Positions 1 through 64,000 of a DNA stretch of 64,000 nt are shown here, one piece after another. Each line of letters begins with the position of its first letter. Position 1 is the stretch's first letter. This DNA comes from a bacterium (GTDB taxonomy: Bacteria > Pseudomonadota > Alphaproteobacteria > Acetobacterales > Acetobacteraceae). The position numbers and the translations under genes were made by a program. Under the pieces are notes generated by a model. It was not told the DNA's origin, did not search any database, and saw only the letters and a program-made list of their open reading frames with translations. The stretch lies in contig JAMFRO010000084.1 of NCBI GenBank assembly GCA_026224825.1, positions 62,001 to 126,000 of the forward strand. The letters run 5' to 3'.

Positions 1-103
1 GCTCGACCATGATTTCAGCTTCGCCGCCTCCAACGCTATTTTCGAACTCATCATAGCGGCGCTATGCTATTATGAAAGTCGGCAGGGATTGGAACCAAGT
101 TGA
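1..103 (+). CDS. C-terminal end of an unidentified protein (partial, cut by the window edge)
   Basis: A frame open from the window edge runs to TGA at 101-103 and encodes about 33 residues (LDHDFSFAASNAIF... ending GLEPS). The stop overlaps the TTG start of the next gene in a TTGA arrangement, which suggests real coding and coupled translation. No family is recognised from so short a tail. The rest of the gene lies outside the window. Confidence 0.55.
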   Translation, partial: LDHDFSFAASNAIFELIIAALCYYESRQGLEPS

Positions 104-744
104 AAAAAACCACCATCAGGCCGCTGACAACCCCAGCCGACCTCGCGCGCAGTGAAGCCGCCGCACCGGAGGACAAACCCGCCCGCGCCAGCTTCGGCCG
201 CGGCCACCACGCAAGCACGCCGGCCAACCCTGACGAGCTCGATTTCAACGCCCTGCGCGGCGGCGGCCACAGCAGCGCGCGAAGCACCATCCAGGCCCCG
301 CGCGGGATGGTCCCCGTCTTCATCGTCACCATCATCGGCATCCTGCTGGGGGCGGTGTATTTCATCAGCACCATGCTGGCCTTCAAAAACGCGATGGTCA
401 GCAACCAGACCTCCGTCCTCGGCCCCTATCCGAGCTTCGCGGTGGCGTTCGTCATCATCCCGGCCTTCTTCGGCCCGTTCTACTTCCTCATGGATTATCT
501 CGGCGCCCGAACAGGCATCCCGCCCTTCACCAGCCCCAAGGGGATTGCCGCCACCCTCATCATCGGCGTGCTGCTGGTGCAACTGGTGCGGCTGCCCGTT
601 GCCGTCATCCGGCATACGGACAACAGCTTCGCCAGCCAGCACGGCTATAGCTACTGCTCCAACGTGTTCGACCCGCAGCACCTGCATATCTACGCGCTGC
701 AATCCTATATCGCCGCCTATGGCTGCCCTACGATCGGGCCGTAA
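100..744 (+). CDS. Small polytopic inner-membrane protein of unknown function
   Basis: 214 residues from a TTG start overlapping the previous stop. The first ~65 residues are hydrophilic and rich in Ala, Pro and Arg, with no signal peptide. Three hydrophobic segments follow, at about residues 70-95 (VPVFIVTIIGILLGAVYF), 112-135 and 147-170, and then a short polar tail with two Cys. I do not recognise the family. The overlap with the upstream gene suggests the two proteins are made together. It is followed by a convergent dioxygenase gene only 6 bp away. Confidence 0.65.
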   Translation: MKKTTIRPLTTPADLARSEAAAPEDKPARASFGRGHHASTPANPDELDFNALRGGGHSSARSTIQAPRGMVPVFIVTIIGILLGAVYFISTMLAFKNAMVSNQTSVLGPYPSFAVAFVIIPAFFGPFYFLMDYLGARTGIPPFTSPKGIAATLIIGVLLVQLVRLPVAVIRHTDNSFASQHGYSYCSNVFDPQHLHIYALQSYIAAYGCPTIGP

Positions 745-750
745 TAGGCT

Positions 751-1665
751 TCAGCGCCAACTGGGCAACCGCGGGCTTTCCTGCATAACCGGGCGTGCGA
801 ACACATCCGCGGCACCATGGCTCGGCGGGTAGGAGCCACGGGCGGTGAAATGCGTCACATAGGAGCGCCTGGTCAGGCTGAAATCCTTCACCGGAATGCC
901 CTCATGCAGCAGATTGCCGTGCCAGATCAGCACATCGCCACGTTTGGGCAGAAACACCTGCTGCCGCAATGATAATCTTTCCACCTGCTCTGCCAGATAG
1001 GCGGTGAACTCCAGCACATGGCGCGGGCTCTCCGGCGTGAGAATGATGCTGCCATCGCCCCAGTCATAAGGCGGAATAAGGCCGATCTTGTGCGATCCCG
1101 GATAATAGGCGAGCGGCCCGGCATCCTCATGCACATCCTCCAGCGCGGTCCAGCTCGCCGCCAGATGCGGGATGCGGGTCTGCACGCTGACATAAGGGTA
1201 GTCGAGATGCGCCGGCTGCTGGCTGCCGCGCCAGAAGGTGAGCGACTGCAGCATGGCAGGCGGTTCCTGAAAAATATGCTCCAGGAAACCGCAGACGAAT
1301 TTGTTCATGCTCAGCCGCCGCGCGGCGAGCGACAGGCGTTCCACGCAGTTGAGCTTTATCCCCGTATGCGAGAGCGGGTCCACCGGCAGATCCCGGATCG
1401 GGTAGCGCCCGCCCTGGTGTTCCACCTCAAGCCCGAAATTCGCGCGATTCCTGCAGAGATATTCGATATCGCCAAGAAACGCATCGATCAGCCCGTCCGG
1501 CACGGCATTCTCGAAAATCACCACCCCGGTCTCGCGCCATTCCTCGAATTTCTGGCGCAGGTTGTACTCCTCAACCTTCGGCGTGTGCTTGATGTAATGC
1601 GCGATGTCGAAATGCGCCCTATCGGTCGGCAGCGGGTTAGCCAGCAAATGTGCGAGGTCTTTCAC
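751..1665 (-). CDS. Phytanoyl-CoA dioxygenase (PhyH) family protein
   Basis: 304 residues, a normal size for a PhyH-type Fe(II)/2-oxoglutarate oxygenase. Family logic predicts the metal triad H153-x-D155 (in HLDYPYV) and a distal His, best H254 in GNLLHEG, with R266 as 2-oxoglutarate ligand. Other family-like parts are the early ETGVVIFENAVP turn and GPLAYYPGSHK. The start is GTG at 1665, preceded by AGGAG. These enzymes hydroxylate lipid-like or small organic substrates; the substrate here cannot be told from sequence. It stands between a convergent membrane protein and tyrS on the same strand, 19 bp from the tyrS stop. Confidence 0.85.
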   Translation of the reverse strand: MKDLAHLLANPLPTDRAHFDIAHYIKHTPKVEEYNLRQKFEEWRETGVVIFENAVPDGLIDAFLGDIEYLCRNRANFGLEVEHQGGRYPIRDLPVDPLSHTGIKLNCVERLSLAARRLSMNKFVCGFLEHIFQEPPAMLQSLTFWRGSQQPAHLDYPYVSVQTRIPHLAASWTALEDVHEDAGPLAYYPGSHKIGLIPPYDWGDGSIILTPESPRHVLEFTAYLAEQVERLSLRQQVFLPKRGDVLIWHGNLLHEGIPVKDFSLTRRSYVTHFTARGSYPPSHGAADVFARPVMQESPRLPSWR

Positions 1666-1684
1666 CGCTGTCTCCTCTTATCCT

Positions 1685-2920
1685 TTATGCACCCAGCCGC
1701 ACCAGCACGTGCTGCTTCTTGCCGGCCGATAATTTTTGCTCCGGCTTCGGCGTAATAAGCAACCCCTCATCGGTGATCACCACATCATCCAGCCTGGCGC
1801 CGCCGCCGCGGATCAACCGCCGTGCCTCGCCATTGCTGGCGGCAAGCCCCGCGCGCACCAGCAGGGCGAAGGCCGGTATCCCGCCGCCAAACTCAGCGCC
1901 CGGAATTTCAACAACCGGCAGCCCCTCACTGGCAACACCCTGCTCGAACAGTTTACGCGCCGCCTCAGCCGCCGCGTCAGCCGCAGCACGCCCGTGCGCC
2001 AGCGCCGTCGCCTCGGTGGCCAGCACGATTTTCGCGGCATTGATGTCCGCGCCGCCAAGCGCCTCCAGCCGGGCAATCTCATCCAGCGGCAAATCCGTGA
2101 ACAGCCGCAGGAACCGGCCGACATCGGCATCCTCGGTATTCCGCCAGAACTGCCAGTAATGATACGGGCTCAATTTCTCGGCACTCAGCCACACCGCCCC
2201 CGCCGCACTCTTGCCCATCTTGGCGCCCGAGGCGGTGGTAATCAGCGGGGTGGTGAACCCAAACACGGTTTTCTGGTCCGTCCGGCGCACCAGATCGATG
2301 CCGGAGACGATATTGCCCCACTGGTCCGAACCACCGAACTGCACCACCACATTTTCCCGCCGCAGCAGCTCGCGGAAATCGTAGGACTGCAAAATAGAGT
2401 AGTTGAACTCCAGAAAGGTCAGCCCCTGCTCGCGGTCCAGCCTCTGCTTCACGGAATCAAAGGACAGCATGCGGTTGATGGAGAAATGCACCCCCACCTC
2501 GCGCAGCAGGCCGATGTAGGAGAGCTTGTCGAGCCACGCCGCATTATTCACCAGCACCGCATCATTCGGCCCGGTGCCAAAGGCGAGAAACGCCTCCAGA
2601 TTCCGGCGGATCCCCACCAGATTGGCGCCAATCTGCTCATCCGACAGCAATTGCCGCGCCTCTTCCCGGAAACTGGGATCCCCGATCCGCGTCGTCCCCC
2701 CGCCCATCAGCGCCACCGGCCTATGCCCATGGCGCTGGAAAAGCCGCAGCAGCATAATCGGGATCATATGCCCCACATGCAGGCTATCAGCCGTCAGATC
2801 GAACCCGGCATACCCCGCAATGCCGCCGTTCGCGCAGGCCTCGTCCAACGCCGCCTCATCGGTGCATTGAAACAAAAAGCCGCGGGCTTTCGCCTCGGCG
2901 AGAAATGCGCTGTCTGCCAT
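1685..2920 (-). CDS. tyrS: Tyrosyl-tRNA synthetase
   Basis: 411 residues, usual bacterial TyrRS size. It charges tRNA-Tyr with tyrosine in the cytoplasm. The class I HIGH-type motif is HVGH at residues 48-51, and the KMSKS-type loop reads KMGKS. The tail is an S4 RNA-binding domain ending ...HVLVRLGA. The frame stays open far upstream, but homology begins at MADSAF, where an ATG at 2920 follows a GGGGATTT stretch; the upstream reading is antisense to anmK. It is divergent from anmK with only 37 bp between the starts, so the two promoters must overlap the coding ends. Confidence 0.97.
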
Positions 2921-2957
2921 ATTCAAATCCCCTCGCGGGCGGGGTAGCAGGAGTTTA

Positions 2958-4031
2958 ATGACCATACAAACACGCGCCATAGGATTGATGTCCGGCACCT
3001 CGCTCGATGGGATCGACGCAGCGTGGCTGCAAACCGATGGCGAGCGCATCACCCAGTTCGGCCCCAGCGCCACCTTGCGGTTCGAGGATGATTTTCGCGC
3101 CGATCTGCGCCGGTTGCTGGACCTCGCCCCCACCATCGCCCCGGATGACCCGTTCCTGCTGGCCACGGAGGAGCGCCTGACCCGCGACCATGCGCTGGCC
3201 ATCGGCCTGCTGGGGCAAGGTGCTGATGTGGTTGGTTTCCACGGCCAGACCATTCTGCACCAACCCGAAAACCACCGTACCTGGCAGATAGGCGACGCCG
3301 CACTACTCGCCCGCATCGCCCGGATCCCGGTGGTGCATGATTTTCGCGCGGCAGACGTCGCCGCCGGCGGCCAGGGCGCGCCCTTCGCCCCGCTATTCCA
3401 CGCCGCCATGGCGGAATGCATGCCCAAACCGCTGCTCATCGTGAACATCGGCGGGGTCGCCAACATCACCTGGCTCGGCGAGAACGGCGAGATAGAAGCC
3501 TGCGACACCGGCCCCGGCAACGGCCCGCTCGATGATCTGGCGCAGAAATACTTAGGCACGCCTTACGACAAGGACGGCGCCTTCGCCGCCTCCGGCCGCG
3601 TCTACCCGGCCCGGCTGGAAGAGCTGATGTCCCACCCGTATTTTGCGTTGCCAGCCCCCAAATCGCTGGACCGGCTGACGTTCTCGTCCCTCATCGCCCA
3701 GGCCACCGCCAACCTCGCCCCAGCGGATGCCGCCGCCACGCTGGCCGCCTTCTCAGCCACCGCCATCGCCGCGGTAAAACTACCGGCCCCGCCCACCCGC
3801 GTGCTGGTGGCCGGCGGCGGGCGGCATAATATTACACTGATGCGCCATCTCGCCCAGAAATTCGCAGCCCCGGTCGAACCCGTGGAAGCCGCCGGCTGGA
3901 ACGGCGACGCACTGGAAGCCCAATGCTTCGCCTTCCTCGCAGTACGGTCCTTACGCGGCCTGCCACTCTCCCTGCCCGGCACCACCGGCGTACCCACCCC
4001 TATGCCAGGCGGCGTTCTGGCCACGCCCTGA
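2958..4031 (+). CDS. anmK: Anhydro-N-acetylmuramic acid kinase
   Basis: 357 residues. AnmK phosphorylates and opens 1,6-anhydro-MurNAc so that recycled cell-wall sugar returns to metabolism. The family signature [15 protein letters not shown] is near the N-terminus. Later come GFHGQT, a phosphate-binding [11 protein letters not shown] and the closing VAGGGRHN. The tyrS/anmK divergent pair is a frequent alphaproteobacterial arrangement. nagZ, which acts earlier in the same recycling route, is also in this window (29843-30688). Confidence 0.95.
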
Positions 4032-4133
4032 ACACCGCCACAAGCGGGTCTGCTCCCGCCATCGCGCCGTGCTCAGCAGCCCCACAAGCCCGGCAAACAC
4101 CGCCGCCTGCAGCCACAGCACCAAACCTCTCAC
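3951..4133 (-). CDS. Possible short membrane protein coupled to the upstream gene (doubtful)
   Basis: A 60-codon frame starts with GTG at 4131-4133, overlapping the TGA of the upstream membrane protein (GTGA). Residues 1-22 (MRGLVLWLQAAVFAGLVGLL) would form one membrane helix. The second half is antisense to the end of anmK and reads like low-complexity shadow sequence (Gly, Ala, Arg). The overlap and helix argue for a gene; the antisense half argues against one. It may be the remnant of a longer protein. Confidence 0.22.
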   Translation of the reverse strand: MRGLVLWLQAAVFAGLVGLLSTARWREQTRLWRCSGRGQNAAWHRGGYAGGAGQGEWQAA

Positions 4134-5890
4134 CGCGCGACCTTATACAGCACCCAGCCATCCGCATTGCTGCCCGCCGGGCTTAGCCACGCCGGCGGCG
4201 TGCCGGCCTCCAGCGCATCCCATAATGTGGTCTGCGGCAGGCCCTGCACCAGCACGTAACGCCCCGGCGCCGGGCAGAACAGCACGTAGTCTACGCCCGC
4301 TGCCTGGAATTCCGGTGGCACCGCTGCCCCGGGCGTAACGCGCCAGGCGGCTCGATTACGCAAAAACCCCGGCACGCCATGCTGGTATAGCGAGCCCACC
4401 GTCAGCACTTGGCTACGGTAGAGCAGCTCCGGCGTGTCCTCCACCTGGGCCAGCACCACCTGCCCCGAAGCCTGGCCCAGCAGCGGCGCGATCCGCCGCA
4501 GGTTGCAGCCTGGGTAGCTCCGCGCCGGGCCGGGCGCCGAGGCGGCGGCGGGGGATGGCCCCACCATGGAGGCCAGCACCGGCACCAGCAGCACCAGCAG
4601 CAGGGTAAAACTGCGCGCCGCACCGGCCAGCGCCGGCTTGGCCGCCAGCGCCGCACTCATCTCGCTCAGCGCCACCGGCAGCAGGGCTGCCCCCAGCAAC
4701 GTGGGGAAGCCGACGAACAGGACGAACTTCGCCCCCAGCCCCAGACAAACAAACCCACAAATAGCCACATAAAGCCACAACAGCCGGTGCCGCCGCGGCG
4801 CGCCCAGCATGGCGGCCGAGACCATCACCTGGAAATCCAGTTTTTGCGGCGCCAGCCCGCGCCACAAAGCATAGGCCACGGCACACAGGCCGGGGAGAAG
4901 AAACACCACCAGCGCCAGGCCCCGCACCGGACGCAGTTCGGTCATCACCCCGAAAAATGCCGCCGCCTGGTCCGGTGGCAAAACACCATACGGCCCCATG
5001 GCCACGCGCGGGAACACCGCGACCCAGCCCAGCAGCAGCACCCCCAGCAGCCCCAGCCCCGCCGGCCCGCGCCACCGGCCCTTCAGCCGCGGCAGCGCCG
5101 CCGTGCCGCCCAGCAGCAGAAACCCAAGTGTCAGATACACGTAGGAGAGCCGGTCCACCTCCGGCACGAGGTAGCCGCCGTCCGGCGGGTCCACAAAGAA
5201 GCCGAACACCAGCACATCGAAAAAACCCGCCGCCGTGGAGAGCAGCACGATGCCGTTGGGCCGCTGCCACCAGCGCAGCAGCAGTACCATGTAGGAGGCC
5301 AGCACGAAGGGCATGGTCTCCGGTGTCAGCCATATCGCAAACCCGCCGGAAACCCCGGCCAGAAACCCCATCCAGCGGTCATCGCGCCAGGCCCGCGCCA
5401 CGCATCCAGTGGTGAGCGCGATCATGGCCAGGAGCAGGATATGGTAACCCACCACCCCCGGCACGGCGACGGTGCAAAAACCCGGCAGCACGGCGGCGGC
5501 GGCGGCGGCGGCCCATAGATACCGCCTGGCCGCGAATGGTTCCGCGCCCCAGGCCAGCACCACGCCCAGAGACCCGATGCTAAGCGGCCCCAGCACCACC
5601 CCGGCCACGTACAGCGCCTTATGCCAGCCGATGAACAGCGCCAGCGGTGCCGCCATCAGCCACAGCAGAATATCCAGCAGACGCGACCATTCCACATACA
5701 CGCCCGCCCCGGAATCATCGCGCGCCACCCGCACCACCAGATGCCCGGCATGAATCCCCTGCTCGATGCGCAGCAGCCGCATATAGCTATCCGGGTCGTT
5801 GAGGCTGCCCGCCAGCACCGATGGCCATTCATGCGCGCCCTGAACAATGTTCAAGCCTGCCGCCAGCAGGAACAGCAGCAGATAATTCAA
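4130..5890 (-). CDS. Polytopic membrane protein resembling GT-C glycosyltransferases
   Basis: 586 residues with about 10-11 predicted membrane helices, then a soluble C-terminal ~130 residues. The first extracytoplasmic loop carries an acidic DPDSYMRLLRIEQG motif (from about residue 33), like the Asp-containing first loop of lipid-linked sugar transferases (GT-C/STT3/ArnT type). I base the GT-C idea on this and on topology only. The TTG start at 5890 overlaps the TGA of the upstream FMN protein (TTGA), so the two are probably one operon. A plain uncharacterised membrane protein is the alternative. Confidence 0.6.
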   Translation of the reverse strand: MNYLLLFLLAAGLNIVQGAHEWPSVLAGSLNDPDSYMRLLRIEQGIHAGHLVVRVARDDSGAGVYVEWSRLLDILLWLMAAPLALFIGWHKALYVAGVVLGPLSIGSLGVVLAWGAEPFAARRYLWAAAAAAAVLPGFCTVAVPGVVGYHILLLAMIALTTGCVARAWRDDRWMGFLAGVSGGFAIWLTPETMPFVLASYMVLLLRWWQRPNGIVLLSTAAGFFDVLVFGFFVDPPDGGYLVPEVDRLSYVYLTLGFLLLGGTAALPRLKGRWRGPAGLGLLGVLLLGWVAVFPRVAMGPYGVLPPDQAAAFFGVMTELRPVRGLALVVFLLPGLCAVAYALWRGLAPQKLDFQVMVSAAMLGAPRRHRLLWLYVAICGFVCLGLGAKFVLFVGFPTLLGAALLPVALSEMSAALAAKPALAGAARSFTLLLVLLVPVLASMVGPSPAAASAPGPARSYPGCNLRRIAPLLGQASGQVVLAQVEDTPELLYRSQVLTVGSLYQHGVPGFLRNRAAWRVTPGAAVPPEFQAAGVDYVLFCPAPGRYVLVQGLPQTTLWDALEAGTPPAWLSPAGSNADGWVLYKVAR

Positions 5891-7308
5891 TTGGTCTGCG
5901 CCCTGAAGCCGCCCACGCCGCGTTCGATCTCGGTGACATGCTTCGGCGCGAAGAAACCTGGATCGGTCAGGCCGCAGCTATGCGCGATGATCTCGACCTC
6001 TTCGCGCATCTTCTGCGCATAGCGCGCCGCGCGCACGGCTTTATCCGCCGGGTCCAGCCCTTTTATCAGCCGTGGGTCCACCGAGGTAACACCCGTGGGG
6101 CAGCGCCCGGTGCCGCATTTCATGGCCTGGATGCAGCCGAGCGAGAACATGAATCCACGCGCCGAGGAGACGAAATCCGCCCCCATGCAGAGCGCCCATG
6201 CCACCTTATCCGGTGTGACCAGTTTGCCCGAGGCGACGATGCGGATGCGCTCGCGCAACCCATGCTCATAGCGCATCGCCGCCACATAGGGCAGCGCCTG
6301 GGTGATCGGCAGGCCGACGTAATCGGCCAGCGATTCCGGTGCCGCGCCGGTGCCGCCCTCGCCGCCATCCACCTGGATGTAATCCGGGCAATGCGCCGGG
6401 TTCTCCGTGCAGTCATGGAACCATTCATCCAGAAACGCCGGATCGCCCAGCACGAATTTGACCCCCACCGGCTTGCCGGTGAGATCGCGCACATGGGCGA
6501 TGAACCGCCCCAGCTCCTGGATGTTGCCGATATCCTTATGCCGGTTGGGCGAGATGGAATCTTGCCCCACCGGGATGCCGCGGATGTCCGCGATCTCCTG
6601 CGTCACCTTGTTCGCCGGCAATATCCCGCCCTTGCCGGGTTTGGCACCCTGCGCCAGCTTCACCTCGAACATTTTTACCTGCGGCAAAGCAGCAATCTCG
6701 CGCAACCGGTCATCGGAGAGATTGCCCTCGGCATCGCGCACGCCGTATTTCGCCGTGCCGATCTGCATCACGATATCGGCCCCGCCTTCGAGGTGAAAAC
6801 GGCTCAACCCGCCCTCGCCCGTGCTCATATACACCCCGGCCAATTTGGCACCGCCCGAGAGCGCGCTCACCGCCGCATGGCTCAGCGCGCCGTAGGACAT
6901 GCCGGAGATGTTGAAGAAGCTCTGCGCCAGATACGGCGCGCGGCTGGCGCCAGGCCCTTGCGCAATGCCGATCAGCTTGCCGGGGTAATGCTTCTTCTCT
7001 TCGTCCAGCACGGGGAAGGTGGCATTGCGGAACACGAAGCTGGGCACGGCCTCGGAGCCGAAGGAGATGAGGTTGGAGACGCCCTTGGCCGAGCGGTACA
7101 CCCAGCTCCGCTCCAGCCGGTTGAACGGCCGCTCCGCCCAATCCGGCAGATATTGATACTGGCGCATATACTCGCCCCAGGTCTCGGCAAAATAGCGCAC
7201 ATGGCCGAGGACGGGGAAGTTGCGTAAAATGGTGTGCTTGGTCTGCCGCACGTCGTGCAGATAGACCAGGCCCAGCGCGATAATGACGATGACGGCGAAT
7301 ACCAGCAT
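5887..7308 (-). CDS. FMN-binding glutamate synthase family protein
   Basis: 473 residues. One N-terminal membrane anchor (LVFAVIVIIALGLVYL) is followed by a glutamate-synthase-type FMN barrel. Family-like stretches include FNISGMSYGALS, GEGGLSRFH, KLAQGAKPGKGG, QVDGGEGGTGAAP and a Cys-rich end (KCGTGRCPTGVTS). The amidotransferase domain of true GltB is missing, so this is the stand-alone membrane-linked subfamily with unproven reaction. A strong GGAGGG precedes the ATG at 7308. It is coupled by TTGA to the GT-C-like gene downstream. Confidence 0.88.
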   Translation of the reverse strand: MLVFAVIVIIALGLVYLHDVRQTKHTILRNFPVLGHVRYFAETWGEYMRQYQYLPDWAERPFNRLERSWVYRSAKGVSNLISFGSEAVPSFVFRNATFPVLDEEKKHYPGKLIGIAQGPGASRAPYLAQSFFNISGMSYGALSHAAVSALSGGAKLAGVYMSTGEGGLSRFHLEGGADIVMQIGTAKYGVRDAEGNLSDDRLREIAALPQVKMFEVKLAQGAKPGKGGILPANKVTQEIADIRGIPVGQDSISPNRHKDIGNIQELGRFIAHVRDLTGKPVGVKFVLGDPAFLDEWFHDCTENPAHCPDYIQVDGGEGGTGAAPESLADYVGLPITQALPYVAAMRYEHGLRERIRIVASGKLVTPDKVAWALCMGADFVSSARGFMFSLGCIQAMKCGTGRCPTGVTSVDPRLIKGLDPADKAVRAARYAQKMREEVEIIAHSCGLTDPGFFAPKHVTEIERGVGGFRAQTN

Positions 7309-7421
7309 GGCGAACCCTCCCGTTTCCGGGTTTCTAGCCTGCCCGGTGCATTACGGCCAGTGGGGGACAGCCAGTGGGGGGCGGATTTGAATCACCCGGC
7401 CAGGAAGGTTAGGCTGCTCCC

Positions 7422-8003
7422 ATGACCCTTCCCATCAAGACTCCCCTGCCCTTCAAGATCACCATCTGCGGCCTCTCCGAACTGCGCCAGCACCGCGACG
7501 CGCATGTAACCCATGTGCTCTCCATACTAGACCCGGAATTCCCCGCCCCCACGGCGTTCGCCGATTACGGCGCGCACGCAAAACTCGAATTGCGCTTCGA
7601 TGACATCGTCAACGAACAGGAAAAACTGCAAGCGCCGCAGCCTGAGCATGTGGACGCGCTGCTGAAATTCGGCGCCGGGCTGGAGCGCGAGCCCGATGCA
7701 CATCTGCTGGTGCATTGCCACATGGGCATCTCGCGCAGTACCTCCTCCACGGCACTTCTGGTGGCCCAGGCCGCACCTGACATGGCACCGGCTGAGATCT
7801 TTGCCGAACTGCTGAAAATCCGCCCGCAGATCTGGCCCAATTTGCGCATCATCGAGATGGGTGACAAAAAGCTCGGCCGCAATGGTACCATGGTCGCAGC
7901 ACTGCGCGATCTCTACCGCCTCCGCATCGAACAAGAGCCGAACTGGGTGGCGGAAATGCGCGCCGAGGGGCGTGGGCGGGAGATCAATCTGGCGTATTCG
8001 TGA
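7422..8003 (+). CDS. Protein tyrosine/dual-specificity-type phosphatase
   Basis: 193 residues, cytoplasmic, no signal peptide. The phosphatase P-loop HCHMGISRS lies at residues 98-106 and fits HCx5RS, with C99 as nucleophile and R105 as phosphate binder. LRFDDI at about 57-62 could supply the general acid Asp, as in other cysteine phosphatases. The substrate is unknown. It is divergent from the FMN protein, and the 113 bp between them must hold both promoters; a near-duplicate GCCAGTGGGGG occurs there at 7359-7380. Confidence 0.85.
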   Translation: MTLPIKTPLPFKITICGLSELRQHRDAHVTHVLSILDPEFPAPTAFADYGAHAKLELRFDDIVNEQEKLQAPQPEHVDALLKFGAGLEREPDAHLLVHCHMGISRSTSSTALLVAQAAPDMAPAEIFAELLKIRPQIWPNLRIIEMGDKKLGRNGTMVAALRDLYRLRIEQEPNWVAEMRAEGRGREINLAYS

Positions 8004-8133
8004 CGCCGTCTTTGCGAGCACGGCAATGGCATACATAGGTTGCGGGCAGAGCCGCGCAGGCCAGTTTATATGTTACACCACCGCAGCGGCAGGCACCTGT
8101 TGCCGGCATGATATTTTTCCTGAGAAGCGCCTG

Positions 8134-8167
8134 AAAAGCAAGTGTCACGCACCGGCGTGACACTTGC
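8134..8167 (-). terminator. Rho-independent terminator of the histone-like gene
   Basis: A perfect 13-bp stem, GCAAGTGTCACGC at 8138-8150 paired with 8155-8167, encloses the 4-nt loop ACCG. Read on the minus strand the stem is followed by TTTT. It lies 11 bp past the stop of the H1-like gene. It could also slow transcription arriving from the phosphatase gene on the plus strand. Confidence 0.8.
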
Positions 8168-8178
8168 CATGGGTCTGC

Positions 8179-8706
8179 TTATTCGTCTTCGGCGATAAAC
8201 TCGTCGCCGGCGTCATCCTGCGGCTCCGGCGCGACCACCTCTTCCGCAACTTCAACCTCAACCGGCTCCGCCTTCGGCTTCACGGCGCGCGGCTTGCGCG
8301 GCGCTGCCGGGGCTTCGACCACCGGCTTCACATCGATTTGGCTGATCTCGTGCTCGAGTTCGGCGATTTTGTTTTCCGCCGTCTTCAACGCCTTCACAGC
8401 CTCGCGGTTCTTCACCCGCAAACCGGCGATGGTGTTGTTCAGTTTCTCGATCTGCGTGCGCAGCTCGTCCTTGCTGACAACCGGCGCGCGGGCGGGGGCA
8501 ACCGCCTTGGTGACGGGCTTCTTAACAACAGCCGGCGCCTTGGCGGCAATTTTGGCAACAGTCTTCTTGGCAACAGTCTTCTTGGGCGCAGGCGCCTTGG
8601 TGGCCTTCACCGTTTTGGCAGCCACGGCCTTCACGGGTTTACGCGCGGGGGTTTTCGTCTTCGGCGCAGTCTTCTTCACAATCTTTTTCGCAGCGGCCTT
8701 GGCCAT
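8179..8706 (-). CDS. Histone H1-like, lysine/alanine-rich nucleoid-type protein
   Basis: 175 residues from ATG at 8706; a GTG five codons upstream is possible, but the AAGGA ribosome site lies between the two. Residues 1-65 are Lys/Ala/Pro-rich, with AxKK-type repeats like eukaryotic H1 tails and bacterial AlgP/Hc1 proteins. A central ~60 residues (KDELRTQIEKLNNTIAGLR...) form a heptad-like coiled coil. The end is acidic (EVEVAEEVVAPEPQDDAGDEF). The likely role is DNA compaction or bridging; the acidic tail might regulate or self-associate. A single gene with its own terminator. Confidence 0.75.
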   Translation of the reverse strand: MAKAAAKKIVKKTAPKTKTPARKPVKAVAAKTVKATKAPAPKKTVAKKTVAKIAAKAPAVVKKPVTKAVAPARAPVVSKDELRTQIEKLNNTIAGLRVKNREAVKALKTAENKIAELEHEISQIDVKPVVEAPAAPRKPRAVKPKAEPVEVEVAEEVVAPEPQDDAGDEFIAEDE

Positions 8707-8801
8707 GGAACAATCCTTCACTCAGTGTACAGGGCCGCTATAGATCATGCCGCGAAAAGAAGAAATCACCTTTGGCGTGGCTGGAGGATTTTCAACATGC
8801 A

Positions 8802-9587
8802 TCACGCTTCCGCTTTGCCCGCTTTCACCTTGGCCTTACGCGTGCCGTCATCCAGCGTGCCGAACATCCAGTCGTACAGCAGCGAAATCGTGGCGTAATT
8901 GCCGCCCGTGAATGTGGCATGGTGGTGGTGATGCATCACCGACATGGTGTTCAGATATTTGCCCGGAAAACGCTGGGCATCCCATAGATCGTGATTATGC
9001 AGATTGATCTCGGTGAAGGCGCACCAGGTGATGATGATGGTCGGCACGGAAAACCCGCCCAGAATGCGCGAGAGGAGCAGAATCGTCGCCACGTACAGCC
9101 CGAGCCCGATGGCGATTTCCAGCGGGTGGATATAGCTCGCATCCCAGCGGCAGGGGTTGTGCTGGCGGTGGTGCACCGCATGCATCCACAGCAGCGGCGC
9201 GCCGAACACGCCATTGTCGTGAAACAAAAAGCGATGCGTGAAATAATAGAAGAAATCATAGACCATGAGGATGACCACGATATCCACCGGGATCCGCCAC
9301 CAGGGCTGCGCCGCGCGGGTGAGGCAAAAGGGCAGGATGAGCCCGAAGATGACCACCAGAAACAACAGGCTCCATTTGCGGTTCCACATCTGGTTGGCCT
9401 TATAGGCCGGCCGCTCCATCTTCTTCTGGTAGGTCTGCTTGTTGAGCTGCCCGGCGGCGCGGAACCCCGGCACCAGTCTGGCCACCTGCCCGCCCAGCAG
9501 CGTGACCGCGACAATGCCGGCACCGGTATAGATCGACAGCAGCCAGTGATACTGCGCCAGAACCGACGCCAGAAACGGAGTGTTCAT
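8802..9587 (-). CDS. Fatty acid hydroxylase / sterol desaturase superfamily protein
   Basis: 261 residues from ATG at 9587; a TTG 33 bp upstream is an alternative. This is an integral membrane di-iron enzyme family that oxidises lipid-like substrates. The His clusters are visible in order: HRFLFH (HX4H), HAVHHRQH (HX2HH), NLHNHD and a final MHHHHHATF. Four or more hydrophobic segments surround them. Substrate (fatty acid, sterol or hopanoid-like lipid) cannot be decided here. Confidence 0.88.
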   Translation of the reverse strand: MNTPFLASVLAQYHWLLSIYTGAGIVAVTLLGGQVARLVPGFRAAGQLNKQTYQKKMERPAYKANQMWNRKWSLLFLVVIFGLILPFCLTRAAQPWWRIPVDIVVILMVYDFFYYFTHRFLFHDNGVFGAPLLWMHAVHHRQHNPCRWDASYIHPLEIAIGLGLYVATILLLSRILGGFSVPTIIITWCAFTEINLHNHDLWDAQRFPGKYLNTMSVMHHHHHATFTGGNYATISLLYDWMFGTLDDGTRKAKVKAGKAEA

Positions 9588-9698
9588 CTTCAAGCCCTTC
9601 AACTTCAACCCGCCGGCCAATGCCGCCGCAGGACGCTGAATGCTCCATAGCCCAATGATACACTGTAGATCAAACCAATAAAGCGCAGCCCAGCCCGG

Positions 9699-10262
9699 CT
9701 AGTGCGCGTTTTCCGGCACAATTCCTAGAATCCAGGGCTTGTCATCGCCCCGGCAGAATTCATGGCATTCCAGCAGTAGCTTAACACCCTGGGTGGCCAC
9801 GGGGTCGGCGGGCGAGACGATGAATTCTTGCTTCACCTGGCCTGCCACAGTCGCGGCATCCAGCTCAATAATCCCAGCGCCTTTGACATAATCGGGCCGC
9901 ACCCCTTGCGCCAACAACACCTGGTGCAATGCCGCATCATCTGCGGGGGCGATTTCGCGGGGGGTGAGCGAGAGATACCAGCCGCGTGAGAGGTGCGGCT
10001 GTCCATCGGGGCCGGGGCGATCATCCATCGATGTCAGTCCCAAAGCGTTGTTGCCGTCCAGCCACTGCGTACCATCGGGCGGCATCAGCGCCTGGCCGGA
10101 GCCGTTGTAGCAGACCAGTTGCATGTAGGTGTCAAACGGTGCCGGCACGGAGGTGACGGCGCCGGGCGAGATGGTCGCGCAGGGCACGACATGGTTCGCA
10201 TTCTGCGCCAGCGCCGGGCGGCCCAGCAGCAGTGCGGCGGCAAGCAGGACCAGGAATCTCAT
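9699..10262 (-). CDS. Small exported protein of unknown function
   Basis: 187 residues beginning with a clear Sec signal peptide (MRFLVLLAAALLLGRPALAQ, likely cleavage after ALA). The mature part has four Cys, two of them in CHEFCRGD near the C-terminus, suggesting disulfides in the periplasm. No family is recognised. It is the last of a same-strand series phoR-doxX-this gene, 13 bp after doxX, so it is probably co-transcribed with them. Confidence 0.7.
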   Translation of the reverse strand: MRFLVLLAAALLLGRPALAQNANHVVPCATISPGAVTSVPAPFDTYMQLVCYNGSGQALMPPDGTQWLDGNNALGLTSMDDRPGPDGQPHLSRGWYLSLTPREIAPADDAALHQVLLAQGVRPDYVKGAGIIELDAATVAGQVKQEFIVSPADPVATQGVKLLLECHEFCRGDDKPWILGIVPENAH

Positions 10263-10275
10263 GTCTATCCCCGGA

Positions 10276-10659
10276 TCAACCGTTGCGATTGCGCAGCGGC
10301 CGGGTGGACCACCATATGCCGAGGAGCAGAACCGCCTGGAACGGCAAACGCAAAATCAGCGCCCAATATGGCGTCGCGGGATAATCCGCCGCGTGCTGCC
10401 ACATGAACACATTGGCGGGTGTGACCGCGATGGTGAGGGCCACCAGCCCCCAGCCGGCGGCACTGCGCGTGCCAGGCCACAAAATCCCGGCCGCCCCCAG
10501 CAGCTCGAACACGCCCGAGACCAGCACCAGCAGCCGGTGCGCCGGAAATATTGGCGGGATGATGCCCGCGAACATCGAGGTTAGAAAAAAATGCGCGATG
10601 CCGCCGATGAAAAACCAGAGGAAAACAAAGCCCAGCACCAGACGCCGGCCGAGGCTCAT
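10276..10659 (-). CDS. DoxX-like family membrane protein
   Basis: 127 residues with four hydrophobic segments. Typical DoxX wording is visible: HRLLVLVSGVFELLGAAGIL and NVFMWQHAADYP. DoxX-type proteins are small quinone- or thiosulfate-linked membrane proteins, but most members have no known activity. The ATG at 10659 overlaps the phoR TGA (ATGA), which makes it part of the phoR transcript. Confidence 0.8.
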   Translation of the reverse strand: MSLGRRLVLGFVFLWFFIGGIAHFFLTSMFAGIIPPIFPAHRLLVLVSGVFELLGAAGILWPGTRSAAGWGLVALTIAVTPANVFMWQHAADYPATPYWALILRLPFQAVLLLGIWWSTRPLRNRNG

Positions 10660-12011
10660 TTCGCCACCCCCGGCAGCCAGATGGTGAACACCGTACCCTT
10701 GCCGATCTCGCTATCCACCACCAGCCGGCCGCGATGCCGGTTGACCACATGCTTCACGATCGCCAGCCCCAACCCGGTGCCGCCGACGCTGCGCGAACGC
10801 CCCTTGTCCACGCGGTAAAACCTCTCGGTGAGGCGCGGCAGATGCTCGCGCGCGATCCCCGCCCCGTCATCGGCCACGGACACCACCACCCCGCCGGGCT
10901 CGAAGCGCGGATCGGGTCCGGCGGAGGCGGTGAGTTTGATCTCGCCGCCGCGCTTGCCGTATTTCAAGGCGTTATCGAGCAAATTCGTAAACACCTGGGC
11001 GAGCTGGTCGGCATCGGCCGGGATGCGCGGCAGGGTTAGCGGCACGTCCATGCGCAGATGCACCTGCGCCTCTTTCAGCATCGGCTCCATGCCGGCGGCG
11101 ATGCGCTCGAACACCGGCGGCAGGAGCAAAATCTCCTTCGGCGGCGAATGCTCGGAAATCTCGATGCGCGACAGGGACAACAGATCCGCGATCACCCGCT
11201 GCATCCTTGCCGCCTGCTCGGCCATGATGCCGAGGAAGCGCTGTTGCGCCTCCGGATCATCCGCGGCGGGCCCGCGCAAAGTCTCGATGAAGCCGATCAG
11301 GCTGGCCAGCGGCGTGCGCAATTCATGGCTGGAATTGGCGACGAAATCGGCGCGCGTCTTCTCCAATGCGCGCTCGCGGGTGCGGTCGTTCACCAGCAGA
11401 TACACCGGCCCGCCCACAGGGATGATCGTCACCTCCAGGTCGCGCGCCATCGGGGCGGTAAGCACCATCTCACGGCGTACCGGCAGGCCGTGGGCTATGG
11501 CCTCGGCAAAGGCCGCGCGCACATCCGGGTGGCGCAGCAATGCCGCCGTCTCACCGCCGAAGGCGCTCACGGCACTATCGTTGCGCCACATGATCTTGCC
11601 TTCGCCATCCAGCTTCAGCAGCGGGTCCGGCAGGCGCTCCACAAGTGCCCTGTCCTCCGCCGCCAGCGCCTGGCCGCGTGTGCGGGCCAGGCGCTCGGCC
11701 TGCACCAGCCGCACCGCCTCCTCGCCCAAGGCCCGCATGCCCGGCACGAACAGGCCGGACACGCTGGGGAGCGCTTCCGGGTTGGTGCGCAGTGCGCGCA
11801 GCAACTGCGTCATCACCACCAGGTCGCGCCCCAAAGCCAGGCCGAACCCCGCCGCCACCACGCCGTATATGCCCCAGGCCAGCAGCGCATGGCCCGGGCC
11901 CAGCACCCCCAGCCCGGTAAGCGCGCCGAACATAACCGCCGGCAGCAACGCCAGCGCCAGAAAAAACGCGATGGCCGCGGGCACGGCTTTCTCGGGCAGG
12001 GTTTCGGGCAT
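10656..12011 (-). CDS. phoR: Sensor histidine kinase, PhoR type
   Basis: 451 residues. Two N-terminal membrane helices (about 10-60), a PAS-like region (about 130-215), then a HisKA domain with the phospho-acceptor in NSSHELRTPLASLIGF. The ATP domain follows, with an N-box (FTNLLDNALKYG) and G-boxes (DDGAGIARE, GGTGLGLAIVKH). ERFYRVDKGRSR is characteristic of PhoR, the phosphate-starvation kinase that works with PhoB. No response regulator, pst gene or phoU is beside it, so the PhoR assignment rests on the kinase core. Confidence 0.85.
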   Translation of the reverse strand: MPETLPEKAVPAAIAFFLALALLPAVMFGALTGLGVLGPGHALLAWGIYGVVAAGFGLALGRDLVVMTQLLRALRTNPEALPSVSGLFVPGMRALGEEAVRLVQAERLARTRGQALAAEDRALVERLPDPLLKLDGEGKIMWRNDSAVSAFGGETAALLRHPDVRAAFAEAIAHGLPVRREMVLTAPMARDLEVTIIPVGGPVYLLVNDRTRERALEKTRADFVANSSHELRTPLASLIGFIETLRGPAADDPEAQQRFLGIMAEQAARMQRVIADLLSLSRIEISEHSPPKEILLLPPVFERIAAGMEPMLKEAQVHLRMDVPLTLPRIPADADQLAQVFTNLLDNALKYGKRGGEIKLTASAGPDPRFEPGGVVVSVADDGAGIAREHLPRLTERFYRVDKGRSRSVGGTGLGLAIVKHVVNRHRGRLVVDSEIGKGTVFTIWLPGVAK

Positions 12012-12016
12012 GCTAC

Positions 12017-13327
12017 CTACGGCTGGTTAAAACTGGCGGGGGCGGGCGCGGAGATCACCGGCGCCCCGGCGGCGATGGAGAACACCGCCAGCCCGCGCTT
12101 CACGCTGCCATCCGGGTTCAGCACCACCAGCCCATCCGTACCGGTAAAGCCCGAAGGTGCGGTGAGCACGTTGCTGGTATAGCCACCGGATGCGCCAGCC
12201 ACCCGCGCCAGTGCCGTGGCATCGAACGCGACATCGGCAATGGCAGGGGCGGCGGCACCATAAGCCGCCTGGTATTTGGCCTGGAAGGCCTGCGCCGCCG
12301 CAGGGTCAGGTGCCGCATACAGCGCCCCCAGAAACACCGGCTGATGCGCCATATCCACCGCGATATTGGCCCAGGGGGCCGGGCCCAGAAACTGCACCTG
12401 CGGCGCTGAGACATCGTAATAGGGCAGGAAATTCGCAATCTCGGCCAAAGTGTTCTCATCGGTCTCGCCGATGAACAGCGCGTTGAAGCTGGGCGGCGGC
12501 ACCTGCTGGTGCTGCAAATCGCGCGCCTTGGCCCGCCCGGCCGGCGTGCCCTGAGCCTTGGCCGCCTTTATCTGGTCCATCAGCCCCTGGCCGCGATCGG
12601 CGAAGCCGGAGATCTGGTTCACCGCCTGGTTCACGCTATCAAACCCCGGCGAATAGAAGGCGATCTGCGGCGCCGGCTCGCTTAGGCTTTGCGTCTCGGC
12701 GGTAATGGCATCGCTCAAATGATGCCCGAACTGATTATCCGGCAACAGCGCCGCCAATTGCGTGCGCCCGGCGTCGGACGCCACCTGCAACACGCGCTGC
12801 ACGGATTGCGTGGGCGTGATGCCGAGCGGCCATACGCCCGGCTGCGCCAGCGTGGCGTCGTTGGTGAACGGCAGCATGTTCACCCCGGCCGCCTTGGCCA
12901 GCGGCACCACGGCCTGCGTCTCCGCCGAGGTGAGCGGGCCGATGATGATACCATCCCCCGCCGCAATGCCCGCCTGTGCCGCCGCGGCGGCACCGCCTGG
13001 ATTACCGCCGGTGTCACGAATATCGATACTCTGTGAAATACCGGCGGGTGCAGCCAGCTTCACCGCATTCTGCAGCGCAGCGCCCACCGGCGCCAGCGGC
13101 CCGGTAAGCGGCAAGAGGACCAAAATATTGCCGCTGGTTTTGCCGTAGCCGCCAGGGCTGTAAGGCACCGGGTGGATGGGGGCTGTCGGGGTCAGCCCTT
13201 CCGGCAAGCCTGGGTTCAACGATGGCGACAGCACTTGACCTGAGCAGCCGGCAAGCGCCAGCGTGCTGCTTAGAATCAGGTATGAACGCAGATATGAACG
13301 AAGACCCGGCCGGCACGCAGCAACCAT
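12017..13327 (-). CDS. LppC/LpoA-type lipoprotein (penicillin-binding protein activator, type I periplasmic-binding fold)
   Basis: 436 residues from ATG at 13327, which follows GGGAGGG. A signal peptide ends in the lipobox ALAGC (Cys ~28), so the protein is lipid-anchored. The body is a two-lobed amino-acid-receptor-like domain (ILVLLPLTGPLAPVG, DTGGNPGGAAAAAQAG, GPLTSAETQAVVPLA, LLPDNQFG). In proteobacteria this gene sits divergent to rsmI and its product activates peptidoglycan synthases. The same layout is seen here, with the two 5' ends overlapping by 46 bp. Confidence 0.82.
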   Translation of the reverse strand: MVAACRPGLRSYLRSYLILSSTLALAGCSGQVLSPSLNPGLPEGLTPTAPIHPVPYSPGGYGKTSGNILVLLPLTGPLAPVGAALQNAVKLAAPAGISQSIDIRDTGGNPGGAAAAAQAGIAAGDGIIIGPLTSAETQAVVPLAKAAGVNMLPFTNDATLAQPGVWPLGITPTQSVQRVLQVASDAGRTQLAALLPDNQFGHHLSDAITAETQSLSEPAPQIAFYSPGFDSVNQAVNQISGFADRGQGLMDQIKAAKAQGTPAGRAKARDLQHQQVPPPSFNALFIGETDENTLAEIANFLPYYDVSAPQVQFLGPAPWANIAVDMAHQPVFLGALYAAPDPAAAQAFQAKYQAAYGAAAPAIADVAFDATALARVAGASGGYTSNVLTAPSGFTGTDGLVVLNPDGSVKRGLAVFSIAAGAPVISAPAPASFNQP

Positions 13328-14199
13328 CACAACAGCCCTCCCCTGCCGCAAATTCGCCGGCATTGCCCGCTCTTGTGCTGGTTTCCACCCCAATCGGCAA
13401 CCTTCAAGATTTTTCCCCCCGCGCCGTCCAAGCTCTATCCGGGGCGGACGTGGTTTTGTGTGAAGATACGCGGACGAGTGCCACGTTGCTGCGCGCCCAT
13501 GGCATAGCGACTCGCACCCAGGCGCTGCACGAGCATAACGAGCAATCGCGCATCGCCGGGCTTATCGACTCGATGCTGAAGGGCGCGCGTTACGCCCTGA
13601 TCTCGGATGCCGGCACGCCGCTGGTGTCCGACCCCGGCTACCGGCTGGTGCGCGCCGCCATAGAGGCCGGGTTGAACATCTCCGGCATCCCCGGCCCCAA
13701 TGCCGCACTGCTCGCCCTCACCCTCTCCGGCCTGCCGCCGCACCCTTTCATGTTCACCGGGTTTTTGCCGCCCAAATCCGGCGCCCGCCAGGCAGCACTG
13801 CAAATCCTGCGCGCAGCGGAAATGGCCGGGCTCTCCACCACACATATATTCTACGAAGCCCCGCACCGCCTGGCTGAGTTTCTGGCCGATGCCGCCGCCG
13901 TGCTCGGCCCCCGCCCCGCCGCCGTGTGCCGTGAGCTGACCAAGCATTTTGAGGAAGTCCGCCGCGCCCCGCTGGATGAACTGGCGGCGCATTACGCCAC
14001 CAACCAGGCGCGCGGCGAGATATGCATCGTCATCGCTCCCGCTGCGGCCGAGGCCACCACGGCCGAAGACCTCGACACGGCTTTGCGGACGGCGCTGGCC
14101 AGCATGAGCGTCAAAGACGCCGCCGCAGCCGTCGCCACCGCCACCGGCCTGCCGCGTAAATCCGTGTATCAGCGCGCGTTGGCGCTTGGCCGGGAATGA
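13282..14199 (+). CDS. rsmI: 16S rRNA (cytidine1402-2'-O)-methyltransferase
   Basis: 305 residues from ATG at 13282; another ATG four codons later and a GTG at 13222 are alternatives. RsmI methylates C1402 of 16S rRNA using SAM. Tetrapyrrole-methylase-fold signatures are VSTPIGNLQDFSPRA, LCEDTRTSATLL, LISDAGTPLVSDPGYRLV and GIPGPNAALLALTLSGL. The ~35 residues before VSTPIGN are an extra Pro/Gln-rich leader. The usual downstream partner yraN is not present; an AT-rich gap follows. Confidence 0.95.
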   Translation: MNADMNEDPAGTQQPSQQPSPAANSPALPALVLVSTPIGNLQDFSPRAVQALSGADVVLCEDTRTSATLLRAHGIATRTQALHEHNEQSRIAGLIDSMLKGARYALISDAGTPLVSDPGYRLVRAAIEAGLNISGIPGPNAALLALTLSGLPPHPFMFTGFLPPKSGARQAALQILRAAEMAGLSTTHIFYEAPHRLAEFLADAAAVLGPRPAAVCRELTKHFEEVRRAPLDELAAHYATNQARGEICIVIAPAAAEATTAEDLDTALRTALASMSVKDAAAAVATATGLPRKSVYQRALALGRE

Positions 14200-14681
14200 A
14201 ATAGCGGCAGGTAATTTGCCGGAATTGAACCTTATCATCCTGGAATGAATGAAGGCACCGGCAAAGCGGTATCATTGCCTTTGAAGATTGAATTGCTTTT
14301 TTGCAATAAATAAACCTTGCCTTTACGTTATAACCAAATCAAAAAACACCCCGGTACCGTAATGTTAATCTTTTTTGAGATGCTCCGCGAATAAACCGGT
14401 AGTTGCGTCTCGGAATAAATAAAAATGCCGTCAGCTTGAACATTCCGGCCAGAGAAGACCGACGCCTAACGACGATTATGAAAAATACTGCATATATTGT
14501 AGCAGATTAGGTTGTTAACCAAGCTTAATTAACGCTTGTGCAAAATATTGCCTATCAGTGTTCTCAGTATATCGAACAACGTAAGATAGACGGACCGGCC
14601 CGGTCCAAGGCTAAATTATCCACGATTTTCACATGAAAATCCGGAAAGTAAATCGGCGACCTAAAATTCCCGGAGCAAACG
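14200..14681. other. AT-rich intergenic region upstream of the Hint-domain gene
   Basis: About 480 bp with no convincing gene. It is far richer in A/T than the surrounding sequence (runs such as GCAATAAATAAACC and GTTAACCAAGCTTAATTAA). It holds a weak hairpin with a T6 loop (14292-14307) just after rsmI, and a GGACCG/CGGTCC inverted repeat (14592-14606) nearer the next gene. I cannot fix a promoter. Such islands often bind xenogeneic silencers or long-range regulators, which would suit a surface or secreted protein gene. Confidence 0.55.
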
Positions 14682-16316
14682 ATGTCAACCATTTCCATCA
14701 GCACCTCAAATACCATTGCAAATCTCGACGGCCTTCTAGGTCTCGGGCCCACGGAGGCCATCCTCACGGCGGACGGCCTCACAGGCGTCACGGTCGATGT
14801 CGATCTCGGCATCGCCACGGCCTTTACCATCATCGGCTCGCCCGATTCTGATGTCACCATCGACCCATCCGACGAATCCGTACTGCCCATCAGCGTTCTT
14901 TCCAGCCTGTTCGTGAACACCAACGGTGCCGACGTCACCCTCGCCGAAGGCGCGCTGGCCACGGTCGGCGCACTCAGCGGCACCACCATCGATATCGACG
15001 GCGGCACGTTCCAGACCGGCTCAGGGCTGATCACCGCCTCGCTGCTCAACAGCACCACTTTGAGCTTCGGCACCGCCGGCGGCACGGATCTCATCACCAA
15101 GGACAGCACCTTCCTGCCCATCAATCTGCTCAATTCGGAAGGGGCGATCACCGGCTTTACCGGGCCTAACGACATCATCAACGACCAGGCTTTGGATTTC
15201 GCCGATATCACCGGCTATTCCATCACCACGGAAAGCGGCGGCGCGCAGACGATTACAGTGCTGACCAGCGATGATACAAACCTCACCTTCGCGGTGGCGG
15301 GCGGCAGCCTGACCTCCGGCAGCTTTGCCGTCGGTGCCGGCCCGCTGCATCTCAGCGATTCCACCAACGGGCTCGCGCTCACCCTCTGCTTCCTGCAGGG
15401 CACCAGCATCCTTACGCCGACAGGGGAAAAACCGGTCGAGACACTGACCATCGGCGACCGCGTGGTCACAAGGTTCGGCGGCATCCGGCCCATCGAATGG
15501 ATCGGCCGGCAGAGCTACGACCCGCGCTTCCTACGTAACAACCCGGGCAAAATGCCGGTGCGCATCGCGCCCGGCGCGCTCGGCCCCAACCTGCCGGTGC
15601 GGGCTCTCAGCGTCTCCCCCGGCCATTCCCTGCTGCTGGGCGATGTGCTGGTGCTTGCCAGCACGCTGGTCAACGGCCTCACCATCACCCAGGCGTTGCA
15701 GGCCGACGCCGGACCGGTCGAGTATTACCAGCTCGATCTCGGCACCCATGATTGCGTGATCGCGGAAGGCACCTGGGCGGAAACCTACGCCGACGCACCG
15801 GGCATGCGCGCGCAATTCCATAATGCCGTGGAATATGACCTGCTCTATCCGGAGCGTCCGCCGGTGCAGCAGCAGCAGCTCTGCATGCCGCGCCCGGAAG
15901 GCGGCCCGGCGCTGGAGGAAGCGCTGCGCCCGGTCACCGCCATCGCCGCCGCCGGCATCAGCGCGGGCCCGCTGGAGGGGTATATCGACCTTGTCGAAAG
16001 CTGGAAGATTTTCGGCTGGGCGATAGACCAGGCGCAGCCCGGCCTGCCGGTGCTGCTGGAGGTTCTCTCCGGCGAGGAGCAGCTCGGCACCGTGCTTGCC
16101 TGCGACCCGCGCGCGGACCTCGCCGCCGCCGGCAAAGGCGCCGGGCGCTGCGGCTTCGCCTTCACCCCGCCGCACCGCCTCTCGCGCGAGGCTTTGGCCG
16201 CGCTGCATATCCGCCGTGTGGAGGATGGTGCCGTCCTCAGCATGACGGCTAAGTGCCACACCGAGTTTTTCGGCGAGGGCTCACCGGCGCGGCAGGACAT
16301 CCGCATCGCCTCCTAG
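14682..16316 (+). CDS. Hint-domain protein with a repetitive adhesin-like N-terminus
   Basis: 544 residues. Residues 1-230 are Ser/Thr/Gly/Asp-rich beta-type sequence (adhesin-like, almost no Lys or Cys). At C236 a Hint (hedgehog/intein) domain begins: CFLQGTSILTPTGEKPVETL, then GDRVVTRFGGIRPIEWIGRQ and SPGHSLLLGDVLV. The C-terminal ~130 residues hold a GYIDLVESWKIFGWAIDQ...PVLLEVL unit of the kind often attached to acetobacterial Hint proteins. Hint domains can self-cleave at the first Cys; whether this one does is unknown. There is no classical signal peptide, so type I-like secretion is a guess. AGCA-type spacing precedes the ATG. Confidence 0.8.
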   Translation: MSTISISTSNTIANLDGLLGLGPTEAILTADGLTGVTVDVDLGIATAFTIIGSPDSDVTIDPSDESVLPISVLSSLFVNTNGADVTLAEGALATVGALSGTTIDIDGGTFQTGSGLITASLLNSTTLSFGTAGGTDLITKDSTFLPINLLNSEGAITGFTGPNDIINDQALDFADITGYSITTESGGAQTITVLTSDDTNLTFAVAGGSLTSGSFAVGAGPLHLSDSTNGLALTLCFLQGTSILTPTGEKPVETLTIGDRVVTRFGGIRPIEWIGRQSYDPRFLRNNPGKMPVRIAPGALGPNLPVRALSVSPGHSLLLGDVLVLASTLVNGLTITQALQADAGPVEYYQLDLGTHDCVIAEGTWAETYADAPGMRAQFHNAVEYDLLYPERPPVQQQQLCMPRPEGGPALEEALRPVTAIAAAGISAGPLEGYIDLVESWKIFGWAIDQAQPGLPVLLEVLSGEEQLGTVLACDPRADLAAAGKGAGRCGFAFTPPHRLSREALAALHIRRVEDGAVLSMTAKCHTEFFGEGSPARQDIRIAS

Positions 16317-16350
16317 CATCGCCTCCTAGCTCTGGGCACACGTGAGATCG

Positions 16351-16382
16351 GGGCGGATGGCCTGTGCCATCCGCCCTTTTTT
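16351..16382 (+). terminator. Strong Rho-independent terminator after the Hint-domain gene
   Basis: A 10-bp GC stem, GGGCGGATGG (16351-16360) with CCATCCGCCC (16367-16376), has the loop CCTGTG and is followed by TTTTTT. It lies between the convergent Hint-domain gene and pdxH, whose stop codon starts at 16381-16383. Confidence 0.9.
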
Positions 16383-16959
16383 ATGGGTACAGAGAGCCCG
16401 TGTCCCAGCCCGCAGCCGTGCGGGTGAACACCAGCCGGTCATGCAAGCGGAAATCCGCCCCCTGCCAGAACTCAAAATACTCAGGTGCCAGCCGCCAGCC
16501 GGACCAGTAATCCGGCCGCGGCACAGGGCCGCCGGAGAATCGTGCCTCTACCTCGGCAATCCGCGCCTCGAACACCGCGCGCGAAGCCAGCGGGCGGGAT
16601 TGCGCCGAAGCCCAGGCGCCGATCTGGCTCTCACGCGCACGGGTGGCGAAATATTCATCCGCCTCGGCATCGCTCACCTGCACAACCTGGCCCTCGATGC
16701 GTATCTGCCGCACCAGGCTCTTCCAATGGAACAGCAGCGCCACATGCGGGTTATTCGCTATCTCTTTGCCTTTACGAGACGGTAAATGGCTGAAAAACAC
16801 GAAACCATGCTCATCCCAACGCTTCAGCAGCACCATCCGCGCCGCCGGCCGCCCATCGGGCCCCACCGTCGCCACCGTCACCGCCTCGGGCTCATTGGGC
16901 TCGCTATCACGCGCCTCAGCAAACCATTCGCCGAATTTTTTAAAGGGGGACTCGCTCAT
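16381..16959 (-). CDS. pdxH: Pyridoxine/pyridoxamine 5'-phosphate oxidase
   Basis: 192 residues from ATG at 16959 (GGAGG in front; a GTG seven codons upstream is less likely). PdxH oxidises PNP or PMP to pyridoxal phosphate with FMN. Family parts: ARMVLLKRWDEHGFVFFSHLPSRKGKEIA (FMN site), QSRPLASRA, and the C-terminal RLHDRLVFTR / W...LYP. It is divergent from fabI, with 95 bp between the starts. Confidence 0.95.
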   Translation of the reverse strand: MSESPFKKFGEWFAEARDSEPNEPEAVTVATVGPDGRPAARMVLLKRWDEHGFVFFSHLPSRKGKEIANNPHVALLFHWKSLVRQIRIEGQVVQVSDAEADEYFATRARESQIGAWASAQSRPLASRAVFEARIAEVEARFSGGPVPRPDYWSGWRLAPEYFEFWQGADFRLHDRLVFTRTAAGWDTGSLYP

Positions 16960-17054
16960 GGGTTCGCCTCCAACGTGCACATGCTCTTGATCGCGTGATA
17001 GACTCTATGCCACCACCCTCGGTGAGATACGATAGACCTACGGAGATAGAACCC

Positions 17055-17897
17055 ATGCCGGACACAGAAGCCCAGATCACCCTGCCGCGTGGCACGCTGA
17101 TGGCCGGTAAGCGCGGGCTCATCATGGGTGTCGCCAATAACCGCTCCATCGCCTGGGCCATCGCCCAGTCCATAGCGGCGCAAGGGGCGGAAATCGCCTT
17201 CACCTACCAGGGCGAGGCGCTGGAAAAGCGAGTCCGCCCGCTGGCCACCTCCATCGGCTCCGATTTTTTGCTCCCCTGCGACGTGTCCGACGACGCCGCC
17301 ATGGACACCGCCTTCGCCGCGCTGAAGGAAAAATGGGGCAAGATCGACTTCCTGGTGCACGCCATCGGCTTCGCGGACAAAAACTTTCTGCGCGGGCGCT
17401 TCGTCGACACCCCGCGCGAGGCCTTTCTGCAAGCCCTTGATATCTCCTGCTTCTCCTTCGCCGCCGTAGGCCGCCGCGCCGCCGCGATGATGCCGGATGG
17501 CGGCTCGCTGCTGACGCTATCCTACCTCGGCGCCGAGCGCTGGGTGCCGCATTACAACGTGATGGGCGTGGCCAAGGCCGCACTGGAAGCCAGCGTGCGC
17601 TACATGGCCGCCGACCTCGGGCCGGACAACATCCGCGTCAACGCCATCTCCGCCGGGCCTATCAAAACCCTGGCCGCCAGCGGCATCGGTGATTTCAGCT
17701 ACATCCTCAAATGGAACAAGTATAACTCCCCGCTCCGCCGCAACGTCGAGCTGGAAGAAGTCGGCGGCGCCGGGCTGTACATGCTCTCCGACCTCTCCAG
17801 AGGTGTGACCGGCGAAATCCACCACGTGGACTGCGGCTACAACATCAACGGCATGAAAAACCCGGATGCGCCGGATTTGACGCTAGCACCGGAGTAA
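17055..17897 (+). CDS. fabI: Enoyl-[acyl-carrier-protein] reductase (NADH), FabI type
   Basis: 280 residues from ATG at 17055. FabI performs the last reduction in each round of fatty acid synthesis. It has GVANNRSIAWAIA as nucleotide-binding loop and YNVMGVAK as the Y-x6-K active-site pair, followed by the typical RVNAISAGPIKTLAASGI. A 20-residue upstream extension to an ATG at 16995 exists but carries no homology. Its TAA lies in the first A-tract of cloverleaf repeat copy 1. Confidence 0.95.
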   Translation: MPDTEAQITLPRGTLMAGKRGLIMGVANNRSIAWAIAQSIAAQGAEIAFTYQGEALEKRVRPLATSIGSDFLLPCDVSDDAAMDTAFAALKEKWGKIDFLVHAIGFADKNFLRGRFVDTPREAFLQALDISCFSFAAVGRRAAAMMPDGGSLLTLSYLGAERWVPHYNVMGVAKAALEASVRYMAADLGPDNIRVNAISAGPIKTLAASGIGDFSYILKWNKYNSPLRRNVELEEVGGAGLYMLSDLSRGVTGEIHHVDCGYNINGMKNPDAPDLTLAPE

Positions 17898-18091
17898 AAA
17901 GGCCAGGGCTCTGCCCTGGACCCGCCAAGGGCCGAAAGGCCCTTGGATCCCGTAACTTAAGAATTGAAAAGGGCCCTGCCTCCATGCTGTTAAAACAGCG
18001 AGGTGGCAGGGCCCTTTTCAATTCTCAAAAGCTAATGGGGGTCTGGGGCCTCCAGGCCCCAGCTGGTCCAGGGCAGAGCCCTGGCCTTTTT
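17896..18091. repeat. Composite cloverleaf palindrome, copy 1
   Basis: A perfect 27-bp outer stem (17896-17922 with 18065-18091) begins with A5 and ends with T5. It closes three hairpins. A is 17925-17946, CCAAGGGCC with a GAAA tetraloop. B is a central 20-bp palindrome (17961-17980 with 18005-18024) plus an inner GCTGTT/AACAGC hairpin. C is 18044-18061, TGGGGCCT/AGGCCCCA. On either strand the outer stem ends in a T-tract, so it can act as a two-way terminator between fabI and the TonB-C gene. The outer parts recur at 49444 and 63713. Confidence 0.9.
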
Positions 18092-18110
18092 CCTGCCTAA
18101 CCCCGACGGG

Positions 18111-18479
18111 CTAATGGATCGTCCACACATATCTGATCGTCGTCCATGCCTCTTTCGGCTTTCCGTCAGGATCCGAGGCTGGCCTGAATTCGCACGTGCT
18201 CAAAGCCTGAATTGCTGCCTGGTCTAGTATTGGATAGCCACTGGATTGCATCACCTCCGATTGCTTGACCGAACCATCCGCACCGATAAGAAAACCAGTC
18301 ACCGTCGTCCCCTGAAGCCCCTGCTGCAGGGCAGAAGGCGGATATTGGGGCACACATCTGCTGCCCGCGGGGATCTCTTCCCTGATGAGGCCATTGCTGG
18401 ATTGTTGCGGCGTGGCACAGGCGCCAACGAGTAGCACGCCCGCAAACAAAAGAACCCGGCCGACCCAACCATATTTCAT
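18111..18479 (-). CDS. Lipoprotein with a TonB C-terminal domain
   Basis: 122 residues from ATG at 18479; the open frame further upstream runs into aroC leader sequence. A signal peptide ends in the lipobox LLVGAC, so the mature protein is lipid-anchored. The rest is a TonB-C fold: [31 protein letters not shown], then [17 protein letters not shown] and a final YVWTIH. True TonB has an N-terminal membrane anchor and a Pro-rich spacer; here the domain stands alone, so it is not an ordinary energy transducer. Two Cys in the mature domain may pair. Confidence 0.8.
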
Positions 18480-18609
18480 TATCAATCCTATCGAACCAGT
18501 AGATAAAACGTTCCGGGCTCTCGTAAACCAATCCGGTTTGCGAAACAATCATGCCCGGCGGCTGCATCCAACTCTGGCCATCGGCCGAAAACCAGCTTAT
18601 CCCCGGCCC

Positions 18610-19680
18610 ATGTCGCACAACACTTTCGGCCATCTGTTCCGTGTCACCACCTGGGGCGAGAGCCATGGGCCGTCCATCGGCGCCGTGGTGGATGGCTGCC
18701 CGCCGGGCATTGAACTCTCGGAAGCCGATATCCAGCCGTTTCTCGACCAGCGCCGCCCCGGCACCTCGCGCTTCACCACCCAGCGCCAGGAGCCGGACCA
18801 GGTTCGCATCCTCTCCGGCGTGTATGAGGGCCGCACCACCGGCACGCCGATTTCCCTGTTCATCGAGAACACCGACCAGCGCTCCAAGGACTACGCCAAC
18901 ATCGCCGCGCAGTATCGACCTGGCCATGCCGATGTGGCCTATGACATGAAATACGGCCATCGCGACCCGCGTGGCGGCGGCCGGTCCTCGGCCCGCGAGA
19001 CGGCCATGCGCGTGGCAGCAGGTGCCATCGCCCGCAAGGTGCTGGGGCCGGGCGTGGTCATCCGTGGCGCCATGGTGGCCATGGGCCCGCATACCGTCGC
19101 CCCGGCCCGCTGGGACTGGGCGGAGGTGGCGCAAAACCCCTTCTTCTGCCCCGATGCCGTGGCCGCCTCGGCCTGGGAGGGCATTCTCGATACCATCCGC
19201 AAGGACGGCTCCTCCATAGGCGCCACGCTGCAAATTGAAGCCGAGGGCGTGCCCCCCGGCCTCGGCGCCCCGCTGTACGGCAAGCTCGATGCCGATATCG
19301 CCGCCGCCCTCATGAGCATCAACGCCGTGAAGGCCGTGGAAATCGGCGACGGCTTCGCGGCAGCCAGCTTACGCGGCGAGGACAATGCCGATGAGATGCG
19401 CATGGAGAACGGGCGGATAACATTCCTCTCCAACCATGCCGGCGGCATCCTCGGCGGCATCGCCACCGGCCAGCCCATCGTCGCGCGCTTCGCCGTCAAA
19501 CCCACCAGCTCCATCCTCACGCCCAAGCTTAGCGTGAGCGCCGCCGGTGACGATGTGGAGGTGTTCACCAAAGGCCGCCACGACCCCTGCGTCGGCATCC
19601 GTGCCGTGCCGGTGGGCGAGGCCATGCTCGCCTGCGTGCTGGCCGACCATCTGCTCCGCCACCGCGCCCAGAACGGCTAG
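18610..19680 (+). CDS. aroC: Chorismate synthase
   Basis: 356 residues, normal length. AroC makes chorismate from EPSP with reduced FMN, the branch point of aromatic synthesis. Signatures: [18 protein letters not shown] near the start, [18 protein letters not shown], then [14 protein letters not shown], and a late [19 protein letters not shown] at 18610 follows a weak purine stretch. It is divergent from the TonB-C lipoprotein, with 130 bp between the starts. Confidence 0.97.
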
Positions 19681-19783
19681 AGCGCGATCGGTTGAGGTCC
19701 GCTCATCTTAAGCGGCCGAAACCGTGAATCGCCCTCTAAAAAATAGCTAGAGCATGATCGCACTTGAAGCGATCATGCTCTAG
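19679..19783. repeat. Paired AGAGC-type palindromes between convergent genes (terminator-like)
   Basis: A perfect 15-bp inverted repeat, CTAGAGCATGATCGC at 19747-19761 with its complement at 19769-19783, encloses ACTTGAA. Just before it, 19679-19739 is a second imperfect palindrome that begins AGAGCGCGAT and ends ATCGCCCTCT. The AGAGCATGAT wording resembles extragenic repeats common in alphaproteobacteria. It separates aroC (+) from the dehydrogenase gene (-), whose stop is 8 bp away, and could end transcription from both sides. Confidence 0.7.
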
Positions 19784-19790
19784 AAACACC

Positions 19791-20828
19791 TCACCCCAGC
19801 CGGGCGATAATCGGCGGCAGATCCGCCGTGGTCCTTATTCCCGGTGGTGCCGCGCAGACAAACTCTATGGCATTCACCGGCCCGTGCGCGGTCAGGTTCG
19901 GTGTCATATCCGCATAATCCGCCGGCGCCACGGGATAGCTGACGCTGACATCGAGCGGCGTGTCGCCGAGCATCGTCACATGCCAGCCCCCGCTGCGAAA
20001 CTTCCAGCCCTCAGGGCCGAGAACATCAGAGGTGACATACCAGGTGGCGGAGAAACTCATCAGCTCTTTGCCGCCGCGCATACCGGATACGGTTGTGCAC
20101 GTCGCCGCAACCGAGCCCGCCGGCACCAGCCCGGCGGCAATGCGCGTATCCTGCCGTGCCACACCCTGCCGGCCGGCCACGGTCACATCATCCAGCTTCA
20201 TGCCAATCGCATCGGCCACCAGCTCCAGCGAGGGTCCAAAACTGTCGCGCAGCATGTGCAGCCGCCGCGGCTCCACCGGCCCGGGTTTCGCGCCAAACCC
20301 CATGATGCCGAACAGCATATCAGGTGAATTGCGCGAGGATACATCGGAAAACTCCTCGATGCTGAGATGATCCAGCCGGCGTTGCAGCGAGCTCAGCAGC
20401 AGCGGTATCATTTCGGTCTTGAAGCCAGGGCTTATGCCGGTGCTGTGGATCGAGGCCTTGCCGTCGCGGCATGCCGCTTCCACCTGGGTGCGCCGCAGTC
20501 CGTCCATACTGGCCGGGCGGCAGAAATCACCGCGCGTCGTCACGATATTCACACCTGCCCGCAGCAGCGCGCAAACATCGTCATAAGAGGTCTCGCGCGG
20601 CATATATAAAACGCAATCGGGGCGCAGCGCGATCACCTCGTCAATCGCATTGGTGGCGATCACCCCCACCGGGCCAACCCCGCACATCTCCCCTGCATCA
20701 CGCCCGGCTTTTTCCACGCTGTGCACATAAAGCCCCACCAGCTCAAGGTCAGGATGCTCGATCACCCGCCGCATCGCCCGCGTGCCGATATTTCCCGTCG
20801 CCCATTGCACGACGCGCAGCCGTTTCAT
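19791..20828 (-). CDS. Dihydrodipicolinate-reductase-like NAD(P)-dependent dehydrogenase
   Basis: 345 residues from ATG at 20828. The N-terminal Rossmann part reads LRVVQWATGNIGTRAMRRVIEHPDLELVGLYVHS, typical of the DapB_N-like group that includes diaminopentanoate-type amine dehydrogenases. RETSYDDVCALLRAGVNIVTTRGDF follows. The ATG overlaps the TGA of the hydrolase gene (ATGA), so the pair is one operon. The substrate is unknown. Confidence 0.75.
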   Translation of the reverse strand: MKRLRVVQWATGNIGTRAMRRVIEHPDLELVGLYVHSVEKAGRDAGEMCGVGPVGVIATNAIDEVIALRPDCVLYMPRETSYDDVCALLRAGVNIVTTRGDFCRPASMDGLRRTQVEAACRDGKASIHSTGISPGFKTEMIPLLLSSLQRRLDHLSIEEFSDVSSRNSPDMLFGIMGFGAKPGPVEPRRLHMLRDSFGPSLELVADAIGMKLDDVTVAGRQGVARQDTRIAAGLVPAGSVAATCTTVSGMRGGKELMSFSATWYVTSDVLGPEGWKFRSGGWHVTMLGDTPLDVSVSYPVAPADYADMTPNLTAHGPVNAIEFVCAAPPGIRTTADLPPIIARLG

Positions 20829-21691
20829 CCTTTGAAAAACTCCTCCAGCAGCGCCAAAAACCCATCCAATTCGTCGTGATGAATCCAATGCCCGGCATTC
20901 TCAAACGTAACACAGCGCGCATTCTGGAAAAACGCCGCCCGCCCATCCACCACGGGATCAGAGGTCCAGCTTTTCGCGCCATATAAAATCAGCGTGGGCG
21001 CCGTAATCTCGCGCCAGTAGAACGAGCCCTGCACGGCAAAATCCTCCGGCGCGAACATGCTCACGCGCGGATCGAATTTCCACACCAGCCCGGCGTCCTC
21101 GCGGCGCATGCCGTAGGTTGCCAGATGCAGCGCCTGTTCGGCCGAGAGTTTGGGGTTGGTCTTGCGCATCCGCCCAGCCCCTTCCTCGATACTTGCAAAA
21201 TGCCGCGGCTGCATCAGCCTCGCATCGCGCCTCTGCGCGATCCATTCGCGGCTCCGCGCCACCGCCCCCTGTTTGTCCCAATTGCCGTAATTATCCGGCG
21301 TCGGCCCCAAACTATCCACGAACACGATTTTGGCGATGCGTTCGGGGTAAATCCCGGCATAACGCGCCATCACATTGCCACCGAAACTATGCGCCACAAC
21401 TGTCACCGGCTCTGGCCCGAGCCGTTCCACCATCTCCAGCATATCCAGCAAATGGTACGGCAGCAGATAAGCCCCACCGGGCGCCCATTCGCTATCGCCA
21501 TGGCCACGCAGATCCATCGCCACCACATGCCAGCGCTCGCGCAATGCCCGCGCCGTCCAATCCCAGCTCCGTGCATGGTCGCGCGTGCCGTGGATCAGCA
21601 GCAGCGTGGGCGCGCCGGCATTGCCCCAATCCAGATAATGGATTTTGACACCTTGCGAGGTGAAATAATGGGAGCTGGGTTCATCGGTCAT
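20825..21691 (-). CDS. Alpha/beta hydrolase
   Basis: 288 residues. Family elements in order: LLLIHGTRDHARSWDWTA (oxyanion HG), AMDLRGHGDSEW, nucleophile elbow AHSFGG with S102, and the late FENAGHWIHHDEL with the catalytic His. It is cytoplasmic, with no signal peptide. It is the first gene of a two-gene operon with the dehydrogenase. Reaction class (esterase, epoxide hydrolase or C-C hydrolase) cannot be fixed. Confidence 0.87.
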   Translation of the reverse strand: MTDEPSSHYFTSQGVKIHYLDWGNAGAPTLLLIHGTRDHARSWDWTARALRERWHVVAMDLRGHGDSEWAPGGAYLLPYHLLDMLEMVERLGPEPVTVVAHSFGGNVMARYAGIYPERIAKIVFVDSLGPTPDNYGNWDKQGAVARSREWIAQRRDARLMQPRHFASIEEGAGRMRKTNPKLSAEQALHLATYGMRREDAGLVWKFDPRVSMFAPEDFAVQGSFYWREITAPTLILYGAKSWTSDPVVDGRAAFFQNARCVTFENAGHWIHHDELDGFLALLEEFFKG

Positions 21692-21815
21692 GCAGGCAGA
21701 TTACCCGCGCCGCGCCACCGCGCCACCCCCGCCCCCCAAGCAGCGCAGCGGCGATGCCCGCTTGACGCCACACGCCATTCCGCCTGAAGCTCGCAACAAC
21801 CCCCTGGATGCTGCC

Positions 21816-22673
21816 ATGCCCCTGCCCCGGCGCAAAATTCTTGGCCGTCTTTTGCTCCTGCCGGCCGCCCCGGCCTGGGCCGCCGACGCCAACAGTTTTT
21901 TCACCGCACATGAGCGGCAAACCGGCGGCCGTATCGGCCTGTATGCGCAAAACCTCAGCACCGGCCGCAGCCTCGCCTGGCGGGCGGACGAGCGCTTCGT
22001 CATGTGCAGCATTTTCAAAATGTCTCTCGCCGCCTGCGTCCTCGCGCGCGTGGACCACGGCCAGGACCAGCTCACGCGCTTCATCCCCTACGGCCCAGCG
22101 GATATTCTTGGGCACGCCCCCATCGCGCAACAAAACCTCAGGCTTGGCGGCATGAATGTGCAGGCGATGTGCGCCGCCGCCGTGCAGTACAGCGACAACA
22201 CCTGCGCCAATCTCCTGCTCACCAGCATCGGCGGCCCGGCAGCCCTCACCCGTTTCTGGCGCGCCACCGGCGATACGATATCGCGCCTCGACCATAACGA
22301 GCCCCAGCTCAACCGTTCTTCGCCCGGCGACCCGCATGACACCACCACCCCCGCCGCCATGGCGGGCAACCTGCGCCGGTTTCTGCTGGGCGATGTGCTG
22401 GCACCGGCATCGCGCGCCCGCCTCACCGGGTGGATGCTGAACTGCCAGACCGGCACCGGCCTGCTCAGCGCCGGCCTGCCCTCGGTGTGGAAACTCGCGC
22501 AAAAAACCGGCAATAACGGCGCGGATGCGCGCGGCGATATCGGCATCGCCTGGCCAGCACCAGACCAGCCCGTACTCATCAGCGCCTATGTGCAGGGCGG
22601 CCACCCTGCCCCAGGCCTGTTGCCACCCATATTCTCCGGCATCGGGCGGCTGGTGGGCGCGCAGCTCGGCTGA
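21816..22673 (+). CDS. Class A (serine) beta-lactamase
   Basis: 285 residues from ATG at 21816; earlier in-frame starts add unrelated sequence. The signal is twin-arginine-like (PRRKILGRLLLLP...AWA). All class A motifs are in place: S65-x-x-K68 in CSIFK, SDN at 126-128 (YSDNTC), E162 in the omega loop (HNEPQLN) and KTG at 230-232. A Cys precedes the catalytic Ser, but no Cys follows KTG at the place used by the disulfide of known carbapenemases. The spectrum cannot be told. No ampR-like regulator is adjacent. Confidence 0.9.
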   Translation: MPLPRRKILGRLLLLPAAPAWAADANSFFTAHERQTGGRIGLYAQNLSTGRSLAWRADERFVMCSIFKMSLAACVLARVDHGQDQLTRFIPYGPADILGHAPIAQQNLRLGGMNVQAMCAAAVQYSDNTCANLLLTSIGGPAALTRFWRATGDTISRLDHNEPQLNRSSPGDPHDTTTPAAMAGNLRRFLLGDVLAPASRARLTGWMLNCQTGTGLLSAGLPSVWKLAQKTGNNGADARGDIGIAWPAPDQPVLISAYVQGGHPAPGLLPPIFSGIGRLVGAQLG

Positions 22674-22729
22674 ACTTGACGGCCCACGCCGCCCGCCCGA
22701 AGCTCGCGACAAATTGGAGGGACCAAAAC

Positions 22730-23098
22730 ATGATCATCAACGTCTGCATGGGCACGCGTGACCTGGCACGCGGTGCCGCCTTCTACGACGCCATCGCCGC
22801 CGAGATCGGGCTGGTGCGCTATATGGAAACCGAAAAAGCCATCGGCTGGCGCAATCCCGCTCTCGGCATCGGCCTCGCCATCACCCTCCCCTTCGATGGC
22901 AACCCGGCCACGATGGGCAACGGTACCATGGCCTCGATCGGTGCCGCCAATGCCGCGCAAGTAGATAAACTCCACGCCCTGGCCCTGGCGCATGGCGGCA
23001 GCGATGAAGGTGCGCCCGGCCTGCGGCCGAACGGTTTTTATGCCGCCTACTTCCGTGACCCCGATGGCAATAAACTCAACGCCGTGGCGCTGGGGTGA
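22730..23098 (+). CDS. VOC (glyoxalase/bleomycin-resistance fold) family protein
   Basis: 122 residues from ATG at 22730 after GGAGGGA. Two beta-alpha-beta repeats: INVCMGTRDLARGAAFYDAIAAEIG and a late NGFYAAYFRDPDGNKLNAV with the usual metal Glu replaced by Asn. This is a common small family of unknown substrate, often dioxygenase- or lyase-like. It starts 56 bp after the beta-lactamase and may share its transcript. Confidence 0.8.
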   Translation: MIINVCMGTRDLARGAAFYDAIAAEIGLVRYMETEKAIGWRNPALGIGLAITLPFDGNPATMGNGTMASIGAANAAQVDKLHALALAHGGSDEGAPGLRPNGFYAAYFRDPDGNKLNAVALG

Positions 23099-23134
23099 GG
23101 TGATCCTTTATCGACAGCACGGTCCTGGACAAAA

Positions 23135-23695
23135 TCAAAACGTCAGACCAACCGCCTGGTGCGCGGCCAGCGCATTGTCAAACACCGTAATATCCTTGCG
23201 CCCCCGGGCCACAAGTTGCGCGCCTTCAATGGCTGAAAAGATGGCGAGCGCGCGTGTGCCGATATCCGCGGATGTCAATTCAGGCTTAGCGCGTTTCAGC
23301 AAGGCCTCAAGGAAATGCAGGTTAACCTCGGTGAATTTATCGACCTCAACCCGTACGCCGGGCGGGAGGTCGTCATATTCCGCCGCCATGATCCCGTACA
23401 GACACATGCGATTATTGTCGGCGAGTGCCGCCCGGAATACGCCGGTATAGGCACGAAACATCTTCTCCGCGGTATCGCCCGACTGTAGCAGCCCGTCGCA
23501 AAATGACTGAGCATCCTGCGCATATTTATTGGCCAATGCGCCGCCGAGGTCTCCCTTGGTGGGAAAATGATAATGCACCGCGGCACTTTTTATCCCGATT
23601 TCCGCAGCAACCTCCCGGAAACTCAGCGCATTATACCCGTTCGACTGCACCATCCGCCGGCCAATTTCCAAGATTTTGTCCCGCGTATCGCTCAT
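23135..23695 (-). CDS. TetR/AcrR family transcriptional repressor
   Basis: 186 residues from ATG at 23695 (GAGAGG ahead). The helix-turn-helix is FREVAAEIGIKSAAVHYHFPTKGDL at about 25-49; the rest is an all-helical ligand domain. It is divergent from the GST gene, and two copies of a GATAAGT-based palindrome lie between them, so it very probably represses both. The inducer is unknown; a GST target suggests an electrophile or xenobiotic. Confidence 0.88.
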   Translation of the reverse strand: MSDTRDKILEIGRRMVQSNGYNALSFREVAAEIGIKSAAVHYHFPTKGDLGGALANKYAQDAQSFCDGLLQSGDTAEKMFRAYTGVFRAALADNNRMCLYGIMAAEYDDLPPGVRVEVDKFTEVNLHFLEALLKRAKPELTSADIGTRALAIFSAIEGAQLVARGRKDITVFDNALAAHQAVGLTF

Positions 23696-23708
23696 CAACC
23701 TCTCCGCT

Positions 23709-23778
23709 ACTTATCTATCGATAAGTAACTCCTTGACGTGCCGCGTCGCAAGCCCTAGAAACTGACCTATCGATAAGT
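23709..23778 (+). promoter_or_regulatory. GST promoter with two TetR-type operators
   Basis: Operator 1 (23709-23726) is ACTTATC-TATC-GATAAGT with perfect 7-bp arms. Operator 2 (23765-23778) is ACCTATCGATAAGT. They share TATCGATAAGTAA. Between them lie TTGACG (23733-23738) and TAGAAA (23756-23761), 17 bp apart, a good sigma-70 type promoter pointing to the GST gene. Operator 2 would cover the start point and operator 1 the region just upstream of the -35. Confidence 0.75.
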
Positions 23779-23801
23779 AAGTTTCTCAAAAGGATAACAT
23801 C

Positions 23802-24488
23802 ATGAAGATCTACGATCGCGCCGGTTTTCCCAATCCTGCGCGCGTGCGCATCGTCCTGGCCGCAAAAAATTTAGACTCTCAGGTCGAATTCGTGCCGGTT
23901 GATCTGATCGGCGCAGAACATAAACATTTGCCGTTTCTGGCGCTGAATCCGTCCGGCGTGCTGCCTGTTCTCGAACTCGATGATGGCACCTTCATATCAG
24001 AATGCACCGCCATCACGGAATATCTCGACAATCTGGACGGCAGGCCCATTCTCACGGGCACAACGCCGAAAGAGAAGGCGGTCATCCACATGATGCAGCG
24101 GCGCGCGGAGGCTGAATTGCTGGATGCGGTCGGGCATTATTTCCATTTTGCCACACTAGGCCTTGGCGATACCCTCAGGGCTTTCAAAAGCACGGATTGG
24201 GCCGGCCGTGAAGACTGGGGCAAGCGCGAAGGGGCGCGGGCAATCGCCGGCATGGAATATTTTGACACGGTTCTGCAAAACCAGAGTTTCGTGGCGGGGG
24301 CTGCGTTTTCAATGGCCGATGCGACAGTCTACGCGGGATTGGCTTTTGCTGAGGTGGCCGGCCTCGCCCTGCCGGAGGCTTTTAAAAACCTCATCGCGTG
24401 GCGGGAAGTTGTATCCGCACTTCCATTCGTAAGCGGCCGCTCCGGCCAGATGTTTTTGGCTGAGGATTTGCAGCGGCTTGGCTTCTAA
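23802..24488 (+). CDS. Glutathione S-transferase family protein
   Basis: 228 residues. The N-terminal thioredoxin-like half starts MKIYDRAGFPNPARVRI and includes NPSGVLPVLELDDG and the glutathione-binding ECTAITEYLD. The C-terminal half is helical (SMADATVYAGLAFA). It conjugates or reduces with glutathione in the cytoplasm. Expression is probably controlled by the divergent TetR protein. Confidence 0.9.
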   Translation: MKIYDRAGFPNPARVRIVLAAKNLDSQVEFVPVDLIGAEHKHLPFLALNPSGVLPVLELDDGTFISECTAITEYLDNLDGRPILTGTTPKEKAVIHMMQRRAEAELLDAVGHYFHFATLGLGDTLRAFKSTDWAGREDWGKREGARAIAGMEYFDTVLQNQSFVAGAAFSMADATVYAGLAFAEVAGLALPEAFKNLIAWREVVSALPFVSGRSGQMFLAEDLQRLGF

Positions 24489-24524
24489 ACCCCCCGCCGG
24501 TTCCAATATCCGGCAATGACAAAG

Positions 24525-24560
24525 TAGGATGCACTGCCGAAGGCGTTGCATCCTAGTTTT
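24525..24560. terminator. Hairpin terminator between GST and serS
   Basis: TAGGATGCA (24525-24533) pairs with TGCATCCTA (24547-24555), with a 13-nt loop, then GTTTT on the plus strand. It sits between the convergent ends of the GST gene and serS and may serve both. Confidence 0.7.
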
Positions 24561-24565
24561 AAACG

Positions 24566-25837
24566 CTACGATACTGAAACAATATCCTGCCCGCCCATAT
24601 AAGCCCGCAGCACCTCCGGCACCGTAATGGACCCATCCTCCTGCTGGTAATTTTCCAGCACCGCGATCAGCGCCCGGCCTACGGCAACGCCTGAGCCATT
24701 CAGCGTATGCACAAACTCCGGCTTGCCCTCACCCGGCCGGAACCGCGCATTCATCCGCCGGGCCTGGAACGATTTGGTGTTGGAGCAGGAGGAAATCTCG
24801 CGGTACGTGCCCTGCCCCGGCACCCAGACTTCTAAATCATAGGTTTTCACCGCGCCAAACCCGGTATCGCCCGCGCATAGCAGCATGCGGCGGTAGGGCA
24901 GTTCCAGCCGTTCCAGAATCGTCTCGGCGCAGCGTGTCATGCGCTCATGCTCGGCCTCGGACTCTTCCGGTGCCACGATGCTCACCAGCTCCACCTTGGT
25001 GAACTGGTGCTGGCGCAGCATGCCGCGCACATCGCGCCCGGCGGAGCCCGCCTCGGAGCGGAAGCAGGGGGTCAGTGCCGTCAGCCGCCACGGCAGTGCT
25101 GATGCCGGCAGTATCTCGCCCGCCGCCAGATTGGTCAGCGAGACCTCGGCCGTGGGGATCAGCCAGCGGCCATCGGTGGTGGCGAACAGATCCTCGGCGA
25201 ATTTCGGCAATTGCCCGGTGCCGAACATGGCGGCGTCATTCACCAGCAGCGGCACCATTGTTTCGGAATAACCATGCTCGGTGGTGTGCACATCCAGCAT
25301 GAACTGCCCAAGAGCGCGCTCCAGCCGCGCCAGAGCGCCTTTCAGCACGGTGAAGCGCGAACCCGCGATCTTGGCGGCACCGGCAAAATCCATCAGCCCC
25401 AGCGCCTCGCCCAGCTCAAAATGCTGTTTGGGTGTGAAGGCGAAATTGCGCTGCGCGCCCCAGGTTTTTTCAACCTTGTTGGCGGCCTCATCGCGCCCCT
25501 CGGGCACCACCTCATCCAGCAGATTCGGGATTTTTGCCAGCGCATCACGGAGCAAAAGCTCCAGCCGTGGCGCCTCCGCGTCCAGCGCCTCTATCTCGCC
25601 GCGAATGCCGGAACCCTCGGCCTCCAGCGCGGCTGTATCCTGTTTCGCCCGCTTGGCCTCACCAATGGCCTTGGACACAGCATTGCGCCGCGCCTGCAAA
25701 TCCTGCTGCTTGACCAACGCCGCGCGGCGTTCCTCATCTATCGCCAACAATTCCGGCGAAAGCGGCAAAATCCCCCGCCGTGCCAGGCCTGCATCAAACC
25801 CCGCCGCGTCATCGCGGATCGCCTTTATATCATGCAT
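24566..25837 (-). CDS. serS: Seryl-tRNA synthetase
   Basis: 423 residues. The N-terminal ~110 residues are the long antiparallel coiled-coil arm that grips tRNA-Ser. The class II core follows with motif 2 ([20 protein letters not shown]) and motif 3 ([18 protein letters not shown]). It is the last gene of the long minus-strand operon and overlaps tatC by 8 bp. Genes that often follow serS in relatives (surE, pcm) are absent; the terminator above ends the operon. Confidence 0.97.
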
Positions 25838-26633
25838 CTGTCGTATCCCGCTTCGGCTCCACCATGCGCACGGTGAACACAGAAATCTCGAACAGCGCCC
25901 ACAACAGCGCGCCCATCAGCAACTGGCTCGGCACATCCGGCGGGGCCAGCACCGCCGCCACCACCACGCAGCCGACAATCGCATAGCGCCGGTATTTGCG
26001 TAGGCTGGCGGAGGTCACGATCCCCACCTTGCCCAGCAGCGTCAGCAGCACCGGCAGCTCAAAGCTCAGCCCGAACGCAAAAATCACCTTCATCGTGGTG
26101 TTCAGATAATCGCTCACCTTGGCCATCAGCGCGATCTGCACATCGGAGCCCGGTGTGGTGTTCTGAAACGAGAGGAAGAATTTGAACATGACCGGGAAAA
26201 ACCCGTAATAGGCCACCGCACCACCGGCAAAAAACAGCACAGGCGTTACGATGAGAAACGGCAGCAGCGCCCGCTTCTCCTTCTTGTACAGGCCGGGCGC
26301 CACAAACAGCCAGATCTGCGCCGCCACTATGGGAAAGGAGATAAACCCGGCGCTGAACGCAGCAATCTTCACATAAGTGAAAAATGCCTCGAACAATGCG
26401 GTATAAATCAGCTCCGGCTTCTCACCACGGGCTTTGAGCGCATGCGCCAAAGGTGCCGCCAGAAAATCGTACAGCACCGGGGCAAAATGGTAGCACACGA
26501 TGAACACGAGCAGGAACGTGCCGACCGACCACATCAGCCGTTTGCGCAGCTCCGCCAGATGCTCGAGCAGCGGCATTTCCTTATCGTTGATCTCGTCGCC
26601 AGGCGGCAGATCGTCAGCCTCCGTATCCACCAC
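25830..26633 (-). CDS. tatC: Twin-arginine translocase subunit TatC
   Basis: 267 residues with six membrane helices. TatC is the receptor for twin-arginine signal peptides. Hallmarks: [18 protein letters not shown] at the start of helix 1 and the [20 protein letters not shown]-like late helices (seen as [11 protein letters not shown]). The start is GTG at 26633 directly after the tatB TAG (or the next GTG at 26630). The beta-lactamase in this window has a Tat-like signal and could be a client. Confidence 0.95.
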
Positions 26634-27068
26634 CTAAAACCCCCAACGCTTGGTACCGGGCGGAATAAACGCCGGCACGGGTGCCTTGCGCGCCGCCTCC
26701 GGCGGAATGAAGCGCGGCGCATCCGGCAGATCCTCGACCACCTCGGCCGGCGCCTCGTATTTCGCCATCATCGCGTCCAGCTCTTTCGCGGATTTGCCGA
26801 ACAACCCATCCGCGCCCAGCGCCTTGGCCATGTCAGCGGGCAGGGATTTGTGCACGCTGGTGGCCTTTTTCAGATCGCTCACCACATCGGCCACATTGGC
26901 CTCGCGCATCATCTCATTCACATGGCCCTGGAACTCGGAGGCCAGGCCGCGCGCCTTTTTTATCAGCCCGGTGATTGTGCGTATCGCAACCGGCAGATCC
27001 TTAGGGCCGATGGCGATAAGCGCCACGGCCATGATGATCCCGATCTCTCCCCATGAAAAACCAAACAT
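26634..27068 (-). CDS. tatB: Sec-independent translocase subunit TatB
   Basis: 144 residues. One N-terminal helix with the conserved opening MFGFSWGEIGIIMAVALIAIGPKDLP, then an amphipathic helix (TGLIKKARGLASEFQGHVNEM) and a Pro/Ala-rich tail. TatB hands substrates to TatC. A tatA gene, normally just upstream, is absent here; ChaC occupies that place. Confidence 0.92.
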   Translation of the reverse strand: MFGFSWGEIGIIMAVALIAIGPKDLPVAIRTITGLIKKARGLASEFQGHVNEMMREANVADVVSDLKKATSVHKSLPADMAKALGADGLFGKSAKELDAMMAKYEAPAEVVEDLPDAPRFIPPEAARKAPVPAFIPPGTKRWGF

Positions 27069-27088
27069 GGAGGCTTGCTAGCAGGCTC

Positions 27089-27763
27089 TCACGGCTTCGG
27101 CAAAGCGGCGGCAATACGCATGAGATTCGTATCCCGCACCCCCAGCTCCAGCAGATGCGCCACGGTGTTTTCCAGGTACTCCCGGCAGGTACCGAAGGCG
27201 CCGCAGCCGGTGGCAATCAGCGCCGCCGTCTGCTCAACGGAAAGCTCGGCCATATAGCGCGGGTGGGCATGGTTGATGACGAAGGTGAGTGCCCGGAAGC
27301 GCTCGCCCCGCCAATTGCCGGCGGCTTCCAGCGTCACCCAGCGGGCATTATAGGCGCCGCCATACATCTCGCGCTGCCACAGCAGGCCCAGCTCCTGCGC
27401 CACGTTGGCGGCGGCTATGCGGAAGGCCACCCCCCGGCAGGCGCCGCCACGGTCCAGCGCCAGCACCAGCCCCGGTGTTTCCAGCGAGCCGCGCCCGTCG
27501 TACATTTTCAGGCAAAACCGGCGGTGCCAGCCGCGCAACAGGGCACAGCATTTTTGCTCATACTCAATGGCCGGATTCCAGATCAGCGAGCCGTAGCCGA
27601 AGACCCAGAGGTCCTGCCCGTCGCCCAACTGCGCCAGAACCAGCGCCAACCCCTCCGCCAGCTCGGCCTCACTGCGCCAGTGCATATCCGGGTGTTTTTC
27701 CGCATGCTCGCGGTTCAGGGCCAGCATGCTACCGTTAAGGAGGGTTTCGCGCGTAAGCTTCAT
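27089..27763 (-). CDS. chaC: ChaC-type glutathione-specific gamma-glutamylcyclotransferase
   Basis: 224 residues. The cyclotransferase signature VFGYGSLIWNPA appears at about residue 54; YGGAYNARWV and the C-terminal GTCREYLENTVAHLLELG are typical of ChaC. The enzyme splits glutathione into 5-oxoproline and Cys-Gly in the cytoplasm. Its ATG overlaps the scpB TGA (ATGA). It is an unusual resident of the scpAB-tat operon. Confidence 0.9.
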   Translation of the reverse strand: MKLTRETLLNGSMLALNREHAEKHPDMHWRSEAELAEGLALVLAQLGDGQDLWVFGYGSLIWNPAIEYEQKCCALLRGWHRRFCLKMYDGRGSLETPGLVLALDRGGACRGVAFRIAAANVAQELGLLWQREMYGGAYNARWVTLEAAGNWRGERFRALTFVINHAHPRYMAELSVEQTAALIATGCGAFGTCREYLENTVAHLLELGVRDTNLMRIAAALPKP

Positions 27764-28428
27764 CCCGCGGCATCGCCCTCCGGTGGTACCGCGTTGGCCT
27801 CCGGGTTGGCCTCCGGGTCGGGTGCCAATTCAAGCTCTTCCTGCGAGTCGTCCACCGGTTCGTCTTCCGCGCGGGTCAGCACCGGGGCCTGTTCCTTCAG
27901 CGCCGGGCCGGTCGGGTCTATCAGCAATTCCTCACGCTTGGGCATATCCCGTAAATCATTGAGCCCGAATTGCGCCAGAAACGCCGGGGTGGTGCCCCAG
28001 AGCGTCGGCCGCCCGGGACTCTCCTTGCGGCCTTTGGGCGTGATCAGCCCATTCTCCAGCAGCAGGTCCAGCGTGTTCTGTGAGAGCGCCGCACCACGGA
28101 TCTCCTCCACCTCCGGCCGCGTTACCGGCTGGTGGTAGGCGACGATGGCGAGCGTCTCCATGGCCACGCGGGGTAGCCGGCGCGGCAACTCCACCACCTT
28201 GCGCAGTTGCGGCGCCACGTCCGGTGCCGTGCGGAACTGCCAGCCGCCCGCCACTTGAACAAGGTTCACGCCACGGCTCGCATACGACTCGGTGAGCGCC
28301 GCCATCACGGCTTCCACCTCCACCTCTTCCGGCAGAAGCTGCACCAGCACGCGCGGCGTGACGGGCTGGGTAGCGGCGAACACCACCGCCTCGGCCAGTC
28401 GTAGGGCCTTGATCATCTCGTCACTCAT
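27760..28428 (-). CDS. scpB: Segregation and condensation protein B
   Basis: 222 residues. It has two winged-helix repeats (IKALRLAEAVVFAATQPVTPRVL and METLAIVAYHQPVTRPEVEEIRG), followed by an acidic Glu/Pro-rich tail of ~50 residues that is longer than in many homologues. With ScpA and SMC it forms the condensin that compacts and segregates the chromosome. It overlaps scpA by 8 bp. Confidence 0.94.
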   Translation of the reverse strand: MSDEMIKALRLAEAVVFAATQPVTPRVLVQLLPEEVEVEAVMAALTESYASRGVNLVQVAGGWQFRTAPDVAPQLRKVVELPRRLPRVAMETLAIVAYHQPVTRPEVEEIRGAALSQNTLDLLLENGLITPKGRKESPGRPTLWGTTPAFLAQFGLNDLRDMPKREELLIDPTGPALKEQAPVLTRAEDEPVDDSQEELELAPDPEANPEANAVPPEGDAAG

Positions 28429-29173
28429 CGCTTGGCAAAAACTCCGGTAGTTTGCTGCGCATCAGAATAGGCCCGAACCGCTCATCCTGACGTAAATTCA
28501 GACGCCCATCTTTCGCCATTTCCAGCCCGGCAATCAAGGTGGCGGAGATGGCCGCACGCTTCGGGATACCATCTTCCAGCCCTTCGGGCAGAAATTGCTC
28601 CAGGCTCGACCAGTCCGGCAGCGAGCCCAGCAGCTTGGCGAGGCGCTCCAGCGCGTTCTGCACCGAGAAATACAGCATGGGCTTGGGCTTATATTGCAGT
28701 TTTGCCCCGGCCCGGCGCCGCGCCATGAGGTAGGCGGAGAGCAGGCCGGACATTTCCAGCCTGAGCTTGGAGCGGTCGGTCTCGGTGAAATCCTCAGGGA
28801 TTCCGCGCGCGAACGCATCCCAGCCCAGTTGCGGCCTCTGCCCCAGCCAGGCGGAGGCCTGGCGCATGGCCTGCAGATCGATCAGCCGGGCCTGGAGGAT
28901 TTCGGCGGCGGTCTCGGCATCCTCGGCCTCGCCAAGCTGCGGCACCAGCAGGCGCGATTTCAGCCAGGTCAGCCAGGCCGCCATCACCAGCCAATCCGCC
29001 GCCAGCTCCAGGCGCACCCGGCGCGCGCCCTCGATGACGGCGAGGAATTGCTCGACCAATGCGAGGATGGAGATTTTGGCGAGATCGACCTTTTGCGCGC
29101 GGGCGAGTTCCAGCAGAAGATCCAGCGGACCTTCAAACCCTTCCAGATGCAGGACGAGCGCCTCAGTTTCCAA
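28421..29173 (-). CDS. scpA: Segregation and condensation protein A
   Basis: 250 residues. Kleisin N-terminus FEGPLDLLLELARAQKVDLAKISILALVEQ and the AADWLVMAAWLTWLKSRLLVP stretch identify ScpA; the end is a winged helix (GLEMAKDGRLNLRQDERFGPI). The start appears to be TTG at 29173, giving an 11-bp overlap with the upstream protease gene. Confidence 0.94.
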   Translation of the reverse strand: METEALVLHLEGFEGPLDLLLELARAQKVDLAKISILALVEQFLAVIEGARRVRLELAADWLVMAAWLTWLKSRLLVPQLGEAEDAETAAEILQARLIDLQAMRQASAWLGQRPQLGWDAFARGIPEDFTETDRSKLRLEMSGLLSAYLMARRRAGAKLQYKPKPMLYFSVQNALERLAKLLGSLPDWSSLEQFLPEGLEDGIPKRAAISATLIAGLEMAKDGRLNLRQDERFGPILMRSKLPEFLPSDE

Positions 29174-29846
29174 TTTGATTCCCCGTGAGAATGAGTATGA
29201 TGTTTAGAGCATGCGGCAGAATCACCCGCATGGCATCCTGAAACGGATCAAACCTGACCCCGAATTGCTGCATCACCACCGGCAGGATGAAAAGCAGCCC
29301 CAGAACCAGCAGAATCCCCAGCCGCTCGGCGCGGGCCAGCACCTGGGCGAGCGGGAGTGGCAATACCCCGACGGCAATGCGCCCGCCATCCATCGGCGGC
29401 AGCGGAAACAGGTTAAAGATGCCGATTAACAGGTTGATTTCAATGAAAAACACCAGATAATCGGTACCCACCCCACCATGCAAAGCAAGACCGGCGGCCA
29501 GGGCCAGGATGAAGTTTGCTCCCGGCCCGGCAAAGGCGACGATGGCCATCAACCGGCGCGGGTTGGGGTGACCATTCAGCCGCAAATTCAATGCGTTGAT
29601 GGGCACGGGCTTGGCCCAGCCGTAGAGAAACTGGACATGGCCGATGGTGGCGAGCTGCCCGGCAGCGAGCATGAGGGGGAGTATAACACTGCCGAATCTA
29701 TCTATGTGTTTCAGCGGGTTAAGGGTGAGTCTTCCCTGGTTTTTGGCGATATCGTCGCCCAGCAGATGGGCCACGAACCCGTGCGCCACCTCATGCATCA
29801 CCATGGCCGGGATCAGCAGTGCCAGATACAGCAAGGCGCCGCTCAT
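29163..29846 (-). CDS. Site-2 protease (M50 family) membrane metalloprotease
   Basis: 227 residues from ATG at 29846 after GGAGG. Six hydrophobic segments. Zinc motif HEVAH near residue 20 and the second half of the site in LFPLPPMDGGRI. There is no PDZ domain, so this is the short S2P subfamily rather than RseP. The ATG overlaps the nagZ TGA (ATGA). The substrate is unknown. Confidence 0.9.
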   Translation of the reverse strand: MSGALLYLALLIPAMVMHEVAHGFVAHLLGDDIAKNQGRLTLNPLKHIDRFGSVILPLMLAAGQLATIGHVQFLYGWAKPVPINALNLRLNGHPNPRRLMAIVAFAGPGANFILALAAGLALHGGVGTDYLVFFIEINLLIGIFNLFPLPPMDGGRIAVGVLPLPLAQVLARAERLGILLVLGLLFILPVVMQQFGVRFDPFQDAMRVILPHALNIILILTGNQIGN

Positions 29847-30688
29847 AGGGCCTCCATAACCTGCCGGTTGCCGGCAAAATCCCCAGGGCAGTACAAGGCT
29901 ACATCGCAACCCGCTGAAATAGCGGCTAAAACCCGCTCGCGCGGGGTGCCGGAAATGGCGTGCATGGCGAGGTCATCTGACATAAGATGGCCGGTAAAAC
30001 CGATCATGCCCCGGATCACCTTTTCGATGACGATCGGTGAGATGGTGCAGGGGCGCTCTCTATCCCATTGTTCGTAAACAATATGTGCCGTCATCGCCCA
30101 GGGCAGATTTTTGTTCCGAATGAACGGCAAATGGTCGTCCGCATCGTTGATCGCCACATGCGGCAAGGCCAGATGGCTGTCCAGCAGCGCCCGCCCATGG
30201 CCGGGGATGTGTTTTATCACCGGCAGAATGCCCTCATCCATAATCCCGCGCGCAATCTCGCCACCCAGCAACGCCACCTGTTCCGGGCCTCCGGTAATGG
30301 CACGGTCGCCGATAATGCCGTTGGCGCCCTCGATGGAGAGGTCCAGCACAGGTGCCGCCGTCATGGTGAACCCGGCCGCTTTCACCATGGCACCCAGCGC
30401 CCGGCCATGGGCGTAGGCCTGTTCCACTGTCGCCAGCGTACCGGCGGCAGGCAGAGCCTGCCAGTGCGGCGGGCGCAGCCGGGCGACGCGGCCGCCCTCC
30501 TGATCGACCATAAGGATGGCGCCGGGCGGCAGGAGGGATTTTATCTCTGCATTAAGATCAATGAGTTGTGTCGGGGTCTCGATATTGCGGCTGAACAGGA
30601 TCACCCCGCGCGGGGTGTGGTCGCGCAGCAAATGCCGCTCATCTTCCGTCAGCGCCGGACCGGCAATACCGATGATCGCGGGTTTCAA
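29843..30688 (-). CDS. nagZ: Beta-N-acetylhexosaminidase NagZ, short C-terminus
   Basis: 281 residues from a TTG at 30688 that overlaps the upstream TGA (TTGA). GH3-type NagZ cuts GlcNAc from anhydro-muropeptides in cell-wall recycling. Visible active-site parts: KHIPGHGRALLDSH (acid/base His loop) and MSDDLAMHAISG (nucleophile Asp). After ISAGCDVALYC only ~13 residues remain, about 50 fewer than in E. coli NagZ. The core barrel is present, so activity is likely. Confidence 0.9.
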   Translation of the reverse strand: MKPAIIGIAGPALTEDERHLLRDHTPRGVILFSRNIETPTQLIDLNAEIKSLLPPGAILMVDQEGGRVARLRPPHWQALPAAGTLATVEQAYAHGRALGAMVKAAGFTMTAAPVLDLSIEGANGIIGDRAITGGPEQVALLGGEIARGIMDEGILPVIKHIPGHGRALLDSHLALPHVAINDADDHLPFIRNKNLPWAMTAHIVYEQWDRERPCTISPIVIEKVIRGMIGFTGHLMSDDLAMHAISGTPRERVLAAISAGCDVALYCPGDFAGNRQVMEAL

Positions 30689-31374
30689 GATCCAGCCACT
30701 ATGCAGGCAGCGCCCTTGGCGGTGAGCTGGGCGCAGAACGCTTGCGCGGCATCCGCCGTGGCGAAGCCGGAGAGCCGCACCCGCCACACGCTCTGGCCGT
30801 TGACGACGGCGGGCAGGATGATGGGGTTTTTACCCGCCAGCAGATCCGGGGCTTTTTTCTGGGCGTCCGTCCAGGCGGTTTCCGCACCGCCCTCATCCGC
30901 CGTGGCGGCGAGCTGGACCTGGCCCGAGAAGGTTTTTGGCGCGGCGGGTGCCACGGCGGGAACCACAGCAGCGGCAGGCGTGGCAGTGGTTGCTGCCGGC
31001 ACTGCGGCAGGCGGGGGCGGCTGGTTCAGCCCGGCGGCCTGGTCGAGCTGCGCCACATCCGGCACCTGGCCCTGCGGGGCGAGCTGGGGTGCGGCGTTGC
31101 TATCGGCCTGGCCGGACATGATGGGCACATCGGCGCCCGGCACCACCAGACCGCCGGGACTGGCCGGGGCGGTGCGGAGCGGCAGATCAGGCGGGTTTAT
31201 GATGGGCGGCGGGCCGAAGGAGCCGGCGTGAAACCCGCTCCAGGCAAAGGCGGCGGCGATGATGATGAGCGACAACCCGCCGGCGGCGAGCGCAATGCGG
31301 CTGATCGCGGGGTCAAGCCGCTGCCCCCGCGCCCGTTGCGGCTGGTAGAAGAAATCATCCTCGTCGTGAGCCAA
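30685..31374 (-). CDS. SPOR-domain cell-envelope protein
   Basis: 229 residues from TTG at 31374. A short cytoplasmic N-terminus, one membrane helix (ISRIALAAGGLSLIIIAAAFAW), a long Pro/Ala linker and a C-terminal SPOR domain (SVWRVRLSGFATADAAQAFCAQLTAKGAACIVA). SPOR domains bind glycan strands lacking stem peptides at the division site. Position between argS and nagZ is the standard alphaproteobacterial one. Confidence 0.9.
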   Translation of the reverse strand: MAHDEDDFFYQPQRARGQRLDPAISRIALAAGGLSLIIIAAAFAWSGFHAGSFGPPPIINPPDLPLRTAPASPGGLVVPGADVPIMSGQADSNAAPQLAPQGQVPDVAQLDQAAGLNQPPPPAAVPAATTATPAAAVVPAVAPAAPKTFSGQVQLAATADEGGAETAWTDAQKKAPDLLAGKNPIILPAVVNGQSVWRVRLSGFATADAAQAFCAQLTAKGAACIVAGS

Positions 31375-31376
31375 GC

Positions 31377-33125
31377 CTATCGCATCTCCTCGACCGGTGT
31401 GACGCCGAGTACGGCAAGGCCTGAGCGAAGCACGGTGGCCGTGGCCGCGACAAGGGCGATACGGGCGGCGGACTCAGCGGGTTTGTCCTCCTGCAGGAAG
31501 CGCAAAGCACTGTTTTCCCGCCCGGCATTCCATAGCGCATGGAAATCCCCGGCCAGCTCGTAGAGGAAAAATGCCACGCGATGCGGCTCCCGCGATTCGG
31601 CGGCCTGCTCCACAAGCCGCGGCCAGGTGATGAGGCGGCGCAGCATGGCCAACTCCTCAGGGGCGGTGAGGCTGGCAAGGTCTGCCTGGGCATTCACCGC
31701 CGGGGCGGCGCGCAGCACCGAGCGGCAGCGGGCATGGGCGTATTGCACGTAGAACACCGGGTTATCGCGCGTCTGGGCGAGCGCGGCGTTGAGGTCGAAA
31801 TCCATCTGCGCGTCGGATTTGCGCATGAGGATGAGGAAGCGCACGGCATCGGCGCCTATTTCCTCGATCAGGTCGCGCAATTCCACGAAGGTGCCGGCGC
31901 GCTTGCTCATGCGGTAGGGCTGGCCGTCTTTGATCACACGGACGATCTGGCACAGCACGATATCGAGTCGCGCCGAGTCGTTGCCGGCCAACGCCTTCAC
32001 CGCCGCCTGCATGCGTTTGACGTAGCCGCCATGGTCGGCGCCCCAGACGTCGATCATGGCATCAAAGCCGCGCGCCATCTTATCAGCATGATAGGCGATA
32101 TCATTAGCAAAATAGGTGAAGCTGCCGTCTGACTTACCAATCGGCCGGTCCACGTCATCGCCGAATTCCGTGGCGCGGAACAGTTCCTGTTCACGCGGCT
32201 CCCAATCATCCGGGGTTTTGCCCTTGGGGGGCTCAAGAATGCCGCGATAGATGAGGCCCTTGTCCCGAAGCGATTGCAGCCCACGCGCCACGCCGCCGTT
32301 TTCCACCAGAGCGCGCTCGGAGGAGAACAAATCATGCACCACGCCCAGAGCGGCGAGATCCTGTTTAATCAGCTCCAGCATTCTGGCCACGGCGAAGTCA
32401 CGGAACAAAGGCAGCCATTGTGCCTCCGGCGTCTCGGCATAGGCATCGCCATATTCCGCCGCCAGCGCCTCGCCTATGGGGATGAGATACGCCCCGCCAT
32501 ATTGCATGCCGCCTTGTACGGTCTCGATATAGGCCTGGGGCGAGAGTTTCAGCGCTTCCAGATACCGGACATAGGCCGAGCGGGCCAAAGCGATGACCTG
32601 CGCCCCGGCATCGTTGACGTAGAACTCCTTGGCCACCTCATAACCGGCTTTACCCAGCAAATTGGCCAAAGCATCGCCCACCACGGCGCCACGGCAATGG
32701 CCGACATGCAGCGGGCCGGTGGGGTTGGCGGAGACGTATTCGATGTTGATCTTGCCGCGCGCGGCAGCGCCCGCACCGTAAGCCTCCCCGGCCGCGAGAA
32801 TAACCGGGATCTGCGCCAGCAGCAGCGCGGGCGCCAGGGTAAGGTTGACGAAGCCCGGCCCGGCGGCCTCGGCGCGGGCTATTTCCGGACGCGCGGACAG
32901 GCGCTCCACCAGTGCGGCCGCCAGCTCGCGCGGGTTCTTGCCCGAAGGCTTGGCCGCGATCATCGCCGCATTGCAGGCCATATCACCATGGGTGACGTCC
33001 TTGGTGGGCGTAACCTCGATGCGCGCCAGCACCTCCGCGCCCAGGCCGGGGACGAGGGGCAAAAATTCATCGAGGACGATGCCGCGCAGGACGGCGAAGA
33101 GATTCTGAGACATATCGTTGAGCAT
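31377..33125 (-). CDS. argS: Arginyl-tRNA synthetase
   Basis: 582 residues from ATG at 33125; a second ATG four codons on (33113) is equally possible. The HIGH motif is HVGH in [16 protein letters not shown] and the KMSKS loop is [10 protein letters not shown]. The C-terminal DALR anticodon-binding domain ends ...[12 protein letters not shown]. It is followed at 2 bp by the SPOR gene and preceded at 9 bp by dgt, all one transcript. Confidence 0.97.
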
Positions 33126-33134
33126 GGTGGGCTT

Positions 33135-34274
33135 TCAGGCAGGGACGGCGGGGTCCGTCAACCGGGAAAATTCATCCAGCGCGTAGCGGTCGGTCATGCC
33201 GGCCACATAATCGCGCACCACTTCCGCCGCCTGCGCCGTCTCGCCGCGCCGGCCGGCGCGCTCGCGCCAGTCGCCCGGCAGCAGCTCGGGGTGGCGCAGC
33301 AGCAGCCCCGCCAGGGTTTTGGTAACGTGCTGGGCCTTGTGCGACTGCCGGTTGACGCGCCAGTGCCGGTACATGCGGGTGAAGAGGAACTGCTTCAGCC
33401 TTATATTGGCCTGGCGCATCTCCTCCGAGAAGCCGATGACCTGGCCGGGGGCGTTGCGTATGTCATCCACGCTTTGCGGGTTGAGCGCGGCGAGGCGGGA
33501 TTTGCTCTCCACCAGCGCGTCATGGATGAAATTGTTGATGACGGCGCGGCTCAGCTCATGGCGGATACGGTTTTCGGCACTGGTGAGCGCCTGGGCGGCA
33601 CGCAGCAAATCGCCGATGACCGGCAGCTCGGCGATGTCCGAAAACTCGAACAGCCCGGCGCGCAGGCCGTCGTCGAGGTCGTGGGTGTTGTAGGCAATGT
33701 CATCGGCAAAGGCGGCTACCTGAGCCTCGGCCGAGGTCTGGCCGTGCAGCTCCAGCGAAATGCGGGCGTCATAGGCGGCAATCGTCGGCGGCGGGTTTTT
33801 TAGGGGGCCGTTGTGCTTGGCCAGGCCCTCCAGCGCTTCCCAGGAGAGGTTCAGCCCGTCAAACGCCGCATAGCGCTGCTCCAATTGGGTGACGACGCGG
33901 AAAGACTGGTCGTTATGGTCGAACCCGCCGAAATCCTTCAGCGCCTCATTCAGCCCTGTCTCCCCCGCATGGCCGAACGGCGGATGGCCGAGGTCATGCG
34001 CCAGAGCCAGGCACTCGGTGAGGTCCTCATCCAGCCCCAAAGCCCGGGCGATGGAGCGCGCCACCTGCGCCACCTCCAGGCTGTGGGTGAGCCTTGTGCG
34101 GTAAAAATCGCCCTCGCGGGTAACAAACACCTGGGTTTTATACTGTAATTTGCGAAAGGCGGAGCAATGCACCACGCGGTCGCGGTCGCGCTGCCAGGGG
34201 CTGCGGTCGTCTGAGTCCGTCTGCTCGTTGCAACGCCCGCGCGACTCCCAGACCGCATATTGGGTTTTTTCCAT
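33135..34274 (-). CDS. dgt: Deoxyguanosine triphosphate triphosphohydrolase-like protein
   Basis: 379 residues. HD-domain hydrolase with RDRDRVVHCSAFRKLQYKTQVF, then THSLEVAQVARSIARALGL and the metal-binding ALAHDLGHPPFGHAGE. It splits triphosphate from dNTPs and helps set dNTP pools. It is the first gene of the operon dgt-argS-SPOR-nagZ-M50-scpA-scpB-chaC-tatB-tatC-serS. It is divergent from erpA, with 91 bp between starts. Confidence 0.93.
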   Translation of the reverse strand: MEKTQYAVWESRGRCNEQTDSDDRSPWQRDRDRVVHCSAFRKLQYKTQVFVTREGDFYRTRLTHSLEVAQVARSIARALGLDEDLTECLALAHDLGHPPFGHAGETGLNEALKDFGGFDHNDQSFRVVTQLEQRYAAFDGLNLSWEALEGLAKHNGPLKNPPPTIAAYDARISLELHGQTSAEAQVAAFADDIAYNTHDLDDGLRAGLFEFSDIAELPVIGDLLRAAQALTSAENRIRHELSRAVINNFIHDALVESKSRLAALNPQSVDDIRNAPGQVIGFSEEMRQANIRLKQFLFTRMYRHWRVNRQSHKAQHVTKTLAGLLLRHPELLPGDWRERAGRRGETAQAAEVVRDYVAGMTDRYALDEFSRLTDPAVPA

Positions 34275-34365
34275 GGCCAGGGTCTAGCCGATGCAGGCCT
34301 TAGTTCCAAGCATCCGGTACGGATGCGCTCTTACGTATAAGCAACCGGCGCGCTATAGAGGGGGC

Positions 34366-34692
34366 ATGAGCTTTTCCGTATCCGTCGCCGCGGCCAGGCG
34401 TGTGGCCGAAATCATGGCATCCGAGCCGGGCGCGAAAGCGTTGCGGGTTGAGGTGTTGGCCGGAGGGTGCTCTGGCCTGCAATATAAATTCGACCTGACC
34501 GAAGCCCAGGCCGCCGATGACGTGGTCGTGGCACATGATGGTGCCACGGTGCTGGTGGACCCTGTGAGCCTGGAGTTTCTGGGCGATGCCGAGCTGGATT
34601 TCATCGACAGTTTGATGGGCGCGCATTTTGCGGTGAAGAACCCGCAGGCGACTTCCTCTTGCGGATGCGGGACATCGTTCTCCGTTGACTAG
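34366..34692 (+). CDS. erpA: Iron-sulfur cluster insertion protein, ErpA/IscA type
   Basis: 108 residues from ATG at 34366. The three cluster-binding Cys are present: one in AGGCSGLQY and two in the final SSCGCGTSF. A-type carriers pass Fe-S clusters to target enzymes. It is a separate paralogue from sufA at 36442-36810. Its stop overlaps the start of xthA. Confidence 0.92.
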   Translation: MSFSVSVAAARRVAEIMASEPGAKALRVEVLAGGCSGLQYKFDLTEAQAADDVVVAHDGATVLVDPVSLEFLGDAELDFIDSLMGAHFAVKNPQATSSCGCGTSFSVD

Positions 34693-35461
34693 AATTACAA
34701 CGTGGAACGTGAATTCCGTGCGCATGCGCGAGACGCATGTGGCCTCCTTCCTGGAGCGCGAGGCGCCTGACTTTTTGCTCCTGCAGGAGATAAAATGCGA
34801 GGCGCATCAGTTTCCGGCGCTGGCGTTTTCAGCGCTCGGCTATGAGGCCGTGGTGGTGGGGCAGAAGAGCTATAACGGTGTCGCCATTCTGCACCGCGCC
34901 CCTGTGGAGGTGCTGCACACCAAACTGCCGGGCATGGGCGATGACGATACCCATGCGCGGTTTGTGGAGATCCGTGCGGCCGGGCTGGTGATTGGGAATT
35001 TGTACCTGCCCAACGGCAATTCCGGCGGCGATGCCGGCTATGATTATAAATTGCGCTGGATGGCCGCCTTGCGCGCGCATGCCGCCGCGATGATGCAGGA
35101 CGAGACGGATTTCATCCTGGCAGGCGATTACAACGTGTGCCCGACGGATGAAGATTTTGCGCCGCGCGCGCTCTCGGCGGGGGATGCTCTGGTGCGCCCG
35201 GAAACCCGTGCCGCCTTCAACGCGCTGCTCTACACCGGCCTTACCGAGGCCGTGCGGGCGCTGCATCCGCGCGAAAAACTCTATACCTTCTGGGACTACC
35301 AGGCCGGCGCCTGGGACCGCAATTCCGGCCTGCGCATCGACCATGCTTTGCTCTCGCCGCGCCTGGCGGAACGGCTGGTGTCGGTGACCATCCATAAGGA
35401 CGAGCGGGCGAAGGGGCAGCCCTCGGACCATGTGCCGGTGACGGTGGAGTTGCAGCCGTAA
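34685..35461 (+). CDS. xthA: Exodeoxyribonuclease III
   Basis: 258 residues from TTG at 34685 inside the erpA end. AP endonuclease/3' exonuclease of base-excision repair. Active-site parts: ITTWNVNSVR, LLLQEIKC (metal Glu), GDYNVCPTDED, and the closing PSDHVPVTVEL (catalytic Asp-His). Confidence 0.95.
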   Translation: MTRITTWNVNSVRMRETHVASFLEREAPDFLLLQEIKCEAHQFPALAFSALGYEAVVVGQKSYNGVAILHRAPVEVLHTKLPGMGDDDTHARFVEIRAAGLVIGNLYLPNGNSGGDAGYDYKLRWMAALRAHAAAMMQDETDFILAGDYNVCPTDEDFAPRALSAGDALVRPETRAAFNALLYTGLTEAVRALHPREKLYTFWDYQAGAWDRNSGLRIDHALLSPRLAERLVSVTIHKDERAKGQPSDHVPVTVELQP

Positions 35462-35533
35462 TTTTGTTGCGGTTCTATTGCTGGACTCTCGGCCGCTCGT
35501 TAGTATAACGAAACGCAATATACCCGGAGCCGC

Positions 35534-36445
35534 ATGCGCTATCTTGTTCTTTTGCTCGCCCTCGCCGGCTGCGCCGCGACGGCACCGGCCCCGCAATCCT
35601 GCACGCTGGTTGAGAATGCCGATCTGCCGATACATTTTATGGGCAACAGTCCGGTCATCGACGTGACCATAGCCGGGCATACGCTGCACATGCTTTTGGA
35701 TACGGGGGCGCAAACATCCCTACTGACGCCAGCGGCGGCGAAGACCGTTCCGGCGAAAGCCTTCAACGCCGGTATCTATGGGCTCGATGGGGTCGGCGGC
35801 AGTGTTTCGACCATGACGGTTTCAACGCCCGATCTCAAATTTGGCGAGCTGACCGTGACAAATGCGAGCTTCAGCATCACCAACCTCTTCGGTAAGGCCA
35901 AGGGTCACCCTGCCGATTTGGATGGAGTCATCGGCTGGAACATCTTGAGCAGGCTTGATCTCGTATTGGATTTTCCAGATGATCATGTGATGTTTCTCAC
36001 CCCCGGCACATGCGCCAGCGTACCCTGGAACGGCACATACGCGGAGCTGGGCTTCCCTCCCTATTCCGCTCAAGTTCCAATCGGCATCAAGATCGACGGC
36101 AAACCGCTGACAGTGCTTCTGGATACCGGTGCTTCTCTTTCCCTGATATCTCAGAACGCACTCAAGGGCGCGGGCATCACGCCTGTCGAGGTCGAAACAT
36201 CGTCTCATTATGTTGGCTTCGGCGATTTAAAAGGCGCGCAGACCAGGGAGGTTTTCTCAAACGTCACGGTTGGCGACGTAGCCTATGCGAACGTACCGCT
36301 GGAAGTGGGCGCTCCCAACAGTTTCAGTGATGACGACAACAACATCTCCGGCGTTCTCGGCGAGGATTTCCTGCGCCTCAACCGGATATTCATCGACAAT
36401 GGCGCGAACGTGGTGCGGATTATGGACCCGGCGCCGGCGAGTTAA
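35534..36445 (+). CDS. Lipoprotein with two retropepsin-like aspartyl protease domains
   Basis: 303 residues. A very short signal ends in the lipobox LALAGC (Cys13). Two similar halves each carry an aspartyl-protease signature: LLDTGAQTS (D56) and LLDTGASLS (D197), each followed ~75 residues on by a hydrophobic-GW/GE motif (DGVIGWNILSRLDL and SGVLGEDFLRLN). Single retropepsin domains normally dimerise; here both halves are in one chain, pepsin-like. Probably periplasmic. Substrate unknown. It is convergent with sufA, overlapping it by 4 bp. Confidence 0.82.
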   Translation: MRYLVLLLALAGCAATAPAPQSCTLVENADLPIHFMGNSPVIDVTIAGHTLHMLLDTGAQTSLLTPAAAKTVPAKAFNAGIYGLDGVGGSVSTMTVSTPDLKFGELTVTNASFSITNLFGKAKGHPADLDGVIGWNILSRLDLVLDFPDDHVMFLTPGTCASVPWNGTYAELGFPPYSAQVPIGIKIDGKPLTVLLDTGASLSLISQNALKGAGITPVEVETSSHYVGFGDLKGAQTREVFSNVTVGDVAYANVPLEVGAPNSFSDDDNNISGVLGEDFLRLNRIFIDNGANVVRIMDPAPAS

Positions 36446-36810
36446 ACGTGGAAACTCTCGCCGCAGCCGCAGCGGCCTTTCTCATTCGGGTTCTCAAACG
36501 TAAACCCACGGGTGAGCTTGTCTTCCGTGTAATCCATCACCGTGCCGATGAGGAACAAGGTTGCCTTGCGGTCCACGAGCACCTTCAAACCATGGCTTGA
36601 AACCTGCTCGTCCTGCGGGCTGGCTTCGTCCACCCAATCCATCTGGTAGGACATGCCGGAGCAGCCGCGGGTGTTGACGGAGATGCGGAGAAGTTTGCCT
36701 TCCTGCCCGTCCGCGTAGAGGGTTTGCAGGCGCGCGGCGGCGGCGTCCGATAGCTGCATCAGCGGCGGCAGTTCGCGGCGGGGTTTTACGGGCGTTGTGG
36801 TTGTGCTCAT
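36442..36810 (-). CDS. sufA: A-type iron-sulfur carrier, SufA
   Basis: 122 residues from ATG at 36810 (GAGGTG ahead). Cluster Cys in NTRGCSGMSYQMDW and the terminal GRCGCGESF. Last gene of the suf operon; it receives clusters from the SufBCD scaffold for delivery. Confidence 0.93.
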   Translation of the reverse strand: MSTTTTPVKPRRELPPLMQLSDAAAARLQTLYADGQEGKLLRISVNTRGCSGMSYQMDWVDEASPQDEQVSSHGLKVLVDRKATLFLIGTVMDYTEDKLTRGFTFENPNEKGRCGCGESFHV

Positions 36811-36820
36811 TGCATTCACC

Positions 36821-37186
36821 TCAGAACATGTTCAGCGAGAGGCGGGCCTCTTCGCTCATACGGGACGGATCCCATGGCGGATCCCATACGGTCTCCACCA
36901 CTATATCGGCTGCACCTTCCACCGCTGCAATGGCGGATTTCACCATTTCCGGCAGTTCCTGCGCGGAGGGGCAGCCGGGGGCGGTCAGTGTCATCTCCAC
37001 CTTCACATCGCCGTTCTCGGCGATCTCGACGGCGTAGATCAAGCCGAGTTCGTAGATATTCACGGGGATTTCCGGATCGTACACGGTGCAGATGGCGTTG
37101 ATGACTGCCTCTTCCGAGAGTTTCGGTGCGGATTCACCATCGGGAGTCCAGGTGGTGACGGGGATCATTTTATCAGTGTCAGACAT
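36821..37186 (-). CDS. sufT: SUF system associated MIP18/DUF59-family protein (SufT)
   Basis: 121 residues from ATG at 37186. DUF59 core: AICTVYDPEIPVNIYELGLIY and LTAPGCPSAQELPEMV with the conserved Cys, then VWDPPWDPSRMSEEAR. SufT-type proteins aid Fe-S maturation under heavy demand. It overlaps sufU by 8 bp and is 10 bp from sufA. Confidence 0.92.
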   Translation of the reverse strand: MSDTDKMIPVTTWTPDGESAPKLSEEAVINAICTVYDPEIPVNIYELGLIYAVEIAENGDVKVEMTLTAPGCPSAQELPEMVKSAIAAVEGAADIVVETVWDPPWDPSRMSEEARLSLNMF

Positions 37187-37580
37187 TTTGTAGCGCCTCT
37201 TCAAGCGCACGCCAGGGCAGAGTGGCGCAGCCGATGCGGGAGGGGAATTGGGAAACGGCGGTTAAAGCGTTGAGCTCGCCCAGGCCCGGGTTTTCAGTGC
37301 CGGTGGTGACGGCGTGGCTGAAGGATTCAAAAATATCTTTGATTTCTGCCGGGGTTTTGCCAAGCGTGGCATCGGCCATGAGGTCCGCGCTGGCCACCAT
37401 AATGGCGCAGCCTTCGGACTCATGCTGCACCATTGTACCGTCGCGGGTGAGATAAACGCTCACTCTATCGCCACACAGCCGGTTGGCACCTTGGCCCTGC
37501 GCGTCGAATTGCGCGGGGCGGCCGGCATGGCGCGGCTGCTTCACACGGTCCAGCACGATGGCTTCGTAAAGCTGGCTCAT
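37179..37580 (-). CDS. sufU: SufU-type iron-sulfur scaffold / sulfur-transfer protein
   Basis: 133 residues, shorter than many SufU. Three metal or sulfur Cys at C36 (NRLCGDRV, with D38), C58 (SEGCAIMVAS) and C118 (RIGCATLPW). It takes sulfur from SufS. The start overlaps the sufS end by 4 bp. Confidence 0.92.
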   Translation of the reverse strand: MSQLYEAIVLDRVKQPRHAGRPAQFDAQGQGANRLCGDRVSVYLTRDGTMVQHESEGCAIMVASADLMADATLGKTPAEIKDIFESFSHAVTTGTENPGLGELNALTAVSQFPSRIGCATLPWRALEEALQNV

Positions 37581-38812
37581 GCGAAAATCTTCCTGACACG
37601 CTCTAGACCTTTAGCCAGCGCATCGATCTCTTCACGCGTCGTGTAGAGGGCAAAAGAGGCGCGCGCAGTGCTGGTGACGCCGAGGCGGCCCATCAGCGGC
37701 TCGGCGCAATGGTGGCCGGCGCGCACGGCGATGCCCTGGCGGTCCAGCAACGTGGCGATGTCATGCGCATGCGCGTCCTTCATCACGAAGGAGATGACGC
37801 CGCCGCGATCCTGCGCGGTGCCGAGAATACGCAGGCCTTCGATATTTGCCAGCACAGCCAAGGCATGTTCGGTAAGGGCTGCCTCATGCGCGGCAATGGC
37901 GGGCAGGCCGATGGCGTTGACATAGTCGATGGCGGCACCGAGGCCGATGGTCTCGATGATCGCGGGCGTACCGGCCTCAAAACGATGCGGCGGCTTGGCC
38001 CAGGTGGATTTGGCATAGGAGACCGATGCGATCATGTCGCCGCCGCCCAGGAAGGGGGGCATAACATCGAGGATTTCGGCTTTGGCGTAGAGCACGCCGA
38101 TGCCGCTGGGGCCATAGAGTTTGTGGCCGGAGAAGACGAAGAAATCGGCGTCGGTCGCGCGGACATCGATTTTACGGTGCACGATGGCCTGGCAGCCGTC
38201 GATGAGGATTTTGGCGCCATGCGCATGGGCGAATTTGGCCAGGCGCTCCACCGGCGTGTAGGTGCCGAGCACGTTGGACATTTGCGTGACAGCGAGGAGT
38301 TTTACGCGGCCATCGGCAAAGGTTTCTTCGAGCGAATTCCAGTCGATCTCGCCCGCATCAGTGATTTTGATGATCCGCAATTCGGTGCCATGGGCATCAC
38401 GCAGCATCTGCCAGGGGACTAGATTGGCATGATGCTCCATCTCGGTCACGGCAATCACATCGCCGGGCTGCAACGCGCTGCGGCCCCAGGTATAGGCGAC
38501 GAGGTTGATGGATTCCGTGGCGTTGCGGGTGAACACGATTTCGTCGCGCGAGCCGGCGTTGATGAAGGCTGCGACCTTGTCGCGCACTTCCTCATACGCA
38601 TCGGAAGTTTTTTCCGACATGTAATGCAGGCCGCGATGCACGTTGGCGTATTGCGCCTCCATCACATGCACCATGGCGTCGATCACGGCGCGCGGCTTTT
38701 GCGCGCTGGCGGCGGAATCGAGAAACACCAGGTCTTTGCCGTGAACTTTCTGTTTGAGGATGGGAAAATCCTCGCGCAGGGCGGCGGTATTGAAGTCCAG
38801 CGTGCTGCTCAT
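37577..38812 (-). CDS. sufS: Cysteine desulfurase SufS
   Basis: 411 residues from ATG at 38812 after GGAGGG. PLP Lys lies in FVFSGHKLYGPSGIGVLY and the persulfide Cys in RAGHHCAEPLMGRLGV. It releases sulfur from cysteine for cluster building. Overlaps sufD by 4 bp. Confidence 0.96.
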   Translation of the reverse strand: MSSTLDFNTAALREDFPILKQKVHGKDLVFLDSAASAQKPRAVIDAMVHVMEAQYANVHRGLHYMSEKTSDAYEEVRDKVAAFINAGSRDEIVFTRNATESINLVAYTWGRSALQPGDVIAVTEMEHHANLVPWQMLRDAHGTELRIIKITDAGEIDWNSLEETFADGRVKLLAVTQMSNVLGTYTPVERLAKFAHAHGAKILIDGCQAIVHRKIDVRATDADFFVFSGHKLYGPSGIGVLYAKAEILDVMPPFLGGGDMIASVSYAKSTWAKPPHRFEAGTPAIIETIGLGAAIDYVNAIGLPAIAAHEAALTEHALAVLANIEGLRILGTAQDRGGVISFVMKDAHAHDIATLLDRQGIAVRAGHHCAEPLMGRLGVTSTARASFALYTTREEIDALAKGLERVRKIFA

Positions 38813-39906
38813 TGCACCCTCCACCAATTGTCGATCGCGGCGTCGAACAGCACCCGCGCATCCGCATGCTGCACCGGCTCCAAAGCTTCGTCGAGGAAGG
38901 CGCGGATCAGCAGCGAGCGGGCTTCGGCTTCGGGGATGCCGCGTGAGCGGAGATAGAATAACTGCGCATCATCCAGCGTGCCGATGGTGGCGCCATGGCT
39001 GCATTTCACGTCATCGGCGTAGATTTGCAGCTCGGGCTTGATGTCCATCTCGGCATAAGGCGAGAGCAGCAGGGCGCGGCTCATCTGATAGCCATCGGTT
39101 TTCTGGGCGATGCGATCGACCTCGATACGGCCTTGGAACACGCCGCGCGAAAGCCCGGCGAGGACGGATCTTACCGTCTGGCGCGAGGGGCAGTTGGGGG
39201 CTTTATGGGCAACAACAGTGGTGAAATCGCCGTGCTGCTCGTCGGTGAGGAGCTGTGCTGCATTGAGATGCGCCGTGGCCTGCTCGCCAACCAGTGCCGC
39301 ATGGATTTCCGTGCGCGACAGTTTGGCACCGATGGTAGCGGTAAAATGCTCGTAGGCGGCACCCGCCTCGATATGCGCGCGGATGGTGGAGAGGTTATAG
39401 GCCTCGCGGCTTTCATCCTGCAGCCGGTAATGGCGCAACTGCGCCCCGGCCGCGAGGCTGATGTCAGTGACCGGATTATGCCAGTACACGCCGTCACCTT
39501 TGGCGATATCAATGATGGTGAGCGATGCCCCCTGCCCCAAGGTGATGCGGTGGCGCAGGTGGAAGGCGAAGGGTTCGCCGGCGGAAGCATGGGAGATGAC
39601 CAGGATCGTGCCGGCATCCACGCCATCGGGAATGGTCAGGGTGACACCATCGCGCGCCTGCTCGGCGTTGATCTGCGCCAGCGGCTGGGCAGAGGTTTCC
39701 GCGCCGGGCACGAAGGGTTGCGCGAACGCCAGGCTGGATGAGAGGTTTTGCGACAACACGCCGTTGAGAAACACCAGACGCGGCAGATCCAGCGCCGGCA
39801 GTTGCTGTGCCACGGCGGCAGGGGGGGCGCCGAAGGAGATGGCGGCTAGCGGCGCCAGATCGGTATAGCGCCATGCTTCCAGTTTTTTGCTTGGCAGCGC
39901 GGTCAT
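38809..39906 (-). CDS. sufD: Fe-S cluster assembly protein SufD
   Basis: 365 residues from ATG at 39906. The open frame extends upstream only antisense-like through sufC. Contains SKKLEAWRYTDLAPL at the start and the SufBD beta-helix (HIEAGAAYEHFTATIG, KCSHGATIGTLDDAQLFYLRSRGIPEAEAR). It pairs with SufB and SufC in the scaffold complex. Confidence 0.94.
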   Translation of the reverse strand: MTALPSKKLEAWRYTDLAPLAAISFGAPPAAVAQQLPALDLPRLVFLNGVLSQNLSSSLAFAQPFVPGAETSAQPLAQINAEQARDGVTLTIPDGVDAGTILVISHASAGEPFAFHLRHRITLGQGASLTIIDIAKGDGVYWHNPVTDISLAAGAQLRHYRLQDESREAYNLSTIRAHIEAGAAYEHFTATIGAKLSRTEIHAALVGEQATAHLNAAQLLTDEQHGDFTTVVAHKAPNCPSRQTVRSVLAGLSRGVFQGRIEVDRIAQKTDGYQMSRALLLSPYAEMDIKPELQIYADDVKCSHGATIGTLDDAQLFYLRSRGIPEAEARSLLIRAFLDEALEPVQHADARVLFDAAIDNWWRVQ

Positions 39907-39907
39907 A

Positions 39908-40651
39908 TTACGCGGCTTCCAGCCCGGCATAGCCGTGCGCTTCCAGCTCCAGCGCCAGAGCCGCCGTGCCGCTGCGGATGATGCGCCCGGCCGAGAGTAC
40001 ATGCACCACGTCGGGCACGATATGGTCGAGCAGACGCTGGTAATGGGTGATGACCAGGGCCGAGAAATTCGGCGAACGCAGCGCATTCACGCCTTCCGCC
40101 ACGATTTTCAGCGCGTCGATGTCCAGCCCGGAATCGGTTTCATCGAGAATGGCGAGGCCGGGTTGCAGCAGCGCCATCTGCAGCATCTCATTGCGTTTTT
40201 TCTCGCCGCCGGAAAAGCCGACATTGACGTTGCGCTTCAGAAAATCCTCTTTCATGTGCAGGCGTTTCACCGCGGCGCGGGCGAGTTTGAGGAACGCCAC
40301 CGCATCCAGCTCCGCCTCGCCACGCTTGCGGCGCACGGCATTAACAGCGGTACGCAGGAAATTGGCATTGCCGACGCCGGGCAGCTCCACCGGGTATTGG
40401 AACGCCAGAAATATCCCGGCTGCGGCACGGTCTTCCGGCGCCAGGGCCAGAATATCCTGGCCGTTGTAGAAAACCTCGCCCTCTGTCACCTCATAGCCAT
40501 CGCGCCCAGAAAGCACGTAGGACAGGGTCGACTTACCCGCCCCGTTCGGCCCCATGATGGCGTGAATTTCGCCCGTGGGCACGGTGAGGCTCACCCCTTT
40601 GAGGATTTCCTTCTCACCGATACGCGCGTGGAGATTTTTGATTTCAAGCAT
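39908..40651 (-). CDS. sufC: Fe-S cluster assembly ATPase SufC
   Basis: 247 residues from ATG at 40651, which shares TAATG with the sufB stop. ABC-type ATPase: Walker A GPNGAGKST, signature GFSGGEKKRNE, Walker B LAILDETDSGLDIDAL. It powers SufBCD. Confidence 0.96.
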   Translation of the reverse strand: MLEIKNLHARIGEKEILKGVSLTVPTGEIHAIMGPNGAGKSTLSYVLSGRDGYEVTEGEVFYNGQDILALAPEDRAAAGIFLAFQYPVELPGVGNANFLRTAVNAVRRKRGEAELDAVAFLKLARAAVKRLHMKEDFLKRNVNVGFSGGEKKRNEMLQMALLQPGLAILDETDSGLDIDALKIVAEGVNALRSPNFSALVITHYQRLLDHIVPDVVHVLSAGRIIRSGTAALALELEAHGYAGLEAA

Positions 40652-42084
40652 TAGCCGACAGAACCTTCCAGAGAGACAGCAAGCAATTTTTGCGCTTCGA
40701 CGGCGAATTCCATCGGCAGTTCCTTCAGAACATCCTTGCAAAAACCATTGACGATAAGGCCCACCGCGTCTTCCTCGGACAGACCACGCGAGCGGCAGTA
40801 GAACAACTGGTCCTCGGCGATCTTCGAGGTGGTGGCCTCATGCTCCACCTTGGCCGAGGAATTGCGGCTTTCGATATAGGGCACGGTATGCGCGCCGCAT
40901 TCATTGCCTATGAGCAGTGAATCACATTGGGTATGGTTACGGGCACCAGAGGCACTGGCCAGGATTTTCACCAGACCACGATAGGTATTCTCGGATTTGC
41001 CGGCGGAAATGCCTTTCGAGATGATCGTGCTGGTGGTGTTCTTGCCAATATGGATCATCTTCGTGCCGGTATCGGCCTGCTGGTGGTTGTTGGTCACCGC
41101 AACCGAGTAGAACTCGCCAACGGAGCCATCGCCCAGCAGCACGCAGGAGGGGTATTTCCAGGTGATTGCCGAGCCGGTTTCCACCTGGGTCCAGGAGATT
41201 TTGGAATTCTTGCCACGGCAGGCGCCGCGCTTGGTGACAAAATTGTAGATCCCGCCCTTGCCATTGGCATCGCCGGGGTACCAGTTCTGCACGGTGGAAT
41301 ATTTTATCTTGGCGTTGTCCATCGCCACCAGCTCGACCACCGCCGCATGCAGTTGGTTCTCATCGCGCATCGGCGCTGTGCAGCCTTCGAGATAGGAGAC
41401 AGACGCATCGTCATCGGCGATGATCAGCGTGCGCTCGAACTGGCCGGTGTTGCGGGCGTTGATGCGGAAATAGGTGGACAGCTCCATGGGGCAGCGCACG
41501 CCTTTGGGGATGAAGACGAAGCTGCCATCGGAGAAGACGGCGCTGTTAAGTGCGGAAAAATAATTATCGCGCACCGGCACCACGGAGCCGAGGTATTTTT
41601 TCACCAATTCGGGGTGCTCGCGCACGGCCTCGGAGATTGGGCAGAAAATCACACCGGATTTGGAAAGCGTGTCGCGGAAGGTGGTGGCGACGGAGACGGA
41701 GTCGAACACCGCATCCACGGCAACGCCCGCAAGTGCGGCGCGCTCATTCAACGGAATGCCGAGCTTCTCATATGTCTTCAGCAGCTCGGGGTCGACGTCA
41801 TCGAGCGATTTCGGCGCCGGGGCCGCCGGGGCGGCGTAGTAATACAGATCGTTATAATCAATCGGCGGGTGTTTTACATGCGCCCAATCGGGCTCTTCCA
41901 TGGTTAGCCAGAGCCGGTACGCCTTCAGCCGCCATTCCAGCATCCACGCCGGCTCGCTCTTCTTGGCGGAAATCCGGCGCACGATGTCCTCGGACAATCC
42001 ACGCGGAAAATCCTCCATCGCGATATCTGTCGTAAAACCGTATTTGTATTTCTGCTCGGCAATCGCCTGCATTGAAGCGGACAT
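40651..42084 (-). CDS. sufB: Fe-S cluster assembly protein SufB
   Basis: 477 residues, normal SufB length. Family blocks: [57 protein letters not shown] and [13 protein letters not shown]-like ([14 protein letters not shown]). The core scaffold protein. It starts 2 bp after the Rrf2 regulator gene stop. Confidence 0.96.
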
Positions 42085-42086
42085 GT

Positions 42087-42524
42087 TTACGCTACCTCAG
42101 ACATGCGCAGGCCGGGCGGCAAAGCCGCATGCGCCATGTCGGCTAAAGAAATATTCTGCAGCGCGCTGCGGATGGCGGTATTCACCGGGTCCCAGCGCCC
42201 CGCCACCGGGCAGCGCGTCAGGCTCTCGCACGTACCCCCCGAGCCCTCGACGCAGGAGGTCAGCGCGATGGGCCCGTCGATGGCGACGATGATCTCGGCC
42301 ACGGTGATGCTGGCCAGCGGCCGGCCCAGCCGGTAGCCGCCGCGCGCACCCCGGGTGGAGATGACCAGCCCCTGCCCCGCCAGCATTTTCAACACCTTGG
42401 CCACGGTGGGCTCAGGTATGCCGATGGCGGCGGATATGCCGGGCGAGGTTTCCACCCCCTCCGCCGCTGACAGACGCACCAGCGCCGCGACGGCGTAATC
42501 TGTCAGACGTGAGAGTTTAAGCAT
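42087..42524 (-). CDS. Rrf2-family (IscR/SufR-like) Fe-S-sensing regulator of the suf operon
   Basis: 145 residues from ATG at 42524. Winged helix with [21 protein letters not shown] and [12 protein letters not shown], then three Cys at 91, 99 and 105 ([15 protein letters not shown]), spaced as in IscR. It probably binds a cluster and adjusts suf transcription to Fe-S supply. It is the first gene of the operon, and a palindrome sits at its promoter. Confidence 0.9.
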
Positions 42525-42539
42525 GGCTGCTCCAGTTAA

Positions 42540-42592
42540 CAGGACAGTTTCAGTCCTGATTGGCAGATGGGGCAATCCGCCGCCCGCGTCAA
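42540..42592 (-). promoter_or_regulatory. suf operon promoter and candidate Rrf2 operator
   Basis: Read on the minus strand: TTGACG (42592-42587), 17 bp, CATCTG (42569-42564), then the palindrome CAGGAC-N7-GTCCTG (42540-42558) around the expected start point. Its core GACTGAAACTGTC resembles IscR-type sites. The -35 overlaps the gph stop codon. Promoter choice is by eye. Confidence 0.5.
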
Positions 42593-43215
42593 CCTATTTC
42601 CGCTATGCGCAGAAGCAACTCCTGGGCGGTGCTGGCAACATGTGTAGCATCGGCCACACCATAACCCCAGGTTACGAAAACCGCGTCCAGCCTGAGCCCG
42701 GCGGCGGCGGCGAGGTCGTTATGGTGGTCGCCGACCATGATGGCGCTGGAAACCTCCATCTCCGCCAGGGCGGCGGCCAGGTGGCGCGGGTCTGGTTTTT
42801 TGTAAGGTGTTGAATTGCCGCCGATAATCGCGGCGAAATATTTCGTCAGGCCAAGTGTGTCGAGAATGCTCAAGGTGGAGTCCAGCCGCTTGTTGGTGCA
42901 CAGGCCGAGCTGGCGGCCCTGCCCTTTCAGCGTGGCCAGAGCCTCTTCAATGCCGGGGTAGCACATTGTCTCGCGCACCGGATTGGCATGGTACTCGGTA
43001 TCGAAGGCGGCCAGATGGCGGGGCTCCGCCACGGCGCCACGGGCGGCGAATGTGCGTTCCAGCATGACCTTGGCACCGTCGCCGATGGCGCTGCTGACCT
43101 CGGCCAAAGTGAGGGGGGCATGGCCCTCAGCAGTGATAATGCGGTTGAGGGCGGCAGCGATGTCGGGGGCGGAATCGATCAGCGTCCCGTCCAAATCGAA
43201 CACCACCGCGCGCAT
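42589..43215 (-). CDS. gph: Phosphoglycolate phosphatase (HAD superfamily)
   Basis: 208 residues from ATG at 43215. HAD motifs: FDLDGTLIDSAPDI (nucleophile Asp), the LCTNKRL turn, KPDPRHLAAAL and the acidic MVGDHHNDLAAA. It clears 2-phosphoglycolate, for example from DNA repair; related HAD phosphatases cannot be excluded. It is upstream of and in line with the suf operon, separated by 64 bp. Confidence 0.85.
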   Translation of the reverse strand: MRAVVFDLDGTLIDSAPDIAAALNRIITAEGHAPLTLAEVSSAIGDGAKVMLERTFAARGAVAEPRHLAAFDTEYHANPVRETMCYPGIEEALATLKGQGRQLGLCTNKRLDSTLSILDTLGLTKYFAAIIGGNSTPYKKPDPRHLAAALAEMEVSSAIMVGDHHNDLAAAAGLRLDAVFVTWGYGVADATHVASTAQELLLRIAEIG

Positions 43216-43309
43216 GACATACTCCGTTGTATAAAGTGACCGACGGCGGCTTTGACACAAACCCAAACGCGGCGCTACCGCTTGGGCTGGTTCTTAGAGG
43301 ATTGGCTAT

Positions 43310-45127
43310 ATGTGCGGTATCGTCGGTGTTGTCGGCGTCTCTCCTGCGGCGGCGCTGCTGCTGGAGGGGTTACAGCGCCTGGAATACCGGGGCTATGATT
43401 CCGCCGGCATCGCCACGCTGGTGAACGGGCATATCGAGCGCCGCCGGGCCGAGGGTAAGCTGAAAAACTTAGCCGCAGTGCTGGTGGACCGGCCGCTGGA
43501 GGGGGTGACCGGCATCGGCCATACGCGCTGGGCCACGCATGGCGCGCCCACCGAGAGCAATGCCCATCCACATGCAACCTCCCGGGTGGCGGTGGTGCAT
43601 AACGGCATTATCGAGAACCATTTGCTCCTGCGGGCAGAGCTTGAGGAAGCCGGGCAGAAATTTTCCTCCGATACGGATACCGAGACCGTGGCGCAGTTGC
43701 TGGATTTGCTGCTGGCCCAAGGTTTGAGCCCGGTGGAGGCGGCTAAAGCGGCGTTTGCAAGGCTTGAGGGTGCCTATGCGCTGGCGCTGATCTTTGCGGG
43801 GCATCCCGAGCTGATCATCGGTGCCCAGCGCGGCGCGCCCTTGGCGGTCGGGTTTGGCGCGGACGAAATGTATCTGGGCTCGGATGCTTTGGCCCTGGCG
43901 CCGCTGACCCGCGAGATCGCCTACCTTGAGGATGGCGATTGGGTGGTGGTGAGCCGCGACGGCGCCGCTTTCTATGACAGCGCCTCCGAACCCGTAACGC
44001 GGGCCAAAAAGCTGACCGCTCTTACCGGCGCTTCCATCGGCAAGGGTAATTTCCGGCATTTCATGGAGAAGGAGCTGCATGAGCATCCCGTCGTCATCGG
44101 CGATGTGCTGCACCGCATGCTCGATGGCGGGGTGGCGTCGCTACCTGACCTTCCGTTCGATCTGGCGAGCGTAAAACGCATCACCATCAGCGCCTGCGGC
44201 TCGGCTTTTTACGCCGGGCTCACCGCCAAATTCTGGTTGGAGAATCTGGCGCGTGTGCCGGTGGAGGCCGATGTGGCCAGCGAGTTCCGCTATCGCGCCC
44301 CGCCTTTGGATAAAGGCGAGCTGGGCCTGCTGGTGAGCCAGAGCGGCGAGACGGCGGATACGCTGGCGGCTCTGCGCTATATGAAGGCTGAGGGGCTGAA
44401 AATCCTCTCGGTGCTGAACGTGCCGGAATCCACCATGGCGCGGGAATCCAACGCCATTCTGGAGACCATCGCCGGGCCGGAGATTGGTGTCGCCAGCACC
44501 AAGGCCTTTACCGCGCAGCTCACCGTGCTGGCGGTGTTTGCCCTCGCTCTGGCGCGGGCCAAGAACGTAATCTCCGCTGAGAAAGAGGCGCATCTGACCT
44601 CGGCTTTGCTGGAAATCCCCGCCAAAGCCGCTGAAATTCTCGCCAATGACGCGCCCATCCGCTTGCTTGCCGCGCGCATCGCCGAGGCGCGGGATGTGCT
44701 ATATCTGGGCCGGGGCGGCTGCTTCCCCATTGCGCTTGAAGGCGCCTTAAAACTCAAGGAAATCAGCTACATCCATGCCGAGGGCTATGCCGCCGGGGAG
44801 ATGAAGCACGGGCCGATCGCGCTCATCGACAAATCCGTGCCGGTCATCGCCATCTGCCCCTCCGGGCCGCTGTTCGAGAAGACCGCCTCCAACCTCCAGG
44901 AAGCCGCGGCGCGGGGCGGGCAGATCGTGGTGTTCTCCGATGCCGCTGGCGCGAAGAAGCTGGCGGGCATTGCGGCGGAGACGATTCTGCTCCCCGAGAT
45001 CGACCCATTCGCCGCCCCCATTCTGTACGCCATACCGGTACAGATGCTGGCCTACCATGTGGCGGTGCTGAAAGGCACGGATGTGGACCAGCCGCGCAAC
45101 CTGGCCAAATCCGTGACGGTGGAATGA
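43310..45127 (+). CDS. glmS: Glutamine--fructose-6-phosphate aminotransferase (isomerizing)
   Basis: 605 residues. The N-terminal glutaminase begins MCGIVGVVG with catalytic Cys after the Met, and has GHTRWATHGAPTESNAHPH. Two SIS domains follow (SACGSAFYAGLTAKFW, VSQSGETADTLAAL, and YLGRGGCFPIALEGALKLKE). It makes glucosamine-6-phosphate, the entry to peptidoglycan and LPS sugars. Its TGA overlaps the next start. Confidence 0.97.
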   Translation: MCGIVGVVGVSPAAALLLEGLQRLEYRGYDSAGIATLVNGHIERRRAEGKLKNLAAVLVDRPLEGVTGIGHTRWATHGAPTESNAHPHATSRVAVVHNGIIENHLLLRAELEEAGQKFSSDTDTETVAQLLDLLLAQGLSPVEAAKAAFARLEGAYALALIFAGHPELIIGAQRGAPLAVGFGADEMYLGSDALALAPLTREIAYLEDGDWVVVSRDGAAFYDSASEPVTRAKKLTALTGASIGKGNFRHFMEKELHEHPVVIGDVLHRMLDGGVASLPDLPFDLASVKRITISACGSAFYAGLTAKFWLENLARVPVEADVASEFRYRAPPLDKGELGLLVSQSGETADTLAALRYMKAEGLKILSVLNVPESTMARESNAILETIAGPEIGVASTKAFTAQLTVLAVFALALARAKNVISAEKEAHLTSALLEIPAKAAEILANDAPIRLLAARIAEARDVLYLGRGGCFPIALEGALKLKEISYIHAEGYAAGEMKHGPIALIDKSVPVIAICPSGPLFEKTASNLQEAAARGGQIVVFSDAAGAKKLAGIAAETILLPEIDPFAAPILYAIPVQMLAYHVAVLKGTDVDQPRNLAKSVTVE

Positions 45128-46317
45128 GGGCACTCGCCCATAAAGCCTGGCGGCTGCTGCCGGAGGACATGCGCCGCGCCGGTATGACGACGGCTGCCGC
45201 CATCATCGCGCCGCGCCCCGGCCCGGCCCCGGCGCATAGTCGCGGTGCCGTGGTGGCTGGGGATAATGACGGGCATTACGGCATTGCCGAGAGCGGCCGC
45301 GTTATCCGCCGCGCTTTGGCTACGCTGGGGCTGGACCGTGGTGCTATCCCCTTCGGCCTGCCCAGCGTGGTGCCCACACAGCGCGAGAATTTGCCCGAGG
45401 GTGCGGCCGTCATCGCCGTGCTCAACGCGCCCTTGCTGCCGGTGGCCGGAGCCCGCCTGCCGCGCGGCCTGCTGCAAGGGCGGCGGATGATCGGCATGTG
45501 GGTGTGGGAGCTGCCCGTTATCCCGCAGGATTGGCGCATCGGAGCGAAATTCGTGCACGATGTCTGGGCCCCCTCACGGTTCTGTGCCGATGCCTTCGAG
45601 GCGGCGGCACCTGGGCGTGTGCATGTGGTGCCCTATCCCATCGCCGCCGTGCCTCTGGCCGCACCTTTGGGGGACCGCGCGCATTTCGGCCTGGAGCAGA
45701 ATTGTTTTGTCGTGCTCTGCGCCTTCAACCTCGCCTCCAGTTTTACGCGCAAAAACCCGCTGGCCTCCATCGCCGCCTTCCGCGCCGCGTTCGGCAATAA
45801 CCGGGACGCCCTGCTGGTGCTGAAAGTGACCGGGGCGGGCACCCACGCGGCGGAGCTGGCACTTATCCATGCAGCCATCGGCGATGCCGGCAATATCCGC
45901 CTCTTCACCGGCGATCTGCCGGAGGCTGAGCTGAACGGGCTGCTGGCCGCAAGCGACGCCATAATCTCGCTGCACCGCGCCGAGGGGTTTGGCCTGATCC
46001 CCGCCACCGGCGCACTGCTCGGCAAGCCGGTCATCGCCACCGGCTGGTCCGGCAATCTCGATTTCATGGCGCCCGAGAGCAGCGCGCTCATCTCGTACAA
46101 ACTCGTGCCCGTGGTGGATGAGTATGGCGTGTACAATGTGCGTGGCGCGCATTGGGCCGAGCCGGATGTGGAAGATGCCGCCGCCTGGCTGCGGCGCCTG
46201 TTCGACGATTCCACCTTGCGCCAGCAGATGGGGGCCGCCGGCAAAGCCCATGCGGAACGCGCTTTGGGCAGCGGTCCGCTGCAAGCAGCACTTGCGGCGG
46301 CAGGCGTCACAGGCTGA
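45124..46317 (+). CDS. Glycosyltransferase, GT4-like
   Basis: 397 residues, ATG overlapping the glmS TGA. GT-B fold hints: MWVWELPVIPQDW and VWAPSRFCADAF in the acceptor half, then in the donor half LFTGDLPEAELNGLLAASDAIISLHRAEGFGLIPATGALLGKPVIATGWSGN-type wording with the E-x7-E pattern. Probably cell-surface polysaccharide synthesis; donor and acceptor unknown. Confidence 0.85.
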   Translation: MRALAHKAWRLLPEDMRRAGMTTAAAIIAPRPGPAPAHSRGAVVAGDNDGHYGIAESGRVIRRALATLGLDRGAIPFGLPSVVPTQRENLPEGAAVIAVLNAPLLPVAGARLPRGLLQGRRMIGMWVWELPVIPQDWRIGAKFVHDVWAPSRFCADAFEAAAPGRVHVVPYPIAAVPLAAPLGDRAHFGLEQNCFVVLCAFNLASSFTRKNPLASIAAFRAAFGNNRDALLVLKVTGAGTHAAELALIHAAIGDAGNIRLFTGDLPEAELNGLLAASDAIISLHRAEGFGLIPATGALLGKPVIATGWSGNLDFMAPESSALISYKLVPVVDEYGVYNVRGAHWAEPDVEDAAAWLRRLFDDSTLRQQMGAAGKAHAERALGSGPLQAALAAAGVTG

Positions 46318-46448
46318 TTTATTTTCCAAACAAAACAACATTGAGCCGGGATGAAAGCTATTTAACCCCCCGCCAGCAGCCCCACCGCTAAACTTGTAAC
46401 GCCATCGCATCGCCGCCAGATATGCTGCCACCAACATGAAGGACCGGG

Positions 46449-47747
46449 ATGGACGAGCTTATCAAACCGACGGAGCTTGAAATAAAGCAGCCGCCTCGCC
46501 CCAAACTTCTGGATGTCATGGGCCCCGGGCTCATCACCGGTGCCTCCGATGACGATCCCAGCGGCATCGCCACCTATTCCCAGGCCGGGGCGCAATTCGG
46601 CTATGCCATCGGCTGGACCTTGCTGTTCACCTATCCGCTCATGTGCGCCATCCAACTCGTCAGTGCTGAAATCGGCCGTGTGACGGGGCGCGGCATTGCG
46701 GGCAATATGCGCCGGTACAGCCCGGCCTGGCTGCTCTATGCCATCGTCGCTTTGCTGCTTGGCGCCAACATCATCAACCTCGGGGCGGATCTCGGGGCCA
46801 TGGCCGCGGCACTCAAACTGCTGGTGCCGGTGCCCATGCCGGTGGCCGTGGCCGGGTTCACCCTCATCTCCGTGCTGCTGGAGGTGTTCGTCCGCTACGC
46901 CCGCTATGTTTCCGTGCTGAAATGGTTATCCCTCTCGCTCTTCGCCTATGTCGCCACGGTGTTCATCGCCGGCGTGCCCTGGGGCAAGGCCATCTCCGGT
47001 ACCCTGCTCCCGCATCTGCAATTCAGCGGCGATTATCTCACCGTGGTCGTCGCCGTGCTGGGCACCACCATCAGCCCGTATCTGTTCTTCTGGCAGGCGG
47101 GCGAGGAGGTGGAGAAGGAAAAAGAGGATGACACGGCACAACCGCTGATCGACGCACCTTTGCAGGCGCCTGCGGAAATGCATAGGATTCGCCTGGACAC
47201 TTACGTGGGCATGGCGTTTTCCAACATCGTGGCGCTCGCCATCGTCATCACCACCGCCGCCACTTTGCATGCGCATGGCATCACCAACATCACCACCTCA
47301 TCCCAGGCGGCGCAGGCGTTAAAACCGATTGCCGGAAAATTCGCCTTCACCATTTTTGCCCTCGGCATCGTCGGCACCGGGCTGCTGGCGGTGCCGGTGC
47401 TGGCCGGCTCCGCCGCCTATGCCATGGGCGAGGCGTTCAAATGGCCGGTGGGGTTGGGGCTGAAGGCCAAGCGCGCGAAAGCGTTTTACGGCACCATCGC
47501 CATTGCCTTTCTGCTCGGCGCGCTGTTGAATTTTTCGCCCATCGACCCGATCAAAGCTCTGTTCTGGAGTGCGGTGGTCAACGGCGTGGTCGCCGTGCCG
47601 GTGATGGTGGTGATGATGCTGCTGGCCTCACGCCAAACCGTGATGGGTGATTTTACCCTCGGGCCGCTCCTTAAAATTTTCGGCTGGATCGCCACCGCCG
47701 CGATGGCGCTGGCGGCGGTGGGGATGTTCGCGACCATCCAGTGGTGA
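46449..47747 (+). CDS. Nramp-family transporter with non-canonical metal-site motifs
   Basis: 432 residues, ~11 membrane helices. The first-helix motif is ITGASDDDPSGIATYSQ, so the canonical DPGN reads DPSG (36-39); the sixth-helix MPH motif is replaced by SPY (209-211) in GTTISPYLFFWQ. A charged cytoplasmic loop (EEVEKEKEDD) follows. Typical Nramp proteins import Mn or Fe; loss of the Asn and Met ligands argues for a different ion or substrate. Gene stands alone; 131 bp upstream carry no clear promoter. Confidence 0.85.
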   Translation: MDELIKPTELEIKQPPRPKLLDVMGPGLITGASDDDPSGIATYSQAGAQFGYAIGWTLLFTYPLMCAIQLVSAEIGRVTGRGIAGNMRRYSPAWLLYAIVALLLGANIINLGADLGAMAAALKLLVPVPMPVAVAGFTLISVLLEVFVRYARYVSVLKWLSLSLFAYVATVFIAGVPWGKAISGTLLPHLQFSGDYLTVVVAVLGTTISPYLFFWQAGEEVEKEKEDDTAQPLIDAPLQAPAEMHRIRLDTYVGMAFSNIVALAIVITTAATLHAHGITNITTSSQAAQALKPIAGKFAFTIFALGIVGTGLLAVPVLAGSAAYAMGEAFKWPVGLGLKAKRAKAFYGTIAIAFLLGALLNFSPIDPIKALFWSAVVNGVVAVPVMVVMMLLASRQTVMGDFTLGPLLKIFGWIATAAMALAAVGMFATIQW

Positions 47748-48527
47748 TCAGTATTTTATCCAAACGCAGGTGGTCTGCCGGTAGGACACACGCAAGTCCC
47801 CCTCGATCAGCCTGGCGTTGAACCCCAACGCATCCTCGCCCGACAGCGCATCCGCGTAAAACATCGCGCGCAGCGCCGCGATGGTGATGGCTTCGGGGAA
47901 AGAGGTTGCCAGTACCGCATCAAGCGGCAGATCGGCGGTGACGCTGCCCCGCACCACCGGCACGCCCACGGGCAGCCCCTCGCCCAGCCCCGCCATCTCA
48001 TCCACCGTCAGCGCATGCACATGCGAGGGGTCACGCAAAATCTCCATCCGGTCATAGGCGGCGGATTTCTGGTCCACTGGCGTGACATCGCGGATGGCGA
48101 TGCGCCCGCCGGGGCGGCACACCCGCACCAACTCGGCAAAAGCGGCACGCGGTGTGGTAATGTGGTGGAAGGCAGCACCTGAGACCACCAGGCTGAACGC
48201 AGCATCGGCAAAGGGCAGCGCGTAGACATCGCCCTCGACCCATTCGGCGTTGTTTATATTGCGTTTTTCCTGGGCGGCGCGGGCCTGCACCAGCATGGCC
48301 GGGGTCAGGTCCAGCCCTGTAACATGCGCCACATAAGGCGCCAGATCGAGCGTCAGCGTACCGGGGCCACAGCACACATCCAGCAGCAAATCATCCAGTT
48401 TTGGCCCCAAAAGCGCCCGGAATCCCTCCTGCCGCCCATTTGTCATGGACGATGTAAGGCGGCTATACCCCTCCGCCTGGAGCGAAAACTGGCCGATTAC
48501 CTTGGCTTTTTGTTCATCTTCACGCAT
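47748..48527 (-). CDS. Class I SAM-dependent methyltransferase (UbiE-like)
   Basis: 259 residues. SAM motif LLLDVCCGPGTLTLDLA, then GLDLTPAMLVQARAAQ and the acidic WVEGDVYALPFADAAFSLVV; ELVRVCRPGGRIAIRDVTP is the post-I/III region. ATG at 48527 follows TTAGGAG. Substrate unknown. Its stop is directly adjacent to the Nramp stop (convergent), and it is divergent from the AraC gene. Confidence 0.87.
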   Translation of the reverse strand: MREDEQKAKVIGQFSLQAEGYSRLTSSMTNGRQEGFRALLGPKLDDLLLDVCCGPGTLTLDLAPYVAHVTGLDLTPAMLVQARAAQEKRNINNAEWVEGDVYALPFADAAFSLVVSGAAFHHITTPRAAFAELVRVCRPGGRIAIRDVTPVDQKSAAYDRMEILRDPSHVHALTVDEMAGLGEGLPVGVPVVRGSVTADLPLDAVLATSFPEAITIAALRAMFYADALSGEDALGFNARLIEGDLRVSYRQTTCVWIKY

Positions 48528-48628
48528 GTTCGTCTCCTAAATATTTGCACACATTATCGAAACGTCACTTGTCCTGCGCGGGTGTATCGGCCATATTTGG
48601 TGCAGCAACGGCCAAAAATAGGGCGGAA

Positions 48629-49414
48629 ATGCAGGCAAGGCTCGTCACCATGCGCGCGCATAGCGCGGAAGAAATGCCACTCGCCGCCGGGGCGCATTGC
48701 AGCGACGGCTGGTCCGTCACCTCGCCCTGGCATTATCACGACATGCACCAACTGCTTTACGCCTTCGATGGCGCGGTGGAGGTGGAAGGGCTGCAGGGGC
48801 ATTACAAAGTGCCGCGCCAGTTCGCGGTGTGGATCCCGGCTGGCGCCGTGCACCGCACCAGCATCCAGCGCATCCCCTCCGGCTCAGTGTTTCTCAGCCC
48901 GCAACTGCTGCCCTGCGCCATGGCGGCACCGCGCGTCATCGCCGCACCCGCACTGCTGCGCGAGATGGTGATGCACGCCATGCGCTGGCCGCTGGACCGC
49001 GCGGCAGATGAGATGAGCGAAGCCTATTTCACCTGCTTCGCCCGGCTGTGCGAGGAATGGATCGCCGAGAGCGTCAACCTGCTCCTGCCCTCCAGCACCG
49101 ATGCGCGCATGGCCGCCATCATGGCACATACGGAACAGAATATCGCGACGGTAACGCTGGCCGATGTCTGCCGCGAAGCGCATATGACAGGGCGCACCCT
49201 GCGCCGGCATTTTCACAAAGCCGCAGGCATAAGCTGGGAGGAATACCGGCAGCGCCTGCGCATCTGCCTGGCGCTGGAAGCACTGGACAGCACAACAAAC
49301 CCCATCGGCGAAATCGCCGCGACCCTGGGCTACGAAAACCCAGCCGCCTTCGCCCGCGCCTTCCGCAGCACCACAGGCCTAGCCCCGCGCGACTACCGGA
49401 AGACCGGGGGGTGA
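48629..49414 (+). CDS. AraC-family transcriptional regulator
   Basis: 261 residues from ATG at 48629; the frame is open 28 codons further up. The N-terminal cupin-like domain (SPWHYHDMHQLLYAFDGAVEVEG, VWIPAGAVHRT) is followed by two C-terminal HTH units (VTLADVCREAHMTGRTLRRHFHKAAG and IGEIAATLGYENPAAFARAFR, ending APRDYRK). It may control the divergent methyltransferase gene. The final codons and TGA lie inside the outer arm of palindrome copy 2. Confidence 0.87.
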   Translation: MQARLVTMRAHSAEEMPLAAGAHCSDGWSVTSPWHYHDMHQLLYAFDGAVEVEGLQGHYKVPRQFAVWIPAGAVHRTSIQRIPSGSVFLSPQLLPCAMAAPRVIAAPALLREMVMHAMRWPLDRAADEMSEAYFTCFARLCEEWIAESVNLLLPSSTDARMAAIMAHTEQNIATVTLADVCREAHMTGRTLRRHFHKAAGISWEEYRQRLRICLALEALDSTTNPIGEIAATLGYENPAAFARAFRSTTGLAPRDYRKTGG

Positions 49415-49703
49415 CTTGTCCTGGGGGCGGGGATGTTCCACGGAAAAGGCCAGGGCTCTGCCGTCGTGCGCAGCACGCCTCCGGCGTGACGACCCGCCAA
49501 GGGCCGAAAGGCCCTTGGATCCCACCCGGGTCTTGGAAAGGGATGCCCTCGAGATCACGTAGTGGGACAGCCCGTGCAGGGCATCCCTTTCCAAGACCCG
49601 AAGTAGTGGGGGTCTGGGGCCTCAGGCCCCAGCGGGTCCAGGGCAGAGCCCTGGCCTTTTTTTCCGTGGAACACCCCCGCCCCAAGGACAAGTCACCCCC
49701 CGG
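49404..49703. repeat. Composite cloverleaf palindrome, copy 2, with extended outer arms
   Basis: The shell is 49444-49663: outer stem 49448-49462 with 49642-49656, hairpin A with GAAA loop (49497-49518), central 23-bp palindrome (49527-49549 with 49578-49600), hairpin C (49615-49631). It differs from copy 1 by a ~30-nt hairpin insert in the left arm (49463-49493, CACGCC/GGCGTG). The arms continue outside the shell for ~40 bp (49404-49443 with 49664-49703) with three or so mismatches. The left arm contains the AraC stop codon. This fills the whole ~330-bp gap before the DUF445 gene. Confidence 0.9.
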
Positions 49704-49740
49704 CTTGCGCCGCCACGGGGGTGGGTCCTAGTCTTCGGGC

Positions 49741-51006
49741 ATGAGCCAAACCCAGCCGGACCCGGATGCGGGGCTGCGCGCCTCGTTAAAAAAACACCAG
49801 CTTTTTGCCAGTGGCTTGTTAGCGCTGATGGCTGGGCTGGCTGTGGTGGGCTATTTGCTGCCGCCTTCGCCTGAGGCTGCTTTGCTGCGCGATGCCGCGA
49901 AGGCCGGGTTTATCGGCGGGGTGGCGGATTGGTTTGCGGTTACGGCGCTGTTCCGCCATCCGCTTGGCTTGCCCATTCCGCATACCGCCATTCTGCCGGC
50001 GCAAAAGGAGCGGCTGGGCCATGCTCTGGGGCGGTTTGTGGCCAACCATGTGTTTACGGAAACGGATTTGCGCAAGCTGCTCGGCAATCTCGACAGCCCC
50101 GCTTTGCTGCGCCGTTTCCTGTCCGACCCCAACGCCACCCGCCCTCTGGCCGAGGCGCTGGCTGGGATGCTGCCCAAACTCCTGGCCAGCATAGAGGACG
50201 GTCGGGCGCGGCGGCTGCTGGCGCGGTTTCTGCCCAAGCTGATCGGCGGCAAGGCGGCGGGCATTGTGGTGGCCAGGGCTCTGGCCGGGCTGGTTGCGGG
50301 CGGGCGGCATCAGGAGGTGTTCTCCTTCATCCTCACCCAGCTCAAGGAGACCATGTCCGCCCGCGAGGAAACTTTGGCCTCCGCCATAAAGGAGCGGGTG
50401 TCGCAGCATGGCGGCAAACTCGTGGGCTGGGCGCTGGGGGCGACGGTGGCCAAGCGTGTGCTGGTGGCGGTGAACCAGGAGCTGGAGCATGTGAGCCCAG
50501 ACAGCTCCGAGATGCGCGATGCGTTTGACGAATGGGTGCATCGCGAGATCGACAAGATGGAAACCGACCCTGCCCGTGCGGCCGAACTGGGCCGCGCCAT
50601 GCAGGGCGTGCTGGCGCATGACACGGTAAAAGCCTGGGCCTGGGATGTGTGGGCCCGGCTGCGCCGTGCTTTGGAGCTGGATGCCGCCAACCCGCACGGC
50701 CGCTCGGTGGCGGTGATAGAGAGCGCGCTGGGCAGCCTGGCCGAGGTTCTGGAGAAGGACGAAATTGCCAAGGCGCGGGTAAATGCCGCTGTGGAATCCA
50801 TTGTTTTGAGGGCTTTGCCCGCCGCGCAGGCGGAGGGTGCCGCCTTCATCGGCCGGGTCGTCGGCGCCTGGGATGCGGCGACGATCACCGACAAGCTGGA
50901 GCTGCGCGTGGGCAAGGATCTGCAATACATCCGCGTCAACGGCACGCTGGTGGGGTTCTTCCTGGGCGCTGCCATCAACCTGGCGCTGCTGGTTGCCGGG
51001 CGATGA
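49741..51006 (+). CDS. DUF445-family membrane protein
   Basis: 421 residues. One membrane helix near each end (FASGLLALMAGLAVVGYLL; LVGFFLGAAINLALLVAG) with a long helical middle. Family marks: DAAKAGFIGGVADWFAVTALFRHPLGLPIPHTAI near the start and the ADW motif. E. coli YjiN is a member; function unknown. GT-rich leader, single gene. Confidence 0.87.
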   Translation: MSQTQPDPDAGLRASLKKHQLFASGLLALMAGLAVVGYLLPPSPEAALLRDAAKAGFIGGVADWFAVTALFRHPLGLPIPHTAILPAQKERLGHALGRFVANHVFTETDLRKLLGNLDSPALLRRFLSDPNATRPLAEALAGMLPKLLASIEDGRARRLLARFLPKLIGGKAAGIVVARALAGLVAGGRHQEVFSFILTQLKETMSAREETLASAIKERVSQHGGKLVGWALGATVAKRVLVAVNQELEHVSPDSSEMRDAFDEWVHREIDKMETDPARAAELGRAMQGVLAHDTVKAWAWDVWARLRRALELDAANPHGRSVAVIESALGSLAEVLEKDEIAKARVNAAVESIVLRALPAAQAEGAAFIGRVVGAWDAATITDKLELRVGKDLQYIRVNGTLVGFFLGAAINLALLVAGR

Positions 51007-51193
51007 AGCGCGCTTGAAGCGGCTATGTTTTTTTGGTTTTGCGCCGCACTTCGCAAACATTTGTTAACCTGGGCGGGTTAAACAGAAATTACCGAAGCGG
51101 GTGTTTTGGCCCTCCGTATGGATCGCATCCCGGAAAAATTCCGGCCCGCATCGGTATTTCGCAATGGATGGAGGTTTGCACCGGAGGATCATC

Positions 51194-51439
51194 ATGAGTG
51201 CCATCAGCATTTCCGCCCCCGGCGGCGGTTTGAATTTCGCCAACTCTCCCTATTCCCCACCAGCCACAAGCACACGCTCGACCGTCCAACTGGCCACTGG
51301 CGCCACAGTCACCACCATTCGCGGCTCCACCGGCGATGTGCTTGCGGTAGCCACAGCCGGACTTGCCGCGCAGAACGCGGCGAGTGGCCAATATGCGGGG
51401 GCCCAACCTGCTACCTCGACGCTCTACATTATAGCCTGA
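51194..51439 (+). CDS. Small Ser/Thr/Ala-rich protein of unknown function
   Basis: 81 residues from ATG at 51194 after GGAGGATC. No signal peptide, no Cys, Lys-free and rich in Ser, Thr, Gly and Ala (SISAPGGGLNFANSPYS ... ATSTLYIIA). The strong ribosome site and 190 bp of own leader argue for a real gene. No family is recognised; it could be a secreted or structural peptide. The leader holds a CCGGAA/TTCCGG hairpin (51130-51144). Confidence 0.6.
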   Translation: MSAISISAPGGGLNFANSPYSPPATSTRSTVQLATGATVTTIRGSTGDVLAVATAGLAAQNAASGQYAGAQPATSTLYIIA

Positions 51440-51445
51440 GCCCCC

Positions 51446-51475
51446 GCCCGCCTTAGGTAGGCCCGCCTTAGGTAG
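51446..51475 (+). repeat. 15-bp perfect tandem repeat, two units
   Basis: GCCCGCCTTAGGTAG occurs twice in a row just after the small gene and before the MITE-like element. Confidence 0.9.
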
Positions 51476-51485
51476 AATGGGGTTA

Positions 51486-51627
51486 GAGACTGTTTCAGAA
51501 GTCGCTCTGGTGAGTCGTCTAGTGGTGATTTCCGAGCACCGGCGCGGAGCGTACTTCAGTACGTGAGCACCGGCGCGCAGAAAATCGCCGCTAGACGGCC
51601 GCCAGAGTAGACTTATGAAACAGTCTC
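51486..51627. mobile_element. MITE-like element with IS5-group style ends
   Basis: 142 bp, no coding capacity. Terminal inverted repeats start GAGACTGTTTCA-N-AAGTC and stay paired, with scattered mismatches, for ~50 bp per side (also CTCTGG and CGTCTAG blocks). It is flanked by TTA at 51483-51485 and TTA at 51628-51630, a 3-bp target duplication of the kind made by IS1031/ISL2-type IS5-family transposases. The middle holds CGTACT-TC-AGTACG and two direct copies of GAGCACCGGCGCG. The right TTA is the complement of the stop codon of the next gene. Confidence 0.75.
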
Positions 51628-52308
51628 TTAGGTAATACGCGTTTCGAGCACACCTACGCCGGCGATCTCGCCGCGCAGCACATCGCCACGGGCGAGTGGG
51701 CCGACACCGTCCGGTGTGCCCGTAAAAATCAGATCGCCCGGGGCCAGGCGCACCAGGCGCGAGAGGGCGGCTATAATCTCCGGAACTGGCCAGATCATGT
51801 CCGCCAGATCGCCGGATTGGCGCGTCTGGCCGTTGACCTGCAGCGTGATGCGCCCCGCCGCGGGGTGATCCCCGGCCGGGATAATGGTGCCGATCGGCCC
51901 GGAGGCGTCGAAACCCTTGCCCATATCCCAGGGCTGGCGGGCGGCTTTGGCCTGTTCCTGCAGGTCCCGCCGCGTTAAATCCAGCCCCACGGCATAGCCG
52001 AATACATGGCTCAGCGCCGTTTCCACCGAGATATCCGCACCACCCTGGCCGATGGCCACCACCAGCTCCACCTCATGATGCAGATTTTCCGTGGCCGGCG
52101 GGTAGGGTGTGTCCGCCCCGCCTGTTACCAGCGCATCGGCCGGTTTGGCGAAGAAAAACGGCGGCTCGCGGCTGGGGTCACCGCCCATCTCGCGCGCATG
52201 GGCGGCGTAATTGCGCCCCACGCAATACACCCGGCGCACCGGAAACAGCCCGCCGCCTTGTACCGGCACGGCAATTTGCGGCGGCGGGGCTGTGACATAT
52301 GCGTTCAT
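51628..52308 (-). CDS. Fumarylacetoacetate hydrolase (FAH) family protein
   Basis: 226 residues from ATG at 52308 (AAGGAAA ahead). Metal-dependent C-C hydrolase/isomerase fold: [26 protein letters not shown], the metal-binding [25 protein letters not shown] and [13 protein letters not shown]. Close to fumarylpyruvate hydrolase-type members. Its TAA overlaps the target-site duplication of the MITE-like element. Confidence 0.9.
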
Positions 52309-52361
52309 GATCGAGTTTCCTTTACTTGGAGGGCGGCGGCGCATGCGTTATGATGCACGCC

Positions 52362-52862
52362 ATGAAAGCCATTTTCGCCATGCTCGCCACGATTGCAATC
52401 CTCTCGCCGCTGGCCGCGACAGCCGGTGCGCCGGTGCCGCTCGGCCCCAACAAGGGCGTGTTCGGCGATTGGACCGCCGCCACATACGGCAGTGGCGCCA
52501 GCAAAATCTGCTACGCCTTCACCAAGCCGCAAAGCACCACCCCGCCGCTGGACAAGCGCGGGCTGACGATGCTGACGGTGACCGAGCGGCATGGCTCGCA
52601 TGACGAGGTCTCCGTCACCCCCGGCTACATCTACCCCGGCAATGCCGCGATCAGCATGCAGCTCGGCCGCAACCGGCTGTCCTTCTACGTGCAGGATAAT
52701 GTGGCCTTTACCGATGATGTAACCCAGGCGCTGAGCGGCTTCGCCAACCAGTCGCAAGCAGGTGTGACCGCCACCGGGCCGAAGGGCAAAAAGCTCACGG
52801 ACCAGTTTTCGCTGAGCGGTTTTTCCGCGGCCTATAAAGCGATTGCGAAGGCCTGCCCATGA
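52362..52862 (+). CDS. IalB-like (invasion-associated locus B family) exported protein
   Basis: 166 residues from ATG at 52362; ATGs at 52350 and 52353 are alternatives. Signal peptide MKAIFAMLATIAILSPLAATAG. The mature part has the family-type FGDWTAATYGSGASKICYAFTKP and a final Cys, likely a disulfide. Periplasmic; role unclear. ATGA overlap with rlmN. Confidence 0.75.
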   Translation: MKAIFAMLATIAILSPLAATAGAPVPLGPNKGVFGDWTAATYGSGASKICYAFTKPQSTTPPLDKRGLTMLTVTERHGSHDEVSVTPGYIYPGNAAISMQLGRNRLSFYVQDNVAFTDDVTQALSGFANQSQAGVTATGPKGKKLTDQFSLSGFSAAYKAIAKACP

Positions 52863-54028
52863 ACGTGATCACAAACGATCTGCTGCTGCCCTCCGAGCGC
52901 GAGCGCATACTCGCCAAGGCCGCGCATTTTTCCCCGCCCGATTACGTGCTGCCGGATGGCAGGCGCGAGCTGGTGGGGCTGAACCGCGAGGAGTTGGTCG
53001 CGGAGATGGAAGCCTTCGGCGAGAAAGCATTTCGCGCCAAGCAGCTCTGGCATTGGATCTATCACCAGGGCGTGCGCGATTTCTCGGCCATGAGCAGCAT
53101 TGCCCGGCCGTTGCAGGAGAAGCTCGCCGCGCATTTCGTGGTAGGGCGGCCCGATGTGGCCTCCGACCAGCTCTCGAAAGATCAGACGCGTAAATTCCTG
53201 TTCAAATTCCGCGATAACGAGGCGGTGGAGACGGTGTACATCCCCGACCGCCAGGAGGATCGCGGTGCTGTGTGCCTCTCCTCCCAGGTCGGCTGCACCC
53301 TCTCCTGCCGCTTCTGCCACACCGGCACGCAGCGCCTGGCCCGCAACCTCTCCGCCGCCGAAATCGTCGGCCAGTTCATGGCCGCGCGCGATGCCTATAG
53401 CGAATGGCCCAGCCCAAAAGGCGACACGCCGCGGCTGCTCTCCACCATCGTAATGATGGGCATGGGCGAGCCATTATATAATTACGAGAACGTCGCGAAA
53501 GCGCTGAAAATCATCATGGATGGCGAGGGCATCGGCCTCTCGCGCCGCCGCATCACCCTCTCCACCTCCGGCGTGGTGCCGATGATGGACCGCTGCGGCG
53601 AAGAACTCGGCGTAAACTTGGCCGTGTCGCTGCATGCTGTGACGGACGAGCTGCGCGACGAAATCGTGCCGCTGAACCGCAAATACAACATCGCCGAACT
53701 GCTAGCCGCCTGCGCCCGCTACCCCGGCGCCTCGAATGCACGGCGGATTACGTTTGAATACGTGATGCTGCGGGGCATCAATGATTCCGAAGCCGAAGCC
53801 CGCGAGCTGGTGCGGCTGATCAAAGGCCTACCCGCAAAAGTAAACCTCATTCCCTTCAACCCCTGGCCCGGCAGCACCTACCTGCCGAGCACGCCGGAAG
53901 GTTTGAAGAAGTTTGCGAAGATCGTGATGGATGCAGGCTATGCCTCGCCCATCCGTACACCGAGGGGGCGCGATATTCTGGCGGCCTGCGGGCAGCTCAA
54001 AAGTACGATGGAGACGGGCGCGGCGTAA
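52859..54028 (+). CDS. rlmN: Dual-specificity 23S rRNA/tRNA adenine-C2 methyltransferase
   Basis: 389 residues. Radical-SAM cluster Cys in CTLSCRFCHTG, GMGEPLYNYENV, and the C-terminal mechanistic Cys in DILAACGQL. It methylates A2503 of 23S rRNA and A37 of some tRNAs. The ATG overlaps the IalB-like stop; the end overlaps the convergent GNAT gene by 32 bp. Confidence 0.96.
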   Translation: MNVITNDLLLPSERERILAKAAHFSPPDYVLPDGRRELVGLNREELVAEMEAFGEKAFRAKQLWHWIYHQGVRDFSAMSSIARPLQEKLAAHFVVGRPDVASDQLSKDQTRKFLFKFRDNEAVETVYIPDRQEDRGAVCLSSQVGCTLSCRFCHTGTQRLARNLSAAEIVGQFMAARDAYSEWPSPKGDTPRLLSTIVMMGMGEPLYNYENVAKALKIIMDGEGIGLSRRRITLSTSGVVPMMDRCGEELGVNLAVSLHAVTDELRDEIVPLNRKYNIAELLAACARYPGASNARRITFEYVMLRGINDSEAEARELVRLIKGLPAKVNLIPFNPWPGSTYLPSTPEGLKKFAKIVMDAGYASPIRTPRGRDILAACGQLKSTMETGAA

Positions 54029-54575
54029 ATCCTTCCGCCCCCTCCAGCGTCTTCTCATACTCGATGAGAACATGCCGCTTGCGGCCAAAAGCCTGCGCCG
54101 GATAGCAGCGCGGAAAGCCGAAGCCTACCCGCTCCCAGAAACGCACCGCCGGCTGGTTGACGTCCACCACCGAGAGCAGGATCGAATCCGCCCCCTCAGT
54201 CTTCACCCAGGCCTCGAACGCCAGATAGATATCCGTGCCCACCCCCCGGCCGCGCCATTTCAGCTCCTGCAATTGCAGGCTCAAATACCATTGGTTCTCC
54301 CGCCGGTAATGCCGCAGAGCCAGGATAATACCGCCCAGCGCGCCGTTTGCCGCATACAGCCCTATCGGCAGCAGATGTTTCAGCGGCACCCCCGGGGGCA
54401 CGTTGCGCAGCTCCCGCAGCGCCGCATTTGCCTTCGGCCGCCGCCCCTCCACGATTTCAAAATAATCATGGCAACGCTCCAGCAGCTTCTGCAGAACCGG
54501 CGCGTCCTTCTCCGTCAGACCATGCCCTGCCAGCCCACGCGCGGAGAATAATGGTTTATCGGTCCGAGGTGCCAT
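53997..54575 (-). CDS. GNAT-family N-acetyltransferase
   Basis: 192 residues. N-terminal ~80 residues are helical; the acetyl-CoA loop is ELKWRGRGVGTDIYLAFEAW, followed by LLSVVDVNQPAVRFWERVGFGF, typical of GNAT. Substrate unknown. The last ~10 codons lie antisense in rlmN. Confidence 0.83.
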   Translation of the reverse strand: MAPRTDKPLFSARGLAGHGLTEKDAPVLQKLLERCHDYFEIVEGRRPKANAALRELRNVPPGVPLKHLLPIGLYAANGALGGIILALRHYRRENQWYLSLQLQELKWRGRGVGTDIYLAFEAWVKTEGADSILLSVVDVNQPAVRFWERVGFGFPRCYPAQAFGRKRHVLIEYEKTLEGAEGFTPRPSPSYF

Positions 54576-54612
54576 GCATCATCCTTGCCACTTCCGTCTT
54601 ATATCCCCAGCC

Positions 54613-56325
54613 TTAAATCCCGGGCCGCAGATCTACCCGGATCACATCGGCATGGTTATCCTCAACCCCCTCCTGCCAGCGCACGGAGCCGAACGGCCGG
54701 TCCAGCCGGCGCCGCACCGTGAGCGGCTTGCCTCCCATCTGAAACGCACTGGCATCGGCTTGGATCACCCGGTCCGCCTGGGTCATGCGCGAGCGCTGGT
54801 GCAAATAATCTCCCCAGGTCGGGCAATGGTAATGCTCCGTCCAAAGTGCGGGGTCGCCAATGTCGCGCGACAGCGACCAGGAAAACCCGCCGGTGCGCAG
54901 GCGGATGCTGCGGATTTTCTGCATCACCCCATAAAACGCCCGTGCCCGCGCCGGGTCCACGCGGTAGTCCAGTTCGATCACGATCGGCCCGCTGCGGGAT
55001 GTCAGGCGCAATTTCGTCTCGGGCAGGTCGAGCGATTCCGCCATATCGGCATCGTTGGGCGAGACGCTCGGCATGCGCAGCCACAGGCCGATGGCCGGCG
55101 TCAGCGCCACCGCGATACCTGATACGATGATCGCCGGGCCGATCCCATCGGCGGTGGCCATATGCCCCCAGGCCCAGGCACCAAGCGCCACCCCGCCGGT
55201 CATGGCCCCCTGGAAACCCGCCAGCACACGCGCCGTCACCCAGCGTGGTGCGGAGAGCTGCACGGCGATGTTGAACATGGCGATGACCAGCATCCACAAC
55301 GCCCCGGCCAGGAACAAGGCAGCACAGGTGAGATATACATTCCGGCTCAGGCCGATCACCACGATCATCGCACCGGTAATGAGCGCGCACATCCAAACCG
55401 CATGCTCGCCATCCATTCTGGTCCGCAATTGCGAGGTGAACAGCGCCCCGGTAACCGCGCCCACGCCATAAGCCCCGAGCAAAATCCCATAGGTTTCGGC
55501 ATTACCGGCCAGCAGGGTTTTGGCAATCAAGGGCATCAAAGCGGAGACCCCGGAGCTAGCGGTGGCGCTGACCGCCGTGCGGATCAGGATGATGCGGATC
55601 GGCTGGGAATGGAAGGAATAGCGCAACCCGGAGATAATGGCCCGGGCGATGCGTTCCGGCGGCAGGCGCGGCGGCACGGTTTTCAGGCGCCAGGCGGCAA
55701 ACACCAGGATGAGCGGGATATAGGCCAGGGCATTGGTGAGAAACGCCGCCACCGCGCCCAGTGCCGCCACCAGCAAGCCGCCTACCGCCGGGCCAAAACT
55801 GCGCGCCACATTATAGCTGATCGAGCCCAGCGCAATCGCGGCCGGGAGATTTTTCTTGCTCACCTGCTGGCCGATGGAGGATTGCCAGGCCGGGCTATAC
55901 AGCGCCACGCCAGAGCCGATGAGGAAGCAGAACGCCAGCAGCAGCCAGGGCGTGATAAGATGCAGCGCGGCACAGATGGTAAGCCCCACAGCACTGGCAC
56001 AGGCAAAACTCAGCCCCGCCAGTGCCACCTTGCGGCGGTCGAACATATCCGCAATCGCGCCGGCCGGCAGCGATACCAGCATCAACGGCAACATGCTGGC
56101 GGTCTGTACCAGCGCCACCTTGTCCGGCGCACTCGTCAGCCGCGTCATCGCCCAGGCCGCACCCACGCCCTGGATCAAACTGCCGAAATTGGACAGCACG
56201 CTGGCGGACCAGATCGCCCGGAACGTCTTCTCCCGCAGCGGGTCGAGAATGGACGGACGGACGGCATCCACGGGCGCTCCCGCATTATCGCTATTGCGGC
56301 CCGCCTGCCCCTCTATATCCGTCAT
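54613..56325 (-). CDS. MFS transporter of the enterobactin-exporter-like (MFS_3) group
   Basis: 570 residues from ATG at 56325 (GGAGGG 10 bp ahead; open further to 56400). Twelve-helix exporter core from about residue 30 (REKTFRAIWSASVLSNFGSLIQGVGAAWAM) with GAIADMFDRRKVALAG and PAWQSSIGQQV. The last ~130 residues form a soluble dimeric-barrel-like domain (IVIELDYRVDPARARAFYGVMQ ... WTEHYHCPTWGDYLHQ) found on this subfamily. The cargo is unknown. Confidence 0.85.
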   Translation of the reverse strand: MTDIEGQAGRNSDNAGAPVDAVRPSILDPLREKTFRAIWSASVLSNFGSLIQGVGAAWAMTRLTSAPDKVALVQTASMLPLMLVSLPAGAIADMFDRRKVALAGLSFACASAVGLTICAALHLITPWLLLAFCFLIGSGVALYSPAWQSSIGQQVSKKNLPAAIALGSISYNVARSFGPAVGGLLVAALGAVAAFLTNALAYIPLILVFAAWRLKTVPPRLPPERIARAIISGLRYSFHSQPIRIILIRTAVSATASSGVSALMPLIAKTLLAGNAETYGILLGAYGVGAVTGALFTSQLRTRMDGEHAVWMCALITGAMIVVIGLSRNVYLTCAALFLAGALWMLVIAMFNIAVQLSAPRWVTARVLAGFQGAMTGGVALGAWAWGHMATADGIGPAIIVSGIAVALTPAIGLWLRMPSVSPNDADMAESLDLPETKLRLTSRSGPIVIELDYRVDPARARAFYGVMQKIRSIRLRTGGFSWSLSRDIGDPALWTEHYHCPTWGDYLHQRSRMTQADRVIQADASAFQMGGKPLTVRRRLDRPFGSVRWQEGVEDNHADVIRVDLRPGI

Positions 56326-56433
56326 AAATCGCATCCCTCCGCCGGCAAGCCGTTCCGCCGCCCATTGCCGGCGAGTATCCTCGCTATTGCCTGCGCTCAC
56401 AACACACGAGCAGCCGGCTGACCCAAACCAGCG

Positions 56434-57051
56434 TCAGTTCGGCTTGCCAAATTCCGTATCGATAATCAGCTCCACGTTGGGGCCGAGAACGGATGGCAGG
56501 CCAAAGTCCGCCGTTTTAAGCGTTGTGGTGGCTTCGGCGCCGATGCGCGGATGGCCCATGAAGCCCTTTCCCGCGCCTATGAGTTCAACATTGAAAGTCA
56601 AAGGCACCGTCTTCCCGAGCAGGGTGAAATTCCCTTCAACCAGAGCATGAGTCGCGTCGATTTTCACAAAACGCGTCGAGATGAATTTTGCCTGCGGAAA
56701 TTTTTTGCTGTCCAGATATTCCGGCCCAGCCAGTTCCGCCGCGAAGCCGGCTACGGGCGTCGTGATCGACGCGGTGTTCACTGTTGCCGCCAGCGTGTCG
56801 GCGGTGGCGTCGGTATCCCAGTGCAGCTTTCCTTCAACCTGGTTAAACCGGAAAACGCTCATGGAATAGCCAATATGCAAAACCTTGGCGATGACGGCGG
56901 TGTGGTCAGGGTCGAGCCCATAATCTCCCGCCGGTGCAAGGCTGGCATCGGGCTGGCCGGCATATACCCCCGGGGGCAACTGAGCGCGGGCCATGCTGAT
57001 GGGGTAGATCGCGGCCGCTATTGCCAATGCGGTTAAGAGCGGCTTCCTCAT
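56434..57051 (-). CDS. YceI-family periplasmic lipid-binding-fold protein
   Basis: 205 residues from ATG at 57051. Signal peptide ending SMARAQ. YceI lipocalin-like barrel: YGLDPDHTAVIAKVLHIGYS, FRFNQVEGKLHWD and PEYLDSKKFPQAKFIST. Members bind isoprenoid-type lipids and respond to stress. 33 bp separate its stop from unrelated sequence before the MFS gene. Confidence 0.9.
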   Translation of the reverse strand: MRKPLLTALAIAAAIYPISMARAQLPPGVYAGQPDASLAPAGDYGLDPDHTAVIAKVLHIGYSMSVFRFNQVEGKLHWDTDATADTLAATVNTASITTPVAGFAAELAGPEYLDSKKFPQAKFISTRFVKIDATHALVEGNFTLLGKTVPLTFNVELIGAGKGFMGHPRIGAEATTTLKTADFGLPSVLGPNVELIIDTEFGKPN

Positions 57052-57121
57052 GTCCTTCTCCTTGGATCGTTCCCTGTTCCTTGGGGTACCAAAAGCGTTT
57101 GCGCTGGGCAACCATCCCACG

Positions 57122-57168
57122 CCATGTGCTAATGGCGCCCTGTGCTGACGGCCCATGTGCTAACGGCT
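57122..57168. repeat. Three imperfect ~16-bp tandem units
   Basis: CCATGTGCTAATGGCG, CCCTGTGCTGACGGC and CCATGTGCTAACGGCT follow each other in the 272-bp gap between the divergent YceI and SDR genes. Possibly a regulator-binding array; otherwise this gap shows only an AAAGGAGC ribosome site before the SDR. Confidence 0.6.
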
Positions 57169-57323
57169 CATTTGTGGCATCCGCGTGACAACCGCCCACC
57201 GTCACAGTTCATCGCAAACCGGGCATAATACTGCCCCAAACCTGCCACATACTCCCCCGACACAGGACATGTGCCGCTTGAAGCAGCGGTGCTGTGGGCC
57301 AACATACCGGCAAAGGAGCAAAC

Positions 57324-57776
57324 ATGGGTGTCTATCTCATCACCGGCGGCGCGCACGGTATTGGCGCCGAGATCGCCAGGCGGCTGCATGGTGCGGGCAA
57401 CTCCATATTGTTTGCGGATATCCAACGCGTGGCTCTGCCCGGCGTACGCAGTGTCATTTGCGACCTCTCGGATGAGGCGCAGATCGCCAGCCTGATGTTC
57501 GGGGTGGAGGCCGTGGAAGGACGGCTGGACGGGATCGTCTGCCATGCCCCGGATGACGTGGATTTTGCCAGCACCGGCCTGCTCATCAACGCCGCCGCCG
57601 GGCTGCTGCGCCAGCCGCGCGGTGCCGCCGTGGCGGTGCATCACGGCGGGCCGGCGGCGCTGCCTGCCCTCACCCGCAACCTCGCCCGCGACCTGGGCCC
57701 GGAAATCCGCGTCGACTGTATCGCGCCCTGCGGCACGGAGCATATCGACAATCTCGCCGCCTATCTTCTGGGCTAA
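57324..57776 (+). CDS. Degenerate short-chain dehydrogenase (SDR) lacking the catalytic Tyr-Lys
   Basis: 150 residues from ATG at 57324 after AAAGGAGC; normal SDRs are ~240-260. The N-terminal nucleotide loop is intact (LITGGAHGIGAEIARRL), and the end of the fold is recognisable (LTRNLARDLGPEIRVDCIAPCG). The middle, including the active-site Ser and YxxxK, is missing or replaced (VHHGGPAALPAL). The reading frame is clean, so this may be a non-catalytic NAD-binding protein rather than a pseudogene. Confidence 0.7.
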   Translation: MGVYLITGGAHGIGAEIARRLHGAGNSILFADIQRVALPGVRSVICDLSDEAQIASLMFGVEAVEGRLDGIVCHAPDDVDFASTGLLINAAAGLLRQPRGAAVAVHHGGPAALPALTRNLARDLGPEIRVDCIAPCGTEHIDNLAAYLLG

Positions 57777-58693
57777 ACCACCGCCGTAGCGCTTGGTATG
57801 GCGCTGGCGGCTGCTTTGGGCTGCCAGCGTTTGAGCGGGCGCTGGGCCAAAGCGACCATCGTATAGGACACCAGCATCAGCAGCAGCCACGCCAGCAATT
57901 TTTGTAGCTGCACGATATGCCAATGCGCCGCCTGATTAGGGTAGCGCCAGACATCGGCGAAAGAGCCGATATTTTCCGCGAACCAGATGAATAGTGCCGT
58001 GAGGAAAAAGCCCAGCAGCAGCGGCATGGAACGGTGGCGGCGCCAGGGACAAAAATAAATCTTCGTGCGGCCGAACAGCACGCATACAGCCGCCAGCAGG
58101 TACAGCCTTAAATCCGGGATAAAATGGCAGGTGAAGAAATTCAAATAGATTGCCACGGCCACGCAGGTTAGTGCCGGCAACGCCGGGTGACGAGCGAAGC
58201 GGAAATCCAGCAGCCGCCAGATACGGAACAGATAAGAACCGATGGCCGCGTACATGAAGCCGGTGAAGAGCGGCACGTGGCCGATGCGCAGAAAACTGGG
58301 CTCGGGATAAACCCAGGCGCCGATGGCGGTTTTGAAAATCTCCATCGCCATGCCGGTAACATGGAAGATGAAGATGATGCGCGCTTCGGTGAAACTCTCC
58401 AGCCGCCAATAAAGCATACCAACCTGGATGAGCAGCGCCGCACCGAACAGGAAATCGAGCCGCGGCAAAGCAGCATGCACCGGGTAGATGAGGCTGGTAA
58501 GTATGATGAGCCCCAGCAGCGCCGCACCGAACAGGCAAGCCCAGCCTTGCTTGAGGCCGAAGCGGAGGAATTCATAAGCCCCGGTGGCAAGCGGACCCCG
58601 TGCCAACGCAGCCGCGCCCAGCCGTCGTTCCCATCCTAGGGCGCGGGCAAGAAACGGCCATTCGGCGGTGCTTGTTCTTATATCTTCGGCCAC
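57773..58693 (-). CDS. DUF817-family membrane protein
   Basis: 306 residues from GTG at 58693. About nine hydrophobic segments. Family-type strings: FLRFGLKQGWACLFGAALL, HVTGMAMEIFKTAIGAWVYPEP and HVPLFTGFMYAAIGSYL. Function unknown. It ends 4 bp into the convergent SDR gene and is divergent from the PadR gene. Confidence 0.83.
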   Translation of the reverse strand: MAEDIRTSTAEWPFLARALGWERRLGAAALARGPLATGAYEFLRFGLKQGWACLFGAALLGLIILTSLIYPVHAALPRLDFLFGAALLIQVGMLYWRLESFTEARIIFIFHVTGMAMEIFKTAIGAWVYPEPSFLRIGHVPLFTGFMYAAIGSYLFRIWRLLDFRFARHPALPALTCVAVAIYLNFFTCHFIPDLRLYLLAAVCVLFGRTKIYFCPWRRHRSMPLLLGFFLTALFIWFAENIGSFADVWRYPNQAAHWHIVQLQKLLAWLLLMLVSYTMVALAQRPLKRWQPKAAASAIPSATAVV

Positions 58694-58730
58694 ATTGCCC
58701 TTTTGCCAGAATCACGGAAAAAGAAAACAT

Positions 58731-58761
58731 TTGACTTAGATTGTATTTAGATATATCTAAA
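58731..58761 (+). promoter_or_regulatory. PadR operon promoter with a 16-bp palindrome over the -10
   Basis: TTGACT (58731-58736), 17 bp, TATCTA (58754-58759). The perfect palindrome TTTAGATATATCTAAA (58746-58761) covers the -10 box, the ideal place for autorepression by the PadR protein encoded 30 bp downstream. Confidence 0.75.
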
Positions 58762-58790
58762 CTGTATCTGAAACGCAGTTAGGAGTAAAA

Positions 58791-59354
58791 ATGCGTATTT
58801 TCAAACACTTAATCGAACACCATCGTGAGGGGCACGGCCACCGCCGCTTCATGCGAGGCGAGGGGCATGATCATCACCGCCATTTCGGCCGTGGCGGGCG
58901 GGTTGCCCGCTTCCTGGAACATGGCGATCTGCGCCTGCTGGTGCTGCACCTCATTGGTGAAGCCCCGCGCCATGGCTATGAGCTGATCAAGGCCGTGGAA
59001 GATCTCACCGGTGGCGCCTATGCGCCGAGCCCGGGCGTCATCTACCCCACTTTGACCATGCTCGAAGAGCTGGGGCAGGCCGAAGCCGCCGCCGAAGGCA
59101 CCAAAAAGCTCTATAGCATCACCGATGCCGGGCGCGCGGCTCTGGCCGAAAGCAAGCCGGTGCTGGACACCATATTGGCCCGTCTGGCCGGCAGCACGGG
59201 GGGGCGGGAACATGCCGTGCCGGTGCTACGCGCCATGGAAAACGTGAAGACCGCTTTGCGCCTGAAACTGGGCGGCCGCGCCGCCTCGGCCGAGAGCATG
59301 CGCCGCATCGCCGACGCCCTGGACGAACTCGCCCGCAAAATCGAGGATTTTTGA
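58791..59354 (+). CDS. PadR-family regulator with a His-rich N-terminus
   Basis: 187 residues, ATG after TTAGGAGT. Residues 9-32 hold ten His (HHREGHGHRRF..GEGHDHHRH), a likely metal-binding tail like that of the E. coli Ni/Fe-responsive regulator YqjI. The winged helix follows: DLRLLVLHLIGEAPRHGYELIKAVEDLTGGAYAPS-type sequence, GVIYPTLTMLEELG and KKLYSITDAG. It probably senses a metal and represses its own operon. Confidence 0.88.
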   Translation: MRIFKHLIEHHREGHGHRRFMRGEGHDHHRHFGRGGRVARFLEHGDLRLLVLHLIGEAPRHGYELIKAVEDLTGGAYAPSPGVIYPTLTMLEELGQAEAAAEGTKKLYSITDAGRAALAESKPVLDTILARLAGSTGGREHAVPVLRAMENVKTALRLKLGGRAASAESMRRIADALDELARKIEDF

Positions 59355-59358
59355 TCCC

Positions 59359-59664
59359 ATGCAGACGCAAGCCATCATTCTCACCCGCCAAGCGCCCGAA
59401 TTTATCGACGCGCTCTGCACCCATTTCGCCGCGGACCATGCGCGTTATGTGCAGCATGACACTGCGGCGGCGGGGCTGATCACCCTGCCCGGCAACGGCG
59501 CCTGCCTGCTGCATGCGCAGGCTGACAGCCTGATACTGGAGCTGCAGGCGCCTGAGGAAAACACCGCCGCTCTGGCCGATTTCCTCACCCGCCACATCCG
59601 CCGCCTGCCGCAGGGGCACGCATTGAGCGTCATCTGGCGCGCAACAACAGGAGCAACCGCATGA
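59359..59664 (+). CDS. DUF2218-like small protein, first of two
   Basis: 101 residues. The pattern of an N-terminal helix (EFIDALCTHFAADHARYV), a strand pair with ITLPGNGACLLHAQADSLILEL, and a closing LPQGHALSVIWRA resembles the DUF2218 protein encoded next, so it looks like a diverged duplicate. It is 4 bp after the PadR stop and ATGA-coupled to the next gene. Confidence 0.7.
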   Translation: MQTQAIILTRQAPEFIDALCTHFAADHARYVQHDTAAAGLITLPGNGACLLHAQADSLILELQAPEENTAALADFLTRHIRRLPQGHALSVIWRATTGATA

Positions 59665-59942
59665 ACGCCACCACCAGTATCCCCACCCCCAATGCCAAGC
59701 GCTATCTCGGGCAGTTCGTAAAACATTTCGCGCATAAACTGCCCTTCGTGCGGCACGAGACCAACGAGCATGGCGAGGTCGCGTTTTCCTCCGGCCTGTG
59801 CACGCTCGATGCCGATGACACCCGCCTCTCCATCATCGTGAATGCCGGTTCGCCGGAAGAGATCGACCAGTTGAAAGATGTGGTGGACCGGCATCTGGTT
59901 CGCTTCGCCTTCCGCGAGGACATCGCCATCAACTGGAGTTAA
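59661..59942 (+). CDS. DUF2218-family protein
   Basis: 93 residues. Family wording: NAKRYLGQFVKHFAHKLPF, AFSSGLCTLDADDTRLSIIV and VVDRHLVRFAFREDIAINW. DUF2218 genes are often seen near metal or siderophore genes and PadR regulators; function unproven. Start overlaps the previous TGA. Confidence 0.85.
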   Translation: MNATTSIPTPNAKRYLGQFVKHFAHKLPFVRHETNEHGEVAFSSGLCTLDADDTRLSIIVNAGSPEEIDQLKDVVDRHLVRFAFREDIAINWS

Positions 59943-59968
59943 GGCGCTTTCGGTGCTACCCGCGCGGC

Positions 59969-60622
59969 GTGAAAAGAATTTTCCGCTCCGCACCGGTTCA
60001 GCACTTCATCGCCTGGGTGCTGGCGCTTTATGTCCGGCTGGTGATGGTCAGCCAGCGCTGGCGGATCGTGGGGGATGAAAACCTGCGGCTCCTGGCCGGA
60101 GACGCCCCGTTCATCGCGGTATACTGGCATGAGACGCTGCCCAGCATCCCCATTCTGCTCCGCCGCGCGCGGGCAGCGGGGATGACACGCCAGGCCATGG
60201 GGCTGGCCAGCCGGCACCGCGATGGGCGGCTGGTGGCCTATATTCTGCAAAACCTCGGGCTGGAGCAGGTGGCGGGTTCCACCAGCAAGGGTGGTCCGGC
60301 GGGCTTACGCGGCTTGGCGCAGGCGCTGGCGGCGGGCAAACACGTCACCCTCACCCCGGACGGCCCGCGCGGCCCGCGCCGCAGCGCGGCCCCCGGCGTG
60401 GCGCAGCTCGCGGCTTTAACCGGCGCGCGCGTACTGCCCTGCGGTGTGCATATCTCGCGCGCCGTTACACTTAACTCCTGGGACCGCATGCGCCTGCCTT
60501 TGCCCTTCGGGCGCGGCGTGCTGGTGGTGGGCGCGCCCATCACCCTGGGCGACGATTGGCAGGCCGGGCTCGCGGAGATCAATGCGGCTTTGAACATTGT
60601 TCAAAAACGGGCTGAGACATGA
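59969..60622 (+). CDS. Lysophospholipid acyltransferase-like protein (DUF374)
   Basis: 217 residues from GTG at 59969. The N-terminal hydrophobic segment is followed by YWHETLPSIPILL, MGLASRHRDGRLVAYIL and the TPDGPRGPRR motif typical of DUF374. Members often sit beside waaA and lpxK and may acylate lipid A or its carriers. It overlaps waaA by 4 bp. Confidence 0.87.
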   Translation: MKRIFRSAPVQHFIAWVLALYVRLVMVSQRWRIVGDENLRLLAGDAPFIAVYWHETLPSIPILLRRARAAGMTRQAMGLASRHRDGRLVAYILQNLGLEQVAGSTSKGGPAGLRGLAQALAAGKHVTLTPDGPRGPRRSAAPGVAQLAALTGARVLPCGVHISRAVTLNSWDRMRLPLPFGRGVLVVGAPITLGDDWQAGLAEINAALNIVQKRAET

Positions 60623-61836
60623 TGCTCCGCCTCTACGCCGCCGCCACCAGCCTGGCCCCACCGGTATTGCGGCGGATGTTGCGCAAGCGCGTGGCCACGG
60701 GCAAGGAAATCGCCGCCCGTTTGCCCGAGCGCGAGGGCATCACCGCCCTGCCCCGCCCCGGCGGCAAACTCATCTGGGTGCATGCCGCCAGCAACGGTGA
60801 GACCATGAGCGTGCTGCCGGTGCTGCACGCTCTGGCTGGGCAGGCGAACATCCTGCTCACCACCGGCACAATCACCTCCGCCAGACTGGCCGAGACCCGC
60901 CTGCCCGCCGGCGCCATCCACCAATTCGTGCCGCTCGACGTGCCCGCCTGGGTCTCCCGCTTTCTCACCCATTGGCGCCCGGACGCGGCGGTGTTTCTGG
61001 AAAGCGAGATCTGGCCCAACATTCTGCGCGCCTGCGATGCGCGCGGCATCCCGCGCCTGCTCATCAACGCCCGCATGTCCGACACCTCGGCCCGCAACTG
61101 GCGCCGCCTGCCCGGCATGGCCCGCACCCTGCTCGGCGGGTTCCGCGCCGTACTGGCGCAATCCGCCGGCGATGCGGCAAAAATCCGCACCCTGGGTGTG
61201 GAGGTGCAGGAATGGGGCAACCTCAAATTTTTCACCGACCCTTTGCCGGTGGACGAAACCGCTCTGGCCACACTGCAAGCGCAAATCCCCGGCCCCTGCT
61301 GGCTCGCCGCCAGCACCCACCCCGGCGAGGAGGAAATCTGCGCCGCCGCGCATGACCTGCTTCTCGCAAAATTCCCAGATCTGATCACCATCATCGTCCC
61401 GCGCCACCCCGGGCGAGGGGCTGCCGTCGCCGCCATCTGCGGTAACGCCCCGCGCCGTTCACAGCACCAACCGCCCGTGCCCGGCAAAATCTACGTGGCG
61501 GACACGCTCGGCGAGCTGGGCCTGTTCTTCCGCGCCGCTCCTTTTGCCTTCATCGGCAATTCCCTGGTCGGCTTCGGCGGGCATAACATCATCGAGCCCG
61601 CGCTCCTCGCCCGGCCCGTGCTCTCCGGCCCGCATCTGGAAAACTTCGAGGAACCCGCAGCACTTTTGCGCGCAGCCGGGATGCTGGTGGAGGTTACCGA
61701 CGCCGCCACCCTCGCCGCCGCCGCCGCCGCCTGGCTCACCACCCCGCCCAACGGCATGGCAGCCACCGCGTGTTTTGCCGCGACAGCGCAATTGCCTCTT
61801 CGCGTCGCCGGGCTCATCATGGCGCAACTGCCATGA
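60619..61836 (+). CDS. waaA: 3-deoxy-D-manno-octulosonic acid (Kdo) transferase
   Basis: 405 residues. WaaA attaches Kdo to lipid IVA at the inner membrane. Signatures: LIWVHAASNGETMSVLPVL, VFLESEIWPNILRACDARGIPRLLINARMS and GFGGHNIIEPALLARPVLSGPH. Its TGA is at 61834-61836, just before lpxK. Confidence 0.95.
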   Translation: MMLRLYAAATSLAPPVLRRMLRKRVATGKEIAARLPEREGITALPRPGGKLIWVHAASNGETMSVLPVLHALAGQANILLTTGTITSARLAETRLPAGAIHQFVPLDVPAWVSRFLTHWRPDAAVFLESEIWPNILRACDARGIPRLLINARMSDTSARNWRRLPGMARTLLGGFRAVLAQSAGDAAKIRTLGVEVQEWGNLKFFTDPLPVDETALATLQAQIPGPCWLAASTHPGEEEICAAAHDLLLAKFPDLITIIVPRHPGRGAAVAAICGNAPRRSQHQPPVPGKIYVADTLGELGLFFRAAPFAFIGNSLVGFGGHNIIEPALLARPVLSGPHLENFEEPAALLRAAGMLVEVTDAATLAAAAAAWLTTPPNGMAATACFAATAQLPLRVAGLIMAQLP

Positions 61837-61843
61837 AAGCACC

Positions 61844-62785
61844 ATGAAAGCACCTCGTTTCTGGACGCAACGCGGCCTGGCCGCCCAGGCCCTGCGTCCC
61901 TTCAGCCTCATCACCCGCATCGCCACGGCGCAGCGTATGCGTAAACGCGGCGTGTCGCTGGGCATCAAAACCATCTGCATCGGCAATGCCGGGGTCGGTG
62001 GCGCCGGCAAAACCATGGTGGTGCTGGACATCCTCCGCCGCCTGAAACCCAACCCTTACGGCCTCACCCGCGGCTATGGCGGCACGCAGGCCGGCCCGCT
62101 GCTGGTGGACCGCGGCCAGCATGAGGCCGTGGATGTCGGCGACGAAGCCATGCTGCTCGCCGCCGTCGCCCCCACCGTGGTGGCGCACGACCGCGCCGCC
62201 GGTGCCCGCCTCGCTTTGGCCGAAGGGGCCAGCGCCATCGTGATGGATGACGGGCTGCAAAACCCCTCCGTGCAGAAAACGCTTTCACTCCTGGTCATCG
62301 ATGGCGGCTACGGCTTCGGCAACGGCCTGCTCCTGCCCGCCGGCCCCTTGCGCGAGCCGGTGCGCGCCGCCGCCGCCCGCTGCCAGGCCGCCGTGCTCAT
62401 CGGCGCGGATGAAACCGGGGCGCTGGCCCTGCTCCCCCCCGGCCTGCCGGTGTACCGCGCCGAGCTGCAGCCGCTCTGCGCCGAATCCCTCGCCCGCCGC
62501 CCGGTCATCGCCTTCGCCGGCATCGGCCGCCCGGAGAAGTTTTTCCGCTCCGTTCTCGCTCTGGGGGCCGAGCTGGTGGATACGCACTCGTATCCCGACC
62601 ACCATGTCTATTCCGCGCGCGATATCACCTCGCTGCTCGGCCAGACCTCCTCCACCGGCGCAAAACTCGTGACCACGGCTAAGGATTACGTAAAACTCCC
62701 GCCAAGCTTACGCGCCGCCTGCCTCGTGGTGCAGGCCCGGCTCACCTGGGAAGACGAAGCCGCCTGGGAAAATCTGCTGAAATGA
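61844..62785 (+). CDS. lpxK: Tetraacyldisaccharide 4'-kinase
   Basis: 313 residues from ATG at 61844. Walker A GNAGVGGAGKT at 47-57, then YGLTRGYGG, VGDEAMLLA and VMDDGLQNPSVQK. It phosphorylates lipid A precursor at the inner membrane. An 11-bp duplication, CCATGAAAGCA twice (61832-61853), puts a dead out-of-frame ATG in the waaA stop just ahead of the real start. Confidence 0.95.
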   Translation: MKAPRFWTQRGLAAQALRPFSLITRIATAQRMRKRGVSLGIKTICIGNAGVGGAGKTMVVLDILRRLKPNPYGLTRGYGGTQAGPLLVDRGQHEAVDVGDEAMLLAAVAPTVVAHDRAAGARLALAEGASAIVMDDGLQNPSVQKTLSLLVIDGGYGFGNGLLLPAGPLREPVRAAAARCQAAVLIGADETGALALLPPGLPVYRAELQPLCAESLARRPVIAFAGIGRPEKFFRSVLALGAELVDTHSYPDHHVYSARDITSLLGQTSSTGAKLVTTAKDYVKLPPSLRAACLVVQARLTWEDEAAWENLLK

Positions 62786-63714
62786 GCGGCGAACAAGTGA
62801 AGTTCGCCCATCGCGCGGAAGCCGCGCTGGTCTGGCTGCTCATCCGCCTCCTGCGCCCGCTCTCCCCCGCCACCGCCTCGCGCATCGGCGCTGGCGTGGC
62901 GGGCTTTATCGGCCCGTTCATCCCCACCTCCAAAACCGCCGATAAAAACCTGCGCCTGGCCATGCCCGAGCTGGATGCAGCGCAACGCCGGCAGATCGTG
63001 AAAGAATGCTGGCAGAACCTGGGCGCCACCGCCGCCGAGCTGGTGAACATCGGCAAAATCCATGAAATCCCGCTGGACGCGCCCGGCCCCGGCTTCACCG
63101 TGATCGGCTGGCACGAACACGCCGCCCCCGCCATCGCCGCCGCGCAAGCCGCAGGCGGCCCCACGCTCTTCTTCACCGGCCATATCGGCAATTGGGAAAT
63201 CCTGCCCGCCAGCGGCTTCGCCCATGGCGTGGACATCGGCTTCATGTACCGCGCCGCCAGCAACCCGCTCGTCAACAACATGATCATGCAACTGCGCGAA
63301 TCCAACTTCCAACGTAAACTCACCATGTTCGCCAAAGGTGCCCCCGGTGGCCGCGCCGCCTACACCCATCTGCTCAAAGGCGGCATCCTCGGCCTGCTCG
63401 TGGACCAGAAACTGGACACAGGCCTGCCCATCCCCTTCTTCGGCCACACCGCCATGACCATGGATGCGCTGGCCATTTTCGCCCTAAAATTCCGCTGCCC
63501 CGTCATCCCCACCCACGTCACCCGCATCGCCCCCGCCCGCTTCCACGTCATCTGCGAAGCCCCCCTGGCCCTGCCAGCAACAGGCGACAAACAAGCCGAC
63601 CTGACCACCCTAACCACCACCATGAACCAAACCCTGGAACACTGGATCCGCCAACGCCCCGGCGCCTGGCTGTGGCTGCACCGGAGATGGCCCAAGGGGA
63701 CTGTGGTTAAGTAA
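62782..63714 (+). CDS. lpxL: Lipid A biosynthesis acyltransferase, LpxL/HtrB type
   Basis: 310 residues; ATG overlaps the lpxK TGA. The HX4E acyl-transfer motif is GHIGNWE (H134, E139); LLVDQKLDTGLPIPFFG and WLWLHRRWP are typical. It adds a secondary acyl chain to Kdo-lipid A. The last codons and TAA (GTVVK*) lie inside the terminal repeat of palindrome copy 3. Exact LpxL versus LpxM role is not decided. Confidence 0.9.
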   Translation: MSGEQVKFAHRAEAALVWLLIRLLRPLSPATASRIGAGVAGFIGPFIPTSKTADKNLRLAMPELDAAQRRQIVKECWQNLGATAAELVNIGKIHEIPLDAPGPGFTVIGWHEHAAPAIAAAQAAGGPTLFFTGHIGNWEILPASGFAHGVDIGFMYRAASNPLVNNMIMQLRESNFQRKLTMFAKGAPGGRAAYTHLLKGGILGLLVDQKLDTGLPIPFFGHTAMTMDALAIFALKFRCPVIPTHVTRIAPARFHVICEAPLALPATGDKQADLTTLTTTMNQTLEHWIRQRPGAWLWLHRRWPKGTVVK

Positions 63715-63914
63715 AAAGGCTGGGGCTCCGCCCCTGACCCCTAGACTTTAAGGATATGAGAGAGGGGCTATGCGCCCCCACGGACCGTGAACAATGTTCA
63801 CGGTCCGTGGGGGCGCATAGCCCCTCTCTCATATCCTTTTAAAAGCTAATGGGGGTCCGGGGCCTCAGGCCCCGGCGGGTCCAGGGCGGAGCCCTGGCCT
63901 TTTTACTTAACCAC
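63703..63914. repeat. Composite cloverleaf palindrome, copy 3, with an 89-nt perfect core
   Basis: Shell 63713-63904 has the same A5/T5-ended outer stem as copy 1, with a few left-arm mismatches; hairpin A is lost. The core 63750-63838 is a perfect palindrome with 44-bp arms around one A at 63794, so it can extrude as a cruciform. Hairpin C is CCGGGGCC-TCA-GGCCCCGG (63857-63875). Terminal pairing extends to 63703 and 63914 and takes in the stop codons of both flanking genes. Confidence 0.93.
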
Positions 63915-64000
63915 CCGCCCCTGCCATTCCCGGTCCAGCGCGGCGTTCAGCTCGGCGCCGAAGAGGACGACGTAGGCGGTTATGTAGAACCACATCATCA
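63903..64000 (-). CDS. C-terminal end of a YihY/BrkB-family membrane protein (partial)
   Basis: 31 codons plus stop, running off the window. MMWFYITAYVVLFGAELNAAL matches the last membrane helix and GAELN motif of the BrkB/YihY family. The end reads QGRVVK*, with its last codons inside the terminal repeat of palindrome copy 3, mirroring the VVK* of the convergent acyltransferase. Confidence 0.75.
   Translation of the reverse strand, partial: MMWFYITAYVVLFGAELNAALDREWQGRVVK

Follow-up and report, generated by a model that had tools for sequence, protein, structure and literature searches.

The kinds of bacterial repeat closest to the element described here are the BIME/REP and BOX mosaics. 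BIMEs are mosaics of opposed extragenic hairpins (REPs) that occur in high copy and have been linked to termination (PMC2817692; this and the other sources are cited from partial text). BOX of Streptococcus pneumoniae and S. suis has flanking modules around a variable centre, strong secondary structure and a habit of inserting into other repeats and receiving them, and in S. suis alternative outer pairs surround the same boxB (PMC3049150). SPRITE of the pneumococcus is a dispersed terminator-like repeat near gene 3' ends (PMC3049150), and the rhizobial RIME and AB, C palindromes, which we liken to our element by description, are alphaproteobacterial intergenic palindromic repeats (PMC2573895). 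A variable centre (BOX), opposed hairpins (BIME) and terminator-like repeats (SPRITE) are already known (PMC3049150, PMC2817692). In the open PMC literature searched we found no description of the present element, of nested palindromes of its type or of counterparts in Acetobacteraceae or Acidocella, nor of nested palindromes with locus-specific palindromic flanks and family-level core exchange at orthologous terminators.

We analysed a 64-kb stretch (the window; C22:62001-126000 of G000) of an Acidocella-like genome, the host, which contains three copies of an element with a shell of hairpin modules around a central palindrome. The original prediction held this arrangement to be unlike the usual REP or MITE layout; it is less unprecedented than that, since BOX, too, has flanking modules around a variable centre (PMC3049150), a likeness of layout only that we draw by description. 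Unlike BOX, in which boxB can be absent or multiple and folds largely apart from its flanks, the Acidocella-like element has one long central palindrome of one of several families, and the partial text of the source describes BOX without confinement to gene ends (PMC3049150). With REP/BIMEs it shares high-copy short extragenic palindromes in opposite orientation, and it differs from them in that no RAYT was found in the host with PF01797, in being nested rather than tandemly alternating and in its locus-specific palindromic flanks. SPRITE consists of one hairpin and a T-rich tract, with no modular or nested form described in that partial text (PMC3049150). The reading that we favour, and hold to be probable without being secure, is of an oversized intrinsic terminator that works in both directions and is composed of palindromes nested in one another, with insides that would be exchanged by recombination between copies and arms that would be kept perfect by template switching.

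Layout and distribution of a modular family

Copy 1 (Table 1) lies directly behind a gene whose product we take to be a fabI-like enoyl-ACP reductase; the best two matches to this protein in named records share 90% and 91% identity with it, the second being labelled Acidocella sp. The stop codon of this gene, TAA (17895–17897), is completed by the first two bases of the A-tract and starts 6 bases ahead of module A. Module A (CCAGGGC TCT GCCCTGG) is a hairpin by itself, as are B, with its GAAA loop, and C, and all three have a GGG-type head on the side facing the core. The predicted fold of copy 1 (RNA parameters) is a four-way junction in which the core and hairpins B and C meet an outer stem of 27 bp, at −156.7 kcal/mol compared to −78.9 ± 4.8 in 200 shuffles (z −16.1). 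Fold and direct base reading thus both agree with the junction and perfect outer stem first proposed, and the 27 complementary terminal bases constitute terminal inverted repeats such as a MITE has. Since both outer arms (A) form hairpins of their own, two local hairpins are an alternative fold to this stem. An Rfam search returned 14 matches (E up to 1), all under their gathering scores, with microRNA hairpin models the best of them. The shell halves are common to copies 1, 2 and 3, whose cores were the only inverted repeats scoring at least 16 in the window, and three mononucleotide shuffles contained none.

Table 1. Positions of the three copies in the window, their parts and the genes next to copy 1.
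Feature	Position	Strand	Remarks
Copy 1, whole element	17894-18092		Order AAAAA - A - B - core - C - A' - TTTTT
A-tract, left edge of copy 1	17896..17900	.	T-tract when read on the minus strand
Module A (GGCCAGGGCTCTGCCCTGGACCC), copy 1	17901..17923	.	Hairpin 17903-17919 gives the minus-strand terminator score
Module B, copy 1	17925..17946	.	Hairpin, GAAA loop
Core palindrome, family I, copy 1	17960..18025	.	
Module C hairpin, copy 1	18043..18062	.	GGGGGT head ahead of the hairpin
Module A', copy 1	18068..18091	+	Hairpin 18068-18084, then CCTTTTT; plus-strand terminator score
fabI-like gene (presumed enoyl-ACP reductase)	16995..17897	+	3' end at copy 1
ORF converging on copy 1	18111..18548	-	Distance from its end to A' (right edge), 25 bases
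Copy 2	49448..49656	.	Palindrome X (about 49463-49491) in the tip of A
Copy 2, inner parts	B 49497-49518; core II 49527-49600; C 49614-49632; A' 49638-49654		
Copy 2, left flank arm	49397..49447	.	Pairs with 49657-49709, 47/54 aligned positions complementary
Copy 2, right flank arm	49657..49709	.	
Copy 3	63718..63899	.	A variant, B absent, core IV 63750-63838
Copy 3, right half	C 63857-63875; A' 63881-63897		
Copy 3, flanks			Complementary pair GTGGTTAAGTAAAAA / TTTTTACTTAACCAC

The element of copy 1 is a member of a dispersed family, of which the three copies first counted are a small part. The exact B module had 97 matches in the host (G000), 35 in its congener G014 and 9 across 36 other congeners (four in G050, three in G007, two in G020), with none for the reversed-pattern control. 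With up to one mismatch allowed, the C-hairpin pattern had 104 matches in the host, compared to one for its reversed-pattern control, 60 in G014 and 0–5 in each of the 36 other genus genomes; with at most two mismatches, the host had 142 and the control 23. Some copies carry C twice, and the B and C counts refer to the host-type version of the sequence. Diverged-shell elements were seen in G007 (L116, with a textbook two-way terminator hairpin as its core), G020 (L113), G021 (L112) and G014 (L215), and those of the same layout in G007 and G020 indicate that the layout predates the host and G014 excess.

From 80 host stretches around copies, together with the window, a general layout emerged: hairpin A, a B or C hairpin, a long core palindrome, C or B, and A'. 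Among the 114 module clusters with both directions represented (71 + 11 in the host, 32 in G014), heads pointed inward in 113, the exception being L078; the remaining 42 of 156 clusters were one-directional, owing to contig ends, half-shells or the strict pattern, and fall outside this count. Neither of the two outcomes that were to count against a modular family, a single invariant sequence or no further copies, was found. The copies vary in sequence, and the shell, originally thought constant, is modular: B and C trade sides or C stands on both, copy 3 has no left B, an additional palindrome X can occupy the tip of A or of C, and the whole can shrink to a lone hairpin A. Coreless half-shells (C> A> only) were observed in four genus genomes, namely at L032 (about 1561–1608) in the host, at L199 (6411–6458) in G014, which is the same locus and in both adjoins a gene presumably encoding a small GIY-YIG nuclease-like protein, at L114 in G019 and at L115 in G009. 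No gene lay between two shell halves in the three internal host half-shells (L032, L062, L079), of which L062 has an ordinary terminator in the core's place. When cores outside a shell were looked for, 9/9 further internal core sites, all beyond the earlier stretches, lay in shells.

Host draft contigs often start inside an element (C3, C17, C18, C22, C25, C28, C33, C39, C42, C46, C49, C51, C58 and C89), so that the draft assembly breaks at this family and copy counts near contig ends are uncertain; among the places listed for C-pattern matches with at most two mismatches, 14 lie within 200 bases of the contig's first base. Such a pattern is what an assembly artefact, through inverted chimeras or collapsed repeats, might leave, an explanation made extremely improbable by separate assemblies (G014, G050, G021 and an Acidocella MAG at fabI) that show such elements at gene ends, each set between unique genes.

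Gene ends and terminator-like sequence on both strands

Of 66 copies in which A was recognised at each end, three were too near a contig end, and 11 of the 77 palindromes found in the host stretches, without a recognised A pair, lay outside the test; in the remaining 63 copies, we determined whether a long ORF (at least 100 codons, or 60 when the stretch end cuts the frame) ended within 60 bases of A. This was so on at least one side in 63/63 and on both sides in 43/63, as against 23.2% on at least one side among 1015 random placements in the same sources (both sides 3.0%, one 20.2%, none 76.8%). A cruder call of neighbouring gene directions from codon usage gave 42 convergent, 24 tandem and one divergent among 67 copies; 37 of these calls were confident (21, 15 and one respectively).

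In copy 1, a terminator scan picked A' with CCTTTTT on the plus strand and A with TTTTT on the minus strand, and A/T-tract edges are present in the sequence of other copies too. As in bidirectional terminators, a G+C-rich hairpin and T-tract on both strands, scored in copy 1, here go with a position just past stop codons. Among the functions considered in the original prediction, a two-way terminator is well supported by this combination of gene-end position and terminator-like sequence, and putative two-way termination is the best-supported function, with the core and B/C looking like passengers within the terminator.

A rival reading is a REP/BIME-type nonautonomous element, formerly mobilised by a RAYT (a single-strand Y1 tyrosine transposase) that this genome has since lost, in which A, B and C would be REPs and the whole a compound BIME. 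The high-copy, short extragenic hairpins are oppositely oriented around a centre, with inward GGG(R)T heads, and in excess in two species of the genus, and REPs have been linked to termination (PMC2817692); set against this, the modules form nested layers, 63/63 tested copies are at gene ends, and the PF01797 profile had no match in the host genome in a search that was positive in 5/14 control genomes, so that the RAYT-like partner once envisaged was not found. We regard this origin as quite unlikely and prefer the nested terminator described above.

Core families, arms and flanks

The palindrome search of the host stretches yielded 77 long palindromes, one of which (L047, at 2799) is an unrelated repeat. 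This separate palindromic repeat, GTCATTGCGAGCG...CGCAATGAC, was also seen in G014 (L208, at 4363 and 12613). Clustering of these 77 with 54 palindromes from 40 G014 stretches, followed by merging of clusters by eye, gave four core families (I, clusters 1–4; II, cluster 5; III, clusters 6 and 7; IV, clusters 8–12 and 19; the others being unrelated repeats), with 34, 17 and 16 host-stretch members in families I, II and IV. Copy 1 has a core of family I, copy 2 one of family II and copy 3 one of family IV; their central palindromes, described at first as unrelated, do fall in different families but are not one-offs. Distinct family cores number 76 in the host and 40 in G014, after removal for the arm count of one G014 core that the overlapping L207 and L238 entered twice in the clustering and loop tables.

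Though arms differ between copies, 2303 of 2320 outer core pairs (99.3%) over these 116 distinct cores are Watson–Crick, with 7 G.T, 3 A.C and 7 other pairs, in a collection whose palindrome threshold favours perfect arms. Comparison of nearest distinct arms (44 links among 78) gave 63 two-sided (paired) versus 19 one-sided or mismatched changes; the 63 comprise 33 transitions and 30 of transversion type, the latter bridged by no G.U step. At three of the six orthologous same-family loci (L071, L091 and L099, with arms comparable without gaps), there were 11 two-sided and no one-sided changes, L112/L215 having been left out because of a one-base register shift. Two-sided changes could also arise if another copy took the place of the entire core.

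The paired changes across copies, together with the very strong predicted folding, raise the alternative that a transcribed RNA (a 3' UTR or small RNA) is under selection and accumulates ordinary compensatory mutations, exchange being secondary. We deem this very unlikely, given the scarcity of wobble intermediates among the 2320 pairs, the transversion-type share of the two-sided changes, flank arms that vary by locus and equal structure on both strands. Under the reading that we favour, DNA template switching would copy one arm onto the other and so keep the arms perfect. Template switching is described as homogenising inverted-repeat arms and inverting spacers, its marks being homogenised arms with paired changes, extended stems and inverted loops (PMC8604942, PMC8794818); in the partial text of these sources it is known for rRNA, other RNA hairpins and yeast genes, whereas here it would act on a dispersed repeat with arms of at least 20 bp. 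Against it, the loop inversion to be expected is rare in family II and mixed in family I: the minority orientation of loop relative to shell occurs in 1/18 family II cores with both sides called and in 20/50 of family I, counts that contain one duplicate core. Orientation of cores by their purine-rich arm was dropped, a palindrome being identical on both strands, and only that of loop versus shell is meaningful. Because core arms are purine-rich (mean 0.71 over 20 bases), we also considered intrastrand triplex motifs (PMC4666352, partial text).

Palindromy continues outside the shell. Flank complementarity had a median score of 18 for cognate and 5 for non-cognate pairs, and reached at least 15 in 44/66 cognate versus 2.5% of 4282 non-cognate pairs, copy 1, which in this respect speaks against our reading, being scarcely palindromic beyond its shell (score 5.5). 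These flank palindromes are locus-specific and some extend into coding-region ends (L100). At one single-A site 45/45 flank bases are paired on each side. The two species do not have the same outer arms at L302/L060, but within each the arms are largely complementary. The same template switching that would maintain the arms may lengthen the palindrome into the flanks.

Core exchange and single hairpins at fixed loci

Both flanks of a host copy could be located in one G014 stretch for 14 loci (flank identity 73–89%; 16 rows, as L051 appears twice and L073 and L074 map to one place), although G014 stretches were chosen for the C pattern, so that absence of the element is under-counted. The core was of the same family at six (L053, L071, L073/L074, L091, L099 and, by eye, L088, whose G014 core is below threshold) and of another at four, with alignments running across the element (host/G014: L038, IV/I; L051, III/I; L058, II/I; L094, IV/I). 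G014 had the outer hairpin only at two loci (L100, A alone; L084, A with X), and no core was found there at L055 or at L070, where the stretch is longer and different. The four different-family loci demonstrate core exchange at a fixed address and uphold the earlier suggestion that cores are swapped while their surroundings are kept. Among the rhizobial RIME/AB, C palindromes, no case of a core being exchanged within a terminator is known to us. L055/L209 was rejected as a clean empty site, G014 having no element in an intergenic stretch too diverged to polarise, and L065/L201 as a core swap, since its two flanks are on different G014 contigs, a rearrangement point kept out of the tally.

Other loci provided separate observations. 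One locus has a family IV core in G021 and G014 and a family I-like core in G020, upstream of a gene that we take to be leuC-like. L073 and L074 (G000:C8:4400–7400 and 11500–14500) are a stretch duplicated in opposite orientation about 7 kb apart, each with a family IV element and both matching one G014 place, and so represent a segmental inverted duplication. Where the host has copy 1, a named Acidocella MAG (L120) carries a short form that lacks the core, directly past the fabI stop. Just past the fabI stop of a Roseomonas (L133, about 4876–4960) are two G+C-rich hairpins with a GGGGTC head and T-tract, which resemble the right half in style, making a wider Acetobacteraceae root possible; the other 15 of the 16 further relatives inspected at this site had no element-like structure.

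Solo hairpins (AAGGC-A-GCCTT, at most one mismatch) number 18 in the host, seven in G014, two each in G050 and G018 and none in G021, G042 or G043. Three of six host solos fetched were comparable in G014, and all three stand opposite a full element (L297/L223, L299/L224, L301/L212). Among six G014 solos fetched, L302 is cleanly opposite the full host copy L060, and L292 could be matched on its right flank only; L292/L031 was discarded as a clean pair, with about 555 bases between the aligned left flank and the single A in G014. A further G014 solo faces a full host element (L217/L100), and two G050 solos face full elements, one in G014 (L290/L233) and one in the host (L294/L100). Single-versus-full pairs hence run in both directions, host single with G014 full and the reverse. 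The two genes around L100 enclose a full element in the host, a solo in both G014 and G050, and an ordinary hairpin in G041.

Where pairs are clean, each end of the full copy can be aligned with the solo hairpin, as would follow from an insertion that duplicates A and equally from a deletion between the A and A' hairpins. The first would be expected of a MITE-like element whose transposase targets terminator hairpins, insertion into a single A duplicating its 17 bases to give A and A'. A transposase of this kind is the main rival to recombination or template switching, though in our judgement an unlikely one: the 17-base overlap (L302 versus L003, L301 versus L212) and the single A of both G014 and G050 at L100, where the host's full state may be derived, agree with it, while a deletion that removes the inside would leave the identical pattern, pairs occur in both directions and the genome parts read contained no partner transposon with such ends.

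Host and G014 gene order breaks at family elements (L054, L109 and L065 versus L213, L201 and L225). G014 element L213 (7666–7854) sits between the right-flank orthologues of two host copies, L054 and L109, and host copy L065 has its left flank next to one G014 element and its right flank next to another, these two elements being on C120 and C16. The L213 and L065 rearrangement points fit recombination between copies, and to that extent speak for the recombination target that had been among the suggested roles.

In the nested-terminator reading that we prefer, hairpin A with its adjoining A/T-tract would stop RNA polymerase on each strand, with B, C and the core as further palindromic layers within it. 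Recombination or template switching among copies would swap or remove the insides, with the shared shell modules supplying the homology and a dedicated transposase not being needed; against this, the homology that shells share is short for efficient recombination. This reading concerns exchange and loss of the inside at fixed loci, at most of which gain and loss are not polarised; the family's first spread and the two-species excess would call for a gain process in addition. As a tentative possibility, the palindromes may be self-nesting without a transposase: the apex of one hairpin would be a landing place for another, via template switching primed by a hairpin or conversion between terminators over short homology, and by that process, too, the arms would be copied outward into the ends of adjacent genes.

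If the latter is true, self-nesting terminators would grow, swap insides and spread in one bacterial lineage, and would act as breakpoints of genome rearrangement. Very long palindromes can persist at many gene ends, and the family, of about 100 copies, offers a natural series in which a given locus holds, depending on the related species, a lone hairpin, the complete nested element or a different core. This series permits a direct test of how, in bacteria, long perfect palindromes come about, are kept perfect and trade parts, a matter that is mostly debated on the strength of RNA alignments, and of whether terminators, in place of a transposase, can provide the homology by which a repeat spreads.
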